Shown here: positions 1-64,000 of the stretch, piece by piece | Numbering within the stretch: position 1 is the stretch's first letter | How the letters are laid out: every line of letters starts with the position of its first letter | NCBI GenBank assembly: GCA_017482385.1 | Contig: JAFUNI010000017.1 | Location: 1-64,000, forward strand | DNA length: 64,000 nt | Direction: 5' to 3' | DNA from: Oscillospiraceae bacterium | Lineage (GTDB): Bacteria; Bacillota; Clostridia; Oscillospirales; Oscillospiraceae | Program-made: the position numbers and the translations under genes | Notes under the pieces: generated by a model | Databases searched by the model: none | Told to the model about the DNA's origin: nothing | Seen by the model: the letters and a program-made list of their open reading frames with translations, nothing else

Positions 1-140
1 CAAGCTCTGGATGATTACATCTATTATTACAACAACGAGAGAATATCACTAAAATTAAAAGGAATGAGTCCGGTGCAATACCGAACTCATTCACAAGCAA
101 GTTAATATTAAATTTTTGTCTAAACTTTGGGGTTCACTTC
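1..140 (+). mobile_element. 3' end of an IS3-family (IS150-like) insertion sequence, transposase C-terminus
   Basis: Bases 1-105 are the last 34 codons of an open frame running in from the left. The peptide contains YYYNNERISLKLKGMSPVQY, the C-terminal end typical of IS3-family OrfB (DDE/rve integrase) transposases, where the final catalytic Glu precedes the NxxRxHxxLxxxSP-type tail. The AT-rich stretch at about 113-140, including TCTAAACTTTGGGGTTCACT, looks like the right terminal inverted repeat of an IS150-type element. The left part lies outside the window, so completeness and activity cannot be judged. It sits just beyond the 3' end of the MATE gene. Confidence 0.8.
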
Positions 141-158
141 ACATAGACACGCACTTTT

Positions 159-1493
159 TTATTGCTTCATTTTCTTCCGGTAGTGATACCATAGATATAG
201 CGTACAGCCCACCCAGGCGGTGGGTTCTGCAAGCAGAATGCCCATCTCATAGCCGGTCAGCGCTACGGTAGCGGCCACGCAGATCCGCAGGATCAACTCT
301 ACCACGCCAGAAAGCATAGGCTGCACTGTATCGCCCAAGCCCTGCAGGGCAAACATCAAAAGGTACAAGATGTAAAGTATCGACAAGCCCGTGGCCATCA
401 CGCAAAGATACTTGTAAGCAATGCTGCCGGCCTGGGCGGCCTCCAGCGGGTTTTCCGCCGAGATAAATAACATTGTAATAGGCCGTCCGAAAACAAACAT
501 CAAAAGGGTAATGACCACCGAAGTGGAAAGGGCAAGCACCGTTGCGCTTTTCATACCGCTGTGAATGCGGTCAATTCTTCCTGCGCCGTAGTTTTGCCCC
601 ACATAGGTGTTGATGGCAAAGCCGTAGGACAAAGCGGCGATCTCCAGCAGACCGTAGAGCTTATTGGATGCGGTGAAGCCTGCAATGAAGGTAGTGCCGC
701 AGGTATTCACCACCGCCATCACCACCATACCGCCGGCGGCAACGGCAATGTTCTTGGCTGCTGCCGGCGTGCCGATGCGCAGCAAATTTCCCAGGGATTG
801 GCGGTCAGGGGACAATTCCTGCTTTCCAAAGCGCAGCTGGGGGGTGCGGAAAATTTTGATCACACAAATGATGCCGGAGATCACCTGGGCAAACACTGTG
901 GCGGCTGCTGCGCCGGCAATGCCCCATCCCAGGCCGTACACGGCAAGCAGGTCCAAGCCGATATTGGTGACCGAGGCGGCGGTCATTGCCAAAAGCGGTG
1001 TTTTGCTGTCGCCCACAGCACGGAGCATTGCGGAACAGTAATTGAAGAAGAACACCACGGGAAGTCCCGCAAACAATATGCGCACATAAAGCCCGGACAT
1101 GGGGGATAGCTCCTCCGGCACCTGCAAAAGCTGCAAAAACAGGGGAACGCCCAAAAGGCCAAGCAAGGTGCAAAGCAACGCTAAACCCGCAGATGCCAAA
1201 GCCGATTGCCCCATAAACCGGTGCAGGCTATTTTCATCATTTGCGCCGAAGGCCTGGGCGATGCGCACACTAAAGCCCTGGGTGAAGCCCTGGGCAATGC
1301 CCAACATCAGCCAGTTCAGCCAATCTACGCAGCCCAAAGCTGCCAGCGCATCCATACCCACGCCACGGCCTACAATGGCGGTATCCACCACCGTGTAAAG
1401 CTGCTGGAACACATTGCCCAGCATCAGCGGCAGAGAAAACCGCAGCAGCAATTTCCAGGGAGTGCCCTGGGTCATATTCAGTGTTTTGCCCAT
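159..1493 (-). CDS. MATE family multidrug/toxin efflux transporter
   Basis: A 444-residue integral membrane protein with about 12 hydrophobic segments in two MatE halves, the usual MATE length. It would exchange Na+ or H+ for cationic drugs or metabolites across the cytoplasmic membrane. The N-terminus (TQGTPWKLLLRFSLPLMLGN, then QQLYTVVDTAIVGR) is the conserved first-helix signature of the DinF/NorM-like branch common in Clostridia. The frame is open further upstream, but the ATG at 1493 follows GGGAGG at a good distance, and the longer N-terminus would lie over the promoter (TTGCTT, 16 bp, TATGAT; 1551-1524), so I chose this start. It is divergent from the PHP phosphatase. The substrate cannot be inferred. 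Confidence 0.93.
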   Translation of the reverse strand: MGKTLNMTQGTPWKLLLRFSLPLMLGNVFQQLYTVVDTAIVGRGVGMDALAALGCVDWLNWLMLGIAQGFTQGFSVRIAQAFGANDENSLHRFMGQSALASAGLALLCTLLGLLGVPLFLQLLQVPEELSPMSGLYVRILFAGLPVVFFFNYCSAMLRAVGDSKTPLLAMTAASVTNIGLDLLAVYGLGWGIAGAAAATVFAQVISGIICVIKIFRTPQLRFGKQELSPDRQSLGNLLRIGTPAAAKNIAVAAGGMVVMAVVNTCGTTFIAGFTASNKLYGLLEIAALSYGFAINTYVGQNYGAGRIDRIHSGMKSATVLALSTSVVITLLMFVFGRPITMLFISAENPLEAAQAGSIAYKYLCVMATGLSILYILYLLMFALQGLGDTVQPMLSGVVELILRICVAATVALTGYEMGILLAEPTAWVGCTLYLWYHYRKKMKQ

Positions 1494-1561
1494 GACAATC
1501 CCTCCCGGCAAATTTCTGTGGCTATCATAGCACAGCAACGAAAAAAAGCAATAAGTTTTTG

Positions 1562-1589
1562 TTGATTTATGAAAAAATTGGCGTATAAT
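1562..1589 (+). promoter_or_regulatory. Sigma-A promoter of the PHP phosphatase
   Basis: TTGATT (1562-1567), 16 bp, TATAAT (1584-1589). AAGGAG follows before the ATG at 1621. Confidence 0.65.
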
Positions 1590-1620
1590 GGAGGGAAATG
1601 GATTGATAAGGAGCGTTTTT

Positions 1621-2433
1621 ATGAATACGCTGCAAAATTTACACCAACACTGCACTTTCTGCGACGGAAAAGACACCCCCGAAGAGGTGGTTTTGGAGGC
1701 CATTGCCAAGGGCTTTGGCGGCATCGGTTTTTCCAGTCACTGTTATATGCCCATCGTGCAATATTCTATGACCGCGGAGAACACCCCGGAGTACTGCAAA
1801 GAGATCAATCGGCTGAAGGAAGTCTACAAAGACCAAATCGATGTGTTTCTGGGTCTTGAGTATGACCACTGCTGTCCTTTGGCGCCTGTGGGCTATGACT
1901 ACCTCATTGGCTCCCTGCACAATCTGTATATCGACGGAGAATACCGCAATTTCGACGGCATTCCGGAAAAGCACAAGGCAATGGTGGACGACTATTTCGG
2001 CGGTGACGGCCTTGCCTTTGCCAAGGAGTACTACCGGCAGCTTGCCAAGCTCCCGGACAAAGCCCCCATCGACATTATCGGCCACTATGACCTGATCACC
2101 CGATATCAGGACACCCAGCCCCTGTTCGATTGGAATGACAAAGCCTACCGCAATGCCGCCATCGAGGCCGCCGAGGCCTTGGCCGGCAGGGTGCCTTTGT
2201 TTGAACTGAACTGCGGCGCGGTGATCCGCGGCACCCGCACCACCCCCTACCCCCAGGATTTTATCATTAAGGAGCTGAAACGACTGGGCTTTGGCGTGGT
2301 CATCACCACCGACTGCCACCAAAAGCACCTGATGGATGCCTGGATGGAGGAGGGCAAGGAATTCTTGCGCAGCTGCGGCTACGAAGAGCGCCATATCCTC
2401 ACCAAAGAGGGCTTCATCCCCGTACCCCTGTAA
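1621..2433 (+). CDS. Histidinol-phosphatase, PHP (HisJ/HisK) family
   Basis: A 270-residue PHP-fold metal-dependent phosphoesterase. Family members hydrolyse L-histidinol phosphate to histidinol in histidine biosynthesis. The N-terminal LHQHCTFCDG carries the HxH metal pair, followed by FSSHCYMP, GLEYDHC, YLIGSLH and a late TTDCHQKHLM block, in the order expected for the trinuclear metal site. AAGGAG at 1608 selects the ATG at 1621 over an in-frame ATG 33 bases upstream that lies too close to the -10 box. No other his genes are nearby, so the substrate is assigned by family only; other PHP phosphatases look similar. The gene ends in a bidirectional terminator shared with the AraC gene. Confidence 0.85.
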   Translation: MNTLQNLHQHCTFCDGKDTPEEVVLEAIAKGFGGIGFSSHCYMPIVQYSMTAENTPEYCKEINRLKEVYKDQIDVFLGLEYDHCCPLAPVGYDYLIGSLHNLYIDGEYRNFDGIPEKHKAMVDDYFGGDGLAFAKEYYRQLAKLPDKAPIDIIGHYDLITRYQDTQPLFDWNDKAYRNAAIEAAEALAGRVPLFELNCGAVIRGTRTTPYPQDFIIKELKRLGFGVVITTDCHQKHLMDAWMEEGKEFLRSCGYEERHILTKEGFIPVPL

Positions 2434-2441
2434 AATATTTT

Positions 2442-2478
2442 ATAACCCTGTCTTGTGTTCAAGACAGGGTTATTTTTT
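2442..2478. terminator. Bidirectional intrinsic terminator
   Basis: A perfect 14-bp stem (2442-2455 with 2460-2473), TGTT loop, followed by a T run. It serves the convergent PHP phosphatase and AraC genes. Confidence 0.85.
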
Positions 2479-3271
2479 ATAGTTCGTATTTTCCGTAGGA
2501 TTCCCGGATGTAGCTGCGTGGGGTTTGCCCCATCCTTCGTTTGAAAACAAAACTGAAGTAGCTTTGGGAAGAAAATCCGCATTCATAAGCGATTTTGGCA
2601 AGGGAGTGGTCGGTGGTTTGCAGCAGGTGGATGGCTTTTTTGATCCGCTGCTCCTCAATATAGCTGTGCAGGGTCTTGCCTGTGGCGGCCTTGAAGCTGT
2701 TGTGAAAATAAACCGGGCTTAAAGACATAGCCTTTGCCACAGTTTCCAGGGACAGATCCTCCGTGAGATGCTCGCCGATGTGCCGGATCGCCTTTTCGGC
2801 GATGGAATCCTGTCCAATGGCTTTGCCGGTGGGTTTGGCGGCAGAATCCTGAATCACCAGGTAGATCAGCTCCAGCAGCAGGCTCTGCACAAGAATTTCC
2901 TCCGTGGGGGAAAGGAAATTATAGTGCCTTATGAGCCGTGTAAAAAGTTTTTCGTAGGTTTCATACCGGGTTATGGGAAAGAAATCCTCTGTTTGCAGCA
3001 GCGCATTCCGCAGAACTCCCTCCGGTAGGATCATATGCACATAGTAGCATTTGAAGGGGAATTTGGTGTGCCGGAGCTGTCCCGGCTTGGCGGAGATGAT
3101 CATATTGGGATGGATGGGGGTGGTGTTGGCATCGATATAGGAAGTACCACCGCCCTCCACAGGAAGCTCGATTTCAAACATGGTGGTCTTTCTGTTTTTG
3201 CTGATGGCAATGTTCTTGGCGGCGATCCGGGAATCGTAGATGCCGGCAGCCACAAGGTTCGGTAGTTCCAT
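2477..3271 (-). CDS. AraC-family transcriptional regulator
   Basis: A 264-residue regulator with an N-terminal cupin-like sensor (about 1-150, including the HPNMIISAKPG block) and a C-terminal AraC double helix-turn-helix (about 165-264). The second HTH carries IAYECGFSSQSYFSFVFKR and the typical G-x-TP-x-x-YI ending. ATG at 3271 follows GGAGAG; the frame is open for 100 codons further upstream, but that part is low quality and crosses the intergenic region. It is divergent from the sugar operon starting at 3380, so it is the likely local activator, sensing a sugar through its cupin domain. Confidence 0.9.
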   Translation of the reverse strand: MELPNLVAAGIYDSRIAAKNIAISKNRKTTMFEIELPVEGGGTSYIDANTTPIHPNMIISAKPGQLRHTKFPFKCYYVHMILPEGVLRNALLQTEDFFPITRYETYEKLFTRLIRHYNFLSPTEEILVQSLLLELIYLVIQDSAAKPTGKAIGQDSIAEKAIRHIGEHLTEDLSLETVAKAMSLSPVYFHNSFKAATGKTLHSYIEEQRIKKAIHLLQTTDHSLAKIAYECGFSSQSYFSFVFKRRMGQTPRSYIRESYGKYEL

Positions 3272-3379
3272 AATGCTCTCCAAAAGTAAGATTTCTAATA
3301 AATGCAGTAAAATATTTATATAAAGGAAGTAAGAAATATAATAGAATGATTTTAGAAAATTGTCAACGGGAGGGGTTGT

Positions 3380-4051
3380 ATGAAAATCACCTGGTTGGGA
3401 CAGGCGGGGCTTCTTTTGGAAAAGGGAGATTTTAAAATTATGATCGACCCTTATTTTTCCGACAGTGTTGCCAAGGTGAACCCCAAAAATTACCGGCGGG
3501 TGCCGATGCAGGAGGGATTTTGGGCGGTAAAGCCCGATGTGCTGATCTTTACCCACAATCATCTTGACCATTATGACCCGGCAACAGCGGAGAAGCTTCT
3601 CTCCGGTGGCAATATGCTGGTTTTAGCCCCCGGATCAGTGTGGGGAGAGGTGCGAAAACTGGGCGGCGATCACAATTATGTGCTGTTTAACCGCCATACT
3701 TCCTGGACGGAAAAGGGGATTCGGTTTACTGCCGTGAAAGCAGAACACAGCGACCCCACGCCCATAGGTGTGATCATCGACGATGGGGAGAGAAAATACT
3801 ACATCACCGGTGACACCCTCTATAATGAGGAAATCTTCGCAGATATTCCCAAGGATATTTACGCCTTGTTTTTGCCCGTTAACGGCGCAGGCAACAATAT
3901 GAACAAGGTCGATGCCGCCCGGTTTGCGCAGCGAATTGGCGCAAAAAAGGTAGTGCCGATCCACTTTGGAATGTTTGACGAGCTGACAGCCCGGGATTTT
4001 CCCTGCGAAAACAAGGTGATCCCGGAAGTTTATAAGGAGATTTTGCTATGA
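3380..4051 (+). CDS. MBL-fold metal-dependent hydrolase, UlaG/lactonase-like
   Basis: A 223-residue metallo-beta-lactamase-fold hydrolase. The motif THNHLDHYD gives H59-x-H61-x-D63-H64, and GDTLYN and the late VPIHFGMFDE supply further metal ligands. The short size, with almost nothing beyond the core, matches the UlaG-like branch (the L-ascorbate-6-phosphate lactonase group). The GGGAGGGG ribosome site precedes the ATG. Its stop overlaps the start of the dehydratase gene by 4 bases (ATGA), so the two are translationally coupled. In this operon a sugar-lactone hydrolase would fit, but that is inference: MBL enzymes are very diverse and no signal peptide is present, so the protein is cytoplasmic. 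Confidence 0.85.
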   Translation: MKITWLGQAGLLLEKGDFKIMIDPYFSDSVAKVNPKNYRRVPMQEGFWAVKPDVLIFTHNHLDHYDPATAEKLLSGGNMLVLAPGSVWGEVRKLGGDHNYVLFNRHTSWTEKGIRFTAVKAEHSDPTPIGVIIDDGERKYYITGDTLYNEEIFADIPKDIYALFLPVNGAGNNMNKVDAARFAQRIGAKKVVPIHFGMFDELTARDFPCENKVIPEVYKEILL

Positions 4052-5208
4052 AAGTAACAGATGTGAAAACCTTTACGGTGGACTGCTTCCGTACAAACTG
4101 GGTGTTTGTGAAGGTTTATACCGACGAGGGGATCACCGGTGTGGGCGAAGCCACTTTGGAATATAAGGAAAAAGCACTGGTGGGTGCTGTGGAGCATATC
4201 AAGGAGTACCTGGTGGGCAAGAACCCCCTGGATATTGAAAAGCACTTCCACGATATTTACCGGGATGCCTACTGGCGGGGCGGCGCGGTGCTGATGAGCG
4301 CGCTGTCTGCGGTGGAAATGGCTTTGTGGGATATTTTGGGCAAGCATTTGGGCGTGCCTGTGTACCAGCTTTTGGGCGGCAAAGTCAACGAAAAGGTCCG
4401 CATCTATGTGAACGGCTGGTTTGCCGGCGCTAAAACACCCCAGGAATTTGGCGAGAAGGCGAAAATTGCCGTACAGCGGGGTGTGACCGCTATGAAATGG
4501 GATCCCTTCGGCAAAAATTATTTGGAAATTTCCAACAAAGACTTGGATACTGCCTTAGAGTGTGTGGCGGCAGTGCGGGATGCTGTGGGCAAGGATGTGG
4601 ATTTGCTCATTGAGGGTCACGGCAGATTCAATGTGCCCACCGGCATCAAGATTGCAAAAGAGCTGGAGCAGTTTAAGCCTATGTTCTTTGAAGAGCCCAC
4701 ACCTCCGGACAATTTGGAAGCCTTGAAGGCTGTGCGGGACAAGTCCCCGGTGGCGATCTCTGCAGGCGAGCGGCTGTATACCTTGAAATCCTACAAAGAC
4801 CTCTTTGAAATGCGGGCGGCAGATTATATCCAGCCGGATATTTCCCACGCCGGCGGCATTATGGAGCTGAAGAAGATCGCCGCTGTGGCGGAAGCCTACT
4901 ATATTCCCTTTGCCCCCCACAACCCCTCCGGCCCTGTGGCCAATGCCGCGACCTTGCAGTTGGCGGCCTGCTGCCCCAATTTCTCCATTTTGGAGATCAT
5001 GTACAGCGATGTGGAGTGGCGGAAGGATGTGACCGACGAAGCGCTTCAATATAAGGATGGCTACATTACCATTCCCGACAAGCCCGGTCTGGGTATTGAA
5101 ATCAACGAGGAAGAATGTCTGAAGCACCCCTATGAAGTTCATACCCTGCGCCACTATACCGGCGCACTGACAGATATTCGGCCTGCCAAAACAGAATTTT
5201 ATTTTTAA
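4048..5208 (+). CDS. Enolase-superfamily acid-sugar dehydratase (mandelate racemase/galactonate dehydratase-like)
   Basis: A 386-residue member of the mandelate racemase/muconate-lactonizing group. The N-terminal capping domain covers about 1-125 and a modified TIM barrel follows. Apparent metal ligands are E189 (LLIEGHGRF), E215 (FFEEPTPP) and E241 (SAGERLY). H191 and H291 (FAPHNPSGP) match the two catalytic His of D-galactonate dehydratase. The first metal ligand is Glu where galactonate dehydratases usually have Asp, so the exact acid sugar is open: galactonate, gluconate, or even an anhydro-sugar acid. Catalysis would be abstraction of the C2 proton and loss of water to give a 2-keto-3-deoxy acid. 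It is the second gene of a four-gene operon with MBL, GH16 and SDR. Confidence 0.87.
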   Translation: MKVTDVKTFTVDCFRTNWVFVKVYTDEGITGVGEATLEYKEKALVGAVEHIKEYLVGKNPLDIEKHFHDIYRDAYWRGGAVLMSALSAVEMALWDILGKHLGVPVYQLLGGKVNEKVRIYVNGWFAGAKTPQEFGEKAKIAVQRGVTAMKWDPFGKNYLEISNKDLDTALECVAAVRDAVGKDVDLLIEGHGRFNVPTGIKIAKELEQFKPMFFEEPTPPDNLEALKAVRDKSPVAISAGERLYTLKSYKDLFEMRAADYIQPDISHAGGIMELKKIAAVAEAYYIPFAPHNPSGPVANAATLQLAACCPNFSILEIMYSDVEWRKDVTDEALQYKDGYITIPDKPGLGIEINEEECLKHPYEVHTLRHYTGALTDIRPAKTEFYF

Positions 5209-5221
5209 AGGAGATACCGCT

Positions 5222-6091
5222 ATGAAAAAATTTGAAATCGAAAATCACGCACCCAGCTTTTTACCCGAGGACAGCCAGTGGAAGCTAATTTGGGCAGACG
5301 AATTTGACGGCACAGAGCTGGATCGCACCAAGTGGGATTTTCGTCTGCAATTTTGGGGCGAGCGATTTGATGCCTACACAGATCAGGGCGTTGTTGTAAA
5401 GGACGGCTGTGTGGAATTGCACCGCACGGAGCTTGACGGCAAATATGTTTCTCCCCAGCTGCAGACCGGCGCCAATTCTTTTGATCATTTGAGTGCAGAA
5501 AGAGGAAACAACCCTTGGGGCCAGGACGGCATATGGCCTTTAGAGCCGTTAAAAGAGCCAAAGTTTGTGCATCGGTTCGGTTATTATGAGTGCCGCTGCA
5601 AATTCCAAAAGGACCCGGAAACCATGTGGGCGGCTTTTTGGACCCAATCTCCTACCATCGGCGGGCGTTTTGAGCCGGAATGGTGCGGCGTGGAGTCCGA
5701 TATTATGGAACACTTCCATAAAGGAAAAGCTTCCACGGGAAACATTATGGGTGGCTACGGCCAGCAGTACCAAAAGGATGGCAGAGTCAGATACGAGCTG
5801 AAAGAAACCGAAGGGGATTGGCACTATTTCGGCATGGACTGGAGACCTGACGGATATGTTTTCTACTGTGACGGGGAAGAGGTGTCCCGGTGCAATGCCC
5901 ATGTTTCCCAGGTGCCCCAGTTTATTCTGCTCACAACAGAGGTGCAGGGCTACCGTTCCGTAAAGAGCGGAAAAATGAAAATGCACGGTGGCGACGGGGA
6001 AGCGGATACACCTCCCTTTGTTATCAAAGGTGACTTTGTAGACGATGCCTTTATTGTGGACTTTGTCAGAGTATTCGATCGGGTGGAGTAA
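5222..6091 (+). CDS. Glycoside hydrolase family 16 protein without signal peptide
   Basis: A 289-residue GH16 beta-jelly-roll protein. The catalytic ExDxxE motif is intact: E158 (nucleophile), D160 and E163 (acid/base) in GVESDIMEHF. WADEFDGTELDRTKW near residue 25 is the usual GH16 entry motif, and conserved Trp and substrate-cleft segments follow. GH16 enzymes are retaining endo-hydrolases or transglycosylases of beta-glucans and beta-galactans (laminarin, lichenan, agar, porphyran, carrageenan). Most are secreted, but this one begins MKKFEIENH with no hydrophobic segment and appears cytoplasmic, so it would act on imported oligosaccharides. AAGGAGA precedes the ATG, 13 bases after the dehydratase stop. 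The linkage specificity cannot be read from sequence alone. Confidence 0.9.
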   Translation: MKKFEIENHAPSFLPEDSQWKLIWADEFDGTELDRTKWDFRLQFWGERFDAYTDQGVVVKDGCVELHRTELDGKYVSPQLQTGANSFDHLSAERGNNPWGQDGIWPLEPLKEPKFVHRFGYYECRCKFQKDPETMWAAFWTQSPTIGGRFEPEWCGVESDIMEHFHKGKASTGNIMGGYGQQYQKDGRVRYELKETEGDWHYFGMDWRPDGYVFYCDGEEVSRCNAHVSQVPQFILLTTEVQGYRSVKSGKMKMHGGDGEADTPPFVIKGDFVDDAFIVDFVRVFDRVE

Positions 6092-6092
6092 A

Positions 6093-6869
6093 ATGAAAAA
6101 AGCAGTACTTATCACCGGGGCGTGTATCAATACCGGTGTGGCTATCGTTGAAAAGTTCGCTGCCGAGGGCTGGAATGTGGTATTTACCGGCCGCAGCCCG
6201 GAAAAAGTGCAGGCAGCAGAAAAAGCCTACAAAGAGAAATTTCCCCATGTGGACATTTGGGGCTATGCCATCGACTCCCTCATCGACGAAAGAACCGTGG
6301 ACGAGGAAGCGGTGGGAAAGCTGTTTGCAGATCTGGACACCAAGGGCTTTTTTGCGGAGACATTGGTGCTCAATGCCGCAGACCAGGGCCTGGAAATGGC
6401 GATTTTTGAGAATCCGCTGACGGATTTTATGCGGGTGATCAATATCAATATGGTTTGGAATTATTGCCTCTGCGAGCAGGCTGCCAAGCGTATGAAAGAG
6501 CAGGGCGGCGGCAATATTGTCTTTGTCAATTCCAACACCGCCTACCGGGCGATCCCCAACCGCATCGCCTACTCCGCCTCCAAGGGTGGGCAGCTTGGTA
6601 TGATGCGGGCCTTGGCACTGGACCTGGGTAAGTACAATATCCGGGTCAATGCGGTGCTGCCGGGTATGATCCGTACCGACCGCTGGGAGAAAAATCCGGA
6701 TTTCTACAAGGATGTCCCTTCCCGGTTCACCCCCTTGGGGGATGTGGCCGACGGCGCAGATGTGGCAGATGCGGTGTGGTACTTTGCCGCCCACGCCCGC
6801 AATACCACCGGTGCGGAGCTGACCGTGGACGGCGGCAATACGATCCAGCTTTATCCCATTATCCCATAA
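6093..6869 (+). CDS. Short-chain dehydrogenase/reductase (SDR)
   Basis: A 258-residue classical SDR. The Rossmann entry motif is at residues 8-15 (ITGACINTG), and the catalytic Ser147, Tyr160 and Lys164 are all present (VNSN and IAYSASKGG). The C-terminal LTVDGGNTIQ is the usual SDR end. NAD(P)-dependent sugar or polyol oxidation is the most common role for such proteins in sugar operons. The ATG at 6093 begins one base after the GH16 stop; the frame is open 48 bases further up, but that lies inside GH16. It is the last gene of the AraC-linked operon and is closed by a strong terminator. Its substrate is inferred from context only. Confidence 0.9.
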   Translation: MKKAVLITGACINTGVAIVEKFAAEGWNVVFTGRSPEKVQAAEKAYKEKFPHVDIWGYAIDSLIDERTVDEEAVGKLFADLDTKGFFAETLVLNAADQGLEMAIFENPLTDFMRVININMVWNYCLCEQAAKRMKEQGGGNIVFVNSNTAYRAIPNRIAYSASKGGQLGMMRALALDLGKYNIRVNAVLPGMIRTDRWEKNPDFYKDVPSRFTPLGDVADGADVADAVWYFAAHARNTTGAELTVDGGNTIQLYPIIP

Positions 6870-6870
6870 T

Positions 6871-6897
6871 AAAAAGACCGCCAATGGCGGTCTTTTT
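6871..6897. terminator. Bidirectional intrinsic terminator
   Basis: A 12-bp stem (AAAAAGACCGCC, loop AAT, its complement ending in TTTTTT) between the convergent SDR and GtrA genes. Confidence 0.9.
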
Positions 6898-7343
6898 TAT
6901 TTCTTCTTGAAAATAATCAGCTTGGAGAGGAAGTAATTGCCCACCAGGACGGCAATTTGGGCGGCTACCTTTACCCATACGCCGGGGAAGTGCAGCCAGG
7001 TAACGAAGACCAGCAAAATACCCTCTTCCATCAGAAGGGTCAGCACCCGTCCGGAGAAAAAGCTGATCATTTCTGTCCAAAAGGCCTTGCCTTTGGTATG
7101 AGAGCAGAAGACCCAGGTGCGGTTGGTGGTATAGGCGGTGGCCACAGCCAGCACCCAGGAAATTACATTGGCGATCAGCGCGTCCATGCCCAGGAGGGTC
7201 TCGCAGACCACAAAAGAGCCGATTGACACCACTGTGGCCACGCCGCCAAAGAGAATGTACAAAAGGATCTCCTTGTACTTGGCGTATAGCTTATAGAACC
7301 GCCGCAGACCGGGCAGGCTCATGATTCTATCGAAAATATCCAT
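6897..7343 (-). CDS. GtrA family membrane protein
   Basis: A 148-residue protein with four predicted membrane segments (about 25-45, 50-70, 88-108, 115-140) separated by short polar loops such as YTTNRTWVF, the GtrA/DPMS-like signature. GtrA proteins are thought to flip polyprenyl-phosphate-linked sugars across the cytoplasmic membrane. Its start overlaps the stop of the upstream GT2 gene by one base (TAATG), so the pair is co-translated. Together they resemble the GtrA-GtrB module that makes and flips a lipid-linked sugar for glycosylation of cell-wall polymers. Confidence 0.88.
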   Translation of the reverse strand: MDIFDRIMSLPGLRRFYKLYAKYKEILLYILFGGVATVVSIGSFVVCETLLGMDALIANVISWVLAVATAYTTNRTWVFCSHTKGKAFWTEMISFFSGRVLTLLMEEGILLVFVTWLHFPGVWVKVAAQIAVLVGNYFLSKLIIFKKK

Positions 7344-8290
7344 TACTCAAAATCCCGTTTCAGCATCTTATCCGTATCCAGCCGCACGATATACCGGGGG
7401 CGCTGCTTGACCTCCTGGTAAATGGCGCCGATGTAGGTGCCCAAAATGCCAAGGCCCAGCAAAATGCCGCCGCCCAGGAACAAAAGCAGCAGGATAACTG
7501 TGGTAAAGCCCTCTAAGGCCTTGCCGCTGAACCATTTCACCAAGGTCTGAATACCCACGACCAGGCCGATGAGAATGGAAAGTCCGCCCATATAGCCCAC
7601 CATAGCCAGGGGCTTGGTGCTGAAAGAGACGATGTTGGAAACAGCATATTTTGCCAGGTTAAAGAAGGACCATTTGGTGGTGCCGAAGGCCCGTTCCTGG
7701 ACATCATAGCCCACCTGGCAGCTTTTGAAGCCCACCCAAAAAGACATAGCCCGGAAGAAAGTCTTCCGTTCGGGCATATCCAGCAGGACCTGGATCACGG
7801 ATTTGTCCAGCAGCTTAAAATCGCTGGTGTTTTCCATCTCCGTGCCGGTGAGGGAGGACAGCAGCTTATAGAAAGTACCGGCGAACATCTTGTGGAACAC
7901 CGATTCCTTGCCCCGGGTGTTCTTCACGCCCTCCACAATATCGTAGCCCTCTTCCCACAGCTTGTACATTTCTACGATGGTCTGAGGGGGGTGCTGCAGG
8001 TCGCAGTCCATCACCACGGCGCAGCCGCCCTTGATGGCGGAAAGACCGGCAAAAATAGCCGCTTCCTTGCCAAAATTCCGGCTGAATTCCAAACCGCGGA
8101 TATGGCTGTCATTTTCTGCCAAAGCCAAAACCTTGGCAAAGGTCTGATCCTTGGAGCCGTCGCTGACAAACACCAGCTCATAGGGAATATGGGCCTCCCG
8201 CATAATGGCGCTTACCACACCGGCGGTGTTTTCAATATTTTCTTCCTCGTTAAAGGCGGGGATTACAATAGAAAGGGTTCTGTTTTTCAT
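7343..8290 (-). CDS. Family 2 glycosyltransferase, GtrB/DPM1-like (polyprenyl-phosphate sugar synthase)
   Basis: A 315-residue inverting GT-A enzyme. SIVIPAFNEEEN opens the nucleotide-sugar fold at residue 6 and VMDCDLQHPP is the metal-binding DxD region. Two hydrophobic helices near residues 225-280 anchor it in the membrane, as in ArnC, GtrB and YkoT-type enzymes. It likely transfers glucose or another hexose from a UDP-sugar to undecaprenyl phosphate. ATG at 8290 follows AAGGAG; an upstream in-frame extension of 23 codons has no ribosome site. It forms a two-gene operon with GtrA. Confidence 0.9.
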   Translation of the reverse strand: MKNRTLSIVIPAFNEEENIENTAGVVSAIMREAHIPYELVFVSDGSKDQTFAKVLALAENDSHIRGLEFSRNFGKEAAIFAGLSAIKGGCAVVMDCDLQHPPQTIVEMYKLWEEGYDIVEGVKNTRGKESVFHKMFAGTFYKLLSSLTGTEMENTSDFKLLDKSVIQVLLDMPERKTFFRAMSFWVGFKSCQVGYDVQERAFGTTKWSFFNLAKYAVSNIVSFSTKPLAMVGYMGGLSILIGLVVGIQTLVKWFSGKALEGFTTVILLLLFLGGGILLGLGILGTYIGAIYQEVKQRPRYIVRLDTDKMLKRDFE

Positions 8291-8409
8291 CTTTTGTCTC
8301 CTTTTCGGGGGATCTATCTTATTATGATACCAGTATTTCATAAAAAATGCAAGTTGCAAAGGGTAAAAAGGTTATTCTTTAAGAATTTAGGGTATATTTC
8401 AAAAAACAG

Positions 8410-8438
8410 TTGCAAAAATGCGGCTTCCGTGCTATAAT
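8410..8438 (+). promoter_or_regulatory. Promoter of tRNA-Gln
   Basis: TTGCAA (8410-8415), 17 bp, TATAAT (8433-8438), 13 bases before the tRNA. Confidence 0.85.
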
Positions 8439-8451
8439 TCCTCCGTGATAT

Positions 8452-8526
8452 TGGGATGTCGCCAAGCGGTAAGGCACCAGACTTTGACTCTGGCATTCGT
8501 AGGTTCAAATCCTGCCATCCCAGCCA
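8452..8526 (+). tRNA. tRNA-Gln (TTG)
   Basis: A 75-nt cloverleaf. The acceptor arm TGGGATG pairs with CATCCCA, the anticodon loop CTTTGAC gives anticodon TTG, and the T-loop is GGTTCAAATCC. The 3' CCA is encoded in the DNA (8524-8526). Confidence 0.97.
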
Positions 8527-8564
8527 AAAATCCGAAAGCTTCGGCTTTCGGATTTTGCTTTTTT
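8527..8564 (+). terminator. Intrinsic terminator after tRNA-Gln
   Basis: A 13-bp stem closed by a TTCG tetraloop (8540-8543), followed by a T-rich tract. Confidence 0.9.
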
Positions 8565-8647
8565 GGCCAAAACTGGCAAAAGCTTGCTTTTTCAGGGAAA
8601 AAGTGATACAATACCCCAAAGTTTCGGCAGAAAGGCTGGAGAATATT

Positions 8648-10122
8648 ATGCCGTTTACAACGCAAATTTTTACATTCGGATTTTTTCCTGTGTGTATGAT
8701 TTTATATTATTTGGCGGTGCTTTTGGAGAAGATCCCACTGCTGAAAAAGTGCAGACTGACCGATTTGGCCCTCATTGGTATCAGCTGCGGCTTTTATATG
8801 TGGGCCTGCATTGACGATATTGTCGGCTTTGCTGCCTACATCGTGCTGGTATACCTGCTGGGCCTGGCCATTCAGAACATCCGGAAGAAGAATTTCTTCC
8901 TGATCGCCCAGGATACAGAAAATAATCAGAAAAATTCTCCCTGGCGCTGCCGGTTTTGTTCCTGGGCGTTGCTGCGATTGTGGGTCTGCTGATCCATTTC
9001 AAGTATACCGGCTTGCTGGCTGATCTTTGGAATTTGCTTGCCAAGGATAACCTTTCCGGAAAGTCGGTTATTGCGCCCCTGGGCATTTCTTTTATTACAT
9101 TTTCTGCCATTTCCTATTTGGCGGACATCTATATGGGCAAGGCGGCTGCCGGCAATCTCATTGACTGCGCCCTGTATATGACCTTCTTCCCCAAGGTGGT
9201 GTCCGGCCCCATTGTGTTGTGGCGGGATTTCTGCACGCAGACCCGGGATCGGGAGATCGATCTGACCCATATTTCTGACGGCGTCAGCCGGATCATGATC
9301 GGCTTTGCCAAGAAGCTGATTTTGGCAGATACCTTTGGTGCCTGCATCGCCAAGGCCACCGTGGTGGATGTGCCCACGGCCTGGCTGGTTGCGCTGCTGT
9401 ATATGCTGCAGATCTATTACGATTTCTCCGGCTATTCCGATATTGCCATCGGCCTTTCCGGTATGCTGGGTTTCTCCGTGAAAGAGAATTTCAATTTCCC
9501 CTATCTGTCCTGCTCTATTACGGAGTTTTGGAGACGGTGGCATATCTCCCTGGGCACCTGGTTCCGGGAATATGTCTATTTCCCTCTGGGCGGCAGCAGA
9601 CGGGGCGCAAAGCGGGCGATTATCAATGTGGCCATCGTGTTCTTCCTTACGGGTGTTTGGCACGGCGCCGGCTGGACCTATATGCTGTGGGGTATGATAA
9701 ACGGTGTATGCAATATCATTGAAAAGCTGATCGCCAAGAAGACCTGGTATGAAAAGACCCCCAAGTTCCTCAAATGGGCTGCGACCATGGTCGTGACCTT
9801 CTTCTGCTGGGAGCTGTTCCGGTTTGCTGATTTCTCAGCTTGCCTGGAGTGGCTCAAGACCATGTTCGGCCTGGTTACCTTCCCGTCCATTCCCTATAAT
9901 TGGCAGTATTATCTGGATGCCCGTATGATTACGCTGGTGGCTGTGGCGATTTTGGGTGCGACTGTATTTGGCCTGCCCAAGGTGCAGAGCGCTTATAAAT
10001 GGTTTACCCAGCGGACCTGGGGCTATTTGATACATCAGATTCTGCTTGTTGCGCTGTTTGTGATTGCGATCCTGTTTATGATCAACTCCACCTACAGCCC
10101 GTTCATTTATTTCCAGTATTAA
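8648..10122 (+). pseudogene. MBOAT family O-acyltransferase (AlgI/DltB-like), split by an apparent one-base frameshift
   Basis: The first part (ATG at 8648 after GGCTGGAG) reads MPFTTQIFTFGFFPVCMILY and continues to about 8930. The rest reads in the -1 frame to 10122. Restoring one A in the AAAAA run at 8930-8934 joins them without a break (NQKK then FSLALPVLF) into about 491 residues, normal for this family. All MBOAT hallmarks are in the second part: LGISFITFSAISYLADIY, YYDFSGYSDIAIGL, the TEFWRRWHISL block and the catalytic His in TGVWHGAGW. The enzyme would move acetyl groups across the membrane for O-acetylation of an exported glycan, with the AlgJ/AlgX-like partner just downstream. A homopolymer sequencing error, a true mutation and transcriptional slippage are all possible. 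Confidence 0.85.
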
Positions 10123-10135
10123 GGAGGGCGACAGG

Positions 10136-11485
10136 ATGAAATTGCTTAGAATCATAACAGTTTTGCTGGTTGCTGCGGTGATTGCCGTGCCTCTGTGCTT
10201 CTTTAATACCACCCCGGATGCCATCTCCGAGATTGACAACCGGAAATTGACCGGAGATCCCTTTAAAATGACCGGTGATCTGACCGTCAATCTGGAAAAA
10301 TATGTAAATGACCGTATTGGCTTGCGGGATCAGGCAATCACCGCCTATACGATCCTCAATGACAGACTGTTCGGCAAAATGGTCCACCCCTCCTACAGCT
10401 ACGGTAAGGACGGGTATGTATTCGGCGCAGGCTTGTACACGGATGTGAAGTTCGAGGAATTCCATGTGGTCTTTGCCGATATGGTGGCGGATATTCAGAA
10501 GTACTGCGAACAAAGGAATGTTCCCTTCGTGTTTGCGTTCAATCCTGCTAAGCCTGCCATCTATCCCGAGAAGGTTGCCGACGGGGTAAATTACAACCGG
10601 GACTGGGTTGAACCCTTTCTTGCGGAGCTGGACAAGCGGGGCATCAACTATGTGGATAACACCGCAACTCTGGCAGCCTTAAAAGAGCAGGGCGTTCAGA
10701 CCTTCAATCATAAGTATGATGCCAACCACTGGAATGACCTGGGTGCTTTTTACGGCACACAGGCCATGCTGAAAAAGCTCAGCGAGCAGTGTGAAAATAT
10801 CCATGTGAACCAGTTGGAAGAGTTTAATGTGGGTGAAAAATTGGAGGAATCTCTGCAGATATCCAAATTCCCCATTCATGAAAATGTTCCTGCGCTGAGC
10901 CTGCAGGTTCCCGTAACTTATCAGAATCAAGAATATCCGTCGGAATTGAAGCTGCACCCTTCCTATCGTGGCTTTGGCTATGTGGTAAACAGTGCTGACC
11001 AGGTGAAGGATACGCCCAAAACGCTTGTTTTTCAGGGTAGCTATATGAATACGTATGGCGGCAAGTATATGCAGAATGCGTTTCGGGAATATATCTTTGT
11101 GCACGATTATCAGAATGTAATTGATTTTCCCTATTATTTTAATATTTTCCAGCCGGAGTGCGTGATTTTTGAGGTGGCGGAGTACACGCTGAACGATCTG
11201 TATTTCAGCTACGAAAATATGCGCAAGATCAACTATAACCCTGCCCTGTCCACGGTAAGCGAAACGACGCAAATTGCGGTGGAGAACGAGAATATCACCG
11301 TAGAAAAAGGCAATACTTTAACTACAATTACCTGGAATACTGAGCAGACCTATGCATATGTCTGGATGGGATTGGATAACACCTACGATATGCAAAAGGT
11401 GGCGGGTGGATACCAGGTAACGGTAGAAAATACCCGCTATGAGGCGGCTAAAGACAGTTTGGGGATCACCGTCTATACAGGCTGA
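10136..11485 (+). CDS. AlgJ/AlgX-like SGNH-type O-acetyltransferase partner protein
   Basis: A 449-residue protein with one N-terminal membrane anchor (about 5-23) and an extracytoplasmic domain. The early EIDNRKLTGDP block and KYDANHWNDLGAFYG near residue 197 resemble the conserved segments of the clostridial partners of AlgI-type MBOAT proteins; the His-Trp pair corresponds to the catalytic region of AlgJ/AlgX. It starts 14 bases after the MBOAT stop, behind AAGGAGG, so the two form an operon. Likely role: final transfer of acetyl groups to a surface polysaccharide outside the membrane. The glycan is unknown. The C-terminal 80 residues look like a small beta domain I do not recognise. Confidence 0.75.
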   Translation: MKLLRIITVLLVAAVIAVPLCFFNTTPDAISEIDNRKLTGDPFKMTGDLTVNLEKYVNDRIGLRDQAITAYTILNDRLFGKMVHPSYSYGKDGYVFGAGLYTDVKFEEFHVVFADMVADIQKYCEQRNVPFVFAFNPAKPAIYPEKVADGVNYNRDWVEPFLAELDKRGINYVDNTATLAALKEQGVQTFNHKYDANHWNDLGAFYGTQAMLKKLSEQCENIHVNQLEEFNVGEKLEESLQISKFPIHENVPALSLQVPVTYQNQEYPSELKLHPSYRGFGYVVNSADQVKDTPKTLVFQGSYMNTYGGKYMQNAFREYIFVHDYQNVIDFPYYFNIFQPECVIFEVAEYTLNDLYFSYENMRKINYNPALSTVSETTQIAVENENITVEKGNTLTTITWNTEQTYAYVWMGLDNTYDMQKVAGGYQVTVENTRYEAAKDSLGITVYTG

Positions 11486-11501
11486 GTTTGGAAAACGGGT
11501 T

Positions 11502-11566
11502 TTCAGCACCCCTGTCTGAACAGGGGTGCTGAACGTGTAAAAAGCCAGCTTTACAAAAGCTGGTTT
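11502..11566 (+). terminator. Tandem hairpins downstream of the acetyltransferase operon
   Basis: A perfect 14-bp stem (11502-11515 with 11520-11533, loop CTGA) lacks a T run. It is followed by a second hairpin (11541-11566, CCAGCTTT with AAAGCTGG) ending in TTT. Together they probably end transcription. Confidence 0.6.
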
Positions 11567-11572
11567 GCGCTA

Positions 11573-11601
11573 TTGACTTTTGGGCATGATTGTGATAGAA
11601 T
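11573..11601 (+). promoter_or_regulatory. Promoter of tRNA-Lys
   Basis: TTGACT (11573-11578), 17 bp, TAGAAT (11596-11601), 14 bases before the tRNA. Confidence 0.8.
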
Positions 11602-11615
11602 GCATAAATGGATTT

Positions 11616-11691
11616 GACCCGCTAGCTCAGTTGGCAGAGCAACTGCCTTTTAAGCAGTGGGTCCGGAGTTCGAATCTCCGGCGGGTCACCA
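11616..11691 (+). tRNA. tRNA-Lys (TTT)
   Basis: A 76-nt cloverleaf. The acceptor arm GACCCGC pairs with GCGGGTC, the anticodon loop CTTTTAA gives anticodon TTT, and the T-loop is GTTCGAATC. CCA is encoded. A terminator hairpin begins at the CCA. Confidence 0.97.
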
Positions 11692-11729
11692 AAAATAGCA
11701 GATACCTTTTGGGTATCTGCTATTTTTAT
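11691..11729 (+). terminator. Intrinsic terminator after tRNA-Lys
   Basis: A long stem (AAAAATAGCAGATACC with GGTATCTGCTATTTTT) around a TTTTG loop, ending in T-rich sequence. Confidence 0.9.
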
Positions 11730-11735
11730 TTAGAT

Positions 11736-12027
11736 AACGCCGGAGATTCGAAAGACTAAATGCAACGCGGATGAGCGTTGCCGCCGCCAGCTGGATGGCG
11801 GCGAACCTTTCTTTTCGCCCAAGGCGAAAAAGCAAAGAATCGACCGCGGGGGAACGAGGGGAGCGCTGCCGGGGGCAGATGAAGCGACCCGAGTGAGTGG
11901 CCGCGGTCGACAGATGCCAAGGAGCACCGTCGACGCAGGCAGATGTCGGGAACCGCAACAGGAACACAAAAAAGACGCGCAAATACGAACCCTGCACATT
12001 GTGAGGAATATATTCGCGTTCGAAGTA
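11736..12027. other. GC-rich, hairpin-dense non-coding spacer next to tRNA-Lys
   Basis: No frame here looks like a gene. The stretch begins with CGCCGGAGATTCGAA (11738-11752), an exact 15-bp inverted copy of part of the tRNA-Lys T-arm and acceptor (11669-11683). It then holds GCAACGC/GCGTTGC (7 bp), CGCCGCCA/TGGCGGCG (8 bp), TTTCGCC/GGCGAAA (7 bp) and a 10-bp pair TCGACCGCGG/CCGCGGTCGA 52 bases apart enclosing CTGCC/GGCAG. This may be a tRNA-associated insertion remnant or a structured RNA. I do not recognise it. Confidence 0.5.
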
Positions 12028-12030
12028 ACA

Positions 12031-12064
12031 ATAACCCCTGAGGCTTAAAAACCTCAGGGGTTAT
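12031..12064. terminator. Bidirectional terminator downstream of the helicase
   Basis: A 13-bp perfect stem (ATAACCCCTGAGG and complement) with an 8-base loop, next to the helicase stop at 12073. Confidence 0.8.
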
Positions 12065-12072
12065 TACTTTGT

Positions 12073-14979
12073 TCATCTGAGTTTTTCCAATGCCTCAAAA
12101 GCAGCATCGATTGCTTTTTCCCGGGTAGGGTAAACTTCGGGACAGAATTGGTTGTCCAAGGAATACTTCCAGTTGTTATAATTTTTGTTGTAATACAGCA
12201 CCACAAGATGGTCCTTGATTTTTAAGTAACTGTTGGCATTCTTGGAAGTCTTCCAGTGCCGGTTTTTGAAGTTTTCTCTCCGAGCCTCTTTGCTCTTGAA
12301 ATCCTGTTCCCGCTTCTTGGCCTGTTCGATGTTGCCCTCCATTTTACCGGCGCAGATACAACCTACCCCCAAACTGCGGAAGTTGGGATGGATCATATGG
12401 TGGACATAGCGAATGATTTGATGCCCGCACATTTCGCAGACACCTACAGGCTCACCCAAATCGGTAATACCGGTGCAGACCCAGCCGGTTTTGGGCACAT
12501 CGTCCCGCTTCCAGAGATTGTCGTAATCCTCCAAATTGGGCTGCTGCGGCTTATTGGCTGGCGGCTTTTCCTCTGTTACAGTCTGACCGGATTCCGACCT
12601 CTGCAAATTGAGTGTGTCCATTTCCTCGTAACCTTCCAAAGGGTCAGTGGCAGGTACTTTTTCCTGCTGCGGTTGCTCTTTAATGAAGGGCTCCTCTGCC
12701 GATTGCACCGGCTCTTCAGTGGGGATTTCTGCCTTTTCCTCTTGCGCCTGCGCCGGTTCTTCTGTGGGGATCTCCGGCTTTTTCTCTGCCGGCTGTGGCA
12801 ATTCTGCAGATTTTTCCGGTACAGGTATTTGCGGCAATGTGCGGGGCTTGTTGAAGAAATCAACGGAAATTTCCCGCTCACTTGCCAGCTTGTCAAATTT
12901 TATCCGGTAGCTGTTATTGTTTCGGCCGAAGCCAAGAATCTCCCCCTCACCAAATGCCGGGTGGGTCACTCTTGTGCCTGCGGTCTTGGGTGGCGTAATC
13001 ACCGGCTCATCGTACAGTTGGGCTGCATAACGATCAGCATTGTACTGCAGTTCCTTGGAAATGGTGCCCACACGGATGTAGTTCTCCTCGCCGATCTCCT
13101 TCAAGAATCGTGAGGGTAGCTTCTGCTTGCCGTTTTGGGTAAATCCCTCACTATCCAGCAAGAACAGCCGCTTTTCTGCCCGGGTGATAGCCACATAGCA
13201 CAGCCTGCGTTCTTCTTCCAGACCCATCTTCTTCCGTTCCTCGATGGTCTTGGCAGAGGGAAACACGCCTTCCGAGAAACCGATAACAAATACATAAGGA
13301 AACTCCAAACCCTTTGCCGCGTGAATGGTCATCAGCTTCACCATATCGCAGGCTTCCTCGCTGTCATCCTCCGATTGCAGGGAGATTTGGTTGATAAACT
13401 CTTTCAGGGATACTTTTTCTCCAAAATTGTTCTCATACTCGGAGGCGATTCGCTTAAATTCCGACAGATTTTCAAACCGCTCCATATCTCCCAGTTCCCG
13501 GATATACTTCTCATAGCCGCTGTCTGTGCAGATCCGCTCCACGCACTCGGAAAGAGGAATGGTTTGGTGCAGCTCCCGTACCTGGTTGATTACATCCACA
13601 AACCCTTGGACACCGCTTCCCTTAAAGGTGGGATCGTCCAAATTGTCCTGCAGGGTTTGGAATAAAGATTCGCCTTCTTTTTGCAGTGCCAGAAGTTTTT
13701 GCAGCTTGACCCTGCCAAATTTGCGAAGAGGCTTATTGACGATGCGTTTGAAAGAAATATCGTCGTCAAATGCTATCAATCGCAAATATGCCATTACATC
13801 CTGGATCTCCATACGCTGATAGAATTTCACACCGCCGAAAATCTCGTAAGGAACGCCGTTCTCTGTGAACTTCTTTTCAATGACCCGGGAAAGGAATCCG
13901 GAACGGTACAAAACGGCAAAATCCGCGTAATTGCACCCGGTCTCCTTGCGGATTTGGTGGATACCCGCAATGATCTGATCCGCTTCCGCAAACTCATTCT
14001 TCTCGTGGTAGTGGTATACCGGCACACCGTCACCACTTTTGGTAAACAGGTCTTTTTTCAGCCGGAATACGTTCTTCTCAATGAGCGTGTTGGCACAACG
14101 CAGAATCTGCGGTGTGGAGCGGTAATTCTGATTCAGAATGACTGTTCTGGTCGGGATATGGGTTTTATCGAAATCCACCAACAGCTTTACATCAGAGCCA
14201 CGCCATTCGTAGATATTCTGGTCCGGGTCGCCCACGATCATCAGATTCTTGTGCTTTTCCGAGAGCCTGTCCACCAGCTCCATTTCCGTGTTGGAGCTAT
14301 CCTGAAACTCGTCCACCTGGATATAGTTCAGCCGGTCCTGCCACTTCTCCAAAACCTCCGGGCAGCGGCTGAAAATATCCAGTACGAAGTACAACAGGTC
14401 GTTAAAATCCATTGCGTATATCTGCTTCTGCTTTTGCAGGAATTCCTCGATGATCTGATCGTCCACGGTGGCAATTTTCGGCACGATCTGACAATAATCG
14501 GTGCAGCACATTTTCGCCACATAATCCCGATGCCTTGCTTTGAAGAACGCGATCTGCTTGATGATCTTCTCAAAGCTGGCGTGATCCAGTTTCAGCTCAA
14601 ATTTCTGATAGATATCCCCTAAGATGGCCTTCTGCTGGGCGTTGTCGATGATCTGGAACTCCTTGGGATAGAAGATCTTTTCAATATCCTCCCGGAGCAC
14701 CCGGACGCAGAAGCCGTGGTATGTGCAAATTAAGGATGTATCATACTCCTGGCCAATCAGACTGCGAATACGGCGCTTCATTTCTCCGGCGGCCTTGTTG
14801 GTAAAGGTCACGCAGAGAATGTTAGCAGAATTGATGCCGTACTCCTTCACAAGATAAGCATAACGGCTCACCAGCAACTTGGTCTTGCCGCTGCCTGCGC
14901 CGGCAATCACCCGGAGATACCCCTCCGTGGCTGTCACAGCTTCCAATTGTTTTTCATTTAATGCGGATAAATAATCCAT
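12073..14979 (-). CDS. UvrD/PcrA-type superfamily 1 DNA helicase with C-terminal zinc-finger extension
   Basis: 968 residues, against about 720-750 for PcrA/UvrD. The helicase core fills residues 1-640: Q motif (LNEKQLEAV), Walker A AGAGSGKT at 26-33, VDEFQDSS (motif II), GDPDQNIYEWRGSD (III), the 2B domain, TIHAAKGLEFPYVFVIG (V) and VAITRAEKRLFLLD (VI). A SH3-like segment (VTHPAFGEGEILGFG), then a low-complexity Pro/Glu/Gln linker of about 100 residues, and finally a domain with CEMCGHQ, RYVHHMIHP and VGCICAGKMEG, a likely Cys4 or Cys/His zinc site. It unwinds DNA in repair and replication-conflict resolution; the tail may add a nucleic-acid or partner contact. It is a single gene between two terminators. 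Confidence 0.92.
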   Translation of the reverse strand: MDYLSALNEKQLEAVTATEGYLRVIAGAGSGKTKLLVSRYAYLVKEYGINSANILCVTFTNKAAGEMKRRIRSLIGQEYDTSLICTYHGFCVRVLREDIEKIFYPKEFQIIDNAQQKAILGDIYQKFELKLDHASFEKIIKQIAFFKARHRDYVAKMCCTDYCQIVPKIATVDDQIIEEFLQKQKQIYAMDFNDLLYFVLDIFSRCPEVLEKWQDRLNYIQVDEFQDSSNTEMELVDRLSEKHKNLMIVGDPDQNIYEWRGSDVKLLVDFDKTHIPTRTVILNQNYRSTPQILRCANTLIEKNVFRLKKDLFTKSGDGVPVYHYHEKNEFAEADQIIAGIHQIRKETGCNYADFAVLYRSGFLSRVIEKKFTENGVPYEIFGGVKFYQRMEIQDVMAYLRLIAFDDDISFKRIVNKPLRKFGRVKLQKLLALQKEGESLFQTLQDNLDDPTFKGSGVQGFVDVINQVRELHQTIPLSECVERICTDSGYEKYIRELGDMERFENLSEFKRIASEYENNFGEKVSLKEFINQISLQSEDDSEEACDMVKLMTIHAAKGLEFPYVFVIGFSEGVFPSAKTIEERKKMGLEEERRLCYVAITRAEKRLFLLDSEGFTQNGKQKLPSRFLKEIGEENYIRVGTISKELQYNADRYAAQLYDEPVITPPKTAGTRVTHPAFGEGEILGFGRNNNSYRIKFDKLASEREISVDFFNKPRTLPQIPVPEKSAELPQPAEKKPEIPTEEPAQAQEEKAEIPTEEPVQSAEEPFIKEQPQQEKVPATDPLEGYEEMDTLNLQRSESGQTVTEEKPPANKPQQPNLEDYDNLWKRDDVPKTGWVCTGITDLGEPVGVCEMCGHQIIRYVHHMIHPNFRSLGVGCICAGKMEGNIEQAKKREQDFKSKEARRENFKNRHWKTSKNANSYLKIKDHLVVLYYNKNYNNWKYSLDNQFCPEVYPTREKAIDAAFEALEKLR

Positions 14980-15087
14980 ATTCCATCACCCCAGGATATA
15001 CGATAGCATTTTATATGTCCAAAAAAACGGGCATAATTAGGGGTGCGTGCAAAAAAGCACTTGCGTATACGCAAGTGCTTTTTGTTT

Positions 15088-16020
15088 TTAGTTTTCGCCC
15101 TCGCACCAGAAAACCTTGCGGCAATCGGTGCAGCCTTCCCGGGTCTTCATTTGCAGCTCCTGGGTCTTGGTGGTGACGGTGGTGCAGGGGGCAACGGATT
15201 TGGTGATAAAGGCGTTTGCGCCAATGACCGAGCCCTGACCGATGACCGTCTCGCCGCCCAGCACGGAAGTACCGGCATAGATGGTGACATTGTCCTCGAT
15301 GGTGGGGTGGCGGCGCTTGCCCCGCAAGCTTTGACCGCCCCGGGTGGACAGCGCGCCTAAGGTCACGCCCTGGTAGATCTTCACATTGTCGCCGATGACG
15401 GTGGTCTCGCCGATAACGATGCCTGTGCCGTGGTCAATGAAGAAGTATTTGCCCACGGTTGCGCCGGGGTGAATATCGATACCGGTGACGCTGTGGGCGT
15501 GTTCGGTCATGATCCGGGGCAGCATAGGCACTTTCAGAAGATACAATTCGTGCGCCAAGCGATATACAGTGATGGCAAACAGGCCGGGATAGGCGAAAAT
15601 GATCTCCGCCATGCCGGTGGCTGCTGGGTCGCCGTCATAAGAGGCCTGCAGGTCGGTCTGCACCATGGCCCGGATCTGGGGAATTCTCCGGAAGAACTCC
15701 AGGCAAACCTCCTGGGCGTGGGTTTCAGCGGTTTCCATGTCCTCGCCGTAGTCGGCAAACACCAAAGCCATCTGCCTGTTTAAGTTGTACATCACATCCT
15801 CAATGAGCATGGAGAGGTTGTGCTTTGCGTTGTAGGTGCGGTAATTTTTATCCTTAAAATAGCCGGGGAACACGATTCTGCGGAGCTTTTCAATGATGTC
15901 GATGACCACGTCCTTGTCCGGCTGCCGTAGCTGCTCGATCTTGTCGATGTCCCGGTTTCCCTTGTAGTCCTGCAAAATGGCATCCACTACGGATTCGATT
16001 TTCTCTTCATAGGTATGCAT
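15088..16020 (-). CDS. epsC: Serine O-acetyltransferase (EpsC/CysE type)
   Basis: A 310-residue enzyme making O-acetyl-L-serine from serine and acetyl-CoA, the first committed step of cysteine synthesis. The helical N-terminal half covers about 1-190. The left-handed beta-helix follows, with the family core [39 protein letters not shown] and GKRRHPTI. The C-terminus adds [14 protein letters not shown], with three Cys that could bind metal or respond to thiols, beyond the usual end. ATG at 16020 follows AGGGGG. It is transcribed away from cysK, its pathway partner, from a shared 121-bp promoter region. Confidence 0.93.
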
Positions 16021-16046
16021 ACAAAAAATCCCCCTTTTTCCATATC

Positions 16047-16114
16047 TTTATACCATAGCCCGGGGGCGGTTGTCAATGTTCCTATTGACAAGAAAAGTTT
16101 CCAAAGGGTATAAT
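16047..16114. promoter_or_regulatory. Divergent epsC/cysK promoters
   Basis: Minus strand: TTGACA (16076-16071), 18 bp, TATAAA (16052-16047). Plus strand: TTGACA (16085-16090), 18 bp, TATAAT (16109-16114). The two -35 boxes lie only 8 bases apart, so one bound protein could control both genes. I saw no T-box or S-box leader. Confidence 0.8.
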
Positions 16115-16141
16115 TTAAGAAAGATGAACGGAGGATTTTCT

Positions 16142-17059
16142 ATGGCTGTTTATACATCTGCCAGCCAGCTGGTGGGCAACACCCCCCTGTTGGAGCTGAC
16201 AGGGATTCAGAAAAAGCTGGGTCTTTCTGCCAGGGTGCTGGCGAAGTTGGAATATTTCAATCCTGCCGGGTCTGCCAAGGACCGGGTTGCCCTTTCTATG
16301 ATCGAAGATGCGGAGGAAAAGGGGCTGCTGAAGCCCGGCTCTGTGATTATCGAGCCAACCTCCGGCAATACGGGCATTGGCCTTGCCTCCGTGGCGGCCA
16401 CCCGGGGCTACCGGACGATCATTGTCATGCCCGACTCCATGAGCATCGAGCGGCAAAAGCTGATGACCGCCTACGGCGCAGAGCTGGTGCTGACTCCCGG
16501 CAAGCTGGGTATGTCCGGTGCGATTGCAAAGGCAGAGGAGTTGGCAAAGGAATTGCCAAACAGCTTTATTCCCGATCAGTTTGGCAATCCGGCAAATGCA
16601 AAAGCCCACTATAAGACCACCGGCCCGGAGATTTGGAAAGATACCGAGGGGAGCGTAGACTTTTTTGTAGCCGGTGTGGGTACCGGCGGCACGGTCACCG
16701 GCACAGGAGAATTCTTGAAAGAGAAAAATCCTGCAGTGCAGGTGATTGCGGTAGAGCCGGCTGCATCGCCCCTGCTGTCTGGCGGACAGGCCGGCCCTCA
16801 CGGCCTGCAGGGCATCGGCGCAAACTTTGTTCCCAAGGTGCTGAACACCAAGATTTACGACAAGGTTATGCCCGTCACCGAGGAGCAGGCCTATGAAGCT
16901 GCCCGGCTGCTTGGCAGGACAGAGGGCGTTTTGGTGGGCATTTCCTCCGGTGCGGCGCTGCACGCCGCTTTGGAAGTGGCAAAGGAAAATCCCGGCAAGA
17001 CCGTGGTGGTTTTACTGCCGGACACCGGGGACAGATACCTGTCCACACCTCTTTTCTAA
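16142..17059 (+). CDS. cysK: Cysteine synthase A (O-acetylserine sulfhydrylase)
   Basis: A 305-residue PLP enzyme forming cysteine from O-acetylserine and sulfide. The PLP lysine is K46 in [11 protein letters not shown]. The substrate loop [15 protein letters not shown], the phosphate-binding [13 protein letters not shown] and the [14 protein letters not shown] segment are all present. GGAGG precedes the ATG at 16142; a 24-codon upstream extension overlaps the promoter and is rejected. It is divergent from epsC, and only 10 bases separate it from ddh, so cysK-ddh are probably co-transcribed. Confidence 0.96.
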
Positions 17060-17069
17060 GGAGAGAACT

Positions 17070-18041
17070 ATGATTCGTATTGGTATTTTGGGCTACGGCA
17101 ATTTGGGCCGTGGTGTAGAACTGGCAATCGGCCAAAACCCGGATATGGTGCTTGCGGGCATTTTTACCCGCCGCAATCCTGCCACGGTTGCAACAGAGGG
17201 TGGCAGCGTATACTCTGTGGATACCCTTTTGGAAAAGAAAAATGATATCGATGTGCTGATCCTCTGCGGCGGCAGCGCTACGGACCTGCCGGAGCAAAGT
17301 CCCGCCTGGGCCAAGCACTTCCATATCGTGGACAGCTTTGACAATCACAGCCGCATTCCCGAGCATTTTGCTGCCTGTGATGCCGCCGCTAAGGAAAGCT
17401 CCCACACAGCGCTGATCAGCGCCGGTTGGGATCCGGGGTGCTTCAGCCTCCAGCGGCTGCTGGGAGAATGCGTTTTGCCCCAGGGGCAGACCTATACATT
17501 CTGGGGCAAGGGCATCAGCCAGGGCCACTCCGATGCCATTCGCCGCATCAAGGGTGTGCAGGATGCCCGGCAGTACACCATTCCTTTGGAGGAAGCCTTA
17601 AAGCGGGTGCGTTCCGGAGAAAATCCGGACTTGACCACCCGGGAAAAGCACCTGCGGGAGTGCTTTGTGGTGGCAAAGCCCGGGGAAGACTTGGCACGCA
17701 TTGAAAAGGAAATCAAGGAAATGCCCGCCTATTTTGCTGACTACGACACAATCGTACATTTTATTTCCCAGGAAGAATTACTGGCAAACCACAGCGGTAT
17801 GCCCCACGGCGGTTTTGTCATCCGTACCGGCGCAACCGGTGACGAAAGTAACCAGCGGATCGAGTATGCCTTGGAGCTGGAGTCCAACCCGGCCTTTACC
17901 GGCAGTGTGCTGGTTGCCTGCGCCCGGGCGGTGTGGCGCCTGGCAGCAGAAGAAAAATTCGGCGCAAAGACTATTCTGGACATTCCGCCTGCATACCTTT
18001 CTGCAAAATCTTCTGAAGAATTGCGGAAAACATTGTTATAA
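17070..18041 (+). CDS. ddh: meso-Diaminopimelate dehydrogenase
   Basis: A 323-residue NADPH enzyme that reductively aminates L-2-amino-6-oxopimelate to meso-DAP, the one-step branch of lysine and peptidoglycan precursor synthesis. It opens with the Rossmann motif IGILGYGNLGRGVELAI. It contains the family blocks SAGWDPGCFS, FWGKGISQGHSDAIRRI and the conserved C-terminal HGGFVIRTGATG. The length is typical (about 325). AAGGAG precedes the ATG. Its presence implies meso-DAP peptidoglycan or lysine production, consistent with the murA gene that converges on it. Confidence 0.95.
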   Translation: MIRIGILGYGNLGRGVELAIGQNPDMVLAGIFTRRNPATVATEGGSVYSVDTLLEKKNDIDVLILCGGSATDLPEQSPAWAKHFHIVDSFDNHSRIPEHFAACDAAAKESSHTALISAGWDPGCFSLQRLLGECVLPQGQTYTFWGKGISQGHSDAIRRIKGVQDARQYTIPLEEALKRVRSGENPDLTTREKHLRECFVVAKPGEDLARIEKEIKEMPAYFADYDTIVHFISQEELLANHSGMPHGGFVIRTGATGDESNQRIEYALELESNPAFTGSVLVACARAVWRLAAEEKFGAKTILDIPPAYLSAKSSEELRKTLL

Positions 18042-18045
18042 AAAA

Positions 18046-18077
18046 TATCCCGGTATCTTACGATACCGGGATAAAAT
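18046..18077. terminator. Bidirectional terminator between ddh and murA
   Basis: A 12-bp perfect stem (TATCCCGGTATC and complement, loop TTAC) flanked by A and T runs. Confidence 0.9.
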
Positions 18078-18078
18078 T

Positions 18079-19344
18079 TTAATCTTCAATGCGCTGGATG
18101 CTTGCACCTAAGGAGGTCATCTTCTCTGCCAGGTGTTCGTAGCCACGCTCCACGAAGCTTATATTCTTGATAACCGTTGCCCCCTCGGCAACCAGGCCGG
18201 CAATGACCAGCGCCGCGCCTGCCCGCAGGTCGTGGGCTCTCACAACTGCGCCGGTTAGCTTTTCCCGGCCGCTGATAATGGCGGTCTTGCCGCTGATGAG
18301 GATATCTGCGCCCATCATAGCCAGCTCTGTGCAGTAGCCAAAGAAACGGGTCTCATACACGTTTTCGGTGAGATTGCTTACGCCCTTGGCAATGCTCATA
18401 CACACACAGATCTGAGCCTGCATATCCGTGGGGAAGCCGGGGTAGGGACGGGTTTTCACATTGGTGGCGCTCAGCCGCCCGTCGGACATAACCCGGATGG
18501 AATCGTCATAGTGGATGCAGGTGACACCCATCTCCTCCAACTTGGAGGTGACGCATTCCATATGCTTGGGGATCACGTTCTGCACCAGCACATTACCGCC
18601 GGTGGCGGCAACAGCGGCCAAATATGTACCGGCTTCGATCTGGTCGGGGATGATGGCATAAGTACCGCCCTCCAACTTTTCCACGCCGGTGATCTTCACC
18701 GTATCTGTACCGGCACCGGAGATATGGGCGCCCATGGTGTTAAGGAAGTTGGCTAAGTCCACGATGTGGGGCTCTTTGGCGGCATTCTCAATGATGGTTC
18801 TGCCGGGAAGCAGGCAGGCAGCCAACATAATATTGACAGTTGCGCCCACGCTGACCACATCCAAGCTCACCCGACCGCCCTTCAGACCGTTGGGACCGGG
18901 CTTCAGATGGACATAGTCCTCGGTCTGCTGGACCTTTGCGCCCAAAGCCCGGAAGCCTTTGATGTGCTGGTCGATGGGACGGGCGGCGAAATTACAGCCG
19001 CCGGGAAGAGCTACGCTTGCCTCGTGGAATCGGCTGAGGAGTGCGCCCATCAAATAGTAGCTGGCCCGCATCTTCCGCACCAGTTCCGGATTGGGGTGGG
19101 TACTTTGCACATTGGTGCAGTCCAAAATCACGGTGCTGGGCTCTTCGTAAGTGATCTCAGCGCCCAGATCCGCCAAAATATCAAGAAGCGTCCGTACATC
19201 GGAGATGTCCGGAACATTTTCAACCCGGCATTTGCCGGAAACCAGCAAGGCTGCCGGTAGGATCGCTACGGCAGCATTTTTACCGCCGCTGATGGTTACC
19301 GTGCCTTCCAGCCGGCGACCACCGTTAATGACGTATTTCGCCAA
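18079..19344 (-). CDS. murA: UDP-N-acetylglucosamine 1-carboxyvinyltransferase (MurA)
   Basis: 421 residues, transferring enolpyruvate from PEP to UDP-GlcNAc in the first committed step of peptidoglycan synthesis. The entry ISGGKNAAVAILPAALL and the repeated inside-out alpha/beta units are present; residues such as RMRASYY and the PTD loop (GFPTDMQAQ) match MurA. At the usual position of the fosfomycin-reactive Cys the loop reads LPGGCNFAARPIDQH, so the Cys is retained. I chose the TTG at 19344 because AAGGAG sits 8 bases upstream; the TTG at 19365 has no ribosome site. The gene is monocistronic. Confidence 0.95.
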   Translation of the reverse strand: MAKYVINGGRRLEGTVTISGGKNAAVAILPAALLVSGKCRVENVPDISDVRTLLDILADLGAEITYEEPSTVILDCTNVQSTHPNPELVRKMRASYYLMGALLSRFHEASVALPGGCNFAARPIDQHIKGFRALGAKVQQTEDYVHLKPGPNGLKGGRVSLDVVSVGATVNIMLAACLLPGRTIIENAAKEPHIVDLANFLNTMGAHISGAGTDTVKITGVEKLEGGTYAIIPDQIEAGTYLAAVAATGGNVLVQNVIPKHMECVTSKLEEMGVTCIHYDDSIRVMSDGRLSATNVKTRPYPGFPTDMQAQICVCMSIAKGVSNLTENVYETRFFGYCTELAMMGADILISGKTAIISGREKLTGAVVRAHDLRAGAALVIAGLVAEGATVIKNISFVERGYEHLAEKMTSLGASIQRIED

Positions 19345-19430
19345 GGGTTTCACTCCTTGCAACAATCAATTTCATACGATGTCAGTATAACACAGTTTCG
19401 TTATTATGTAAAGCAAAAATTTCGGCCATT

Positions 19431-20720
19431 TTATCGGCGCAAACCCTTGGGATAGTGATTTTTCAGCACTTTTCCGTCTGCTTTGCCCCAACCGATGGCA
19501 AAATTTCCGGCTTTTACCAAGGTCCAGCCCCGGCTTTCACAGGGGAGGGTCTCACCCCGCATATAGGCTGCCATTTGGGGGCTTTCCGGGTCTAAAGAGA
19601 TGGAGCTTTCCGCATCTTTCAGCCACAGAGCCAGCGCGTGGGCCGGCTCAAACCGGTCCTTTTTTAATTCGCCTAATTCAAGGCCCGGGCGCAGAACCTT
19701 TACGCCCTTGATTTCCGGCATTTCTGACCGGGCCCAGAACAAACTCTGGCCAAAAATGATGGCTTTGCCGTTAGGCAGAGAGATCCCCAAGTCCTTGGCA
19801 AAAGCGCTCCACTCCTTGGGGAGCTTTTCGCCCTTTTCGGCAGAAATGTCTGTTTCCTCGCCGCCCGTTTTCCGGAGGACAGCCACAAAATGCCCTTCTC
19901 CCAACAGTTTATGCGGCCAAAGCCGGAACATGCCTGTATTTACCTTGGTAAACCAAGGGGCATCTACATTTTCCAAGGTGAATTCCGGGTGGTTTTGGAG
20001 AAAATTTTCAATAGCCTGCTCGTTTTCCTCCGGGGCAAAGGTGCAGGTGGAGTACACCAGCCGTCCCCCGGGGGCGACCAAAGCCGCGCCGGATTGGAGG
20101 ATCTCCCCTTGCCGCCGGGCGCACATTTCCACCGTTTCCTGGCTCCAATCGGTGACAGCCGCCTCCTCCTTGCGGAACATACCCTCGCCGGAGCAGGGGG
20201 CATCAATGAGAACCCGGTCAAAAAAGCCCGGGTATTTTTCCGCCAGCCGGGCGGGATGCTCGTTGGTAACCAGTGCGTTGGCAACGCCCATTCTTTCTAT
20301 GTTGCGGCTGAGTATTTTCGCCCGCTTGGGGTTAATTTCGTTGCAAAGCAAGAAACCTTCGCCTGCCATTTTGCCGGCGATTTGGGTGGTCTTGCCGCCG
20401 GGGGCGGCGCACAGGTCGCAGACCCGCTCCCCCGGTTGGGGGTCTAACAGGGCAACTGCCGACATGGCGCTGGCCTCCTGCAAATAGTATACGCCGGCCT
20501 CGTGATAGGGGTGCAGACCGGGCCGGACCTCCGGGTCATAATAAAAGCCCTGTGCTTCCCAGGGTACACTTTCACCCACAAAGGGCAGGTTGGGCGCGTC
20601 GCCTTTTAGGGGGTTAAAACGCAAAGCCACCGCCCGGGGCCGCTCCAGGCTCTCCAAAAACGCCGGGTATTCTTCCCCCAGCTGGTTTTTTACTCTGTCC
20701 AAAAATTCCTGCGGTAACAT
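19431..20720 (-). CDS. rsmF: 16S rRNA (cytosine-C5) methyltransferase, RsmF/NOP2/Sun family
   Basis: A 429-residue SAM-dependent RNA m5C methyltransferase. The N-terminal RNA-binding part is followed by the catalytic Rossmann domain with CAAPGGKTTQIAG (SAM site), the catalytic Cys motif DAPCSGEGMFRKE and the second Cys in VYSTCTFAPEEN. The C-terminal third resembles the RsmF PUA-like/NolP domain (GRGWTLVKAGNFAIGWGK). It modifies 16S rRNA near the decoding site; the exact base (C1407 or neighbours) cannot be set from sequence. ATG at 20720 follows GGGGGTG. Confidence 0.92.
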   Translation of the reverse strand: MLPQEFLDRVKNQLGEEYPAFLESLERPRAVALRFNPLKGDAPNLPFVGESVPWEAQGFYYDPEVRPGLHPYHEAGVYYLQEASAMSAVALLDPQPGERVCDLCAAPGGKTTQIAGKMAGEGFLLCNEINPKRAKILSRNIERMGVANALVTNEHPARLAEKYPGFFDRVLIDAPCSGEGMFRKEEAAVTDWSQETVEMCARRQGEILQSGAALVAPGGRLVYSTCTFAPEENEQAIENFLQNHPEFTLENVDAPWFTKVNTGMFRLWPHKLLGEGHFVAVLRKTGGEETDISAEKGEKLPKEWSAFAKDLGISLPNGKAIIFGQSLFWARSEMPEIKGVKVLRPGLELGELKKDRFEPAHALALWLKDAESSISLDPESPQMAAYMRGETLPCESRGWTLVKAGNFAIGWGKADGKVLKNHYPKGLRR

Positions 20721-20780
20721 AGCGCACCCCCTTTTGTTCTGTTTTTAGTATAACACACGCAGATGAAATTTCCAACAACA

Positions 20781-20812
20781 ATTATGCATTCTGCATTCTG
20801 CATTACGCATTA
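20781..20812. repeat. 7-bp-period short repeat (GCATTCT/GCATTAC units)
   Basis: Four imperfect heptamer units in tandem between rsmF and groEL. Related runs lie at 47458-47489 and 56259-56290. Confidence 0.7.
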
Positions 20813-20841
20813 AAAAAGACCCTCCGAAGAGGGCCTTTTTT
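20812..20841 (-). terminator. Terminator of groESL
   Basis: A 13-bp stem with one mismatch and a loop of CGAA, followed on the minus strand by a run of T. It lies 5 bases past the groEL stop. Confidence 0.9.
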
Positions 20842-20845
20842 GTTC

Positions 20846-22495
<1,650 letters not shown>

Positions 22496-22501
22496 CTAAA
22501 A

Positions 22502-22777
22502 TCAGTCAGTTACGATTGCCAAGACATCGTCCTGCTTTACGAACTTGTAGTCAACATTGTCCAGCTTGATGTCGTTGCCAACAAAGTTGCCAACGATGAC
22601 CTTGTCGCCGGCCTTCACGGTCATGGTCACATCCTTGGTGCCGGGGCCAACGGAAACGACTTCAAAGAAGCCGGGCTTTTCCTTGGTGGTGGTCGCCAGA
22701 ATGATGCCGGATGCGGTGGTTTCCTGGGCCTCAGCGGCCTTGAGCAGAATGTTGTCTGCCATAGGTTTCAGTTTCAT
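22502..22777 (-). CDS. groES: 10 kDa co-chaperonin GroES
   Basis: A 91-residue lid protein of the GroEL chamber. MKLKPMADNILLKAAEAQET is the typical start, with a mobile loop around TTASGIILATTTKEKP. The ATG at 22777 follows GGAGG; an in-frame ATG five codons earlier overlaps that ribosome site and is rejected. Confidence 0.98.
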   Translation of the reverse strand: MKLKPMADNILLKAAEAQETTASGIILATTTKEKPGFFEVVSVGPGTKDVTMTVKAGDKVIVGNFVGNDIKLDNVDYKFVKQDDVLAIVTD

Positions 22778-22840
22778 AATCTTTGCCTCCATTTGGTATT
22801 TAGATTGCAGGAATGCTGCATTTATCTACGGTTTTGAGGT

Positions 22841-22867
22841 TTAGCACTCTTGGCTTTTGAGTGCTAA
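22841..22867. promoter_or_regulatory. CIRCE operator (HrcA binding site) of groESL
   Basis: A perfect TTAGCACTC, 9-base spacer, GAGTGCTAA inverted repeat, the consensus HrcA operator. It lies just after the minus-strand promoter: TTGCAT (22903-22898), 17 bp, TATTAT (22880-22875). HrcA bound here would block transcription until heat shock. hrcA itself is not in the window. Confidence 0.97.
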
Positions 22868-22941
22868 CGACAGTATAATAGCAGATGAGAAATGAAAATG
22901 CAAGAGGTATTTGCGGAAAATCTATGAAAATTTTGTAAAAC

Positions 22942-23517
22942 TTACAATTGATCCAAATTCAGCCGGAAGGGCTCTAAGCAATTTTCGATAAACCAGCTTA
23001 GCTCCGGGCGGTCCATTGCCTGCATAGACTCCATCGTGGCGCTTTCTGCGGAGTCAAACTCCGTGTTGCCGGCTTTCTGCTCCTCCACACATTTAATATA
23101 GGCAGAGAGCTTGTCGGCAGCCTTAACGATGGTTGCGATCTCCTTGTCATCTTCTAAGATGAGGCCCCAGTAGCAGTCCACCAGTTCCTGGGGTACCATC
23201 TTCAAAAGCCGTTCCCCGGCGATCCGCTCCACCTGCTTGTAAGCATCCTTGATGTCCGGGTTATAATACTTGATGGGCGTGGGCATATCCCCGGTGAGAA
23301 TTTCTGTGGCATCGTGATAGAGGGCAGCCACAGCGCACCGGTCCGGGTCCGGACAGGGCAGCTTCAAAATATCCCGGCGAATGAGCGCCAAGGCATGGGC
23401 AAGCACAGCCACCTGGTGGCTGTGCTCCTGGATATTTTCAGAAAAAGTGTTGCGCATCAGACCCCAGCGGGTGATGTAGCGCATACGGCCCAGCAGGGCA
23501 TAAAATTCGTTAGCCAT
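22942..23517 (-). CDS. HD-domain 5'-deoxynucleotidase, YfbR-like
   Basis: A 191-residue HD-superfamily phosphohydrolase. EHSHQVAVLAHAL supplies the first His, LYHDATEILTGDMPTP is the HD motif, and VKAADKLSAYIKC carries the late Asp. These match YfbR, which removes phosphate from deoxynucleoside 5'-monophosphates. The length and opening (FYALLGRMRYITRWGLM) also fit. Start at ATG 23517; a TTG six bases earlier is the alternative. It overlaps the end of the gph-like gene by 8 bases as the last gene of the dnaD-dnaI operon. Confidence 0.9.
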   Translation of the reverse strand: MANEFYALLGRMRYITRWGLMRNTFSENIQEHSHQVAVLAHALALIRRDILKLPCPDPDRCAVAALYHDATEILTGDMPTPIKYYNPDIKDAYKQVERIAGERLLKMVPQELVDCYWGLILEDDKEIATIVKAADKLSAYIKCVEEQKAGNTEFDSAESATMESMQAMDRPELSWFIENCLEPFRLNLDQL

Positions 23518-24160
23518 TTTCAATCAGTTCCTTTAAGGTTTTTGCCAAATCCCTGGGGTCACGGCAGAGATGCTCCGCGCCGTTCTCCACCAAATACTCC
23601 TTGTCCCGGAAGCCCCAAAGCACAGTTAAACAGGGCATACCGGCATTCTTCGCGGTGAACACATCCACCTCGCTGTCGCCCACATACACGCACTTCTCCA
23701 CCCCAATGGCGGCCATACCCTTGTAGACCATATCCGGGGCAGGCTTGCGGGGGCAATCAGCGGTTTCGCCCAAGGCATAGATGTCCTCGCCAAAGTACTC
23801 CTTGCACATGGGCTTGACGGCCCGGTCCGGTTTGTTGGAAACAATGGCGATGGGGTAGTCTTTGCCCAGTTCGGCAAGGGCCTCTAAAATGCCCTCGTAG
23901 GGGGCTGTCTTGATGCGATTGTGGGTGTCATACCAATCCTGATAAGCAGCCAAAGCTTCATCCAGGTCGGGGTCGTCAGCCTTGCCGGGCAGAGCCTGGC
24001 GGATGAGATTCCGCGCGCCTGTGCCTAAGTAGCTGCGGATCTCCTGCTTGGTGCGGGTGGGGCAGCCGAAGGCTTCCAATGTATGGTTGACCGAGTCGGT
24101 CAAGTCCTGCAAAGTGTCCAGCAGTGTGCCGTCCAAATCAAATAAAATACCTGTTTTCAT
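23510..24160 (-). CDS. HAD hydrolase, phosphoglycolate phosphatase-like
   Basis: 216 residues. FDLDGTLLDTLQDLTDSVN is HAD motif I with the nucleophile and acid Asp. IAIVSNKPD is motif II, the Lys of motif III follows in the FGEDIYALGET-KPAPD region, and YVGDSEVDVFTAKNAGM is motif IV. The helical cap between I and II places it in HAD subfamily IA with Gph and PpaX. Phosphoglycolate or a similar phosphate monoester is the likely substrate, but specificity is uncertain. It starts 6 bases after dnaI. Confidence 0.87.
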   Translation of the reverse strand: MKTGILFDLDGTLLDTLQDLTDSVNHTLEAFGCPTRTKQEIRSYLGTGARNLIRQALPGKADDPDLDEALAAYQDWYDTHNRIKTAPYEGILEALAELGKDYPIAIVSNKPDRAVKPMCKEYFGEDIYALGETADCPRKPAPDMVYKGMAAIGVEKCVYVGDSEVDVFTAKNAGMPCLTVLWGFRDKEYLVENGAEHLCRDPRDLAKTLKELIENG

Positions 24161-24166
24161 AGTGCC

Positions 24167-25135
24167 TCACTTGTTTTTCAGTACCCGGATGTCATTTCCC
24201 ACAAAGGGCAAAAGCTGGAAGCTGCCCTCCAAGCGGGATGCGATCTGAGGGGAGTACCGGGCTCTTACCTCGTCAATGTTCAAATTGGTGGAAATGATCA
24301 TGGGCTTGCCTGCCAAAAGACGGTCATTCAGCAGGGTATACAGGGCGGCCACGGTGAAATTGCCGGGCAGCTCCGTGCCCAAATCGTCGATGATCAGCAG
24401 GTCGCAGGTGTGGAGCTTCCTCACAGCCTCTGCACTTTCCTCGTCCGGGCGGAAATGGTCTTTTTCCAGTTTTCCGAACAGATGGGCGGCGGTTTCATAG
24501 GCTACGGAATAACCTTTTTCGGCTACCTCTGTTGCAATGCAGGCAGAGAGCATGGTCTTGCCTAAGCCGGTAGAGCCGTTGAATAGCAGATTGCCGGAAG
24601 TGGGCGTAAAGTCCTGGGCATATTTTTGACAAATGGACAGAATCCGGCCCATTACCACCCGGGGGCTGACCCCGTACTGGGGGTCAACGGTTTCGGGGTA
24701 GTAATCCAAATGGAAGTCGGCAAAGCGATGCTCGCCGCAGGCAAGAAGGGACAGTTCCTTCTTCTGCTCCTGGCGGCAAATTTCAGCCAAACAGGAACAC
24801 ATTGCGGTGCCAATATAACCACTGCCACCACATTTTTCGCAAAGAGGGGTTTCCTCTGCGTATTCTGCGGGGAATTTGGAAAGGATCAGCGTCTTGCGTT
24901 CTGCTTGCAAGGCAAGGTTTGCCTTCTTTACCTGTTCCATGGTGTTTGCGCCGCCAAGGAAAGCCGCCTGGGCTGCCTCCACCATAGAGCTGCGCAAGGA
25001 AATATCGATCTGCCGAACGCGGGGTAATTTGTCATAAACTTCCTGCAGTCTCGCCTGCTGGCGGGATTCATGATCGGCCTTTCGGCTCTCCAGGACCCGG
25101 CGGGCCCGGCGTACCACATCAGCACTGTATGGCAT
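24167..25135 (-). CDS. dnaI: DnaI/DnaC-like helicase loader ATPase
   Basis: A 322-residue AAA+ ATPase. The N-terminal region holds a zinc-binding cluster CEKCGGSGYIG and CSC. The C-terminal AAA+ domain has Walker A GSTGLGKTML, Walker B LLIIDDLGTE, and the sensor segment PMIISTNLNIDE. DnaI loads the replicative helicase at oriC and during restart. It lies 3 bases after a DnaD-domain gene, the usual Firmicutes pairing for primosome assembly. Confidence 0.92.
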   Translation of the reverse strand: MPYSADVVRRARRVLESRKADHESRQQARLQEVYDKLPRVRQIDISLRSSMVEAAQAAFLGGANTMEQVKKANLALQAERKTLILSKFPAEYAEETPLCEKCGGSGYIGTAMCSCLAEICRQEQKKELSLLACGEHRFADFHLDYYPETVDPQYGVSPRVVMGRILSICQKYAQDFTPTSGNLLFNGSTGLGKTMLSACIATEVAEKGYSVAYETAAHLFGKLEKDHFRPDEESAEAVRKLHTCDLLIIDDLGTELPGNFTVAALYTLLNDRLLAGKPMIISTNLNIDEVRARYSPQIASRLEGSFQLLPFVGNDIRVLKNK

Positions 25136-25138
25136 AAT

Positions 25139-26020
25139 TTAGTCCTCCTGCAAAACTTTTTGGAATGCGGACAGTTCCGCTTGTCCGGGCCTCCCGGTAG
25201 CGCCCCGGGGCACGGACTTTGCCGGCTTTTTGTCGGCGGCATTTATCTGCTCCAAGGTGAACAGACCCATTTCCTGCCAGCGGGTGAGAATTTTATTCAT
25301 ATAGGCCCAGCTTAGGCCGCCGGTGTTCAGGCAGGTCTTTTCGTAGGCCAGCTTGATGACATCGGCATCAAAACCCATCTCCAGCCAGCTTTCGGCATAC
25401 TTGGTCTCGCCGGGGGTGAGGGTTCTGCCATGAATTTGCAGCAGCTCCATAAGGCCTGCCACACGGCTGCGGCGCTGGTTTTGATTCTGAATAAAGGCGG
25501 CGGCCTCTTCCATAGTGTCGATGCCGTTTTCCGCCCAGTAGTAGGCCTCTTTTTCGATGGTACGCAGGCTGGGGTTGCGGAGCTGACCCTTGGCCCGGGC
25601 TCTATCTTTGCAGTAGTACACCAGCATGGAGATCACCTCGTTGGGCAGGCCTAAGTACCGGACAAAGCCCAAAAGGATCTTCAGCTCCTCGGTATTCAAG
25701 GCCCGGCCCAGCACCCGCTGAATCTCTCCGTAAAGGGCCTGGAAGCTGCGGTCTGAGCCCATTGCACCGGTCACATCCTGCTCAGTGTACTGGGGGCGTT
25801 CCCCGGTAAATACGGTACTTGTCCGGGTTTCCGGCCACAGACCCATTTGCCGCAAGGTAGCGGCGGCGCAGGCATAGCGGGTCTTGGGCAAGCCCAAAGC
25901 TTCTTCCGCTTTGGCCGTATCGTCCGTACTGTGTATGTACAGATAAAGAAGCGCCGCATCGGGGTTCTTGGCGCTAAGCAGCTTGCTTAAGTCGGTATGG
26001 GAAATTTGCAGATCCTTCAT
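25139..26020 (-). CDS. DnaD-domain replication protein (DnaD/DnaB-like)
   Basis: A 293-residue protein. The N-terminal winged-helix part (about 1-115) begins LQISHTDLSKLLSAKNPDAA. A DnaB_2/DnaD domain follows with AYYWAENGIDTMEEAAAFI and a repeated motif TYAESWLEMGFDADVIKLAYE-type (YAESWLEMGFDADVI). Such proteins remodel DNA and recruit the helicase at the origin and at stalled forks. ATG at 26020 follows AAGGAG; the frame extends 73 codons upstream without a ribosome site. It is the first gene of the operon with dnaI, gph-like and yfbR-like genes. Confidence 0.9.
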   Translation of the reverse strand: MKDLQISHTDLSKLLSAKNPDAALLYLYIHSTDDTAKAEEALGLPKTRYACAAATLRQMGLWPETRTSTVFTGERPQYTEQDVTGAMGSDRSFQALYGEIQRVLGRALNTEELKILLGFVRYLGLPNEVISMLVYYCKDRARAKGQLRNPSLRTIEKEAYYWAENGIDTMEEAAAFIQNQNQRRSRVAGLMELLQIHGRTLTPGETKYAESWLEMGFDADVIKLAYEKTCLNTGGLSWAYMNKILTRWQEMGLFTLEQINAADKKPAKSVPRGATGRPGQAELSAFQKVLQED

Positions 26021-26205
26021 TGCGGCACTCCTTTCAAAGCATAGTAATCCATAGTATTTGACATTATACCACAGCTTTTTACCGGAAACAACGGGAAAAT
26101 AAAGCTGAAAATGTAGAAAAATAGCCCTCATTTTTGGCACACAACAGGATATTGTGGTCGAAAATCTTTTTGACCACAAGAAACGAGAGTTTTTGATTGT
26201 TCCTC

Positions 26206-26234
26206 TTGTCAAGAATGGGGATTTGTGGTAAACT
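26206..26234 (+). promoter_or_regulatory. Promoter of prfC
   Basis: TTGTCA (26206-26211), 17 bp, TAAACT (26229-26234). The AGGAGAG ribosome site follows at 26257. Confidence 0.7.
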
Positions 26235-26268
26235 AACAAAAATATGCGTAAGTAACAGGAGAGATGTT

Positions 26269-27861
26269 ATGTCAACCTTGAAAGAAGAAATCAGCCGCCG
26301 CCGGACTTTTGCGATTATCTCCCACCCCGACGCCGGTAAAACCACCTTAACGGAAAAATTCCTGCTCTACGGCGGTGCCATCGCCCAGGCCGGCGTGGTC
26401 AAGGGTAAGAAGAATTCCCGTGCCGCTACCTCCGACTGGATGGAGATCGAAAAGCAGAGAGGTATTTCCGTTACTTCTTCTGTTATGCAGTTCCAGTACG
26501 GCGGCTTCTGCATCAACATTCTGGACACCCCCGGCCACCAGGACTTCTCCGAGGACACCTACCGGACACTGATGGCAGCGGATGCGGCGGTCATGGTCAT
26601 TGACGGCGCAAAGGGCGTAGAGCCCCAGACCCGGAAGCTGTTTAAGGTTTGTGCCATGCGGCACATCCCCATTTTCACCTTTATCAATAAGATGGACCGG
26701 GAGACCCAGGACCCCTTTGACCTTTTGGACGAAGTGGAACGGGAGCTGGGCATTGAAACCTATGCCATGAACTGGCCCATCGGTTGCGGCAAGGATTTTA
26801 AGGGCGTTTACGACCGACAGAAGAGCCAGCTGCTCTTCTTCTCCGGCCAGGGCGGTAAGGCCAAGGCCGACAAGCTGGAAGTAGACCTTTATGACCCCCA
26901 GGTGGCAGAGCTTTTGGATTCAGACACCAAGCATCAGCAGCTCATTGACGATGTAGAGCTGCTGTCAGCCGGTCGGGAAATGGACTTCGAGGCGGTGGCC
27001 AAGGGTCAGCTTTCTCCTGTGTTCTTCGGCTCTGCGCTGACAAACTTCGGCATTGAGCCCTTTTTGGAAAACTTCCTGAAGCTGACACCGCCCCCTCTGT
27101 CCCGGGTCTCCGACCAGGGTGAGGTGGATGCCTTCAGCCCGGACTTCTCCGCATTTGTCTTTAAGATCCAGGCAAATATGAATAAGGCCCACCGGGATAG
27201 ACTGGCATTTATGCGGATTTGCTCCGGCAAATTCCAGCGGGATACAGAATATTACCATATGCAGGGCGGCCGGAAGATGCGTCTTTCCCAGCCCCAGCAG
27301 CTGATGGCCGCGGAGCGGGAAATCGTGGAAGAGGCCTATGCAGGCGACGTGATCGGTGTGTTCGACCCGGGCATTTTCGCCATCGGTGATACCATCACTG
27401 TGCCTTCTAAGAAATTCCTGTACTCCGGCATTCCCACCTTTGCCCCCGAGCATTTCTGCCGGGTGTCTGCCAAGGATTCCATGAAGCGCAAGCAGTTTGT
27501 CAAGGGCACGGAGCAGATCGCCCAGGAGGGTGCGATCCAGATCTTCAAAGTGCCCAATTCCGGTATGGAAGAGGTTATCGTGGGCGTTGTGGGTACGCTG
27601 CAGTTTGATGTGTTCCAGTACCGCATGAAGAACGAGTACGGCGTGGATCTGCGCATGGATATGCTGCCTTACGAGGAGATTCGTCTCATCGACAGCTACC
27701 CCGGCGATCTTGCTGATTTGGAGCTGGGCAGCGATGCAGAGCTTTTGGAGGATTACCGGGGTCGAAAGCTGCTGGTGTTCTCAAGCTTTTGGGCCATTGA
27801 CTTCACCTGCCGCCGCAATCCCGGCTTGACCTTAAAGGAAATCGTTGTAGAAGAAGGCTAA
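26269..27861 (+). CDS. prfC: Peptide chain release factor 3
   Basis: A 530-residue translational GTPase that removes RF1/RF2 from the ribosome after termination. G1 is SHPDAGKTTL, G2 region RGISVTSSVM, G3 DTPGHQDFSEDTYRTL and G4 NKMDRE. The PGHQDFSEDTYRTL form distinguishes RF3 from EF-G, and the C-terminal RF3 domain contains VGVVGTLQFDVFQYRMKNEYG. ATG at 26269 follows AGGAGAG. The gene stands alone with its own promoter, next to a small membrane protein 14 bases downstream. Confidence 0.97.
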   Translation: MSTLKEEISRRRTFAIISHPDAGKTTLTEKFLLYGGAIAQAGVVKGKKNSRAATSDWMEIEKQRGISVTSSVMQFQYGGFCINILDTPGHQDFSEDTYRTLMAADAAVMVIDGAKGVEPQTRKLFKVCAMRHIPIFTFINKMDRETQDPFDLLDEVERELGIETYAMNWPIGCGKDFKGVYDRQKSQLLFFSGQGGKAKADKLEVDLYDPQVAELLDSDTKHQQLIDDVELLSAGREMDFEAVAKGQLSPVFFGSALTNFGIEPFLENFLKLTPPPLSRVSDQGEVDAFSPDFSAFVFKIQANMNKAHRDRLAFMRICSGKFQRDTEYYHMQGGRKMRLSQPQQLMAAEREIVEEAYAGDVIGVFDPGIFAIGDTITVPSKKFLYSGIPTFAPEHFCRVSAKDSMKRKQFVKGTEQIAQEGAIQIFKVPNSGMEEVIVGVVGTLQFDVFQYRMKNEYGVDLRMDMLPYEEIRLIDSYPGDLADLELGSDAELLEDYRGRKLLVFSSFWAIDFTCRRNPGLTLKEIVVEEG

Positions 27862-27875
27862 GGGAGCGTATTTGT

Positions 27876-28334
27876 ATGAAGAAAAGATATATTGTTTTGA
27901 TCGTCGTGGCTGCCATTATTTTCGTGCTTTCACCGGTTGCGTTGATTTTTACCGGCATCATGATTGATGTCAATATGGACAGCAAAGTACAGATTGAGAT
28001 CGACAGCTACCGCTTATGCGAAAACGCATACGGGGACGATGTTATCATTGTCAAATACCTGCTGAAAAATGACGGCAAAGATGCCACATCACTCTATTAC
28101 GAGGGCGACTTCTATGTGTATCAAAACGGTGTCAGCTTAACGGAGTACTGTGAGGAGCTTCCCAAGGAATGCGACTATGATACGGAAGACCAATACAGAA
28201 ATGTCAAAGGCGGCTACGAGTATTATGCCGAGATCGCCTACCTGCTGGAATATCCCGATGGGGATGTGGAGGTCGAGGTAGACGACTACGGCTGGTCCAA
28301 CAGCAAGAAGACAAAAGTATTTAAGCTGAAATAA
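27876..28334 (+). CDS. Small anchored extracytoplasmic protein (DUF5067-like)
   Basis: 152 residues. One membrane helix at about 5-27 (IVLIVVAAIIFVLSPVALIF), then an acidic extracytoplasmic beta domain. The segments VQIEIDSYRLCENAYGDDVI, IIVKYLLKNDGKDA and FYVYQNGVSL resemble the Ig-like DUF5067 fold found in clostridial surface proteins. There is no lipobox. It follows prfC by 14 bases behind AGGGAG and ends at a strong terminator, so it may be co-transcribed with prfC. Function unknown. Confidence 0.75.
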   Translation: MKKRYIVLIVVAAIIFVLSPVALIFTGIMIDVNMDSKVQIEIDSYRLCENAYGDDVIIVKYLLKNDGKDATSLYYEGDFYVYQNGVSLTEYCEELPKECDYDTEDQYRNVKGGYEYYAEIAYLLEYPDGDVEVEVDDYGWSNSKKTKVFKLK

Positions 28335-28338
28335 TAAG

Positions 28339-28368
28339 AAAGAGCGTGCTTTAAGCACGCTCTTTTTG
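28339..28368 (+). terminator. Intrinsic terminator
   Basis: A 12-bp stem AAAGAGCGTGCT with AGCACGCTCTTT, then a T run, after the small membrane protein. Confidence 0.9.
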
Positions 28369-28377
28369 TTGTAATTC

Positions 28378-28429
28378 GTAGGGGAGGCATAGTATGCCTC
28401 CCGCGGGAGGGATGATATCCCTCCCCTAC
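28378..28429. repeat. Palindromic repeat, copy 1 (A-B, no spacer)
   Basis: Begins GTAGGGGAGGCATAG and ends ATCCCTCCCCTAC: two self-complementary halves, A (GGGAGGCATA/TATGCCTCCC) and B (GGGAGGGAT/ATCCCTCCC). It overlaps the last 4 bases of the MATE gene and supplies its stop codon. Confidence 0.95.
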
Positions 28430-29805
28430 AAAAGGGGTTTGATCTTCTTCTTATAAATTCTCGCAAAGAGGATAAGCGTTACCATGACACTGACCACTTC
28501 CGCAATGGGGAATGCCCACCAGACCATATGCACATTGCCGCTCAGGCTCAGCAGGAATGCAGCAGGCAGCAGGGCGATCAGCTGCCGGCACAGGGATGTG
28601 ATGGTGGCATAAATGCCGTTGCCCAGGGCCTGGAAGCTGGTGCCTAAGCTGATGCCCACCGCCGCAATGGGGAAGTGAATGCTGATGATCCGCAGGGCGG
28701 TGCGGCCCAGCGCCAGGAAGGTATCCGAGGGCTCGAAAATATTCAGCAGCACATCGGGGAGGAACTGGAAAATACTAAGGCCGATCAGCATAATGACCGT
28801 GGCGGTGCAAAGGGCCAGCTTCAAGGTTTTTGTGATCCGTTCCGGCTTTTTTGCGCCGTAGTTGAAGGCAATGATGGGCACGATGGCGTTGTTGATGCCG
28901 AACAGGGGCATCAGCACAAAGCTCTGCAGCTTAAAGTACACACCGAACACGCCGGCAGCGGTCTCACCGTAAGCCTTAAAGCCCAGCAAGATCTGATTGA
29001 AACCGAAATTCATCACCGAGCCAATGGCCATCATCACAATAGACGGCACACCGACAGACAGGATCTTGCCCATGATCTTGCCCTGGGGGCGGAGATATTT
29101 CAGTTTCAGCGCTACATCGGGGTTCTTGGTGAAGTTAAAGATGATCGCCATAATGGCAGCCACCCACTGACCGGTAACAGTAGCCACCGCAGCGCCGGCA
29201 ATGCCCATAGGCGCAATGCCCAAGGGTTCAAAACCGAAAATAAAGACGGGGTCTAAAAGGATATTCAGCACAGCGCCCAAGCCCTGGGTAAACAGGGTGT
29301 AGGTGGTGCGGCCGGAGGCCTGCAGCAGGCGCTCGCCCAGAATTTCCACGAAAATACCGGCGCTGAACATAGAGCAGATGGAGATGTAGGAAGCGCCGCC
29401 CTTTACGGTTTCCTCCACGCTGGACTGAGCAGCGAAGAAGGCCTCAGCCCCCACTGCGCCGAAGATCATAAATCCGGCCACAGCGCACAGGCACAGGAAA
29501 ATGCCGTTGCCGGCGGTGCGGTTGGCCCGTTCCCGGTTGCCTTCGCCCAAGGATTTGCTGAGCAGGGCGTTCATACCCACACCGATGCCGGTGGCAAAGG
29601 CGATCATTAAATTCTGAATAGGGAATGCCAGGCCCAAGGCGGTGACGGCACTTTCGGAAATGCGGGAGACATAATAGCTATCCACCACATTGTAAAAGGC
29701 TTGCACCAGCATAGAAATAGCCAGGGGCAGGGCCATGGAGAAGAGCAATCTTCCCACGGGCATGGTGCCCATCTTGTTTTCTTGGAGTGTTGCGTTAGTC
29801 GACAT
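28426..29805 (-). CDS. MATE family efflux transporter
   Basis: A 459-residue protein with 12 membrane segments in two MatE repeats. LLFSMALPLAISMLVQAFYN and VVDSYYVSRISESAVTALGL mark the first helices, typical of the MepA-like branch. It is about 25-30% like the first MATE of this window by eye, so not a recent duplicate. The start at 29805 follows ACGAGG. It is bracketed by two palindromic repeat copies in the same orientation (28378-28429 and 29896-29965), and the first of these provides its TAG stop. Substrate unknown. Confidence 0.93.
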   Translation of the reverse strand: MSTNATLQENKMGTMPVGRLLFSMALPLAISMLVQAFYNVVDSYYVSRISESAVTALGLAFPIQNLMIAFATGIGVGMNALLSKSLGEGNRERANRTAGNGIFLCLCAVAGFMIFGAVGAEAFFAAQSSVEETVKGGASYISICSMFSAGIFVEILGERLLQASGRTTYTLFTQGLGAVLNILLDPVFIFGFEPLGIAPMGIAGAAVATVTGQWVAAIMAIIFNFTKNPDVALKLKYLRPQGKIMGKILSVGVPSIVMMAIGSVMNFGFNQILLGFKAYGETAAGVFGVYFKLQSFVLMPLFGINNAIVPIIAFNYGAKKPERITKTLKLALCTATVIMLIGLSIFQFLPDVLLNIFEPSDTFLALGRTALRIISIHFPIAAVGISLGTSFQALGNGIYATITSLCRQLIALLPAAFLLSLSGNVHMVWWAFPIAEVVSVMVTLILFARIYKKKIKPLL

Positions 29806-29895
29806 AGGGTAACCTCGTTTATAAAAATATCAACCGGACTATTATAACGGATTTTCGCCAAAATGCAACCCTACCCCGCAAAAGTAAAGCGATTT

Positions 29896-29965
29896 GTAGG
29901 GGAGGCATAGTATGCCTCCCGCAGGTATCGCATTTGTTTTGGGAGGGATAGTATCCCTCCCCTAC
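29896..29965. repeat. Palindromic repeat, copy 2 (A-B, short spacer)
   Basis: Same halves as copy 1, separated by about 20 unrelated bases, upstream of the MATE gene. Confidence 0.95.
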
Positions 29966-30018
29966 GAGATAACACAACCAGTGGTTGTGCTTTTTCTGAA
30001 GAATCAACCGAAAAGCCC

Positions 30019-30070
30019 TTTACATAGGGGAAAAATCCTCTATAATGAAAGTGTAAAACACTTGAAAGTG
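30019..30070 (+). promoter_or_regulatory. Promoter and candidate operator of the HTH-kinase operon
   Basis: TTTACA (30019-30024), 16 bp, TATAAT (30041-30046). Just downstream lie two overlapping dyads: AAGTGT-AAA-ACACTT (30049-30063) and CACTT-GA-AAGTG (30059-30070). They overlap the expected start site, the right place for repression by the XRE domain of the first gene. Confidence 0.7.
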
Positions 30071-30086
30071 GAATGAGGTGGCGAAA

Positions 30087-31241
30087 ATGTCCTTTGATGC
30101 AAATGTCCTTGCCAAGAATCTCAAAAAGTACCGCGTCGCCAAAAACATCACCCAGCAAGCTTTGGCAGAGCGGTTGGGGGTCAGCCCCCAGTCAGTGTCC
30201 AAATGGGAGTGCGCCCAGGCTGTGCCGGAGCTTGCCAAGCTTTGCGATTTGGCGGAAATTTTGGATGTGGCATTGGAAATGCTGCTGAAGACCCATCCTG
30301 CCTATGGCCGTGTTCTTGTGGGCGTGGACGGGGGCAGCACCAAGACGGAATTTATCCTCTTCCGGGAGGACGGAACGCTGTTAAAACGCACGGTCCTGCC
30401 CGGTTCCAATCCCAATCTCCACGGCTTGGAAAACAGCCTGTCCATTTTCCAGCAGGGCTTGGACAGCCTGCTGGAAACCGGCATGGAGCTGGCAGGTCTT
30501 TACATCGGCTGCGCGGGATTCCTCTCCGGCGGTTATGGAGAAAAAGCCCGGCAGACCCTGCAGAAAAAATACCCCCGGGCCCGGATCGGCTGCAGCTCCG
30601 ATGTGATGAATATCATCGCCTGCGGCTCGAACTCCCGGCGGTGCATTGCCGCCATTTGCGGCACGGGCTCGGTGATCTATGCCAATGCGAACCGGGACAT
30701 CCATCGCTTAGGTGGCGCAAGCTACCTGCTTGACAAGCAGGGCAGCGGCTTTGATATCGGCAGAGATGTGCTGCGCACCGCCCTTTTGGAGCGGGACGGC
30801 GTGGGAGAAAAGAGTCTGATCACCCCCATGGTGGAGGAAAAATTAGGCAGCACCGTATGGGATTCCATCCACGAAATTTATAAGGAAGGCCCGGCCTATA
30901 TTGCATCCTTTGCTCCCATTGTGTTTGCTGCCTATGAGCAGGGGGACAAGGTCGCCAGGAAAATATTAAAAGAACACGCCAGCTACTTAGCGGATATGAT
31001 CCAGGCGGCGGCGAAAATGTACGATTGCGGAAAGACTGTGGTGCTGTCCGGCAGTATTTTCTCAAAGGCCCCGGTTTTTTTGCGGCTGCTGAAAGAGCAG
31101 GTAACCATGGATTTAAGCTTTGAAGTACCTGCTGTGCCCCCGGTGTACGGTGCTTGCGCCCTGGCCGGTGAGCTGTGCGGTATGGAATTTATCCCGGCAG
31201 AAGAGTTTGAACGGCAGTATGCGGAGGTAACATTATGCTGA
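30087..31241 (+). CDS. XRE helix-turn-helix fused to a BadF/BcrA-type amino-sugar kinase
   Basis: 384 residues in two parts. Residues 5-65 form an XRE/Cro-type HTH (NITQQALAERLGVSPQSVSKW). From about 75 a BadF/BadG/BcrA/BcrD ATPase fold begins with VLVGVDGGSTKTEFILF (phosphate 1), then CGTGSVIYANANRD (phosphate 2) and VVLSGSIFSK (adenosine). This fold includes N-acetylglucosamine kinases and clostridial MurK, which phosphorylates both MurNAc and GlcNAc. The next gene is MurQ, which needs MurNAc-6-phosphate, so MurNAc kinase is the likeliest activity. The fusion suggests a sensor that controls its own operon. ATG at 30087 follows GAGG; a GTG at 30078 lies inside that site. Confidence 0.87.
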   Translation: MSFDANVLAKNLKKYRVAKNITQQALAERLGVSPQSVSKWECAQAVPELAKLCDLAEILDVALEMLLKTHPAYGRVLVGVDGGSTKTEFILFREDGTLLKRTVLPGSNPNLHGLENSLSIFQQGLDSLLETGMELAGLYIGCAGFLSGGYGEKARQTLQKKYPRARIGCSSDVMNIIACGSNSRRCIAAICGTGSVIYANANRDIHRLGGASYLLDKQGSGFDIGRDVLRTALLERDGVGEKSLITPMVEEKLGSTVWDSIHEIYKEGPAYIASFAPIVFAAYEQGDKVARKILKEHASYLADMIQAAAKMYDCGKTVVLSGSIFSKAPVFLRLLKEQVTMDLSFEVPAVPPVYGACALAGELCGMEFIPAEEFERQYAEVTLC

Positions 31242-32032
31242 AAACAGAAATGCGCAATCCCAAGACGACCCATATTGATAAAATGTCCCCTTTGGAAATT
31301 GCCAAGGTTATGAATGAAGAAAACGCCTACTGCGTGCAGGCGGTGGAGGCAGAGCTGCCCCAGATCGCCAAGGCCATTGATGCCGCCGCGGAAGCCCTCC
31401 AAAATGGCGGACGGCTGTTCTATGTAGGCGCCGGCACCTCCGGGCGGCTGGGCATCGTGGATGCGGCGGAGTGCCCACCCACCTTTGGCGTAACACCGGA
31501 TACGGTCATCGGTCTGATGGCCGGCGGCCTGGGCGCTATGGTCAATGCCAACGAAAACCGGGAGGACGACCCCGAAGCATCTGTGGCGGAGCTGAAAGAA
31601 TATGCCTTAAACGGCAAAGACATGGTGGTGGGTATTTCCGCTGCCGGCGGCGCAGCCTATGTGCTAAATGCCATCCGGTATGCCAAGAGCCTGGGCTGCA
31701 CCACTGTGGCCATTTCTTCCAACAAAGAAAGCCCCATCGACCAGGCGGCGGACATTTCCATCTGCCCGGACACGGGCGCGGAGGTCATCACCGGCTCTAC
31801 CCGCTTAAAAGCCGGCACGGCCCAAAAACTGATCCTCAATATGCTCTCCACCGGCGCTATGATCCGCAGCGGCTATGTGTGTGAGAATCTGATGATCAAC
31901 TTAAAGCCTACCAATACCAAATTAAAGCAGCGGGTCATCGGCATTGTTGCCGATATCACCGGTGATAGCAGAGAAGAGGCAGAAGCTCGGCTGGAAAAGG
32001 CGGGCTGGGTCATTAAGGAGGCAATCAAATGA
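31235..32032 (+). CDS. murQ: N-acetylmuramic acid 6-phosphate etherase
   Basis: 265 residues. The enzyme cleaves the lactyl ether of MurNAc-6-P to give GlcNAc-6-P and D-lactate in wall recycling. The SIS domain contains LFYVGAGTSGRLGIVDAAEC, with catalytic Glu79, and MVVGISAAGGAAYVLNAI. The C-terminal helical part (TGDSREEAEARLEKAGW) is present but shorter than the 298-residue E. coli protein, a common clostridial form. Start overlaps the kinase stop by 7 bases and its stop overlaps the next gene by 4, so three genes are translationally coupled. Confidence 0.95.
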   Translation: MLKTEMRNPKTTHIDKMSPLEIAKVMNEENAYCVQAVEAELPQIAKAIDAAAEALQNGGRLFYVGAGTSGRLGIVDAAECPPTFGVTPDTVIGLMAGGLGAMVNANENREDDPEASVAELKEYALNGKDMVVGISAAGGAAYVLNAIRYAKSLGCTTVAISSNKESPIDQAADISICPDTGAEVITGSTRLKAGTAQKLILNMLSTGAMIRSGYVCENLMINLKPTNTKLKQRVIGIVADITGDSREEAEARLEKAGWVIKEAIK

Positions 32033-34749
32033 GCAAGTTTTGTTTTGGCAATGTGTCCTTTACCCAAAACGAGAACCACCATTTGGTGATGACATCCCAG
32101 CTTGGCGACTATGCTTTGGAGTTTTTGGACAATGTGATCCTGGGGAAAACCATTCCCGACCGGTGCAGCACCGTCCATTCCAAGGATATTTTTACGGAAG
32201 AAACCACATTTGCCCAAGAGGAAAACTGCCTGCTGACTGCTACGGAAATTGAGCCGGGGGTGCGGATTTGCAACCGCTTTGCCGTGGGTGAAAAATCCGT
32301 GGTTATGGACACCTGGGTGGAAGCTGACCACAAGGTCTATGATGCTGCCCTTTGCCCCGGCAAAACCAAAATGGATGCCGCCGGCTTTTCGGAAGTGGGT
32401 GGCGGCGATGCCGGACGGTTTTTCCCCATTGACCCCTGCCCCCCTTACTATGGCTTTAAGGCCTATATGGTGCTGCGGGGCGAAAAGCGGTACTTAAAAG
32501 TCGAAGGCGGCTTTTTGTGGCACGACCACGGCTTCGTGGATGCCCATTTCCAAAGCGGCAATCTGCACGAAGACATTACCTGCTTTACAAAAGAGAACCC
32601 CATCCGCACGGTCTATTCCTTTGCGGAAACGGAAAACCAGGAATTGTCTTGCATTACCCCCGTGGGCAGCGCCCAAAAGACCGGGGCGCTCGTCAGCGGC
32701 AGCTTGACGGCAGAATATGCCCAAAAGGCAGACGGCGTATCCCTGCTTTGCAAGGGTAACCCCTATCCCATTTCTGCCATGCTGGCAAAACAAATTGCCA
32801 CCGGGGCGTATCATTATTTGGACACGGCATCCGGCTGGAAGACCGTCACCGTCACTGAAAAAGAAACCGGCACGGAGTTTTTCTTCATGGACCATCGGGA
32901 TGTGCCCGGTGTGGGTATGCGAATTTTTGCGGAAATCTGTGCCGATAACCGCATCGAATGGAGCATCGAAGCCATCAATCATTCTGAGGAATATACCTTG
33001 ATATGGTGCCGCTACCCCAACCTGCACTACGCCCCGGACCGGGTCTGCGACCTGTTCCACCCCTATGGCGGCGGCGATGTGGAGGTGGGCTTTAACCGCA
33101 CCGACGGCTACAAGGGTAGCCGCTACCCGGCAGGCCTGGTGTACTCTATGCCCTATTATGCCGCCTACCCCACCGGCAGCCGGGAGGGCGTGGGTATGTA
33201 CTATGCCATCCACGATATGAGCGGCGGCTTCAAATGCATTGATGTCTATACCACCAACCGGGGCGGTCAGTTCCGCTTTGGTTGTAAATACTGCGCAGAG
33301 GATCTGGGTCAGCCGAAAAACAGCTTTACCCTCCCCGGTAAGACCGTTTGGCAAAGCTTTACCGGCGATTGGTTTGACGCCACGGAAATTTACAGAGAAT
33401 TTGCTGAAACCTGCCCCTGGATGCCCAAGGACAATTCCCGGATCCCTCAGTGGATGCAGGAACTGCCCTTCTGGACCATGGACTGGGTACCCAATGAGAC
33501 CGATGCGGAAGAGCCCATTCCCATCAGCCTGCGACCCAATACCGAGGCCTACGGCCAGGATTGCTGGTTTGAGATTCCCTTAAAGCTGCGGGAAGAACTG
33601 GGTGTGCCCTTCGGCTACCACCTGTATAACTGGCACAAGATCCCCTTTAACAACGACTATCCCCATTATTTCCCCACCAAGCAGGCCTTGCCCCGTGGCT
33701 TGGAGCAGTTAAAGGCAGCGGGTATCCGCATTATGCCCTATATCAATGCCCTTTTATGGGACAATCGGGATAAGGCCAATGAGGACTGGCAGTTTACTGC
33801 CGTTGCCAAGGCCGGCGCGGTGAAGAAAGAATCCGGCGACCCGGCAATTCTTACCTATGCCTCTCACGAAAGTGACGGAGAAAAGGTGAAGCTGTCACCC
33901 ATGTGTCCCACTTCCAAGGTGTGGCGGAATAAGCTGAAGGAAATCGTCACCCGGATGTTTGGGGAACTGGGCGTAGACGGTGTGTACTTAGACCAAACCG
34001 CCGCCCACGGACCCCATCCCTGTATGGACAAAACCCACAGCCATAAGCCCGGCGGCGGCAGCTGGTGGAGCGAAAACCAGCGGGAATTGCTTGCAGAGCT
34101 GAATGCTATCAAGCCCAAGGATAAGATATTCACTTCCGAGGGCACTGCCGAGGTCTATGCGGGTTCCTTAGACGGCTTACTCAGTTGGTCGTGGATCGTG
34201 GTGGACAAGTATGTCCCCGCCTTTATGCGCATCTACGGCGGCAAGGTGATGGTGCTGGGCCGCAACACCAACGGCTACATGAAGGACAATGTGATGCACT
34301 GGAAGTACCACCTGGCGCAGGGCTTGGTGGCCGGTGAGCAGATGGGCTGGATCAATGCAGACTTTGTCTACGATAAGCAGAGATTGGATTTTGCCCGGAA
34401 GCTGATCCGCTTCCGCTATGAAAACCGGGAATTCTTCCGGGCCTGCCGGCCTATGCGGCCGCCGGAGGTGGAATGCGGCGAAGACCACAAATTCGCCTGC
34501 GGCATCGGTATGCAGTGGCAGGGCGTTTTGCATGAGCCCTACCTTATTGTGGGCGCATTGGAAAACGGCAACAAAAAGATGCTCGTTGCCGTGAACCTGC
34601 ATACAGAAGAAATCACTGATACCCTTTGGTTCAGTGACGATCTGGGTCTGACAGCGGATAACTGCAATGCAGAATTCTTGGACAAAAACCACCTGCGCCT
34701 CACCGTACCGGGCGAGAGCCTTGTTTGCCTCACTTGGGAAACAGAATAA
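32029..34749 (+). CDS. Large glycoside-hydrolase-like protein (DUF6259-type)
   Basis: 906 residues, no signal peptide. The N-terminal half looks all-beta (about 1-440). A TIM-barrel-like part follows: HLYNWHKIPFNNDYPHYFPT, GIRIMPYINALLW and GVDGVYLDQTAAHGPHPC, where the Asp of YLDQ lies where retaining clan-D glycosidases place a nucleophile. A C-terminal beta sandwich completes it. The layout resembles the DUF6259 family, which I think is related to alpha-galactosidase-type enzymes. As third gene of an operon with a MurNAc-type kinase and MurQ, it may release a sugar from an imported amino-sugar glycan. No activity can be stated. Confidence 0.7.
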   Translation: MSKFCFGNVSFTQNENHHLVMTSQLGDYALEFLDNVILGKTIPDRCSTVHSKDIFTEETTFAQEENCLLTATEIEPGVRICNRFAVGEKSVVMDTWVEADHKVYDAALCPGKTKMDAAGFSEVGGGDAGRFFPIDPCPPYYGFKAYMVLRGEKRYLKVEGGFLWHDHGFVDAHFQSGNLHEDITCFTKENPIRTVYSFAETENQELSCITPVGSAQKTGALVSGSLTAEYAQKADGVSLLCKGNPYPISAMLAKQIATGAYHYLDTASGWKTVTVTEKETGTEFFFMDHRDVPGVGMRIFAEICADNRIEWSIEAINHSEEYTLIWCRYPNLHYAPDRVCDLFHPYGGGDVEVGFNRTDGYKGSRYPAGLVYSMPYYAAYPTGSREGVGMYYAIHDMSGGFKCIDVYTTNRGGQFRFGCKYCAEDLGQPKNSFTLPGKTVWQSFTGDWFDATEIYREFAETCPWMPKDNSRIPQWMQELPFWTMDWVPNETDAEEPIPISLRPNTEAYGQDCWFEIPLKLREELGVPFGYHLYNWHKIPFNNDYPHYFPTKQALPRGLEQLKAAGIRIMPYINALLWDNRDKANEDWQFTAVAKAGAVKKESGDPAILTYASHESDGEKVKLSPMCPTSKVWRNKLKEIVTRMFGELGVDGVYLDQTAAHGPHPCMDKTHSHKPGGGSWWSENQRELLAELNAIKPKDKIFTSEGTAEVYAGSLDGLLSWSWIVVDKYVPAFMRIYGGKVMVLGRNTNGYMKDNVMHWKYHLAQGLVAGEQMGWINADFVYDKQRLDFARKLIRFRYENREFFRACRPMRPPEVECGEDHKFACGIGMQWQGVLHEPYLIVGALENGNKKMLVAVNLHTEEITDTLWFSDDLGLTADNCNAEFLDKNHLRLTVPGESLVCLTWETE

Positions 34750-34750
34750 C

Positions 34751-34782
34751 AAAAAAGGAACGGCTTATGCCGTTCCTTTTTT
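34751..34782. terminator. Bidirectional terminator
   Basis: A 14-bp perfect stem (AAAAAAGGAACGGC and complement, loop TTAT) between convergent genes. Confidence 0.92.
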
Positions 34783-34783
34783 G

Positions 34784-35407
34784 TTAGAGTTCCGAGAAAT
34801 CGTAAATGTAAATATCTGCGGCGGCGTTCATTTCTTCCACCATATCCTTGGAGGAATCGTCGTAAATGCCCACGGAGATCATACCCGCCTGCTTGGCGGT
34901 GGATACAGCGCCGATGTTATCGTCCACGAACATACATTCCTCCACCCGTTTGCCGAGCCTTGCGGCGGCCCGCACATAAATTTGGGGGTCTGCCTTGGTG
35001 GTGGCGAAATCGTCGCAGCTCCACACATTGTCAAACAGATCGTAAAGACCCACCCGCTCCAGGCACTTGTCCAGCACCGCGTGGGGGCTGGCGGTGAGCA
35101 CATTCAGACTGTGGCCCTTTTCTTTCAGCTGCAGGAGCTTTTCTTTCACAAAAGCCTTGGCAGGAATGGTGTTGTGGTACTGCCCCTCCATTTTCTTGGT
35201 GGCCAGGGCGCAGAATTCCTCCACGCTCAGTGGGCTGCCTAAGTCGATGGCATATTTTGCTGTGCCGATATAGCCCAAAGGGGTGATGATCTTCACAAAA
35301 TCATCGCGCATAGGCAGGTTATACTCCTGGAAAATTTCCACCATCATGGCGGAAAACACCGGCATAGAGTCAACCAGCGTGCCGTCAAAATCGAAAATAT
35401 AGGTCAT
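34784..35407 (-). CDS. HAD superfamily hydrolase (subfamily IA)
   Basis: 207 residues. Motif I FDFDGTLVDSMPVFSAM, motif II NVLTASPHAVLDKCLERVGL, the Lys of motif III in TTKADPQIYVRAA, and motif IV MFVDDNIGAVSTAKQAGM. The helical cap sits between motifs I and II. This is the group that includes beta-phosphoglucomutase and small sugar phosphatases; the substrate is not clear. ATG at 35407 follows GGAGG. It is monocistronic. Confidence 0.87.
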   Translation of the reverse strand: MTYIFDFDGTLVDSMPVFSAMMVEIFQEYNLPMRDDFVKIITPLGYIGTAKYAIDLGSPLSVEEFCALATKKMEGQYHNTIPAKAFVKEKLLQLKEKGHSLNVLTASPHAVLDKCLERVGLYDLFDNVWSCDDFATTKADPQIYVRAAARLGKRVEECMFVDDNIGAVSTAKQAGMISVGIYDDSSKDMVEEMNAAADIYIYDFSEL

Positions 35408-35464
35408 AATACCCTCCAAAATTCACTTTTTCCCCATTATAGCACAGAAAAACGGTTTTGCAAG

Positions 35465-35494
35465 AAAAAAGGAACGGCCAATGGCCGTTCCTTT
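35465..35494 (-). terminator. Terminator of the Gfo/Idh/MocA gene
   Basis: A 12-bp stem (AAAGGAACGGCC with its complement, loop ATT on the minus strand) followed by TTTTTT on the minus strand. Confidence 0.9.
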
Positions 35495-35497
35495 GGG

Positions 35498-36823
35498 TTA
35501 TTTGGTAAATTCGTTCTTCAGATCGTAGCGCTTCATAAAGTCGTCCATATCCACCACAGTGCCGGTCAGACGGGATTCCTCTGCGGCAAAGGCCAGCAGG
35601 TGGTTCTTCACGGAGGTGGAGATGTCGGCGGCCTTGTAGCCGTCGTATTCGCCGGAGAAGTAGTCGTAAAGCTCGCCCATAATGCCAATGTCGCCGCCGC
35701 CGTGACCGGCGCCGTGACCGGCAACAAAGCCACCCTCTGCAGCCGTGACACTGACTTGATGGTGCTGCTTGTCTGCAAAGGTATACAGGGTGATCTCTGC
35801 GTCGCTCATATTGGCGTACAGCTCGCCCTTGGTGCCGAAGATGCGAATGTACCGACCGCCCTTATTAAAGGCGTTCATAGTCAGGCTGGCTGTGGCGCCG
35901 CCTTCAAATTCCATATTCACAACCTGGTGGTCTACCACATCGTTGTCCATCTGGTAGACGCACATACCGTAGTTGTTGTTCTTCAGCGCGGCAACGGTCT
36001 CCTCGTCGGAGGCTACGCCGCCATCAATGGAGAACTTGGCTGTGGCAACTTCCCGATACCAGTTGGCATCGGAGTGATCGTCCACATAGATCCGTTTGGC
36101 ATTGTAGACACAGGTATCCGCAACGGGACAACCGCCGTCGATGCACCGCTTGGGAGCGCCTTCGGGCGCATTTTCCTTGCAGAAATGGGTCAGGCTGCCG
36201 AAGGACTGGACCTTCTTACAGGGCTTGTCAATGAGCCACTGGATAATATCCGTATCGTGGCTGCACTTGGCCAGGATCATGGGGGCACTGTCGGAGGTCT
36301 TGTGCCAGTTGCCGCGGACGAAGCTGTGGCTCTGGTGCACATTGCCCACAGCCTCTACGGCAATCAGAGACATAACATCGCCGATAGCGCCGTCCAGCAG
36401 AAGCTGCTTGACTCTGCCGTAGAAATTGGTGTAGCGCAGCACGTGGCACACCAGCACCTTCACGCCCTTTTTCTCGGCGGCGTTGGCGATGGCGGCGCAC
36501 TCCTCGGGGGTGGGGGCAACGGGCTTTTCCAGCAGGATATTGTAGCCTTTTTCAATGGCCTTCAGGGCAGGAGGCATATGCATTTTGTCCTGGGTGGCGA
36601 TGACGGCAAAATCTGCCATTTTGGGCTGCGCCAAAATATCCTCCCAGGAGTCATAACAGTTTTCCTCCGGCACATTGTGCCAGGCCTTTACGGTGTCCAA
36701 ATGGGCCTTCAAGGGGTCTGCCAGGCCAACGATCTGGAATTTGTCCTCCAACTTTTTCATAGCATTGGAGTAAACACAGCCTCTTGAGCCAAGGCCGATG
36801 ACGATTGCGGTAAGCTTCTTCAT
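35498..36823 (-). CDS. Gfo/Idh/MocA family NAD(P)-dependent oxidoreductase
   Basis: 441 residues. The N-terminal Rossmann domain has IVIGLGSRGCVYSNAM and the EKP motif in LLEKPVAPTPEE. The C-terminal alpha/beta domain has GNWHKTSDSAPMILAKCSHD, whose His-x-Lys and Asp-His residues match the catalytic region, and a Cys-rich insert (CIDGGCPVADTCVYNAKRIY). Family members oxidise or reduce sugars and inositols. The CPVADTC insert resembles a subgroup acting on carbohydrate intermediates, but no neighbour fixes the substrate. ATG at 36823 follows GGGAGG. Confidence 0.9.
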   Translation of the reverse strand: MKKLTAIVIGLGSRGCVYSNAMKKLEDKFQIVGLADPLKAHLDTVKAWHNVPEENCYDSWEDILAQPKMADFAVIATQDKMHMPPALKAIEKGYNILLEKPVAPTPEECAAIANAAEKKGVKVLVCHVLRYTNFYGRVKQLLLDGAIGDVMSLIAVEAVGNVHQSHSFVRGNWHKTSDSAPMILAKCSHDTDIIQWLIDKPCKKVQSFGSLTHFCKENAPEGAPKRCIDGGCPVADTCVYNAKRIYVDDHSDANWYREVATAKFSIDGGVASDEETVAALKNNNYGMCVYQMDNDVVDHQVVNMEFEGGATASLTMNAFNKGGRYIRIFGTKGELYANMSDAEITLYTFADKQHHQVSVTAAEGGFVAGHGAGHGGGDIGIMGELYDYFSGEYDGYKAADISTSVKNHLLAFAAEESRLTGTVVDMDDFMKRYDLKNEFTK

Positions 36824-36971
36824 GGTTAAGAACCTCCCATTGGTAAATTGATAGATTCATAATAGCATACCTCAGACGAAAATGACAGCATTTTTTCGCA
36901 TTTTGTATAAGTTTTGATAAATAATGAAGAAGCAGTGATGCAAAGGGGGAATAAAACCAGCGGTTACCGTC

Positions 36972-37000
36972 TTGCATTTTGTCGAAAAATCTGCTATAAT
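36972..37000 (+). promoter_or_regulatory. Sigma-A promoter of Y-shaped element 1
   Basis: TTGCAT (36972-36977), 17 bp, TATAAT (36995-37000). The expected start at about 37005-37007 coincides with the first base of the 24-bp stem. Confidence 0.85.
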
Positions 37001-37004
37001 GTTC

Positions 37005-37281
37005 AGGCTGAGGAGAGTCGAACCCCAACAGGTTTTCAGATGTCTGCATTCCCCAATACATCAGAAAATCGCTTGATAATACAGCAAGTATTGTCTGCGC
37101 GATTTTATTCGTCTTGAAAAATGCAGGCAGCTGAAAACTGCGAAGCACCCCTCAGCAAGAAATTTTTGATTGATTTTTGGTACGGATGACGCAGCCTTGC
37201 TGACGCAAGGCAAGGAAAACAAACCAAAAAGCGGCAAAAAGAGCTGCTGTGGGGCTATTGGGGTTCGACTCTCCTCAGCCT
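37005..37281 (+). ncRNA. Y-shaped structured element 1 (candidate non-coding RNA, 277 nt)
   Basis: A perfect 24-bp stem joins 37005-37028 with 37258-37281. It can extend by GTT/AAC around one bulged C. Inside are two arms. Arm 1 (37032-37138): a 19-bp helix with one G-U and one A-G, then AAAATCGC/GCGATTTT and AATAC/GTATT. Arm 2 (37148-37254): CCCCTCAGC/GCTGTGGGG with one mismatch, TTTTTGGT/ACCAAAAA and GCCTTGC-TGAC-GCAAGGC. A 9-nt linker (37139-37147) carries CTGCGA together with the last base of arm 1. A promoter starts exactly at the stem and a TTTTT follows at 37285-37289. It could be a free RNA or the leader of the DUF3048 gene. Confidence 0.7.
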
Positions 37282-37306
37282 AACTTTTTGGAAAGGAACA
37301 ATATAT

Positions 37307-38389
37307 ATGAAACGTATTACTGTTATATTCTTAGTACTCACTATGATGCTCGGTTTGCTGCTCAGCGGCTGCGGCTGCAGTAAAAAGCCCGCTACTGACC
37401 CCACCGAAGCTTCCACAGCTCCCACCGAGGCTACCACGCCTCCCGCAACCCTGCCTCCCCAGGAGGCTAACCGCCATCCTCTGACCGGTGAGAAGCTGAC
37501 TGAGCCCTGGTCCGGCCAGATCGTAGCTGTAAAGGTGAATAATATCAGAGATGCTATGCCCCAGCATGGCGTAAGCCAGGCAGATGTTGTCTATGAAATC
37601 GAGGAAGAGGGCACTACCCGGAATATGGCCCTGTATTCCGATATTTCCAAGGTGGACAGAATCGGCTCTATCCGCTCTACCCGCACCTATTTTGTCAGCG
37701 TGGCAGCTGCTTATGATGCTTACCTGGTCCACTGCGGCACCAGCATCCACGCAGAAAACGGCGGCTATGACGCAAACGGCAACAAGGTGTCTAACTGGAA
37801 GGATATCGACGAACAGAAGAACGCGAACACCCAGTATTTCTACCGGGATAAGGATCGTAACAACGCAGGCTACGCTTGGGAACACACCCTGTTCACCAGT
37901 GGCGAAAAGCTGGCAAAGGCCTTGGAGGGCAAGGATCTGAGCGTTCCCAAGACCGGTTTTGTCTTTAAGGAAGGCGTAGAGCTGCCCGGTGGTGAAACTG
38001 CAAACGAGATCACCATTAAGTTTAAGACCAGCGGTAAAACCACTACCTTTATCTATGATGCAGAAACCGGCCTGTATGCCCGCAACCAGTATGGCAAAGA
38101 GTGCATCGATGGCAATAACCAGCAGGTTGATGCTGTAAAGAATGTGATCACCCTTTATACCAAGCAGTGGTACTGCCCCCAGGGTCATGGCCATCACTAC
38201 TATGATACCATCGGTTCCGGCGAGGGCTACGCAGCTGTGAACGGCAAAATCGTGCCCATCAAGTGGAGCAGAGCTTCCGTAGATGCGCCTTATATCTACA
38301 CCCTGGCTGACGGTTCTCCCCTGGAGCTGGATGTGGGCCGCAGCTACATCTCCATCGTTGGCGAGAAGTTCCCCATCGAGTATAAGTAA
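37307..38389 (+). CDS. DUF3048 (YerB-like) lipoprotein
   Basis: 360 residues with a lipoprotein signal peptide; the lipobox LLLSGC ends at about residue 21. A Thr/Pro/Glu-rich linker (TEASTAPTEATTPPATLP) tethers the extracytoplasmic domain. That domain has WSGQIVAVKVNNIRDAMPQH, the conserved ADVVYEIEEEGTTRNMALY, and the DRIGSIRSTRTYFV block, all DUF3048 features of Bacillus YerB. Its role is not established; surface attachment is clear. A ribosome site (GGAAAGGAA) lies right after element 1, so translation could depend on that structure. Confidence 0.9.
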   Translation: MKRITVIFLVLTMMLGLLLSGCGCSKKPATDPTEASTAPTEATTPPATLPPQEANRHPLTGEKLTEPWSGQIVAVKVNNIRDAMPQHGVSQADVVYEIEEEGTTRNMALYSDISKVDRIGSIRSTRTYFVSVAAAYDAYLVHCGTSIHAENGGYDANGNKVSNWKDIDEQKNANTQYFYRDKDRNNAGYAWEHTLFTSGEKLAKALEGKDLSVPKTGFVFKEGVELPGGETANEITIKFKTSGKTTTFIYDAETGLYARNQYGKECIDGNNQQVDAVKNVITLYTKQWYCPQGHGHHYYDTIGSGEGYAAVNGKIVPIKWSRASVDAPYIYTLADGSPLELDVGRSYISIVGEKFPIEYK

Positions 38390-38394
38390 TATCA

Positions 38395-38425
38395 AAAAAG
38401 GAGTGGTCAGTGACCACTCCTTTTT
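38395..38425 (+). terminator. Intrinsic terminator of the lipoprotein gene
   Basis: A stem of AAAAAGGAGTGGTCA with its complement and a run of T, starting 6 bases after the stop. Confidence 0.9.
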
Positions 38426-38429
38426 CTTG

Positions 38430-38785
38430 CAAAAACCCAATGAAATAACCCCTGACTTCTTCCGTCTTGCTTAGCTTTTTTGACGGTTTCTGTCAGGGGT
38501 TATTTCGCTGAGTTCTTGGGTTCTATCATTGGTTAACCTCGCTTTCTGCAGTTTGCGATTTCACTTTCCTTTCGTCTTACATTGCTTCCGTGAACAATAT
38601 CTTTTACTCATCACTTCTTTTGCATTTCCTATGCGTTTGCATCTACAATGCACTCTACTTTATATGAACGGAAGTTTGGAAAGTTTGATCGCTTGCTTTT
38701 TTTGGGGGAGACTTACCTGTACATTGGTATCACCTCTTCTGTTTGTCCAGGTCCTTTTGTTTGGTGTCTTCCTCTTTGTGTCTAT
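38430..38785 (-). ncRNA. Candidate small RNA transcribed leftwards, ended by a long hairpin
   Basis: No credible gene lies here. The minus strand has a promoter at about 38815-38785 (TTGCAA, 17 bp, TATATT). The far end is a strong terminator: GAAATAACCCCTGAC pairs with GTCAGGGGTTATTTC (15 bp), enclosing CCGTC/GACGG, with an outer AACCCAA/TTGGGTT pair and TTTTT following on the minus strand. The transcript of about 355 nt would be purine-rich. I do not recognise the family and cannot confirm expression. Confidence 0.45.
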
Positions 38786-38974
38786 AATATAACACAGGTT
38801 TTTGGGTTTTGCAAGATGGCTTATTGCACAAAGTATGCAAGTTCAACTTGTGCAACTTGCAGAAAATGCTGTTAAATATAACATTTGCTTGATTTTCTTG
38901 CAAGAATTTGATAGAATAAATTCGTTGGGCGACAACCGGAACTCCGGTTGCCGCCCATAATCAGCAAGTGTGTT
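38786..38974. other. Intergenic stretch without a gene
   Basis: AT-rich. I see only the candidate minus-strand promoter at its left end, a GCAAGTT/AACTTGC dyad near 38835-38860 and a small hairpin GGGCGACAACCGGA/TCCGGTTGCCGCCC at 38927-38956. Confidence 0.6.
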
Positions 38975-39050
38975 GTAGGGGAGGGATAATATCCCTCCCG
39001 CAGCAAATCAAAAATCTGAAATTTCGGGAGGCATAGTATGCCTCCCCTAC
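38975..39050. repeat. Palindromic repeat, copy 3 (B-A)
   Basis: Same two halves in reverse order, with a spacer of about 28 bases. It ends 12 bases before the stop of the TIGR00300-like gene. Confidence 0.95.
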
Positions 39051-39062
39051 AAAGCAGGGCTT

Positions 39063-40157
39063 TTACATCACCTTCAAGCCTTTTGCAACCAAAGTCACAA
39101 AATCCTGCACATTGGTGACGATGGTGGTGGCGCTGAGACTGCCACGGTCTAAGAGCTTGTTCACCACAAACTCATCGATATCCACGGTGTACAGGTACAC
39201 AGGCCGGACTTCCCCGTCTTCCATCACCCGGAAGGAGGGGGTCATATTGCCGGTGGCGATGGTGTGGAGCATGGTCGCCATGCAGATCACAGTGGTGGAT
39301 TTTTTCACAAGCTTCCGCATTTCCTTGGCTGCCTCGTAAGCATCGCCGATGACCTCCGGCAGAGGGCCGTCGTCACGGATAGAGCCTGCCAGCACAAAGG
39401 GGATATTGTTCTTCACGCAGGCGTACATAATGCCGTTGTCAATCTTGTAATCCTCCACGAACTGGGCAATGGAGCCGCTCTTGCGGACCTTGTTGCACAC
39501 ATCCAAGTGGTTGTAGTGGCCGTTTGGCTGGGATTTTTGCGTATAGATATCCTGTCCCAAAGCGGTGTGGAGCAGTGCGCCCTCCAAATCGTGGGTCGCC
39601 AGGGCGTTGCCGGCCAGTACGCCGTGGGCATAGCCGTTTTCAATGAGAAGCTGCATGGCCCGGCGGGCATCCTCGTCAAAGGCAAAGGCTGGACCCATGA
39701 CCCAAAGGATATTGCCGTGTTCTTTTTCGTGCTCCAGCAGACGGAAAAGCTTGTCATAGTCCCGGGCATAGGAGGTTTCCCGGCTTCTGCCCTGGCGGAA
39801 CACAAATTCATCATCGATTTTTTCGTTTTCCTCGATGAAGCCCTTGCTGTGGAGGTAAATACCCTCCTCGGCCTTTTCGGTGCGGCCTAAAATGACCTTG
39901 TCGCCCTTTTTGAGATTCCGGGCTTCGATGACGGACAGCGTGCCGTCATCTTCCAAAACCACGCAGGCATCCATACGGCTTTCTTCCGCCAGGCGCCACT
40001 TACCGTTTATCTTAAAATACTCCGGGTACATGGAAGTGGAGTGGAAATTCTCCGGGGCGACTCCGTCCTTTTCCGCAACTTCCCAGACCGCGTCCGGGGC
40101 ATTCGCAAATCTCTCACCGGTAAAATCCGGGTGATGATATTTGGGCATTACAAACAT
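39063..40157 (-). CDS. TIGR00300-like enzyme (LOR/SDH domain; related to archaeal-type ornithine cyclodeaminase)
   Basis: 364 residues. The blocks ENFHSTSMYPEYFKINGKW, VLAGNALATHDLEGALL, LAGSIRDDGPLPEVIGDA and MATMLHTIATGNMTPSF match, as I recall them, the TIGR00300/LOR-SDH family. That family includes archaeal-type ornithine cyclodeaminase and the C-terminal part of cyanobacterial AgrE/ArgZ, which turn ornithine into proline and ammonia with NAD. The identification is from memory of family motifs. ATG at 40157 follows GGAGG. It is the last gene of a seven-gene minus-strand operon. Its partners (SGNH, M15 peptidase, RlmD, GNAT) do not point to proline metabolism. Confidence 0.75.
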   Translation of the reverse strand: MFVMPKYHHPDFTGERFANAPDAVWEVAEKDGVAPENFHSTSMYPEYFKINGKWRLAEESRMDACVVLEDDGTLSVIEARNLKKGDKVILGRTEKAEEGIYLHSKGFIEENEKIDDEFVFRQGRSRETSYARDYDKLFRLLEHEKEHGNILWVMGPAFAFDEDARRAMQLLIENGYAHGVLAGNALATHDLEGALLHTALGQDIYTQKSQPNGHYNHLDVCNKVRKSGSIAQFVEDYKIDNGIMYACVKNNIPFVLAGSIRDDGPLPEVIGDAYEAAKEMRKLVKKSTTVICMATMLHTIATGNMTPSFRVMEDGEVRPVYLYTVDIDEFVVNKLLDRGSLSATTIVTNVQDFVTLVAKGLKVM

Positions 40158-40159
40158 AC

Positions 40160-40885
40160 TTATCCTCCAAAGGCGCTGTTCACAGCGGCAATGACGATCT
40201 TTCTTTCCTCCTCGGTGACAGGTACATCGAACTCGTCAAAAGTGTTTTCGGTGATGTCCCGGCCGGTGAGATACTTAAACCAGCACAGAGCCAGCAGATA
40301 CCGGCCAGCACCCAAAGATGCGTGGAGGCCATCCCGGTGGATCTTTTCAATGCCGGCGTGGGCGGCGGTGATCATAGCCTTGCCTGCGGGAATGATGCCG
40401 TCGGCAGAAATCAGCGCTGCGGCCTTGTTGTAAGCATCCTCTGCAGCGGCAAACATCTCTGTGTCGGTGGCGAAACGCTCCAGCTTTGCCAGTTTTGTGC
40501 TGGCGTCCTCGTAAGCCCAGGTCTGGTGAATGAGCAGCTTGGCCTTGGGGCAGTATTTGCGTACATAGGCGGCCAATTCCTCAATATAGGGGGTGTAGGA
40601 GCTGGGGGTTACGCTGTCGTAGCTGGCTTGCTGGAGGGTGATGTAATCCCAGTTGTCACTGACCAGGGCCTGGCGAATGGATACCTTCAGACCGGTGCCT
40701 TCACTGTTGAACTCAAAGGCATAAGCTGCGCAGTCATCCAGCATATTGAGGTAATGAGTTCGCAGGGGGCAGCCGCCGATATACAGATTCACACATTTCA
40801 TCTGCACGCCCTCTTTTAACGCAAGGCGATGCAGATACCGCTGGGCATCCTGGGAAAAGCTGTTGCCAATAGATAGGATTCTCAT
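40160..40885 (-). CDS. SGNH-fold hydrolase-like protein (DUF4886)
   Basis: 241 residues. ILSIGNSFSQDAQRYLH gives the GNSFS nucleophile region, followed by NLYIGGCPLRTH, WDYITLQQASYDS and a late DGLHASLGAGRYLLALCWF whose Asp-x-x-His completes the triad. This is the DUF4886 pattern. It has no signal peptide. Esterase or deacetylase activity on sugar esters is typical for SGNH proteins, but its substrate is unknown. Its start overlaps the M15 peptidase stop by 4 bases, and it is 2 bases from the next gene. Confidence 0.82.
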   Translation of the reverse strand: MRILSIGNSFSQDAQRYLHRLALKEGVQMKCVNLYIGGCPLRTHYLNMLDDCAAYAFEFNSEGTGLKVSIRQALVSDNWDYITLQQASYDSVTPSSYTPYIEELAAYVRKYCPKAKLLIHQTWAYEDASTKLAKLERFATDTEMFAAAEDAYNKAAALISADGIIPAGKAMITAAHAGIEKIHRDGLHASLGAGRYLLALCWFKYLTGRDITENTFDEFDVPVTEEERKIVIAAVNSAFGG

Positions 40886-41457
40886 TTTGATTCCTCCTGA
40901 TGATATTCTTCAAAGCAAATACCCCGGTCGGTGATCTCCCGGGCGATAACGGGGTCGTCGATGTAGCGGAAGTGCCAGGGCTCATAATTGATTTTGGTGA
41001 TGGATACTTTGTCTGCGGGGTAGCGGAGGATAAAGCCGTACTTGGGCATCTTCTTGTGGACGACCTGGTACATATCTTCGTAGGAAAACAGGTCGGCATT
41101 CTTGTGGGATGCCTTGCCGTTCAGCGCAAAGCCCACATCCAGGGCAAATCCGGTGTGATGCTCAGAGCAACCGGGGATGGCCACATATTTGCGGGTGTAT
41201 TCTTCACCCTTGCTCTCCATAGTCCGGGCCCAAGTCCGTTCCTGCTGGGGAATATCTCTGTAAACGGACAAAAGCTCAATCTGCAGACCGTCATTTTCCA
41301 TCAGATCTTCCCGCAAAGCTAAAAATGCGTTGTAAGCTTTTTCCTCTACACGGTACTTTTCTCCATTGACATTTTCAGCCTCCACCAAGGTGATGGTGTC
41401 TTCAAAGCCCTCCGGAAGCCGGTGGGTGTGGTTCAGCAAAATCAAATAATCAGGCAT
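40882..41457 (-). CDS. M15 family D-Ala-D-Ala carboxypeptidase-like protein (VanY/DdcY group)
   Basis: 191 residues. SEHHTGFALDVGFA holds the first zinc His and Asp, and YEPWHFRYIDD holds the last zinc His and the catalytic region, as in VanY-type D,D-carboxypeptidases. The usual signal or membrane segment is absent (it begins MPDYLILLNHTHRLPEGF), so it appears cytoplasmic and might trim recycled D-Ala peptides. It overlaps both the RlmD gene (8 bases) and the SGNH gene (4 bases). Confidence 0.87.
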   Translation of the reverse strand: MPDYLILLNHTHRLPEGFEDTITLVEAENVNGEKYRVEEKAYNAFLALREDLMENDGLQIELLSVYRDIPQQERTWARTMESKGEEYTRKYVAIPGCSEHHTGFALDVGFALNGKASHKNADLFSYEDMYQVVHKKMPKYGFILRYPADKVSITKINYEPWHFRYIDDPVIAREITDRGICFEEYHQEESK

Positions 41458-42811
41458 TTTTACCCTCCTTAATAAGACAGACGATGGATTCTACATGGGA
41501 ACATCTGGGGAAAAGATCCGCCGCTTGGGCGTTCTTTAATACATAGCCACGCTCTTTGAGGAGTGCCACATCCCGGGCCAGTGTGGCCGGGTCGCAGGAA
41601 ACATAGACGATCCGCCGGGGGGACATTCTGTGGAGTGCCTCGACGGTGTCGGCATTTAAGCCCTTCCGGGGCGGGTCTACCACAATTACATCCGGGCGGA
41701 TACCTTGGTTTTCCAGTTCCAAGGCAGCCTTGCCTGCATCACCGCAGAAAAATTCGGCGTTTTCGATGCCGTTGCGCCTGGCGTTCTCCCGGGCATCTTC
41801 CACAGCCTGCTCCACCACTTCCACGCCGATGACCTTGCCGGCGGCCTTGGCCATGGCCAAAGTGATGGTGCCCACACCGCAGTAAAGATCCAGCACCAAG
41901 TCATCCTTGGTGATCTCTGCTTGCGCAATGGCGGCTTCGTACAGTCTTTGGGCTTGCTGATGGTTCACTTGATAGAAAGACCGGGCGGACAGCCGGAATT
42001 TTAAGCCGCAAAGGGTGTCCTCAATATAGCCCGGGCCGTAGAGGGTGATAAATTCCTCGCCCAGCACGGTGTTGCCTGCCTTGGTGTTCACGGAAAGCAC
42101 CAGGCAGGTAAAGCCGGGAACGGCCTGCAATCTTTGAATCAAATCTTCAATATGGGGCAGTTTCCGTCCGTTGACCACCAGGCAAACCAAAACCTCCCCG
42201 CTGACAGCGCCCCGGCGCACATAAATATGCCGGAGTAACCCTTTGCCGGTGGTTTCGTCATAGGCGGTAATGCGATAGTGGTTTACATAATCTATAACGA
42301 TCTTCTTCACCCGGTCAGTTTCCGGAGGTAGGATCAAGCATTTTTCGTTTTCAATGACCTGGTGAGTACCGGCCTTAAAAAAGCCTGCAAACACCCTGTT
42401 TTTGTGGGAGGAAACGGGATACTGGGCCTTGTTCCGGTAACCGTAACAGGTGGGGGCAGCCAAAATGGGAACGTTTTCCAAGCTCTCGCCGCCGATGCGG
42501 TTTAGGCATTGGCGTACCCGCTCGGCTTTCAGCCGGGTCTCTTCTTCATAGTCCATATGCCAGAAGTCACAGCCGCCGCAAAGCTTGGCAACGGGGCACT
42601 CCCGGTTTACACGGTGAGGAGATTTCTCCAAGATCTCCACGATCTTGCCGGCGGCCCAGGTCTTGCCTACCTTTTCAATACGCACCCGGTACTTTTCACC
42701 GGCGATGGCATTGGGCAGGAACACGGCGCAGCCCTCGATCCGGGCAACACCTTGACCCTCGGCGGTGTAGTCGGTGACGACTGCCTCGTAGATTTGGTTC
42801 TTTTCAAGCAT
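41450..42811 (-). CDS. rlmD: 23S rRNA (uracil-C5)-methyltransferase, RlmD/RumA-like
   Basis: 453 residues. A TRAM domain (about 1-60), a [4Fe-4S] cluster motif (CPVAKLCGGCDFWHM with a later Cys), and a SAM methyltransferase domain containing VLDLYCGVGTITLAMAKAAG. DVIVVDPPRKGL and the catalytic-Cys motif VYVSCDPATLARDV are clear. It methylates U in 23S rRNA; U1939 or U747 specificity cannot be separated by eye. It overlaps the next gene and follows GNAT by 16 bases. Confidence 0.94.
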   Translation of the reverse strand: MLEKNQIYEAVVTDYTAEGQGVARIEGCAVFLPNAIAGEKYRVRIEKVGKTWAAGKIVEILEKSPHRVNRECPVAKLCGGCDFWHMDYEEETRLKAERVRQCLNRIGGESLENVPILAAPTCYGYRNKAQYPVSSHKNRVFAGFFKAGTHQVIENEKCLILPPETDRVKKIVIDYVNHYRITAYDETTGKGLLRHIYVRRGAVSGEVLVCLVVNGRKLPHIEDLIQRLQAVPGFTCLVLSVNTKAGNTVLGEEFITLYGPGYIEDTLCGLKFRLSARSFYQVNHQQAQRLYEAAIAQAEITKDDLVLDLYCGVGTITLAMAKAAGKVIGVEVVEQAVEDARENARRNGIENAEFFCGDAGKAALELENQGIRPDVIVVDPPRKGLNADTVEALHRMSPRRIVYVSCDPATLARDVALLKERGYVLKNAQAADLFPRCSHVESIVCLIKEGKNA

Positions 42812-42827
42812 TTGATGATCTCCTGCT

Positions 42828-43295
42828 TTACAAAAGCTGTTCCATACCCACTTTTTGGGGCTTCAGACCTAATTTTTCATAAAATGCCATAGCGCTGGGG
42901 TTGCAAGACCAGACATTTAAGGTGATGCTGGTGCAGTCACGGCTCTTGGCATAGCGGCAAACCGCCTCGTAGAGAGTTTTGCCGATGTGCTTTCCACGGC
43001 AGTTTTCGTGGACGCACAGATCGTCAATATAGCAGGTGGTGTGGTCACAAATAACACTGTCCCGGTAATAGGTCTTCATTTGGCAGAAGCAGTAGCCTAG
43101 CACATTTCCATCTTCCACAGCCACAAAAATAGGTGTCTCGGCCTTGTCCAGCATGGAAAGCACCTGGGAAGGGCCGTATTTTTGGGCATCAGCCCGGAAA
43201 ATATCCGGCCGGCCGTTGTGATGCACCCGGCCTACCTGCCGCAGCAGTTCCAAAATGCCCGGCACATCTTCGGGGGTTGCAAAACGAATATCCAT
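42828..43295 (-). CDS. GNAT family N-acetyltransferase
   Basis: 155 residues. The acetyl-CoA motif lies in VHENCRGKHIGKTLYEAV (the R-x-x-G-x-G/A type, here RGKHIG), followed by LNVWSCNPSAMAFYEKLGL, the GNAT motif B region. The opening IRFATPEDVPGILELLRQVG is typical. The substrate cannot be predicted. It is inside the nrdR-to-TIGR00300 operon. Confidence 0.87.
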   Translation of the reverse strand: MDIRFATPEDVPGILELLRQVGRVHHNGRPDIFRADAQKYGPSQVLSMLDKAETPIFVAVEDGNVLGYCFCQMKTYYRDSVICDHTTCYIDDLCVHENCRGKHIGKTLYEAVCRYAKSRDCTSITLNVWSCNPSAMAFYEKLGLKPQKVGMEQLL

Positions 43296-43349
43296 AAACG
43301 ACTCCTTTGTGTAATGTAACAGGGAGCGTGGTGACGCTCCCTGAAGCTC

Positions 43350-43799
43350 TTATTGGCGGCGGCTGCCGTCAGCGGTGAAAAATTTTGCGCACAAAATGGC
43401 AATGCCCAGCCGGACAACGGCGATCAGACCCAGCTGCCACAGCAGGCACACCATAGCAGAGCTCGCCATCTGATAAGTGTCCTTGCCGATAAAGGTCAGG
43501 TCTACAATGATGGCAATGACCAGCAGGATAAGGCCCAAAGCGCTAAAGGCAAGACCGGCTATCCGCTGAGAAAACCGCCAGGCTTCCACACTGCCCATAC
43601 CGAAATATGTACGGTAGCCGAATTTATAATTGGCCTCCGGCGGTGCCATAAACCGGTACATAAAGCCTAGAATCAGCAGGGAAAGCGGGCCTGCCAGCAA
43701 AAGCATAGACAGCAAAAAACGAATGAGGCCCAGCATGGTGTTTAAGTTCGGCACCAAAGCCGCAAAATCCATATCAAAAAGGCCGGTGATCAAATCCAT
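43350..43799 (-). CDS. SdpI-family membrane protein
   Basis: 149 residues with four predicted membrane segments. The cytoplasmic loop ANYKFGYRTYFGMGSVEAW matches the SdpI-family signature (GYRT then Trp). SdpI of Bacillus gives immunity to the SDP cannibalism toxin and signals to a regulator; many homologues have unknown roles. No toxin gene is seen nearby. It begins 11 bases after nrdR. Confidence 0.75.
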   Translation of the reverse strand: MDLITGLFDMDFAALVPNLNTMLGLIRFLLSMLLLAGPLSLLILGFMYRFMAPPEANYKFGYRTYFGMGSVEAWRFSQRIAGLAFSALGLILLVIAIIVDLTFIGKDTYQMASSAMVCLLWQLGLIAVVRLGIAILCAKFFTADGSRRQ

Positions 43800-43810
43800 G
43801 GGGGTTCTCC

Positions 43811-44266
43811 TTATTTCTCTTCCAGGAACTGCTCGATCTCGTGGACAAAGCTGCGCACATCCACAAACCGACGGTATACAGAGGCAAAGCGGATATAAGC
43901 CACCTCATCCAAAGTCTTGATCCGCTCCATCACCATTTGGCCAATGGTGTCGGTGCTGACCTCCCGCTCCAGGGTGTTCTGAATGGTCTGCTCGATCTCG
44001 GTAGCAATTCGGTCCAGATCCTTTACATCCACCTTCCGCTTGTCAAAAGCCCGGACCATAGCATTAAGGATCTTATTCCGGTCGAAGGCCTGGCGGGTGC
44101 CGTCCCGCTTCACAACGATGATGGGCAGGCTTTCCACTACTTCATAGGTGGTGAAACGGCGCTGACAGTTCAGACATTCCCGGCGGCGGCGAATGCTCTG
44201 GCCGTCCTCGGAATGACGGGAGTCTACAACTTTACTTTCCTGGTCTCCGCAAAATGGACATTTCAT
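43811..44266 (-). CDS. nrdR: Transcriptional repressor NrdR
   Basis: A 151-residue global regulator of ribonucleotide reductase genes. The zinc ribbon has CPFCGDQE and CLNCQR; the ATP-cone domain starts at about residue 49 (IIVVKRDGTRQAFDRNKIL). It senses ATP/dATP and binds NrdR boxes. Its leader of about 300 bases contains Y-shaped element 2. A minus-strand promoter for it is at 44618-44592 (TGGACA, 17 bp, TATAAT). It leads a seven-gene run. Confidence 0.96.
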   Translation of the reverse strand: MKCPFCGDQESKVVDSRHSEDGQSIRRRRECLNCQRRFTTYEVVESLPIIVVKRDGTRQAFDRNKILNAMVRAFDKRKVDVKDLDRIATEIEQTIQNTLEREVSTDTIGQMVMERIKTLDEVAYIRFASVYRRFVDVRSFVHEIEQFLEEK

Positions 44267-44297
44267 AGGAAACGCACCTCTTTTTCTGTATTTACCA

Positions 44298-44570
44298 TAG
44301 CCTGGCCGACATAATCCGAACCCGTTCCTGAGCTGCGGGGCAGTCCCAATGCCTCGTTACCGCTTCTTGAAGGGCGGCTAGCCCATCTGCGAAGCGGTGC
44401 CTTGCCTTAGAACCGCCCCGTAGCTTAGGAATCTGCGACCTAAGGGGGATGGATGAATGGATCAGGCGAAGCATAGGAAGCCGATGGGCTGACGCCCATC
44501 AATGAATATAATGACGACTGAGCCAATCAGACACACCCTTAGGCGGGTTCGGATTATGTTGGCCAGGCTA
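44298..44570 (+). ncRNA. Y-shaped structured element 2 (candidate non-coding RNA, 273 nt)
   Basis: A 27-bp stem joins 44298-44324 with 44544-44570 with one G-U on the plus strand; it can extend past one mismatch. Arm 1 (44327-44429): 15-bp helix with two G-U, then ACCGCTTC/GAAGCGGT and GGGC/GCCC. Arm 2 (44439-44543): CCTAAGGG/CCCTTAGG and GATGGGC/GCCCATC. A 9-nt linker carries CTGCGA (44433-44438). The layout copies element 1 although most bases differ. The three G-U pairs favour plus-strand RNA, but the only clear promoter reads from the right toward nrdR, so the strand is uncertain. Confidence 0.65.
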
Positions 44571-44635
44571 AGGTATACATAATATCGATTCTATTATACC
44601 AGCAGAATTCGCCGCTGTCCAGCATTTTTTTACCC

Positions 44636-44664
44636 TTGCCAAATTGGCCTTTTCGGGGTAAAAT
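44636..44664 (+). promoter_or_regulatory. Promoter of the small membrane protein gene
   Basis: TTGCCA (44636-44641), 17 bp, TAAAAT (44659-44664), 32 bases before the GTG start. Confidence 0.65.
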
Positions 44665-44696
44665 ATGGGAAAGACAAAACGAAAGGGAAAATCGTT

Positions 44697-45116
44697 GTGA
44701 AGAAAAAAACTGTTGTTTATGTAGTGTGGGCAGTATGGTATCTGATCTGTCTGCTTTTGTGCCTGGGCGAAGAACCTGCCGGTATGGCAAAAATACCCTT
44801 TGTGGTGGTAGGCCTTGCGGCCTATGCGCCGCCCTTTTATCTGCTGTATCTGTCCAAGAAAGATGCAAAGACGATTAAAATCGTGCAAATCATCAGCGTA
44901 GCATCTTTGATCGCTTTTATAGTGCTGTTTGTGCTGGGCGTTCTGTCTGTCAACTGGAGCGCTGCGGCAGGCCGGATCGTGGATCTCCTGTTCAAAATTT
45001 TCTGTGCGCCCGTTGTGTGCGGCCAGTTTTGGGTCGTGGGTCTGTTTTTGTGGGCCAGTCTTTTGCGGGCTTGTGTCCTGCTGCTTAAAAAGCTGAACCG
45101 CCCCGATCAAAAGTAA
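44697..45116 (+). CDS. Small four-helix membrane protein of unknown function
   Basis: 139 residues starting at GTG 44697 after AAGGG. Hydrophobic segments lie at about 5-24, 33-52, 63-85 and 105-128. No family was recognised. The last 32 bases overlap the 3' end of the convergent CDF transporter gene, so only one can be transcribed to its end without collision. The small size and lack of motifs make its role unclear. Confidence 0.7.
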   Translation: MKKKTVVYVVWAVWYLICLLLCLGEEPAGMAKIPFVVVGLAAYAPPFYLLYLSKKDAKTIKIVQIISVASLIAFIVLFVLGVLSVNWSAAAGRIVDLLFKIFCAPVVCGQFWVVGLFLWASLLRACVLLLKKLNRPDQK

Positions 45117-46260
45117 TTACCAAGTAATATTTGCCCTGGCGGGCTTCTGCCAGGGCATTTTCCAGCCCTTTCTGAATGGCTTTTTCCTGCCCGGCCAATT
45201 CGTGGGGGATATTGATATCAAAAACCAAATTGGTGTGGCCCGCGCCCTTGACCATACGGAAATCGTGGAGGGAAAGCCGCTCGTCCTGCTGTTTTAAGAG
45301 CCTGCAGATGCAATCCCGAGTCTCGTCCACCACCGGGTCGCCTACCACCACCGGGTCATAGTGAATGCTCAAATGCACCCCTAACTCTGCCAGGCACTTG
45401 CGCTCTAAGTTGTCAATGAGCTCGTGGCACCAAAGGGCATCCAGTGTTTGATCCATCTCCACGTGGAGGCTGCCGAACCGCTGACCGGGGCCGTAATCGT
45501 GGACCATCAGATCGTGGTAGCCCAGTACAGCCTCTTCCTGCTTGACAAGGTCGGCGATTTGTTTCTGCAGCTCCGGGCTGGCAGACTCGCCCAGCAACGG
45601 AGAAATGGTATCCTTGGCCAAAGTCCAGCCGCTGTAGAGAATAAATACAGCTACCGCCAGACCCATATAGCCGTCGATGTGCCAGTGGGTAAAATGCTCT
45701 ACCAAAGCGGCAAGGAGCACCGCACCGGTGGAAATGCAGTCGTTCCGGCTGTCGGCAGCGGTTGCCAAAATAGCGGTGGAATCTATGTACTTGCCCAGAC
45801 GGGTGTTAAACAGGGACAGCCACAGCTTTATGCCGATGGAAAGCACCAGCACTAAGACCAACGGAATGGAAAAAGCCACCGCCGTGGGGTGGAAAATTTT
45901 GTTTACAGAGGTCTTTCCCAATTCAAAGCCAATGAGAATGATCATCACCGCAACCGCCAAGCCGGACAGGTATTCAAATCGGGCGTGGCCGTAGGGGTGA
46001 TCCTCGTCGGCAGGCTTTTCCGCCAGCTTAAAGCCGATAAAGGTGACAAGGCTGCTGCTGGCATCGGAGAGGTTATTCATAGCGTCGGCGGTGATGGACA
46101 CCGAGCCGGAAACCGTACCGATGAGGAATTTTGCGCCAAAGAGCGCTAAATTGCAAATAATACCCACAATGCCGCTGAGCCGTCCGGCGGCGGAACGCAC
46201 CTTGGGCTCGCTGGGGGCAAGACCCTTGGGAAGACCTGCTTTCATTAAAAATTTTACCAT
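45085..46260 (-). CDS. Cation diffusion facilitator (CDF) metal transporter
   Basis: 391 residues. Six membrane segments occupy about 30-215: GIVGIICNLALFGAKFLIG, then ADAMNNLSDASSSLVTFIG with the first metal site Asp, and ATAADSRNDCISTGAVLL with the second. The C-terminal cytoplasmic metal-binding domain runs to about 370. It exchanges Zn2+, Mn2+ or similar for H+; the metal cannot be predicted. A C-terminal extension beyond the usual 300 residues is present. ATG at 46260 follows GGAGG. Confidence 0.92.
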   Translation of the reverse strand: MVKFLMKAGLPKGLAPSEPKVRSAAGRLSGIVGIICNLALFGAKFLIGTVSGSVSITADAMNNLSDASSSLVTFIGFKLAEKPADEDHPYGHARFEYLSGLAVAVMIILIGFELGKTSVNKIFHPTAVAFSIPLVLVLVLSIGIKLWLSLFNTRLGKYIDSTAILATAADSRNDCISTGAVLLAALVEHFTHWHIDGYMGLAVAVFILYSGWTLAKDTISPLLGESASPELQKQIADLVKQEEAVLGYHDLMVHDYGPGQRFGSLHVEMDQTLDALWCHELIDNLERKCLAELGVHLSIHYDPVVVGDPVVDETRDCICRLLKQQDERLSLHDFRMVKGAGHTNLVFDINIPHELAGQEKAIQKGLENALAEARQGKYYLVITFDRGGSAF

Positions 46261-46303
46261 AATTACCTCCAGGCAAAACTTGTAGTATTTGAATTTGTAT
46301 TTT

Positions 46304-46381
46304 GTAGGGGAGGGATATCATCCCTCCCGCTACCTTACCAACATTGGAACCATTGCGGGAGGCATACTATGCCTCCCCTAC
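46304..46381. repeat. Palindromic repeat, copy 4 (B-A)
   Basis: Same halves with a spacer of about 30 bases, between the CDF and DegV genes. Confidence 0.95.
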
Positions 46382-46566
46382 AGGGGAATCGCCGCTTTTT
46401 GAAATTCTACCGGCAGTAGAGTGAGAAATTCTACCGCCGGGAGGTATGAAAATACCCCATTCCAGCCCCGGGGGCTGTTCAAAAATAGGATTTTTGCGTA
46501 AAATATGTACCGTAAATATTATACGCGGCCAGGCGCTTCCTGTCCAGCGTTTTTGAAGGAGTTTTT
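46382..46566. promoter_or_regulatory. Upstream region and promoter of degV
   Basis: GAAATTCTACCG occurs twice (from about 46400 and 46424), 24 bases apart. The promoter is TTGCGT (46494-46499), 17 bp, TATTAT (46517-46522). AAGGAG precedes the ATG. Confidence 0.65.
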
Positions 46567-47427
46567 ATGAGCTATAAAATCATTACCGATTCCTGCTGCG
46601 ATTTGCCGGAGCAGATGTATGACCAGTTAGATGTAACAGTTGTGAATTTGAGCCTTACCATCAAGGGTCAGACCATCAACAACTACACCGAGTCCCAGCT
46701 GAAGGAGATCTATGCGGATCTGCGCGCCGGTGAGCATGCTACCACCGCCGCCGCCAACCCCCAGGATTGGGAGGATGTCATTGCCCCTGTTTTGGAGCAG
46801 GGTCAGGATGCTTTGGTGCTGGCCTTCTCCTCCGGTCTTTCCACTACTTATCAGTCTGCGGTGATCGCCGCTGACGAGCTGATGGAGCGCTTCCCCGGCA
46901 GAACTGTCAAGGTGGTGGATACCCTGTGTGCATCCATGGGCCAGGGTCTTCTGCTGTACTATGCCTGCAAGAAACGGGATGCGGGTATGTCTTTAGAGGA
47001 AGTATTCGCCTGGTGCGAAGAAAAGAAATACAATCTTTGCCACTGGTTCACTGTGGATGATCTGTTCTTCTTAAAGCGGGGTGGCCGTGTCAGCGCGGCT
47101 ACCGCCATCGCCGGTACCATGCTGCAGATCAAGCCCGTCCTCCATGTGGATAACGAGGGTCATTTGATCAATGTAGCCAAGGCCCGCGGTCGTAAGGCTG
47201 CTCTGCAGACCCTGGCAAAGAAAATGGCAGATACCCAGATCGTTGGCGCAAATGATACCATTTTCATTTCCCACGGCGATTGCCTGGAGGATGCAGAGGC
47301 GCTGGCAGAGATGATAAAGAGCCAGTGCGGCGTGAAGGAAGTTGTGATCCACTACATCGGCGGTGTTATCGGTTCTCATGCCGGCCCCGGCACTGTGGCG
47401 CTGTTCTTCCTGGGCAACGAAAGATAA
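46567..47427 (+). CDS. DegV family fatty-acid-binding protein
   Basis: 286 residues. IITDSCCDLPEQMYDQLDV is the DegV start, LAFSSGLSTTYQSAVIAAD the lipid-head Ser/Thr site, and VGANDTIFISHGDCLEDA and IGSHAGPGTVALFF the C-terminal lobe. DegV/FakB proteins present a bound fatty acid to the kinase FakA for phosphorylation in host-lipid uptake; fakA is not in the window. The gene has its own promoter and terminator. Confidence 0.93.
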   Translation: MSYKIITDSCCDLPEQMYDQLDVTVVNLSLTIKGQTINNYTESQLKEIYADLRAGEHATTAAANPQDWEDVIAPVLEQGQDALVLAFSSGLSTTYQSAVIAADELMERFPGRTVKVVDTLCASMGQGLLLYYACKKRDAGMSLEEVFAWCEEKKYNLCHWFTVDDLFFLKRGGRVSAATAIAGTMLQIKPVLHVDNEGHLINVAKARGRKAALQTLAKKMADTQIVGANDTIFISHGDCLEDAEALAEMIKSQCGVKEVVIHYIGGVIGSHAGPGTVALFFLGNER

Positions 47428-47428
47428 G

Positions 47429-47489
47429 AAAAAAGGAGCGGGAAACCGCTCCTTTTTAATGCATAATGCAGAATGCTTAATGCATAATG
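47429..47489 (+). terminator. Terminator of degV with adjoining 7-bp-period repeat
   Basis: The stem AAAAAAGGAGCGG-GAAA-CCGCTCCTTTTT (47429-47457) is followed by tandem AATGCATAATGCAGAATGC-like units (47458-47489). Confidence 0.9.
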
Positions 47490-47524
47490 AAAGCGGTGCA
47501 GCCGGAGCTGCACCGCTTATGTTT

Positions 47525-49588
47525 TTAGTCGTCGTTCTTAGCCTCGTCGATGATCTTCTGCTGGTTAGCCTTGGGCACTTCCTCGTAACGGACAAACTCC
47601 AGTGTGAAGGTGCCGCGTGCCTGGGTCATAGCCCGCAGGTCAATGGCGTAGTTGCTCATTTCAGCCATGGGAACTTCAGCTTCCACCACGGTATTGCCGT
47701 CGGCATCGGGGTTCATACCCAGAGGACGGCCGCGGCGCTTGCTCAGGTCACCCATCACATCGCCCACGTAGGACTCGGGAACGGTAACAGCCAAAGCACC
47801 AACAGGCTCCAGCAGAGTGGGAGCGGCGTTGGGCATTGCTTCCTTGAAGGCCAGGATAGCGGCCAGCTTAAATGCCATTTCGTTGGAGTCAACGGGGTGG
47901 TAAGAGCCATCGTACAGAACAGCTTTCAGACCAACCATGGGATAGCCGGCCAGGGGTCCCTTGAGAACGGCTTCCTGCACGCCCTTTTCAACAGCAGGGT
48001 TGAAGTTCTTGGGCACAGCGCCGCCCACAACTTCCACATCGAAGATCAGCTCGTCCTGCTCCTCCTGGGGAGAGAACCGGATCCAAACATCACCGAACTG
48101 ACCGCTGCCACCGGTCTGCTTCTTGTGACGGCCATGGGCCTCGACGGTCTTCTTGATCTTCTCGCGGAAAGCGACCTTGGCGGGGCTCAGCTCAGCATCC
48201 ACACCAAAGCGGCTCTTCAGCTTGGAAACCAGCACATCCAGATGCTGATCGCCGGCGCCGGAGATGACCAGCTGATGGGTTTCAGCATTGTTGACCAAGG
48301 TGAAGGAGGGATCTTCCTCGTTCAGACGGGCAAGGCCGGCAGCGACCTTTTCTTCCTGGCCCTTGGTCTTGGGAGCGATGGCCTGGGAGTAGCAGGGAGC
48401 TGCGTAGGGGATCTGCTTCAGGCTGACCACCTTACGGGAATCACAAAGGGTATCACCGGTCTTGACCTTATCCATCTTGCCGATGGCGCCGATGTCACCG
48501 CAGGCCAGAGCCTTGATCTCGGTGGCCTTCTTGCCGCACATGGTGTACAGACGGCCCAGCTTCTCGGTCTCGCCGGTCCGGGCATTGACCAGAGCGGTAT
48601 CGGAGGTGATCTCACCGGACAGGACCTTCACGAAGGAGTACTTGCCGTACTGATCGGAAACGGTCTTGAAAACGAAGGCAGAGGGAACGCCGCCGGGAGA
48701 AACCACGAACTCCTCGGTAGTGCCGTCGGCCAGGGTTGCCTTGTGGTAGTTGCCCTCGATGGGGTTGGGGAACAGGTCGATGATGTGATCCATCAGCATG
48801 AGGCTGCCCAGGCAGTTGACACCGGAGCCGCAGAGCACGGGGAAGATGGTCCGGTCCAGAACACCCTGGTGGATGCCCTTGATCATTTCAGCGTAAGTAA
48901 AGTCTTCGCCACCGAAGAACTTATCCATAAATTCTTCGCTGGTCTCAGCGACAGCTTCCTTCAAAGCATCATTGAAGTCGGTGATGACTTCTTCCTTGCC
49001 CTCGGGAACGTCGATCTCAACGCGCTTTAAGTTCTGCATCTCGTAAGCGCGCTTGTTCAGCACATCGATGATACCGGTGACCTTGCGGTTGCCGTCCCAA
49101 ATGGGAACGACCAGAGGCGCGATCTTGTTGCCGTACTTCTCACGCAGAGCGTCAAAAGTAGCGTTGTAGTCGGAGTTGTCCTCATCTACCTTGGAAATGT
49201 AGACGATGCAGGGCATATTCCGGTCCTGGCAGTACTTCCAGGCCTTCTCAAAGCCAACGGTGATACCGTCCTTGGCGGACAGAACCAAAATGGCTGCATC
49301 GGCGGCGCGGAGGGCTTCCATCACAGCGCCGGAGAAGTCGAAACCACCGGGGGTGTCCAGCAGGTTCAGCTTGGTATTCTTATAAATAAGAGGCACCAAG
49401 GAGGTGGAAATGGAAATATTACGCTTGATCTCCTCGGGATCGTAGTCACAAACGGTGTTGCCGTCGGCGTTTTTGCCCATACGGACAATAGAACCGGTCA
49501 TATAGAGCAGGCTCTCAGCCAGGGCGGATTTACCGCTGCCGCTGTGTCCCAGCAAGCAGACGTTGCGAATAGCATTTGCAGTGTACAT
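47525..49588 (-). CDS. Elongation factor G-like translational GTPase (EF-G paralogue)
   Basis: 687 residues with all EF-G domains I-V. G1 is GHSGSGKS (14-21). G3 is DTPGGFDF: Gly82 stands where translational GTPases have the catalytic His (DTPGHxDF). G4 is SKVD (132-135) rather than NKxD. Domain IV (FGDVWIRFSPQEEQDELIFD) and domain V are complete. The His loss suggests slow or absent GTP hydrolysis, as in EF-G paralogues with roles other than routine translocation. The canonical fusA is presumably elsewhere. A 5' leader hairpin (GCGGTG/CACCGC) and a good promoter precede it (TTGAAA 49669-49664, 17 bp, TATAAT 49646-49641). Confidence 0.9.
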   Translation of the reverse strand: MYTANAIRNVCLLGHSGSGKSALAESLLYMTGSIVRMGKNADGNTVCDYDPEEIKRNISISTSLVPLIYKNTKLNLLDTPGGFDFSGAVMEALRAADAAILVLSAKDGITVGFEKAWKYCQDRNMPCIVYISKVDEDNSDYNATFDALREKYGNKIAPLVVPIWDGNRKVTGIIDVLNKRAYEMQNLKRVEIDVPEGKEEVITDFNDALKEAVAETSEEFMDKFFGGEDFTYAEMIKGIHQGVLDRTIFPVLCGSGVNCLGSLMLMDHIIDLFPNPIEGNYHKATLADGTTEEFVVSPGGVPSAFVFKTVSDQYGKYSFVKVLSGEITSDTALVNARTGETEKLGRLYTMCGKKATEIKALACGDIGAIGKMDKVKTGDTLCDSRKVVSLKQIPYAAPCYSQAIAPKTKGQEEKVAAGLARLNEEDPSFTLVNNAETHQLVISGAGDQHLDVLVSKLKSRFGVDAELSPAKVAFREKIKKTVEAHGRHKKQTGGSGQFGDVWIRFSPQEEQDELIFDVEVVGGAVPKNFNPAVEKGVQEAVLKGPLAGYPMVGLKAVLYDGSYHPVDSNEMAFKLAAILAFKEAMPNAAPTLLEPVGALAVTVPESYVGDVMGDLSKRRGRPLGMNPDADGNTVVEAEVPMAEMSNYAIDLRAMTQARGTFTLEFVRYEEVPKANQQKIIDEAKNDD

Positions 49589-50036
49589 ATATGTTCATTC
49601 TCCTTTCGTGGACCGCGGTGCACAGCACCGCAATAAGGACATTATACACGAACAGCGCTGTGATTTCAATGGTTTTTTTGTGATTTTTGTGAAAAAATCC
49701 CAGTCGGGGGCAAAATGTTTGGAAATCGGTGTGTTTTTCGGACAAACACATTTGTCTTTTGCTAAAAAGTTTTGCTTTTAGGGTCACCTCCGGGAAGATA
49801 CTACCGCTCTCCTGCGATGGACAATCTATATCGTAGGGGAGGCATACTATGCCTCCCGCAAGATCTTCTGATATCTCCGCATTGGCGGGAGGGATGGTAT
49901 CCCTCCCCTACAACCTTTTGGGGCAAAAGTTGACAAGTTTTTCCTTGTGAATTTTTTTGAAAATTTTTGTGATGGGGTAGCGATTACAATAATATTATGG
50001 TATAATGCTTATAACTATACCATTTGGAGAGAGATT
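49589..50036. other. Intergenic region with a promoter on the left and one repeat copy
   Basis: Contains the EF-G-like promoter, then about 150 bases (49680-49830) in which I see nothing specific, the palindromic repeat at 49833-49911 and an AT-rich stretch. TATAAT at 50001-50006 may be the -10 box of the U32 gene, but its -35 is not clear. Confidence 0.55.
49833..49911. repeat. Palindromic repeat, copy 5 (A-B)
   Basis: Same halves with a spacer of about 30 bases, upstream of the U32 peptidase gene. Confidence 0.95.
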
Positions 50037-52115
50037 ATGCTGGAACTTTTAGCCCCTGCCGGGTCCATGGAGGCCCTGCGCGCGGCAGTGCAAAACGGAG
50101 CCAATGCGGTGTATTTGGGCTGCGGGCAGTTCAATGCCCGGCAAAGCGCCAAGAATTTTACACCCCAGGCTCTGACCGAGGCCGTTAAATATTGCCATAT
50201 CCGCGGTGTAGCTGTTCATCTGACCCTGAACACCCTGGTGTCCGACAAGGAGACCCAGGAAGCTACGGCGCTGATCCGTTATGCCGCAAACACCGGCGTG
50301 GATGCCTTTATCGTGCAGGATTTAGGACTTGTCCAGCTGTGCCGGCAGATCGCCCCCCATATCCCCATCCATGGCTCTACCCAAATGACTGTCCATTCTC
50401 TGCCTGGCGTGCAATTCTGCGCAGGCTTAGGTATGTCCCGTGTGGTGCTGAGCCGGGAGCTGAGCCGGGAGGAGATCCGTTATATTTGCGAGAATTCCCC
50501 CATTGAGATCGAAGTATTCGGCCACGGCGCTTTGTGTATGAGTTATTCCGGACAGTGCTACCTGTCCGCTGCCATTGGCGGCCGTTCCGGCAACCGGGGC
50601 CGCTGCGCCCAGCCCTGCCGGCAAAGCTACGGCTACAGCCGCTGGGAGAATAAATATCCCTTAAGCCTCAAGGACAACTGCACTGTGCAGTATGTGAAGG
50701 ACTTGGAGGAGATGGGCGTTGCTTCTTTGAAGCTGGAGGGCCGCATGAAGCGGCCGGAGTATGTGGCCGCTGTGACCCAGGTGTACCGCCAGGCCATCGA
50801 TACAGGCCATGTGACAAAGCCCATGCTCGACCAGCTTACCACCGCCTTCAACCGCCAGGGCTTTACCGATTACTACACAGGCCGCACCGGCCCCCATATG
50901 TTTGGCATCCGTGACGACAGCAAGACCGACGAGCGTTGGTGCAAGGAGATGCGCAAGACCTATGAGGCTGCGGAAAATCCCCTGGTAAAGGTGGTTTTTG
51001 ATGTGGTTATCAAGCACGGCCAGACCACCTTGACCGTTGCCGATGAATCCGGCAACAAATGTACCTTGAACGGCCCTGTGGCAGAACCTGCCCGGGGTAT
51101 GGGTCTGGGTCATGATGATTTGGCTTTGCGGCTGAGTAAGACCGGCGGCACGCCTTACGCCTGCGTGAATGTGAGAACCGACATTGCGCCGGGGCTGATG
51201 CTGTCCGCGGCTGCCATCAACGGTATGCGCCGGGATGCGCTGAATCTGCTCACTGCCAAGCGGGCCCGCCAGGAAAGCGAGCCTTTGGGCCGCCCTGCAA
51301 GAGTTGTTACCCACAAAGGACCTACTGCGCCCCCGGAATATACCGCCCAGGTGACCACCCGGGAGCAGATCACGCCGAAATTGCTGAATTTCGGTCTGAG
51401 CGTGCTGTATGTGCCCCTGCATATTTTGACCGCCGACCCGGCATTCTGCCAAACCCTGGCCCAAAAGGTGAATATTTGCGCAGTGCTGCCCCGGATCGTC
51501 CACGATGGGGAGCTCAGTAAGCTGCGCCAGGATCTGCTGGATGTACGGCGGATGGGTGTCCGGGAGGCACTCATCGGCAATGTGGGCCTGCTGCTGCCTG
51601 TACGGGAGTGCGGATTGCGCGCCCGGGGCGATTTTGGCCTGAACCTGTATAGCTCCGCCGCAGTGAATTTCGCCAAGGATATGCAGCTGCGTTCTGCCTG
51701 CTTGAGTTTTGAAATGACTCTGCCCCAAATCCGGGATGTGAGCAAGGGTGTTCCCTGTGAGATCTTGATTTACGGCCGTCTGCCGCTGATGGTGACGGAG
51801 AACTGTCTGCTAAGGAACAAGACCGGCCAGTGTACCTGCCATACAGGGCCTGCCAAGCTGGTGGACAAGACCGGTGCCGAGTTCCCCATTGTGAAAGATG
51901 GAAACAGCTGCCGCAGCGTTCTGCTCAACGGCAAGAAGCTGTTTTGGCTGGATCGGCAGGATGATTTGGCCCGGCTGGGCCTGTGGGCTACCCGTCTGTC
52001 CTTTACCACGGAAAACCCCCGTGAGGTGGACAGAGTGCTTGCCGCCTGCGCAGGTGGCGCAGCCTTTGACCCCGGTGCCTGCACCAGAGGTCTGTACCTG
52101 CGGGGTGTGGAATAA
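50037..52115 (+). CDS. U32 family peptidase-like protein (long form with DUF3656-like tail)
   Basis: 692 residues. ELLAPAGSMEALRAAVQNGA is the U32 start; the U32 signature region is EVFGHGALCMSYSGQCYLS followed by GRCAQPCRQSYGY, with the conserved Cys. The N-terminal U32 part spans about 1-320; the rest is a longer extension of the kind seen in about 700-residue members. Some U32 proteins (RlhA, TrhP) are RNA hydroxylases rather than peptidases, so the name does not fix the activity. GGAGAG precedes the ATG at 50037. Confidence 0.9.
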   Translation: MLELLAPAGSMEALRAAVQNGANAVYLGCGQFNARQSAKNFTPQALTEAVKYCHIRGVAVHLTLNTLVSDKETQEATALIRYAANTGVDAFIVQDLGLVQLCRQIAPHIPIHGSTQMTVHSLPGVQFCAGLGMSRVVLSRELSREEIRYICENSPIEIEVFGHGALCMSYSGQCYLSAAIGGRSGNRGRCAQPCRQSYGYSRWENKYPLSLKDNCTVQYVKDLEEMGVASLKLEGRMKRPEYVAAVTQVYRQAIDTGHVTKPMLDQLTTAFNRQGFTDYYTGRTGPHMFGIRDDSKTDERWCKEMRKTYEAAENPLVKVVFDVVIKHGQTTLTVADESGNKCTLNGPVAEPARGMGLGHDDLALRLSKTGGTPYACVNVRTDIAPGLMLSAAAINGMRRDALNLLTAKRARQESEPLGRPARVVTHKGPTAPPEYTAQVTTREQITPKLLNFGLSVLYVPLHILTADPAFCQTLAQKVNICAVLPRIVHDGELSKLRQDLLDVRRMGVREALIGNVGLLLPVRECGLRARGDFGLNLYSSAAVNFAKDMQLRSACLSFEMTLPQIRDVSKGVPCEILIYGRLPLMVTENCLLRNKTGQCTCHTGPAKLVDKTGAEFPIVKDGNSCRSVLLNGKKLFWLDRQDDLARLGLWATRLSFTTENPREVDRVLAACAGGAAFDPGACTRGLYLRGVE

Positions 52116-52145
52116 TTGAAAATTGAGAATTGAGAATTTGTGTAT

Positions 52146-52709
52146 ATGCAAGTAATTTTAGCGTCCCAATCGCCGCGACGGCAGGAATTGTTGAAGCTGT
52201 TCCATATTCCCTTTACTGTCCGGGTGGCGGATATTGACGAAACAATGGACGAAAGCAAGCCGCCCTATGACGAGGTGGCCCGGGTCAGCAGCTTGAAGGC
52301 AATGGCGGTTTCCCGGGAAGAAAGCGATGTGGTCATCGCCGCCGATACCATCGTTGTGTGCGACGGAAAGGTTTTGGGCAAGCCCAAAGACGAGGCCGAT
52401 GCCCACAGAATGCTTAATTTGCTTTCCGGCCGGGATCATCAGGTGATGACCGGTCTAACTGTCTTGCGGGGAGAGAAAATTCTCTCCTGCACCGAGGTGA
52501 CGGATATCCACTTCCGTGCGCTGACAGAAAAAGAGATTGAAAGCTATATCCGCACCGGCGAGCCTATGGACAAAGCAGGCTCTTACGGCATCCAGGGTGG
52601 CGCTGCCCTGTTTGCGGAAAAGCTCTGCGGAGATTATTTCAATGTGGTGGGGCTGCCGGTTTGCCGGTTGGGCAAGCTTCTGAAAGAAATCGCCCCGGAA
52701 CTGTTCTGA
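52146..52709 (+). CDS. maf: Maf-like nucleoside triphosphate pyrophosphatase
   Basis: 187 residues. ILASQSPRRQELLKLF is the Maf start, then DTIVVCDGKVLGKPKDEADA, the metal and base loop, and GEPMDKAGSYGIQGGAAL, the last signature. Maf proteins hydrolyse dTTP/UTP or modified nucleotides. Here the gene directly precedes mreC, the usual maf-mre-mrd order in Firmicutes. ATG at 52146 has only a weak ribosome site; GTG at 52140 is an alternative. A short 7-bp-period run (AATTGAGAATTGAGAATT) occupies the gap before it. Confidence 0.93.
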   Translation: MQVILASQSPRRQELLKLFHIPFTVRVADIDETMDESKPPYDEVARVSSLKAMAVSREESDVVIAADTIVVCDGKVLGKPKDEADAHRMLNLLSGRDHQVMTGLTVLRGEKILSCTEVTDIHFRALTEKEIESYIRTGEPMDKAGSYGIQGGAALFAEKLCGDYFNVVGLPVCRLGKLLKEIAPELF

Positions 52710-52739
52710 ACGCCCCTTGAAACAATTGGAGGAAACTTT

Positions 52740-53570
52740 ATGAAACATTTATTTACCGGCCGTGTCCGTGTGGTGCTGGTGGCAACGGTGCTGATCGCCA
52801 TTGTGCTGGCGGTTGCGGGCTCTTTGATTGGTCTGAGCTTTCCCCAGACGGTAGTGCAGGGCATTTTGTCCCCTTTCCGGGCCGGCGCCAGCAAGCTGAT
52901 GGACGGCGCGGAGCAGCTGTATGACTATATCTTCAAATACGAATCCCTCCAGGCGGAGAACGATGCCCTCAAAGAGCAGCTGGCTGCCATCGAGGACGAG
53001 GCCCGGGATGCCTATGCCACCAAGCAGGAAAATGAGCGGCTGAAAGCGGCTTTGGGACTGAAGGAAGCCCACGAGGACTATGAACTGGTGGATGCGTACA
53101 TCATTTCCACCAGCTCCGGCGATTGGAGCAATACCTTCACCATCAACCGGGGTACCAATGTGGGCATTCAGAAGGATATGTGCGCCATCACCGCCTACGG
53201 CGAGATCGTGGGCTTGGTGAGCGAGGTGGGCGTAAACTACGCTGTGGTGAAGTCCGTGCTGGACTCCTCTTTGGAGATCAGCGCCACCATCGCGGCCTCC
53301 GGTCACAGCGGCATGGTCCAGGGCGGCTATGCTTCCGGTCTTGAGGGCCTGCTGCGTATGAATTACCTGCCCTCCAATTCCACCATCCGAAACCGGGATC
53401 AGGTAGTCACCACCGGCTCTACGGTCTATCCCCGGAATTTGGTGCTGGGCTATGTGGTGGACGCAGGCTTTGACGATACCGGCGTTGCCAAGTATGCGCT
53501 GTTGGAGCCGGCGGCAGATGTGCGCAGCCTGGAGCAGGTATTTATCGTGACACAGTATAATGTGGGGTAA
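52740..53570 (+). CDS. mreC: Rod-shape-determining protein MreC
   Basis: 276 residues. A membrane helix (about 10-30), a coiled coil (about 65-110, YESLQAENDALKEQLAAIED) and a beta-barrel extracytoplasmic domain with DWSNTFTINRGTNVGIQKDM, the MreC signature. It links MreB/MreD with PBP2 in lateral wall growth. GGAGG precedes the ATG. mreB is not in the window. It is first in the mreC-mreD-pbp2 set, 30 bases after maf. Confidence 0.95.
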   Translation: MKHLFTGRVRVVLVATVLIAIVLAVAGSLIGLSFPQTVVQGILSPFRAGASKLMDGAEQLYDYIFKYESLQAENDALKEQLAAIEDEARDAYATKQENERLKAALGLKEAHEDYELVDAYIISTSSGDWSNTFTINRGTNVGIQKDMCAITAYGEIVGLVSEVGVNYAVVKSVLDSSLEISATIAASGHSGMVQGGYASGLEGLLRMNYLPSNSTIRNRDQVVTTGSTVYPRNLVLGYVVDAGFDDTGVAKYALLEPAADVRSLEQVFIVTQYNVG

Positions 53571-53574
53571 GACT

Positions 53575-54153
53575 ATGGCAAAAAAGTACGAATTTCGCCC
53601 GGATAAGCCGAAATTCTCCCTGCTGACCTATCTGATCCTATCGCCCAACCAGCGGCGCAAAGCCCTCAAATGGGGTCTTTATACCGCGTTTTTGGTGTTT
53701 TTGTCGGTTTTGCAGGATGTGGCGCTGAGCCGGGTGCGGATTTTCGGAGCGACCACCGAGCTGATCCCCTGCGCGATCTTCCTGATCTGCATTATGGAGG
53801 GCGTGGAGCAGGGCAGTGTCTTTGCGCTGATCTCCAGCCTTTTGTATCTGTTTTCCGGCACAGCTCCGGGCGTTTACTCTATGGTGGCAATCGTCTTCTG
53901 TGCCATAGGCGCATGCGTTGTGCGGCAGGCTTATTTGCAGGAGCGGTTTTCTTCGGCAATGATCAGCACCAGCCTGGCAATGGTTTGCTATGTGCTGACG
54001 AATTTCATCTTCGGCTTGTTCCTGGGACTGACTATTTGGAGCAGATTCCACGGATTTCTCATTACAGCCGTACTGTCACTGCTGGCAGTACCGGCATTTT
54101 ACCCCATTTTCAAGGCCATTGGTAAAATTGGAGGCCAGTTATGGAAAGATTAA
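53575..54153 (+). CDS. mreD: Rod-shape-determining protein MreD
   Basis: 192 residues with about five to six membrane segments. YTAFLVFLSVLQDVALSRVRIFG and AIFLICIMEGVEQGSVFALI resemble MreD of Clostridia. It bridges MreC and the cell-wall synthesis complex. The ATG at 53575 follows GGGGTAAG; an in-frame ATG at 53560 overlaps mreC. It overlaps the next gene by 13 bases. Confidence 0.9.
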   Translation: MAKKYEFRPDKPKFSLLTYLILSPNQRRKALKWGLYTAFLVFLSVLQDVALSRVRIFGATTELIPCAIFLICIMEGVEQGSVFALISSLLYLFSGTAPGVYSMVAIVFCAIGACVVRQAYLQERFSSAMISTSLAMVCYVLTNFIFGLFLGLTIWSRFHGFLITAVLSLLAVPAFYPIFKAIGKIGGQLWKD

Positions 54154-56228
54154 CCAAAGTTCGCGCTATGATCCTGACGGCGGTGCTGCTGCTGATCTTA
54201 GGCTTTTTTACATTTAAGCTCTATGATCTGCAGATCATTGAAACCGGCGGCAGCACCGATAACCAGGCGACCTTTACCACCCTCACCCGCGTGAAAGCGG
54301 CCCGGGGTGATATCCTGGATAAAAACGGTAATTTGCTGGTGAGTAACCGGGCAAGTTATGACCTGATCATCAATCATTATGTGATCCTCACCGCTAACAA
54401 CACCAACGAAAACCTCCTGCGGCTGGTAAAGCGCAGCCAGGAGGCCGGCATCGAATATACGGAGCATTTCCCCGTGTCCATCGAGCGTCCCTTTACCTAT
54501 ATCCGGGACAAGCAGACAGCTATTTGGCAGGACCATTTCCAGACCTTCCTCCATTATATGGAGATCGACTCGGATATCACCGCGCCGCTGCTGGTGGAAA
54601 AGCTCCGGGACCGGTACGATATCCCTGCGGAATGGACCGACGATGAGGCCCGGCAGGTCATTGGCCTGCTGTATGAAATGACCCTGCGGAAATGCGTGGG
54701 CAGCCTTTCTACCTTTGTGTTCATTCCCGATGCCAATGACGAAGAGCTCTCCGCCATCGTGGAGCTGAATATTCCCGGTATGAAGGTCGAGGCCTCCACG
54801 GTCCGGGAGTACAATACCAAGTACGCAGCCCATATTTTGGGCTATGTGGGCGCAATGAACGCCGAGCAGTGGGAGTACTACAAGGACATCCCCGGCTATG
54901 AAATGGATGCCGAGGTGGGCCAGGACGGCCTGGAAAAGGTCTACGAGGAGTACCTCCACGGCATTGACGGCTGGCGGGAAGATGTGGTCACCACCGACGG
55001 CACTTTGGTTTCCTCCCGGTATCGCCAGGAGCCCAAAGCAGGTTCTAATGTGGAGGTTTCCATTGACCTGAATATCCAGATGGCAGGCGAGGACCAAATG
55101 GGTATCGTCATCGAGGATCTGCGTACCCCCAAAGAAGACGGCACGCTGAAGGACGGTCACGATGCCGAGGGCGGCGCTTTTGTGGCGATGGATGTAAAGA
55201 CCGGCCAGATCCTGGCCTGCGGCAGCTATCCCACCTATAACTTAGCTACCTTCTTTGACGATTATGAAACTTTGGCAAAGGACGAATATAAGCCCCTGTA
55301 CAACCGGGCGCTCCTTGCCACCTATCCTCCCGGATCTACCTACAAAATGAGTATGGTCATTGCGGCTATGGAGTCCAAAGTCATCGACTCCAAGACGACT
55401 ATTCGCGACCAGGGTAAGTATGAGATCACCCCCACATACCCTGTTTACTGTCTGCAGTGGACCAACTACGGCCAGACCCACGGAGACTGTAATGCTGCCA
55501 AGGCACTGATGGTGTCTTGCAACTACTTCTTCTACGAGTTGGGCGAAAAGATGAGCATCAATGCGATAGATGCTACTGCCAAGGGCTTGGGCCTGGGCGA
55601 GCCCACCGGTGTGGAACTGCCGGAGTATCTGGGCTACCGCGCCAATAAGGAAACCAAGGCGGAATTACACTCCGGTGACGATGCCTACTGGTACACCGGT
55701 GACCAGGTGCTGGCCGCTATCGGTCAGTCTGAAAACCGCTTCACCCCCATTCAGCTCTGCTCCTATGCAACCGCCCTGGCCAACGAGGGCACCCGCTACA
55801 AGGCCACCTTTATGAGCCGTGTGGTGTCCGCTGACTACCGTCAGCTGCTGGACGAGAACAAGCCCAAGGTCCTCAGCACCATGGAGATGTCCGAAGAAAC
55901 CGTCAGCACATACAAAGAGGGTATGTATATGGTTACCCAGACGGATGCCAACGGCTGGCTGGGTACTGCCTATTCAACTTTTAAGGATTATCCCATTAAG
56001 ATCGCTGCCAAGACCGGTACGGCAGAAACCGGCATTTACGGCACTTCCGCCAACGGCGCGTTCGTGTGCTTCGCCCCTCTGGACGATCCCCAGATCGCCA
56101 TTGCCATCTATGTGGAAAAGGGCGGCCACGGTTCTACCCTTGCCACCATCGCAAAGAGCATGCTGGATGCATACTTCGATGTGGACGTGGTGGGCGACGT
56201 GAACATTTACGAAAACCAAGTAAGCTGA
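54141..56228 (+). CDS. mrdA: Penicillin-binding protein 2 (class B transpeptidase)
   Basis: 695 residues. An N-terminal membrane helix (about 8-27) precedes a dimerisation domain with the RGDILDKNGNLLVSNRASYD start. In the transpeptidase domain PPGSTYKM holds the active-site Ser (SxxK), SCNYFF the SxN motif and KTGTAE the KTG motif. It cross-links peptidoglycan in elongation, with RodA and MreC/D. It is the last gene of the maf-mre set, closed by a terminator; rodA is absent here. Confidence 0.96.
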   Translation: MERLTKVRAMILTAVLLLILGFFTFKLYDLQIIETGGSTDNQATFTTLTRVKAARGDILDKNGNLLVSNRASYDLIINHYVILTANNTNENLLRLVKRSQEAGIEYTEHFPVSIERPFTYIRDKQTAIWQDHFQTFLHYMEIDSDITAPLLVEKLRDRYDIPAEWTDDEARQVIGLLYEMTLRKCVGSLSTFVFIPDANDEELSAIVELNIPGMKVEASTVREYNTKYAAHILGYVGAMNAEQWEYYKDIPGYEMDAEVGQDGLEKVYEEYLHGIDGWREDVVTTDGTLVSSRYRQEPKAGSNVEVSIDLNIQMAGEDQMGIVIEDLRTPKEDGTLKDGHDAEGGAFVAMDVKTGQILACGSYPTYNLATFFDDYETLAKDEYKPLYNRALLATYPPGSTYKMSMVIAAMESKVIDSKTTIRDQGKYEITPTYPVYCLQWTNYGQTHGDCNAAKALMVSCNYFFYELGEKMSINAIDATAKGLGLGEPTGVELPEYLGYRANKETKAELHSGDDAYWYTGDQVLAAIGQSENRFTPIQLCSYATALANEGTRYKATFMSRVVSADYRQLLDENKPKVLSTMEMSEETVSTYKEGMYMVTQTDANGWLGTAYSTFKDYPIKIAAKTGTAETGIYGTSANGAFVCFAPLDDPQIAIAIYVEKGGHGSTLATIAKSMLDAYFDVDVVGDVNIYENQVS

Positions 56229-56290
56229 AAAAAAGCACCCCCAAAGGGGTGCTTTTTTAATGCATAATGCATAATGCTGAATGCATAATG
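56228..56290 (+). terminator. Terminator of pbp2 with adjoining 7-bp-period repeat
   Basis: AAAAAAAGCACCCC-CAAA-GGGGTGCTTTTTT (56228-56257), then AATGCATAATGCATAATGC-like units (56259-56290). Confidence 0.9.
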
Positions 56291-56304
56291 TTTCGAATTT
56301 TTGT

Positions 56305-56337
56305 GTCATTGCGAGGCACGAAGTGCCAAGGCAATCT
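56305..56337. repeat. GTCATTGCGAG...GGCAATCT palindromic repeat, copy 1
   Basis: GTCATTGCGAG and GGCAATCT flank the inverted pair GGCAC/GTGCC. A second copy lies at 57423-57461. Confidence 0.8.
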
Positions 56338-56353
56338 AAAAGAAAAAGGTTTT

Positions 56354-56428
56354 GTAGGGGAGGGATACTATCCCTCCCGTTTATATTATATTGGGGGAAT
56401 TAGGGGAGGCATACTATGCCTCCCCTAC
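56354..56428. repeat. Palindromic repeat, copy 6 (B-A)
   Basis: Same halves with a spacer of about 25 bases, 11 bases before the stop of the DUF2284 gene. Confidence 0.95.
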
Positions 56429-56439
56429 GATTGGGGTTG

Positions 56440-56976
56440 TCAAAAGAACAACAGGGAATACCAGGTGACGATGTTTTCACCGTACTGAAATTCCAATCCG
56501 TTTTCCTCCAAGGTGGGGATCAGATTGATGCCGTGGCTTTCCACACAGGGGTGCATCCGATCCGGGTGGCGGCAGGGCTCGCCGTCCAGCCAGGCGCACC
56601 GGGCGCACTCCGCGCAGGCCTCGGTGGAGAGAATATAGGGCTCGATGCCCTGGGCACGGAAGAATCCGCGCACTTGATTGGTGATGCTTTCGTGTTCCGG
56701 ACGGGTGGCAAGGGCTGCGTCAATATCGGCAATGTCAGCCACCTCTGTGATGGTTCCGATGAGCAGACAGTTGGAGAATGCCTTGCACTTATGTTCGCAG
56801 GCAGCAACTTCCCCCACTGCCGGGGGACAAGCCCAGGTTTTGTTATACATGGGGCATTCGGCGGAGCAGATGTAGCGGATCCTCTCGGAAAATTCCAAAC
56901 TTTTCGGATCAATAAAGCCGTAAAAGTACAGAGGAAGCTGGGAAAGTTCCGATTCCAAGCGGGTTATATCCATCAT
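56440..56976 (-). CDS. DUF2284 metal-binding-type protein
   Basis: 178 residues rich in Cys: ICSAECPMYNKTWACPPAVG, CEHKCKAFSNC, then EACAECARCAWLDGEPCRHP and HPCVESHGI. The first block with CPxY-x-x-x-W-x-CPP is the DUF2284 hallmark, and the later one suggests an Fe-S or other metal cluster. Function unknown; members are often near corrinoid-metabolism genes, which are not seen here. Its start overlaps the end of the phosphatase gene by 4 bases. Confidence 0.87.
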   Translation of the reverse strand: MMDITRLESELSQLPLYFYGFIDPKSLEFSERIRYICSAECPMYNKTWACPPAVGEVAACEHKCKAFSNCLLIGTITEVADIADIDAALATRPEHESITNQVRGFFRAQGIEPYILSTEACAECARCAWLDGEPCRHPDRMHPCVESHGINLIPTLEENGLEFQYGENIVTWYSLLFF

Positions 56977-57401
56977 TTCAGTTCCTCCAAAATCCGCGCA
57001 CAGCCCTCGCAGATATCTTCCCAGGTGCGGTCAAAACCGCCCATATAGTAGGGGTCAGCCACATCCCGATCTAAGAAGGGCAGGAATCCCTCATAGCCTG
57101 GGAACATCTGCTTTAAGTACCGCAGATTCCGTCTGTCCATATAGTAAATGCGGTCGTAGATGTCAAGGTCGGCCTTGGTGATCTGCCGGGCGAATTTGCC
57201 GTCGCAGCCCAGTCCGTGACGGGCCAATTCTCGCCGGGCGGGTGGATAAACCGGATTGCCCAGCTCTTCCCGGCTGGCCGCCGCCGATGCGATTTGCACC
57301 CGGTCAGATAGCCCAGCCTTGGCAACTAAGTCTTTCATCACAAATTCCGCCATAGGACTTCTGCAAATATTCCCGTGGCAGACAAAGAGAATTTTTACCA
57401 T
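56973..57401 (-). CDS. Low-molecular-weight protein-tyrosine phosphatase
   Basis: 142 residues. ILFVCHGNICRSPMAEFVM holds the CX5R loop (Cys8 and Arg14), and FLDRDVADPYYMGGFDRTW holds the late Asp-Pro acid. It would dephosphorylate tyrosine residues, often in regulation of surface polysaccharide kinases. It is co-transcribed with the DUF2284 gene. Confidence 0.93.
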   Translation of the reverse strand: MVKILFVCHGNICRSPMAEFVMKDLVAKAGLSDRVQIASAAASREELGNPVYPPARRELARHGLGCDGKFARQITKADLDIYDRIYYMDRRNLRYLKQMFPGYEGFLPFLDRDVADPYYMGGFDRTWEDICEGCARILEELK

Positions 57402-57883
57402 AAAATTTCCTCGCTTTTTCGTGTCATTGCGAAGGCGGCTTTGCCGCCTGTGGCAATCTCCAAGAATGCAAGTATTATACCACGCATCGCAGCATATTGC
57501 AACAAAGGCTTCTCCCCAAGGGGAAGGCTATTCCATCGGCATGCGTTACGCATCTAAGCAGATCTCAAAATATTGATTTCTCTGTGCAGGCGGTGTATAA
57601 TTTGCTTAGGCAACAAATACCAATTTGAAAACCACAATTTTATAAGTGGTTATTAACCCTCGCAGGGTTTTAATAAAATCCTCCAAAAGCTTTGAAAATA
57701 AAGGGTTTATCGCAAAATGCTCACCTTAACTTATTATACGATTTCACACTGTTTTATTCTTCCCTCGGAAGCTGATAAGGGCAAACACAAGGGCAAGAAA
57801 ATCTGATAAAAAGATATAACAGAATGTGGCAATCGGAGAACTGTGACGTATGTGCGAATATATTATACTGGAGGATTTATTAT
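57402..57883. other. Boundary region between core genes and the AT-rich mobile segment
   Basis: No gene. Contains the second GTCATTGCGA repeat (57423-57461), then a fall in GC after about 57600, which I take as the likely left boundary of the acquired segment. At 57826-57856 lies a 31-base stretch that is repeated inverted at 63162-63193, just before the integrase. Confidence 0.6.
57423..57461. repeat. GTCATTGCGA...GGCAATCT palindromic repeat, copy 2
   Basis: GTCATTGCGA, then GGCGGC-TTT-GCCGCC, then TGGCAATCTCC. Confidence 0.85.
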
Positions 57884-58261
57884 ATGGACAAGTACATTTT
57901 TGATGAAAGCAACGGTTTGTGGTATGAATTGCAGGGAGATTATTATATTCCTTGTCTGATACTTTCCGAAGAAGAAACACAGCCTATCGGCTTATGGGGA
58001 CAACGCCACAAGCAGTATCTAAAGGAGCATAAGCACTTCCTTTACATTACAATGCTGATTGAGGGTACATTGAACACTTACCTTGCCGACATTGACAGAC
58101 AGGCACAGGAGAGTTTGCTCCTGCTGACAAAGCAGATTGCAGAGCAGGAAAATGTTACCGAACAACTGAAAGCTGATAATGCTATGTTGTGGGTGCAGAA
58201 AATGAATGAAATTCAGTCCAGAGTTAGGGAAATTATTTACAGCGAGATTATCTACGCATAG
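57884..58261 (+). CDS. Transposon-encoded protein TnpV-like
   Basis: 125 residues. The segments YELQGDYYIPCLILSEEE, IGLWGQRHKQYLKEHK and YLADIDRQAQESL match the TnpV family carried by clostridial transposons of the Tn4451 and related types. The role of TnpV in mobility is not established. ATG at 57884 follows GGAGGA. It stands alone and is followed by two large hairpins. Codon use is more AT-rich than the chromosomal genes to the left. Confidence 0.85.
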   Translation: MDKYIFDESNGLWYELQGDYYIPCLILSEEETQPIGLWGQRHKQYLKEHKHFLYITMLIEGTLNTYLADIDRQAQESLLLLTKQIAEQENVTEQLKADNAMLWVQKMNEIQSRVREIIYSEIIYA

Positions 58262-58265
58262 TAGG

Positions 58266-58392
58266 TGTAGGGGCGGTAAGCCAGTTTTTGGCTTTCGCCC
58301 TTGTCTACACATAAGCAAAATAAAGAAATACCGTCAATGGCAGTGCTTGCACTGTTCATCGTGACCATTGACGGTATTTCGTATTTTGCTAT
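58266..58392. terminator. Two large hairpins after the TnpV-like gene
   Basis: First, GTGTAGGGGCG...CGCCCTTGTCTACAC enclosing TAAGCCA/TGGCTTT (58266-58310). Second, GAAATACCGTCAATGG with CCATTGACGGTATTTC (16 bp perfect, 58325-58340 with 58365-58380), capped by CAGTG-CTTG-CACTG and extended outwards by GCAAAATA/TATTTTGC. No T run follows directly, so they may be structural as well as terminating. Confidence 0.7.
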
Positions 58393-58490
58393 TGCTATCT
58401 TTATTTTTTCACATCTGAGTGATAAAATTTATTTGATTAAAGTTCTGCGGAAACTTTGAAGTTTCATCAGATAAATATTTGGAAAAAGTC

Positions 58491-58521
58491 TTGACTCCTA
58501 CGTTGCGTAATAGTTTAAAGT
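58491..58521 (+). promoter_or_regulatory. MerR-type promoter with 19-bp spacer
   Basis: TTGACT (58491-58496), 19 bp, TAAAGT (58516-58521), with a TACG-TTG-CGTA dyad inside the spacer. Overlong spacing with a central dyad is the hallmark of MerR-activated promoters. It would drive the protease gene and the MerR/TipAS gene. Confidence 0.75.
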
Positions 58522-58546
58522 GTACTTATCGATAGGAGGAAATGAT

Positions 58547-59509
58547 ATGCATGAATTTATAATAGAAATAGTAAAATCAGATGAGATTTATCGAAAGATA
58601 GCAAATGCATCGTTAGAGAAGAAAGATGATATATATCGCTATGACTTTATGAAAAAATTTGAAAAGAAATGGGATATGTATCACTGTCCGTTGAAAGCAA
58701 AACAATCTGGCGGATATGATGTGGTGATGGCAAGCGGTATGTTAGGATATTTATTGCCACAAAAAATAGGAGACACAGAAGAAAAATATATTGCAGAATT
58801 AGCAGATGAAAAGTTATGGACGGATTGCGTGGCATCTATTGAAAGCTCTCTTATGACATTTGTTAGACATGGAATAGATTTGAAGGTTAAAGAGTATATG
58901 TTTACATTGATGCTCGCAGATCCATCAAGTCCCTATTCGGTGATGAATGATGGTTATTGTGGTGATGGTGGAATTCCGGGATACATATTTGGATCATTAG
59001 TACCTTCTGAAACGACAAAAACAAGGATTCCAGTTGTATTAGCTCATGAGACGAATCATAATGTAAGATTTCAATATATAAAGTGGAGTAATGAAATATC
59101 ATTAGCAGAATATATGATTTGTGAAGGATTGGCAGAAAATTTTGCAGTAAAACTTTACGGTGAAGAGAACTTAGGACCATGGGTTAGTAAAACTGACCAG
59201 GAAATGTTAAATGAATATATTAAGCCACTTATCCAGGACGCTTTAGAAGTGCAAGGATTTGACAATATTACATCATATATGTATGGAGATGAAATGGCCA
59301 AATTACAAAATTATATTCCGGTGGGTATGCCTTATTGTGCTGGGTATGCATGCGGATATTATATGGTGAAATATTATTTGGATAAAACTGGAAAAGATAT
59401 TGTTGACGCAACAATACTTCCAGCAGAAGAAATTTTGAAAGAAATAGATGGATTTTGGAGTGAAACGACCATTATTCGGAAAGGAAATTCCTATGAGGAC
59501 AGTAAATGA
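58547..59509 (+). CDS. DUF2268-type putative Zn-dependent protease
   Basis: 320 residues. The zinc motif HETNH (167-171, in VLAHETNHN) is an HExxH site, with a likely third ligand Glu in ICEGLAENFA. The layout matches the DUF2268/YjaZ-like group. No signal peptide is seen. The ATG at 58547 follows AGGAGGA. The gene lies behind the MerR-type promoter, and its last 17 bases overlap a MerR/TipAS gene, so the pair is a regulated unit. Target unknown; antibiotic or stress response is a guess. Confidence 0.83.
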   Translation: MHEFIIEIVKSDEIYRKIANASLEKKDDIYRYDFMKKFEKKWDMYHCPLKAKQSGGYDVVMASGMLGYLLPQKIGDTEEKYIAELADEKLWTDCVASIESSLMTFVRHGIDLKVKEYMFTLMLADPSSPYSVMNDGYCGDGGIPGYIFGSLVPSETTKTRIPVVLAHETNHNVRFQYIKWSNEISLAEYMICEGLAENFAVKLYGEENLGPWVSKTDQEMLNEYIKPLIQDALEVQGFDNITSYMYGDEMAKLQNYIPVGMPYCAGYACGYYMVKYYLDKTGKDIVDATILPAEEILKEIDGFWSETTIIRKGNSYEDSK

Positions 59510-60218
59510 GGTAAGTAAGCTAACAGGAGTAAGTATACGTACCCTTCAGTACTATGATAGTATCGGACTGTTAAAACCAACTGAGTATACAGAGGTAGGA
59601 TAGCGTTTGTATGATGAAGAAGCATTAGAAAGGTTGCAACAGATTTTATTGTTTAGAGAATTGGAATTTCCACTGAAAGAAATCAAAGATATTATATATA
59701 ATCCTAAATTTAATAAGGAAAAAGTATTAGAGCAGCAAATAGAACTTTTGGTATTGAAGAAGGAACATATAGAAAATTTGATTGATTTTGCTCGAAGAAT
59801 AAAAACGATGGGAGTAAATAAGACGGATTTTAAAGTATTTGATAAAAAAAAGATGGAAGATTATTCAAAGCGTGCAAAGGAACAATGGGGACAGATAGCC
59901 CAGTATCAGGAATTTGAAGAAAAGACGAAAGGGGTGTCTGATACACAGCAGAAGGATGTAATCAATCGTTTTATGCTTATTTTTACAGAGCTTGGCAAGA
60001 TAAAAGAATTAGATACATCCTGTGAGACGGTTCAATTACAGGTGAAAAAATTGCAGGATTTCATCACAGAGAATTATTACACCTGTACAAAAGAAATTTT
60101 ATCAGGTCTGGGAAAGATGTATGCAAGTGGCGGAGAATTTACCGAAAACATTGATAGCTATGGTGGAGAAGGAACTGCTCTGTTTACAGCAAATGCAATT
60201 GAGATATATTGCAAATAA
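59493..60218 (+). pseudogene. MerR-family TipAS-type regulator interrupted by an in-frame TAG
   Basis: 241 codons. The N-terminal MerR HTH reads RTVNEVSKLTGVSIRTLQYY, then YTEVG, then a TAG at 59601-59603, and continues in the same frame as RLYDEEALERLQQIL. Homologues have Tyr at that position (GYRLYDE), so one base change made the stop. The C-terminal TipAS domain (about 115-241) with FYTCTKEILSGLGKMY-like YTCTKEILSGLGKMY and GGEGTAL is intact. TipAS binds thiopeptide-type antibiotics and activates the promoter at 58491. Either the regulator is dead, or an internal start yields a DNA-binding-defective part, or the stop is a sequencing error. Confidence 0.85.
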
Positions 60219-60255
60219 GAGAGCGCAACTTTCAGTTTTCTGCATTTATAAATTT

Positions 60256-60292
60256 ACACCCTGCAAGACGAAAAATCTTGCAGGGTGTTTTC
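60256..60292 (+). terminator. Intrinsic terminator
   Basis: A 13-bp stem (ACACCCTGCAAGA and complement) followed by TTTTCTT, after the MerR gene. Confidence 0.9.
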
Positions 60293-60360
60293 TTATGCTC
60301 TGATATATATGTAAGACCGCAAGGCAGGTTGCCCTGCGGTGTCGATTTCGTATGTCGTGA

Positions 60361-61791
60361 TTACCTGTCCCTATCTTGGGATTTCTTTCTCTGCTTCGGC
60401 TGAGAGTTCTGTTTGCCCTCTTCCTGAAGCTGTCTGAGCCTGTTACGCACACTTTGTCTTTCGGGCGGTCTGTGCTGTTTCTCGGCAGGTTTCTGTCCGT
60501 TCTTAACTGCCTGCTCCCATTCTGCAAGTTCTTGGTTATACTGTGTCACAATAGCCTCTGCTTTGCGGTAAGTTTTCATAAATGCCTGTACATCAGGATA
60601 ACCGTCATCGGTCAGAATATCGGGGAGTTTATCCAGTTTTTCAGCAAGTTCGGTTTCAGTCTGCTGTATCTGCTTTTCCAGAGCCTTGCGTTCCTTGCCT
60701 TTGAAGATACCCGTTGTTTCTGCAAGCTGCTGTCGCAGATTCGGGAGTGCGACCTCCTGTATCTTCTTGATTGCTTTCGCCTGTTTCTGTACCTTTAGCA
60801 TAAGGGTCTGCATTGTGCGGAACTCGTCCATATCCATATCGAGGACTGGCTTGGGTGGCATATCCTTTTCACGGATAATGGCTTGCAGAAATTCCTTTGC
60901 CTTGCCCACGATACCTCGGAACAGATTTGGAAGCCAACCATTTTCACGGATGGACTGACCGGCTTTGTCGTGGATTTCGGTCTGCTTGATTTCCAGTATC
61001 TTTGCTTCTTCAATGCCCGATATGAGAGCCAAATCCGCTGTTCTGTTCCATTCCTGCCTTGCGGTGTTGTCCACTTCGATTTCGGCAGCCTTGGGGTTGT
61101 TCTTGCCTATCTTTTTTGTTGGGAGATACACGCTGTTTTTATCAAACACTTTCAGCCGTTGTTCGGGATCTGAAATGTGGGAATTGATAAGTTCCGTGTA
61201 AACCTCTTTCGCTTCTGCTATAAACGCTTCGCTTTTATAACGCTCGTCTTTGGTTGTGAATAAATGGCTTTCGTAAACTTCCCCCTTTTTGATAACGGTA
61301 CAGCCTTTTCGGACTTGACCGTTCTCGTCTGTGATTTCTTTCTTGGTTCGTACCCTTTTTCCTGTTTCGTCGTAAAATACGCTTCTGGTGGCAATCTTGA
61401 TATCAGGTTCGGGAAGCAGTTTCCTTTCGCTGAATATGAGGTGGATGTGGTAATTGGTCTTGCGTTTGTTGTGGTGCAGAGCCGATACACATTCCACTCC
61501 GTACTGCTGTCGGAATTTGTTCGTAAATTCTTCAAGTACCTGCTGTGGGTCAAAGGTGGTGTAAATCTCCGGCAGGGCAATGATTAGCTCCCTTGCTTCG
61601 ATACACTTTCCCTTTGTTCCGCTTCGCAGGAACTCCTGCTGACTTTCCCTGGCGAGATTGTTCCAAAAGGTATTGTCGGCGGTACGATAGGTGGCGTAAA
61701 GGTTTTCCTGTTTGGCGTGGCTCGTGATATATGAGATTCTTCCCTTGACATTGGGCAGCTTAGACATCTGAATGAACGAATGTCTTGCCAA
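60361..61791 (-). CDS. MobA/MobL-type relaxase
   Basis: 476 residues. The N-terminal relaxase domain has LPNVKGRISYITSHAKQENL and the histidine motif TNYHIHLIFSERK (HxH metal site). The C-terminal half is charged and helical, with Lys/Glu/Gln repeats that may form coiled coils. It nicks oriT and pilots DNA in conjugative mobilization. I chose the TTG at 61791 because AAGGAG lies 7 bases upstream and the resulting MARHSFIQMSKLPNVKG start is typical; the ATG at 61767 has no ribosome site. Confidence 0.9.
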   Translation of the reverse strand: MARHSFIQMSKLPNVKGRISYITSHAKQENLYATYRTADNTFWNNLARESQQEFLRSGTKGKCIEARELIIALPEIYTTFDPQQVLEEFTNKFRQQYGVECVSALHHNKRKTNYHIHLIFSERKLLPEPDIKIATRSVFYDETGKRVRTKKEITDENGQVRKGCTVIKKGEVYESHLFTTKDERYKSEAFIAEAKEVYTELINSHISDPEQRLKVFDKNSVYLPTKKIGKNNPKAAEIEVDNTARQEWNRTADLALISGIEEAKILEIKQTEIHDKAGQSIRENGWLPNLFRGIVGKAKEFLQAIIREKDMPPKPVLDMDMDEFRTMQTLMLKVQKQAKAIKKIQEVALPNLRQQLAETTGIFKGKERKALEKQIQQTETELAEKLDKLPDILTDDGYPDVQAFMKTYRKAEAIVTQYNQELAEWEQAVKNGQKPAEKQHRPPERQSVRNRLRQLQEEGKQNSQPKQRKKSQDRDR

Positions 61792-62047
61792 CCTTTTGCT
61801 CCTTTCTTTGCTGAGAATACCGTACTCATTACGCAACCGACTTGTCGGGTGCGGCTGTCACAGCTATCGGTGATTGGTGGGACAGCAATGGAAATTGCAC
61901 CGCAATTTCCTCTGTATCATAGCTGAGGTGATGGTGTCCGAAGCTGTGATACAGGCTCCCCGCAGGGGCGAAATACCCAGAGTACAAATCGCAGATTTGT
62001 GCGAGGGGTGTATTTCGCTCTCAAACGCCGAGGGCTTGAGAGAACGG
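61792..62047. other. Highly structured intergenic region, candidate oriT or leader RNA
   Basis: No gene. Hairpins in order: CCGAC-TT-GTCGG (61837-61848), GGAAATTGC-ACC-GCAATTTCC (61890-61910), CTGTATCA/TGATACAG (61912-61919 with 61947-61954), GCGAAATAC/GTATTTCGC enclosing ACAAATC-GCA-GATTTGT (61968-62013), and CTCTCAA/TTGAGAG. The position upstream of the relaxase gene suggests oriT; no known nic sequence was recognised. Confidence 0.5.
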
Positions 62048-62263
62048 TTATTCCACTTTTCGTACATCACTTGGATTGAGGAGATTCCTGCCCTGATTGA
62101 CCGTCATAAAACGCTCCAACGTATCCCTGCGGATAATCGTCTTTCGCCCGACTTTCAGAACAGGAAGTTTGCCCCAGTCCACCAGTTTTCGCATTGTGTT
62201 CCTACCGATACCCGTACATTCCGCTGCTTCTTCGATAGTTAAACCCATTTTAATTGCTGTCAT
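62048..62263 (-). CDS. Excisionase-like helix-turn-helix protein
   Basis: 71 residues. LTIEEAAECTGIGRNTMRKL is a MerR/Xis-type winged HTH, followed by GKLPVLKVGRKTIIRRDTLE, the usual form of the short excisionase family DNA-binding proteins. It would direct excision with the integrase. AAGGAGAG precedes the ATG. It is transcribed from a near-consensus promoter TTGACA (62340-62335), 17 bp, TATAAT (62317-62312). Confidence 0.87.
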   Translation of the reverse strand: MTAIKMGLTIEEAAECTGIGRNTMRKLVDWGKLPVLKVGRKTIIRRDTLERFMTVNQGRNLLNPSDVRKVE

Positions 62264-62290
62264 TACACATCTCTCCTTTCAAAACACTCA

Positions 62291-62420
62291 TTTTGCAACT
62301 TTGCAATTATCATTATACTTATTTTGCCATCTCTTGTCAACTCGTTTTACAACTCATTAAAGATATTTTTTAACTTTTATCGAGAAAGTGGTTGCAAAAT
62401 AGGTTTTGATATGCTATACT
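62291..62420. promoter_or_regulatory. Divergent promoters and candidate operators of xis and the XRE gene
   Basis: Minus strand TTGACA/TATAAT (62340-62312) and plus strand TTGCAA (62392-62397), 17 bp, TATACT (62415-62420). Related 9-mers TTTTGCAAC (62291-62299), TTTTACAAC (62345-62353) and, inverted, GTTGCAAAA (62391-62399) may be the XRE binding sites. Confidence 0.65.
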
Positions 62421-62444
62421 TGGTTTCGATAGGAGGTGTAAACC

Positions 62445-63095
62445 TTGAAAAAAGAAATTATATTCACCGCAAAACAGGTCGGTGAACGAGTGAAAGAACG
62501 TCGAACAGAATTGAATCTCACAATGCCGGAGCTTGGCAAGCGTATCGGAGTGAACAAGTCTACGATACAGAGATACGAAGCAGACGGCGTAGACCCAAAA
62601 AGAACAATGATTATCAATGGACTTGCAGAAGCGTTGCTTACCACTCCTGAATGGCTCACAGGTCTTTCAGAGGATAAGGAATATGACAGCAGAACGCTCT
62701 GTGAAAAAGACTTGGAAGAACATATCAAAAAGTACATTGATACTGTGTCTACGGTTGTGAACGGCGAACCGCACCAGCAGCTCCTTACCACATTCCTCGG
62801 AAAGATGATTGATTTGTATTCCGTTCTCTGCCACCACTTCTCCGATGCTATGACAGAGGTTGACCGTGTTGCAGAAGATGAAGGACTGAAACAGTCTCTT
62901 ATGAGATATGCGATTGAGTCGGGAGCGATTAAGGAACGAGTTTATCATAAAGAAATGGAAGCACCGATTGAGGATATGAAACGATTCTTAGACGGAATTT
63001 TACATATCTACGATGAAGGTCGTACCGCTGTGAAGATGGGTGACCTTTTCGGGATAGTAGCGGAAGCCGAAGCAAGGCTTGCCGAAAAAGAATAA
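62445..63095 (+). CDS. XRE-family transcriptional regulator
   Basis: 216 residues. The HTH fills about 9-65 (LTMPELGKRIGVNKSTIQRY), and the rest is a helical C-terminal domain (about 75-216) of unknown role. The start is TTG at 62445 behind AGGAGGTG. It is divergent from the excisionase gene and probably represses both, the typical switch of integrative elements. No protease or RecA-cleavage site was recognised. Confidence 0.87.
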   Translation: MKKEIIFTAKQVGERVKERRTELNLTMPELGKRIGVNKSTIQRYEADGVDPKRTMIINGLAEALLTTPEWLTGLSEDKEYDSRTLCEKDLEEHIKKYIDTVSTVVNGEPHQQLLTTFLGKMIDLYSVLCHHFSDAMTEVDRVAEDEGLKQSLMRYAIESGAIKERVYHKEMEAPIEDMKRFLDGILHIYDEGRTAVKMGDLFGIVAEAEARLAEKE

Positions 63096-63161
63096 TTCCG
63101 TGGCTCTTTGACAACAAAAAAGCCGATGAAACAATCGGCGGATGTGACACTATTTACTTTA

Positions 63162-63193
63162 CGCACACCATACGTCACAGTTCCGATTGCCAC
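63162..63193. repeat. 32-base inverted copy of the sequence at 57826-57856
   Basis: Reverse complement of this stretch matches 57826-57856 with two small indels, sharing GTGGCAATCGGA and ACTGTGACGTATG. The two copies face each other across 5.3 kb. Confidence 0.85.
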
Positions 63194-63217
63194 GGATAGA
63201 AAGGAGACTATTTATCA

Positions 63218-64000
63218 ATGGCAAAAGGATCTGTAAGAAAAAAGGGCAAGAAATGGTACTACCGCTTCTATGTAGAAGATGAAAGCGGAAAGATGGTACA
63301 GCGTGAGTTTGCAGGCACAGAAAGCAAATCCGAAACGGAAGCATTGCTCCGCAAGGCAATGGAGGACTACGAAGCGAAGAAGTTCGTGGCAAAGCCTGAA
63401 AACACCACTGTGGGTATGCTGCTTGATATGTGGGTGGAGGAAGAACTGAAACCCGGCAATCTGAGCAACGGTACAGTGATGGCTTATATGGGAACAGTGA
63501 ACAGGATAAAACAATATCCTATCGGAGACAGAAAGCTGAAAACAGTCACTGCGGAACATTTACAGGCATTTATGGACTTTCTCACTTTCGGAGGACAAAA
63601 CCCCGACGGGACAACAGCAAAGGCACTCAGCAAAGGGTATCTGAGGTTGTTCTCAGCGGTATTGCAGGGGGCGTTCCGATTTGCGGTATTCCCGAAGAAA
63701 CTGATTTCCTTTAACCCTATGCAGTATGTGGTATGGAGAGGAAAGAAAGAGGAATACGAACTGTTTGCAGACGAGGGCGGAGAAGTTGACAGCACACCTA
63801 CCATTGACCACCAGCAGTTTGTGATGTTGGAGGACTTTCTAAAAAAGAAAGACAATCCTGCATTGCTCCCGATGCAAATAGCCTACTACACAGGGCTTCG
63901 TATCGGAGAAGTGTGTGGTCTGACTTGGCAGGACATCAACCTTGACGAACAGCACCTCACAGTACGACGCAGTATGCGATACAACGGGCAAAGGCACAAG
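63218..64000 (+). CDS. Tyrosine recombinase / integrase (Tn916-like), 3' end outside the window
   Basis: 261 codons are visible. The N-terminal arm-binding domain begins MAKGSVRKKGKKWYYRFYVE, then a SAM-like core-binding domain (about 65-165). The catalytic domain starts around residue 185 and its first Arg is in YYTGLRIGEVCGLTW (the box I R). The His-x-x-Arg and Tyr residues lie beyond the window. It would integrate and excise the element by site-specific recombination. ATG at 63218 follows AAGGAG. Confidence 0.93.
   Translation, partial: MAKGSVRKKGKKWYYRFYVEDESGKMVQREFAGTESKSETEALLRKAMEDYEAKKFVAKPENTTVGMLLDMWVEEELKPGNLSNGTVMAYMGTVNRIKQYPIGDRKLKTVTAEHLQAFMDFLTFGGQNPDGTTAKALSKGYLRLFSAVLQGAFRFAVFPKKLISFNPMQYVVWRGKKEEYELFADEGGEVDSTPTIDHQQFVMLEDFLKKKDNPALLPMQIAYYTGLRIGEVCGLTWQDINLDEQHLTVRRSMRYNGQRHK

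Follow-up and report, generated by a model that had tools for sequence, protein, structure and literature searches.

Two-armed palindromic repeats with a common arm module in an Oscillospiraceae genus, read as MITE-like mobile DNA

We propose that el2, a tightly folded 273-nt element in the 64,000-nt stretch of Oscillospiraceae DNA analysed here (the window), is probably non-autonomous mobile DNA of the MITE kind (~275 bp), most likely moved in trans, whose pairing would be kept as DNA. Its copies are dispersed, sites without the element exist, the arms vary in sequence while staying paired, length is nearly constant, and one arm module recurs in three families (el1, el2 and the single-armed el3) that have different ends. 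Judged from sequence, these observations point to mobilisation in trans, to upkeep of the pairing at the DNA level and to a protein that may bind the unpaired residues kept at the arm tips. We read el1, el2 and el3 as MITE-like palindromes in which one arm module sits inside different ends and which would be kept as DNA hairpins. They form a new family group of an ordinary kind, set apart by a two-armed plan, the common arm module and a preference for leaders.

The two elements of the window follow the same plan (Table 1). The initial annotation gave their lengths as 273 nt (el2) and 277 nt (el1), both of which are exact, and closing stems of 27 and 24 bp; the stem of el2 has 26 Watson-Crick pairs in 27 positions plus one G-T, and that of el1 runs for 24 pairs before a mismatch and is paired at 26 of 27 positions overall. 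The MFE fold likewise agrees with the proposed arm 2 lengths of 105 nt (el2) and 107 nt (el1), and with 107 nt for arm 1 of el1; for arm 1 of el2 it gives 107 nt instead of 103. A linker of 9 nt, ascribed to both elements, is found in el1, but the junction of el2 measures 7 nt. CTGCGA does occur in both junction regions (at 44433 in el2 and 37138 in el1), and CGAACCC/GGGTTCG is common to both stems. Folding of positions 44290-44580 yields an MFE of -160.5 kcal/mol (z -12.6), a value that none of 200 shuffles equalled, and the opposite strand of el2 folds equally well (z -13.1), as expected of a palindrome. Exact 12-mer inverted seeds with spacers of 180-280 nt number 18 in the window, overlapping ones counted; the same count in 20 triplet-shuffled windows never exceeds one. 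No ORF of at least 80 aa among those of the window lies wholly within el1 or el2. The Rfam gathering scan of the window returned two tRNAs only and no family at el2 or el1, and the single family returned by an Rfam E-value scan of four loci lay outside the element and did not reach its gathering score. Separately, the window holds two related palindromes of ~80 bp each, 7.3 kb apart (38973-39052 and 46303-46382; TGTAGGGGAGGGATA..CCTCCC and GGGAGGCATA..CCTCCCCTACA), possibly another dispersed palindromic repeat family.

Table 1. Coordinates of the elements and neighbouring genes in the window, with the basis of each assignment
Feature	Position	Strand	Basis
el2 copy, a probable complete mobile two-armed palindromic element with TA at either end	44298-44570	+	copies in its own genome at 96% (full length) and 92% (no arm 1); TA ends
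el2 left terminal repeat, 5' side of the closing stem	44298-44324	+	26/27 paired with 44544-44570
el2 hairpin arm 1, 107 nt	44325-44431	+	MFE fold; part missing from the C14 copy
el2 junction between the arms, TCTGCGA	44432-44438	+	MFE fold
el2 hairpin arm 2, 105 nt, with the module common to el1 and el3	44439-44543	+	MFE fold; profile matches of el2 against el3
el2 right terminal repeat, 3' side of the closing stem	44544-44570	+	pairs with 44298-44324
el1 copy, second member in the window, plan as in el2, sequence diverged	37005-37281	+	MFE fold; 83 distinct el1-type copies
el1 arm 2, tip GGATGACGC-stem-TGAC-stem-AAGG	37148-37254	+	fold, alignment, profile matches
nrdR (NrdR zinc ribbon and ATP cone), with el2 inserted upstream of its start	43811-44266	-	Pfam PF22811, PF03477
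DUF3048 protein gene, directly downstream of el1	37307-38389	+	Pfam PF11258, PF17479

How widely are such elements distributed? The search for further copies that the initial annotation suggested finds many, in the genome of the window and in its relatives; the collection comprises 83 distinct el1-type copies, 17 of the el2 type and 50 of the single-armed el3 type. As el2 is nearly self-complementary, its profile was built from the best strand only. The genome itself (G000) contains three copies of el2: that of the window, a full-length one at 96% on another contig (G000:C18) and one at 92% that is without arm 1 (G000:C14). Matches to el2 occur in 10 of 99 genomes, G000 included. They are of element length in six (G000, G014, G016, G017, G033 and G041); G030, G042 and G060 match in the common arm region only, and G097 matches weakly over 36 nt. 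el1 has matches in 20 of 101 genomes of the genus, again with G000, and el3 in 41 of 136; 18 of the latter reach E<1e-15, and the remaining el3 matches mostly represent a tip of 41-62 nt inside el1 or el2. A degenerate junction pattern picked out 84 stretches in a collection of genome contigs, of which 80 fit the el1 profile and four loci off it (L112, L113, L150 and L155) were left out. Among the matches listed for this pattern, most are MAGs that bear the labels Oscillospiraceae, Clostridiales, Clostridia, Eubacteriales, Eubacterium or Acutalibacter; there is also one Lachnospiraceae, and a short contig of low coverage is assigned to Pyramidobacter. Many of them come from the gut of goat, sheep, deer or yak. 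Phages searched with el3 and plasmids searched with el2 gave no match, and three scans of viral contigs gave 3, 0 and 0 loci, the three being off the el1 profile. The exact tip-motif pattern was found in none of 391 genomes across the class, a weak test in that the own genome also scored zero and members of the family make up only three of the 391 (own included). Among the matches listed in a search of the open-licence literature, no title or abstract start describes such an element in this group.

The third type, el3, is a single hairpin of ~156 nt (exactly 156 nt in 23 of 39 copies) with ends TACTAA..TTAGTA, and its central ~80 nt share homology with arm 2 of both el2 and el1, the homologous part often being shorter in el1. 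The el3 model matches 15 of 17 el2 copies and 49 of 83 el1 copies, the el1 model 31 of 50 el3 copies, and the el2 model 37 of the 50 el3 copies at E<1e-3 (best 2.8e-11). The ends of el1 (TAAGC/TAGGC) and of el2 (TAGCC) are different from each other and from those of el3. Independent chance insertions of hairpins at two sites, which the initial annotation had named as a finding that would speak against its proposal, would fit the fact that el1 and el2 differ at most positions and that the el1 model finds none of the 17 el2 copies at E<1e-3. However, the el2 model does recover 8 of the 83 el1 copies (best 1.2e-9), the plan, the junction and the arm-2 module are common to both elements, and each is a multicopy family, so that this explanation is ruled out for practical purposes.

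The initial annotation noted that the two stems differ in sequence yet stay paired, and this extends to the families. The shuffle-controlled count used 36 of the 83 el1 copies (<88% identity, 273-282 nt) and an el2 alignment (A2) of 15 copies, namely the 13 of the wobble count below together with the window copy and L002, both near-duplicates of one of the 13. In el1, both partners have changed without loss of pairing in 77 of 92 pairs, paired cells make up 94.3% against a shuffled mean of 76.4%, each of five measures of covariation was reached by 0 of 500 shuffles, and shifting the partner by 1-3 columns destroys the signal. In el2, 29 of 84 pairs have changed on both sides and four of the five measures lie above all 500 shuffles, the exception being the number of pair types (118/500). 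Unpaired residues at the arm tip and the junction are kept in many copies, those of the tip in all three families. Covariation across homologues, whose lack the initial annotation would have taken as a refutation, is thus present, but by itself it is not proof of RNA function here. Both the covariation and the conserved unpaired residues would be accounted for by a rival view in line with the RNA class suggested by the initial annotation: a conserved structured RNA (an sRNA or a cis-regulatory leader) that is incidentally mobile and whose fold is selected in the transcript.

Selection on the fold of a transcript should permit G-U pairs but not A-C. Wobbles were counted in 61 of 83 el1 copies (<95% identity), 13 of 17 el2 copies and 39 of 50 el3 copies, and the strand-neutral set comprises the pairs predicted from both strands. 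In this set el1 has 89 G-U against 95 A-C, el2 19 against 27 and el3 35 against 12. RNase P RNA of the same genus served as control (29 sequences, drawn from 30 of 55 matching genomes after exclusion of the oversized L306) and gave G-U:A-C ratios of 296:19 on its own strand and 30:12 in the strand-neutral set. When each strand is given its own best fold, G-U exceeds A-C throughout, at 194:113 and 280:104 for el1, 45:28 and 68:21 for el2, and 108:22 and 78:38 for el3, which counts against upkeep as DNA, as does the strand bias of el3. The contrast with RNase P holds for el1 and el2, is smaller under the strand-neutral control and is absent for el3, whose 35:12 is similar to the 30:12 of RNase P; strand-specific tolerance of G-U is not seen in el1 or el2. 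The paired changes of el1 and el2 are therefore strand-symmetric, as expected for DNA-level pairing, which argues against selection in a transcript, as does the lack of an Rfam match to the element. As a side observation on the control, RNase P RNA matches measure 434-652 nt instead of the usual ~350, i.e. they carry large inserts, in 10 of 61 genomes searched (G016, G023, G026, G027, G034, G036, G039, G041 (L306), G054 and G056); by eye, the insert of L306 is not obviously el1, el2 or el3.

What keeps the arms paired? One answer is purely mutational: template switching during replication would copy arm onto arm with no selection of the fold, a view that is compatible with a MITE and differs on what maintains the pairing. 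The strand symmetry of el1 and el2 fits it, and template switching is described as a source of compensatory changes (PMC8794818). Against it, the unpaired tip residues are kept and not erased in many copies of all three families, and el1 holds its length: of 61 nonredundant copies with a mean identity of 64%, 55 measure 276-282 nt. We regard mutational upkeep alone as possible, with the balance somewhat against it. The implication of these counts is that very strong covariation (77/92) can go with strand-symmetric wobble, and that a mobile DNA palindrome judged by covariation alone would be mistaken for an RNA class; the three families also offer material for studying the ways in which long palindromes stay paired.

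Comparison of orthologous loci shows sites with and without the elements. The el1 copy L055 (G102) is missing at eight fetched orthologous loci, and the empty site of L205 reads CCTCCTTATCC against CCTCCTT(element)ATCC in L055. At the L055 site in G000:C4 (~85685, L203) there are a few extra bases, TA-CCC-TA, a possible excision footprint; it was set aside as a firm one, since one base departs from the end of the element. The el1 copy of the window is also present in G102 and is absent from G104. For el2, the nrdR locus has a match in 81 of 101 genomes, and of the 30 loci fetched, that of the window included, none of the other 29 carries the element. The nrdR locus of G104 has an 11-nt scar, TTTACCC-TAGCCAGGCTA-AGG, a remnant of both el2 ends, and that of G102, with a flank closer in sequence to the window than that of G104, has no el2 remnant; in more distant nrdR loci the upstream regions are too divergent to count as clean empty sites. 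Neither insertion is therefore conserved genus-wide, and for nrdR this again speaks against a conserved RNA. The G000:C14 copy has lost arm 1 between two CTG triplets, and the scar in G104 joins two GCC triplets. Loss between short direct repeats is a signature of slippage across a DNA hairpin, and these two deletions look like such events.

el1 shows a preference in its placement relative to genes. The flank was long enough in 74 of the 83 el1 copies, and in 38 of these a Shine-Dalgarno sequence and start codon lie no more than 45 nt from one end; for random TA sites the figure is 118 of 1464. In 51 copies the Shine-Dalgarno lies within 150 nt, and in 30 of these it is less than 10 nt away, compared with 160 of 1823 control TA sites upstream of 285 genes (p ~4e-19); only two of the 51 fall in the range of 20-45 nt expected for a promoter. 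Adjacency within 45 nt is weak in el2 (3/17) and el3 (12/47). The location of el1 copies in 5' leaders, a short way ahead of the ribosome-binding site, could be either tolerated or targeted, and a concentration at the 5' edge of Shine-Dalgarno sites would be unusual if it reflects targeting. In the window, a promoter-like TTGCAT-17-TATAAT (36972-37004, read by eye) ends 4 nt before el1, which would place the transcription start of the DUF3048 gene at around the first bases of el1. Promoter enrichment upstream of gene-facing copies is not apparent (el1 3/38, el2 2/4 and el3 2/13 against 52/1500 random 100-mers); the rule used misses the TTGCAT-17-TATAAT of the window.

An RNA class would gain from the many el1 copies in 5' leaders, from the position of the el1 copy of the window between a promoter-like site and a Shine-Dalgarno, and from the strand bias of el3, which also has a direction bias (15 copies opposite to the gene and 5 in the same direction, p 0.04). 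Yet el1 faces genes both ways (29 same, 22 opposite, p 0.40). Of the initial proposal, a conserved RNA class and not chance, the second half stands on the multicopy families; the first gives way to mobility, empty sites, either gene orientation and strand-symmetric paired changes. We consider the RNA label the weaker reading, and an unlikely one, compared with a mobile DNA palindrome, even if el3, given its two biases (35 vs 12 and 15 vs 5), may have some RNA-level part.

Several features expected of a MITE are present: terminal inverted repeats, short length (~156 or ~275 nt), no transposase gene inside, and many dispersed copies. TA/TA ends are found in 17 of 17 el2 copies (16 of 17 under a stricter rule). 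The end profile could be anchored in 70 of 80 el1 and 43 of 49 el3 copies; el1 has paired TA ends in 47 of 80, which is compatible with TA duplication and decay, or with no duplication. Flanks of el3 carry equal TNA triplets on both sides in five of eight copies inspected, and TNA appears in the flank profile of 43 copies. The terminal repeats of el1 often contain GGTTCGANTCC (for example L118 6271-6546 and L121 5231-5507), which in our view resembles a tRNA T-arm followed by an acceptor-like stretch.

Ends of el3, TACTAAAA..TTTTAGTA, resemble those of a DDE_3 (PF13358) element, L216 being the most similar one. DDE_3 insertion sequences, which we take to be IS630-type, occur in 9 of 136 genomes of the genus, and strong el3 matches are found in six of these nine and in 12 of the 127 others (Fisher p 1.5e-4, with a cut-off picked after seeing the list). 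The source of L216, G140, has no el3 match in the search of 136 genomes, and the tip motifs were not seen in six delimited DDE_3 elements. We also observed that the DDE_3 elements L214, L216, L217, L219, L222 and L223 measure ~1.0-1.1 kb with ends TACT..AGTA, and that all five with both flanks have a TNA triplet on either side, identical in three. DDE_3 as transposase of el1 and el2 is not supported: none was found in the 13 el1/el2-bearing genomes searched, the sole match among 16 being G042, an el3 genome. In an informal look at the el1 and el2 genome matches, no gene enclosed by their ends was noticed. The IS630 family member ISY100 duplicates TA and requires only its transposase (PMC2170065).

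From these sequence comparisons we envisage the following model. Two terminal inverted repeats enclose two long arms, so that each strand could fold into a Y, and a transposase acting on the ends would move the element in trans; for el3, a DDE_3 insertion sequence of the genus with similar ends may be the mobilising source. Pairing would be maintained at the DNA level by extrusion of hairpins or cruciforms with selection of the fold, by template-switch repair from arm to arm, or by both, and the unpaired residues kept at the tips may bind a protein. An el1 copy inserted into a 5' leader would become part of the mRNA. A more speculative view, which we think improbable, makes the common arm (tip GCAGATGACGC-stem-TGAC-stem-AAGGAAGATAA, with homology over as much as ~80 nt) a portable cassette whose hairpin one putative protein recognises and which sits inside three kinds of ends, with el1 insertion aimed at the 5' border of ribosome-binding sites. 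Were it true, mobile DNA hairpins would be delivered into mRNA leaders genome-wide.

How do these elements compare with known repeats? As described in PMC3049150, RUP of Streptococcus pneumoniae is ~107 bp long and tightly folded, with paired terminal repeats and ends like those of IS630-Spn1, and BOX of streptococci is built from boxA, boxB and boxC modules, with terminal repeats. el3, being short and folded with IS630-type-like ends, is the best fit to the RUP pattern; el1 and el2, in contrast, are two-armed and ~275 bp long, and their mobilising element was not found. BOX is modular as el1, el2 and el3 are, but it varies the number of its modules, whereas here one arm module sits inside three kinds of ends. 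The ERIC/IRU repeats target TA, and we know of no arm module that they have in common with other families. They are dispersed in enterobacteria, form one long stem-loop and are said to regulate neighbours as RNA hairpins in Yersinia (PMC2267715); the same paper gives the Efa-1 and Pae-1 families a predicted pair of adjacent stem-loops. The likeness to ERIC/IRU is that of dispersed folding repeats, and the difference is that ERIC/IRU is a single hairpin of ~127 bp. Compared by description only, Efa-1 and Pae-1 have two adjacent stem-loops as el1 and el2 do, and a closing terminal stem, as found in el1 and el2, does not figure in the passages that describe them.
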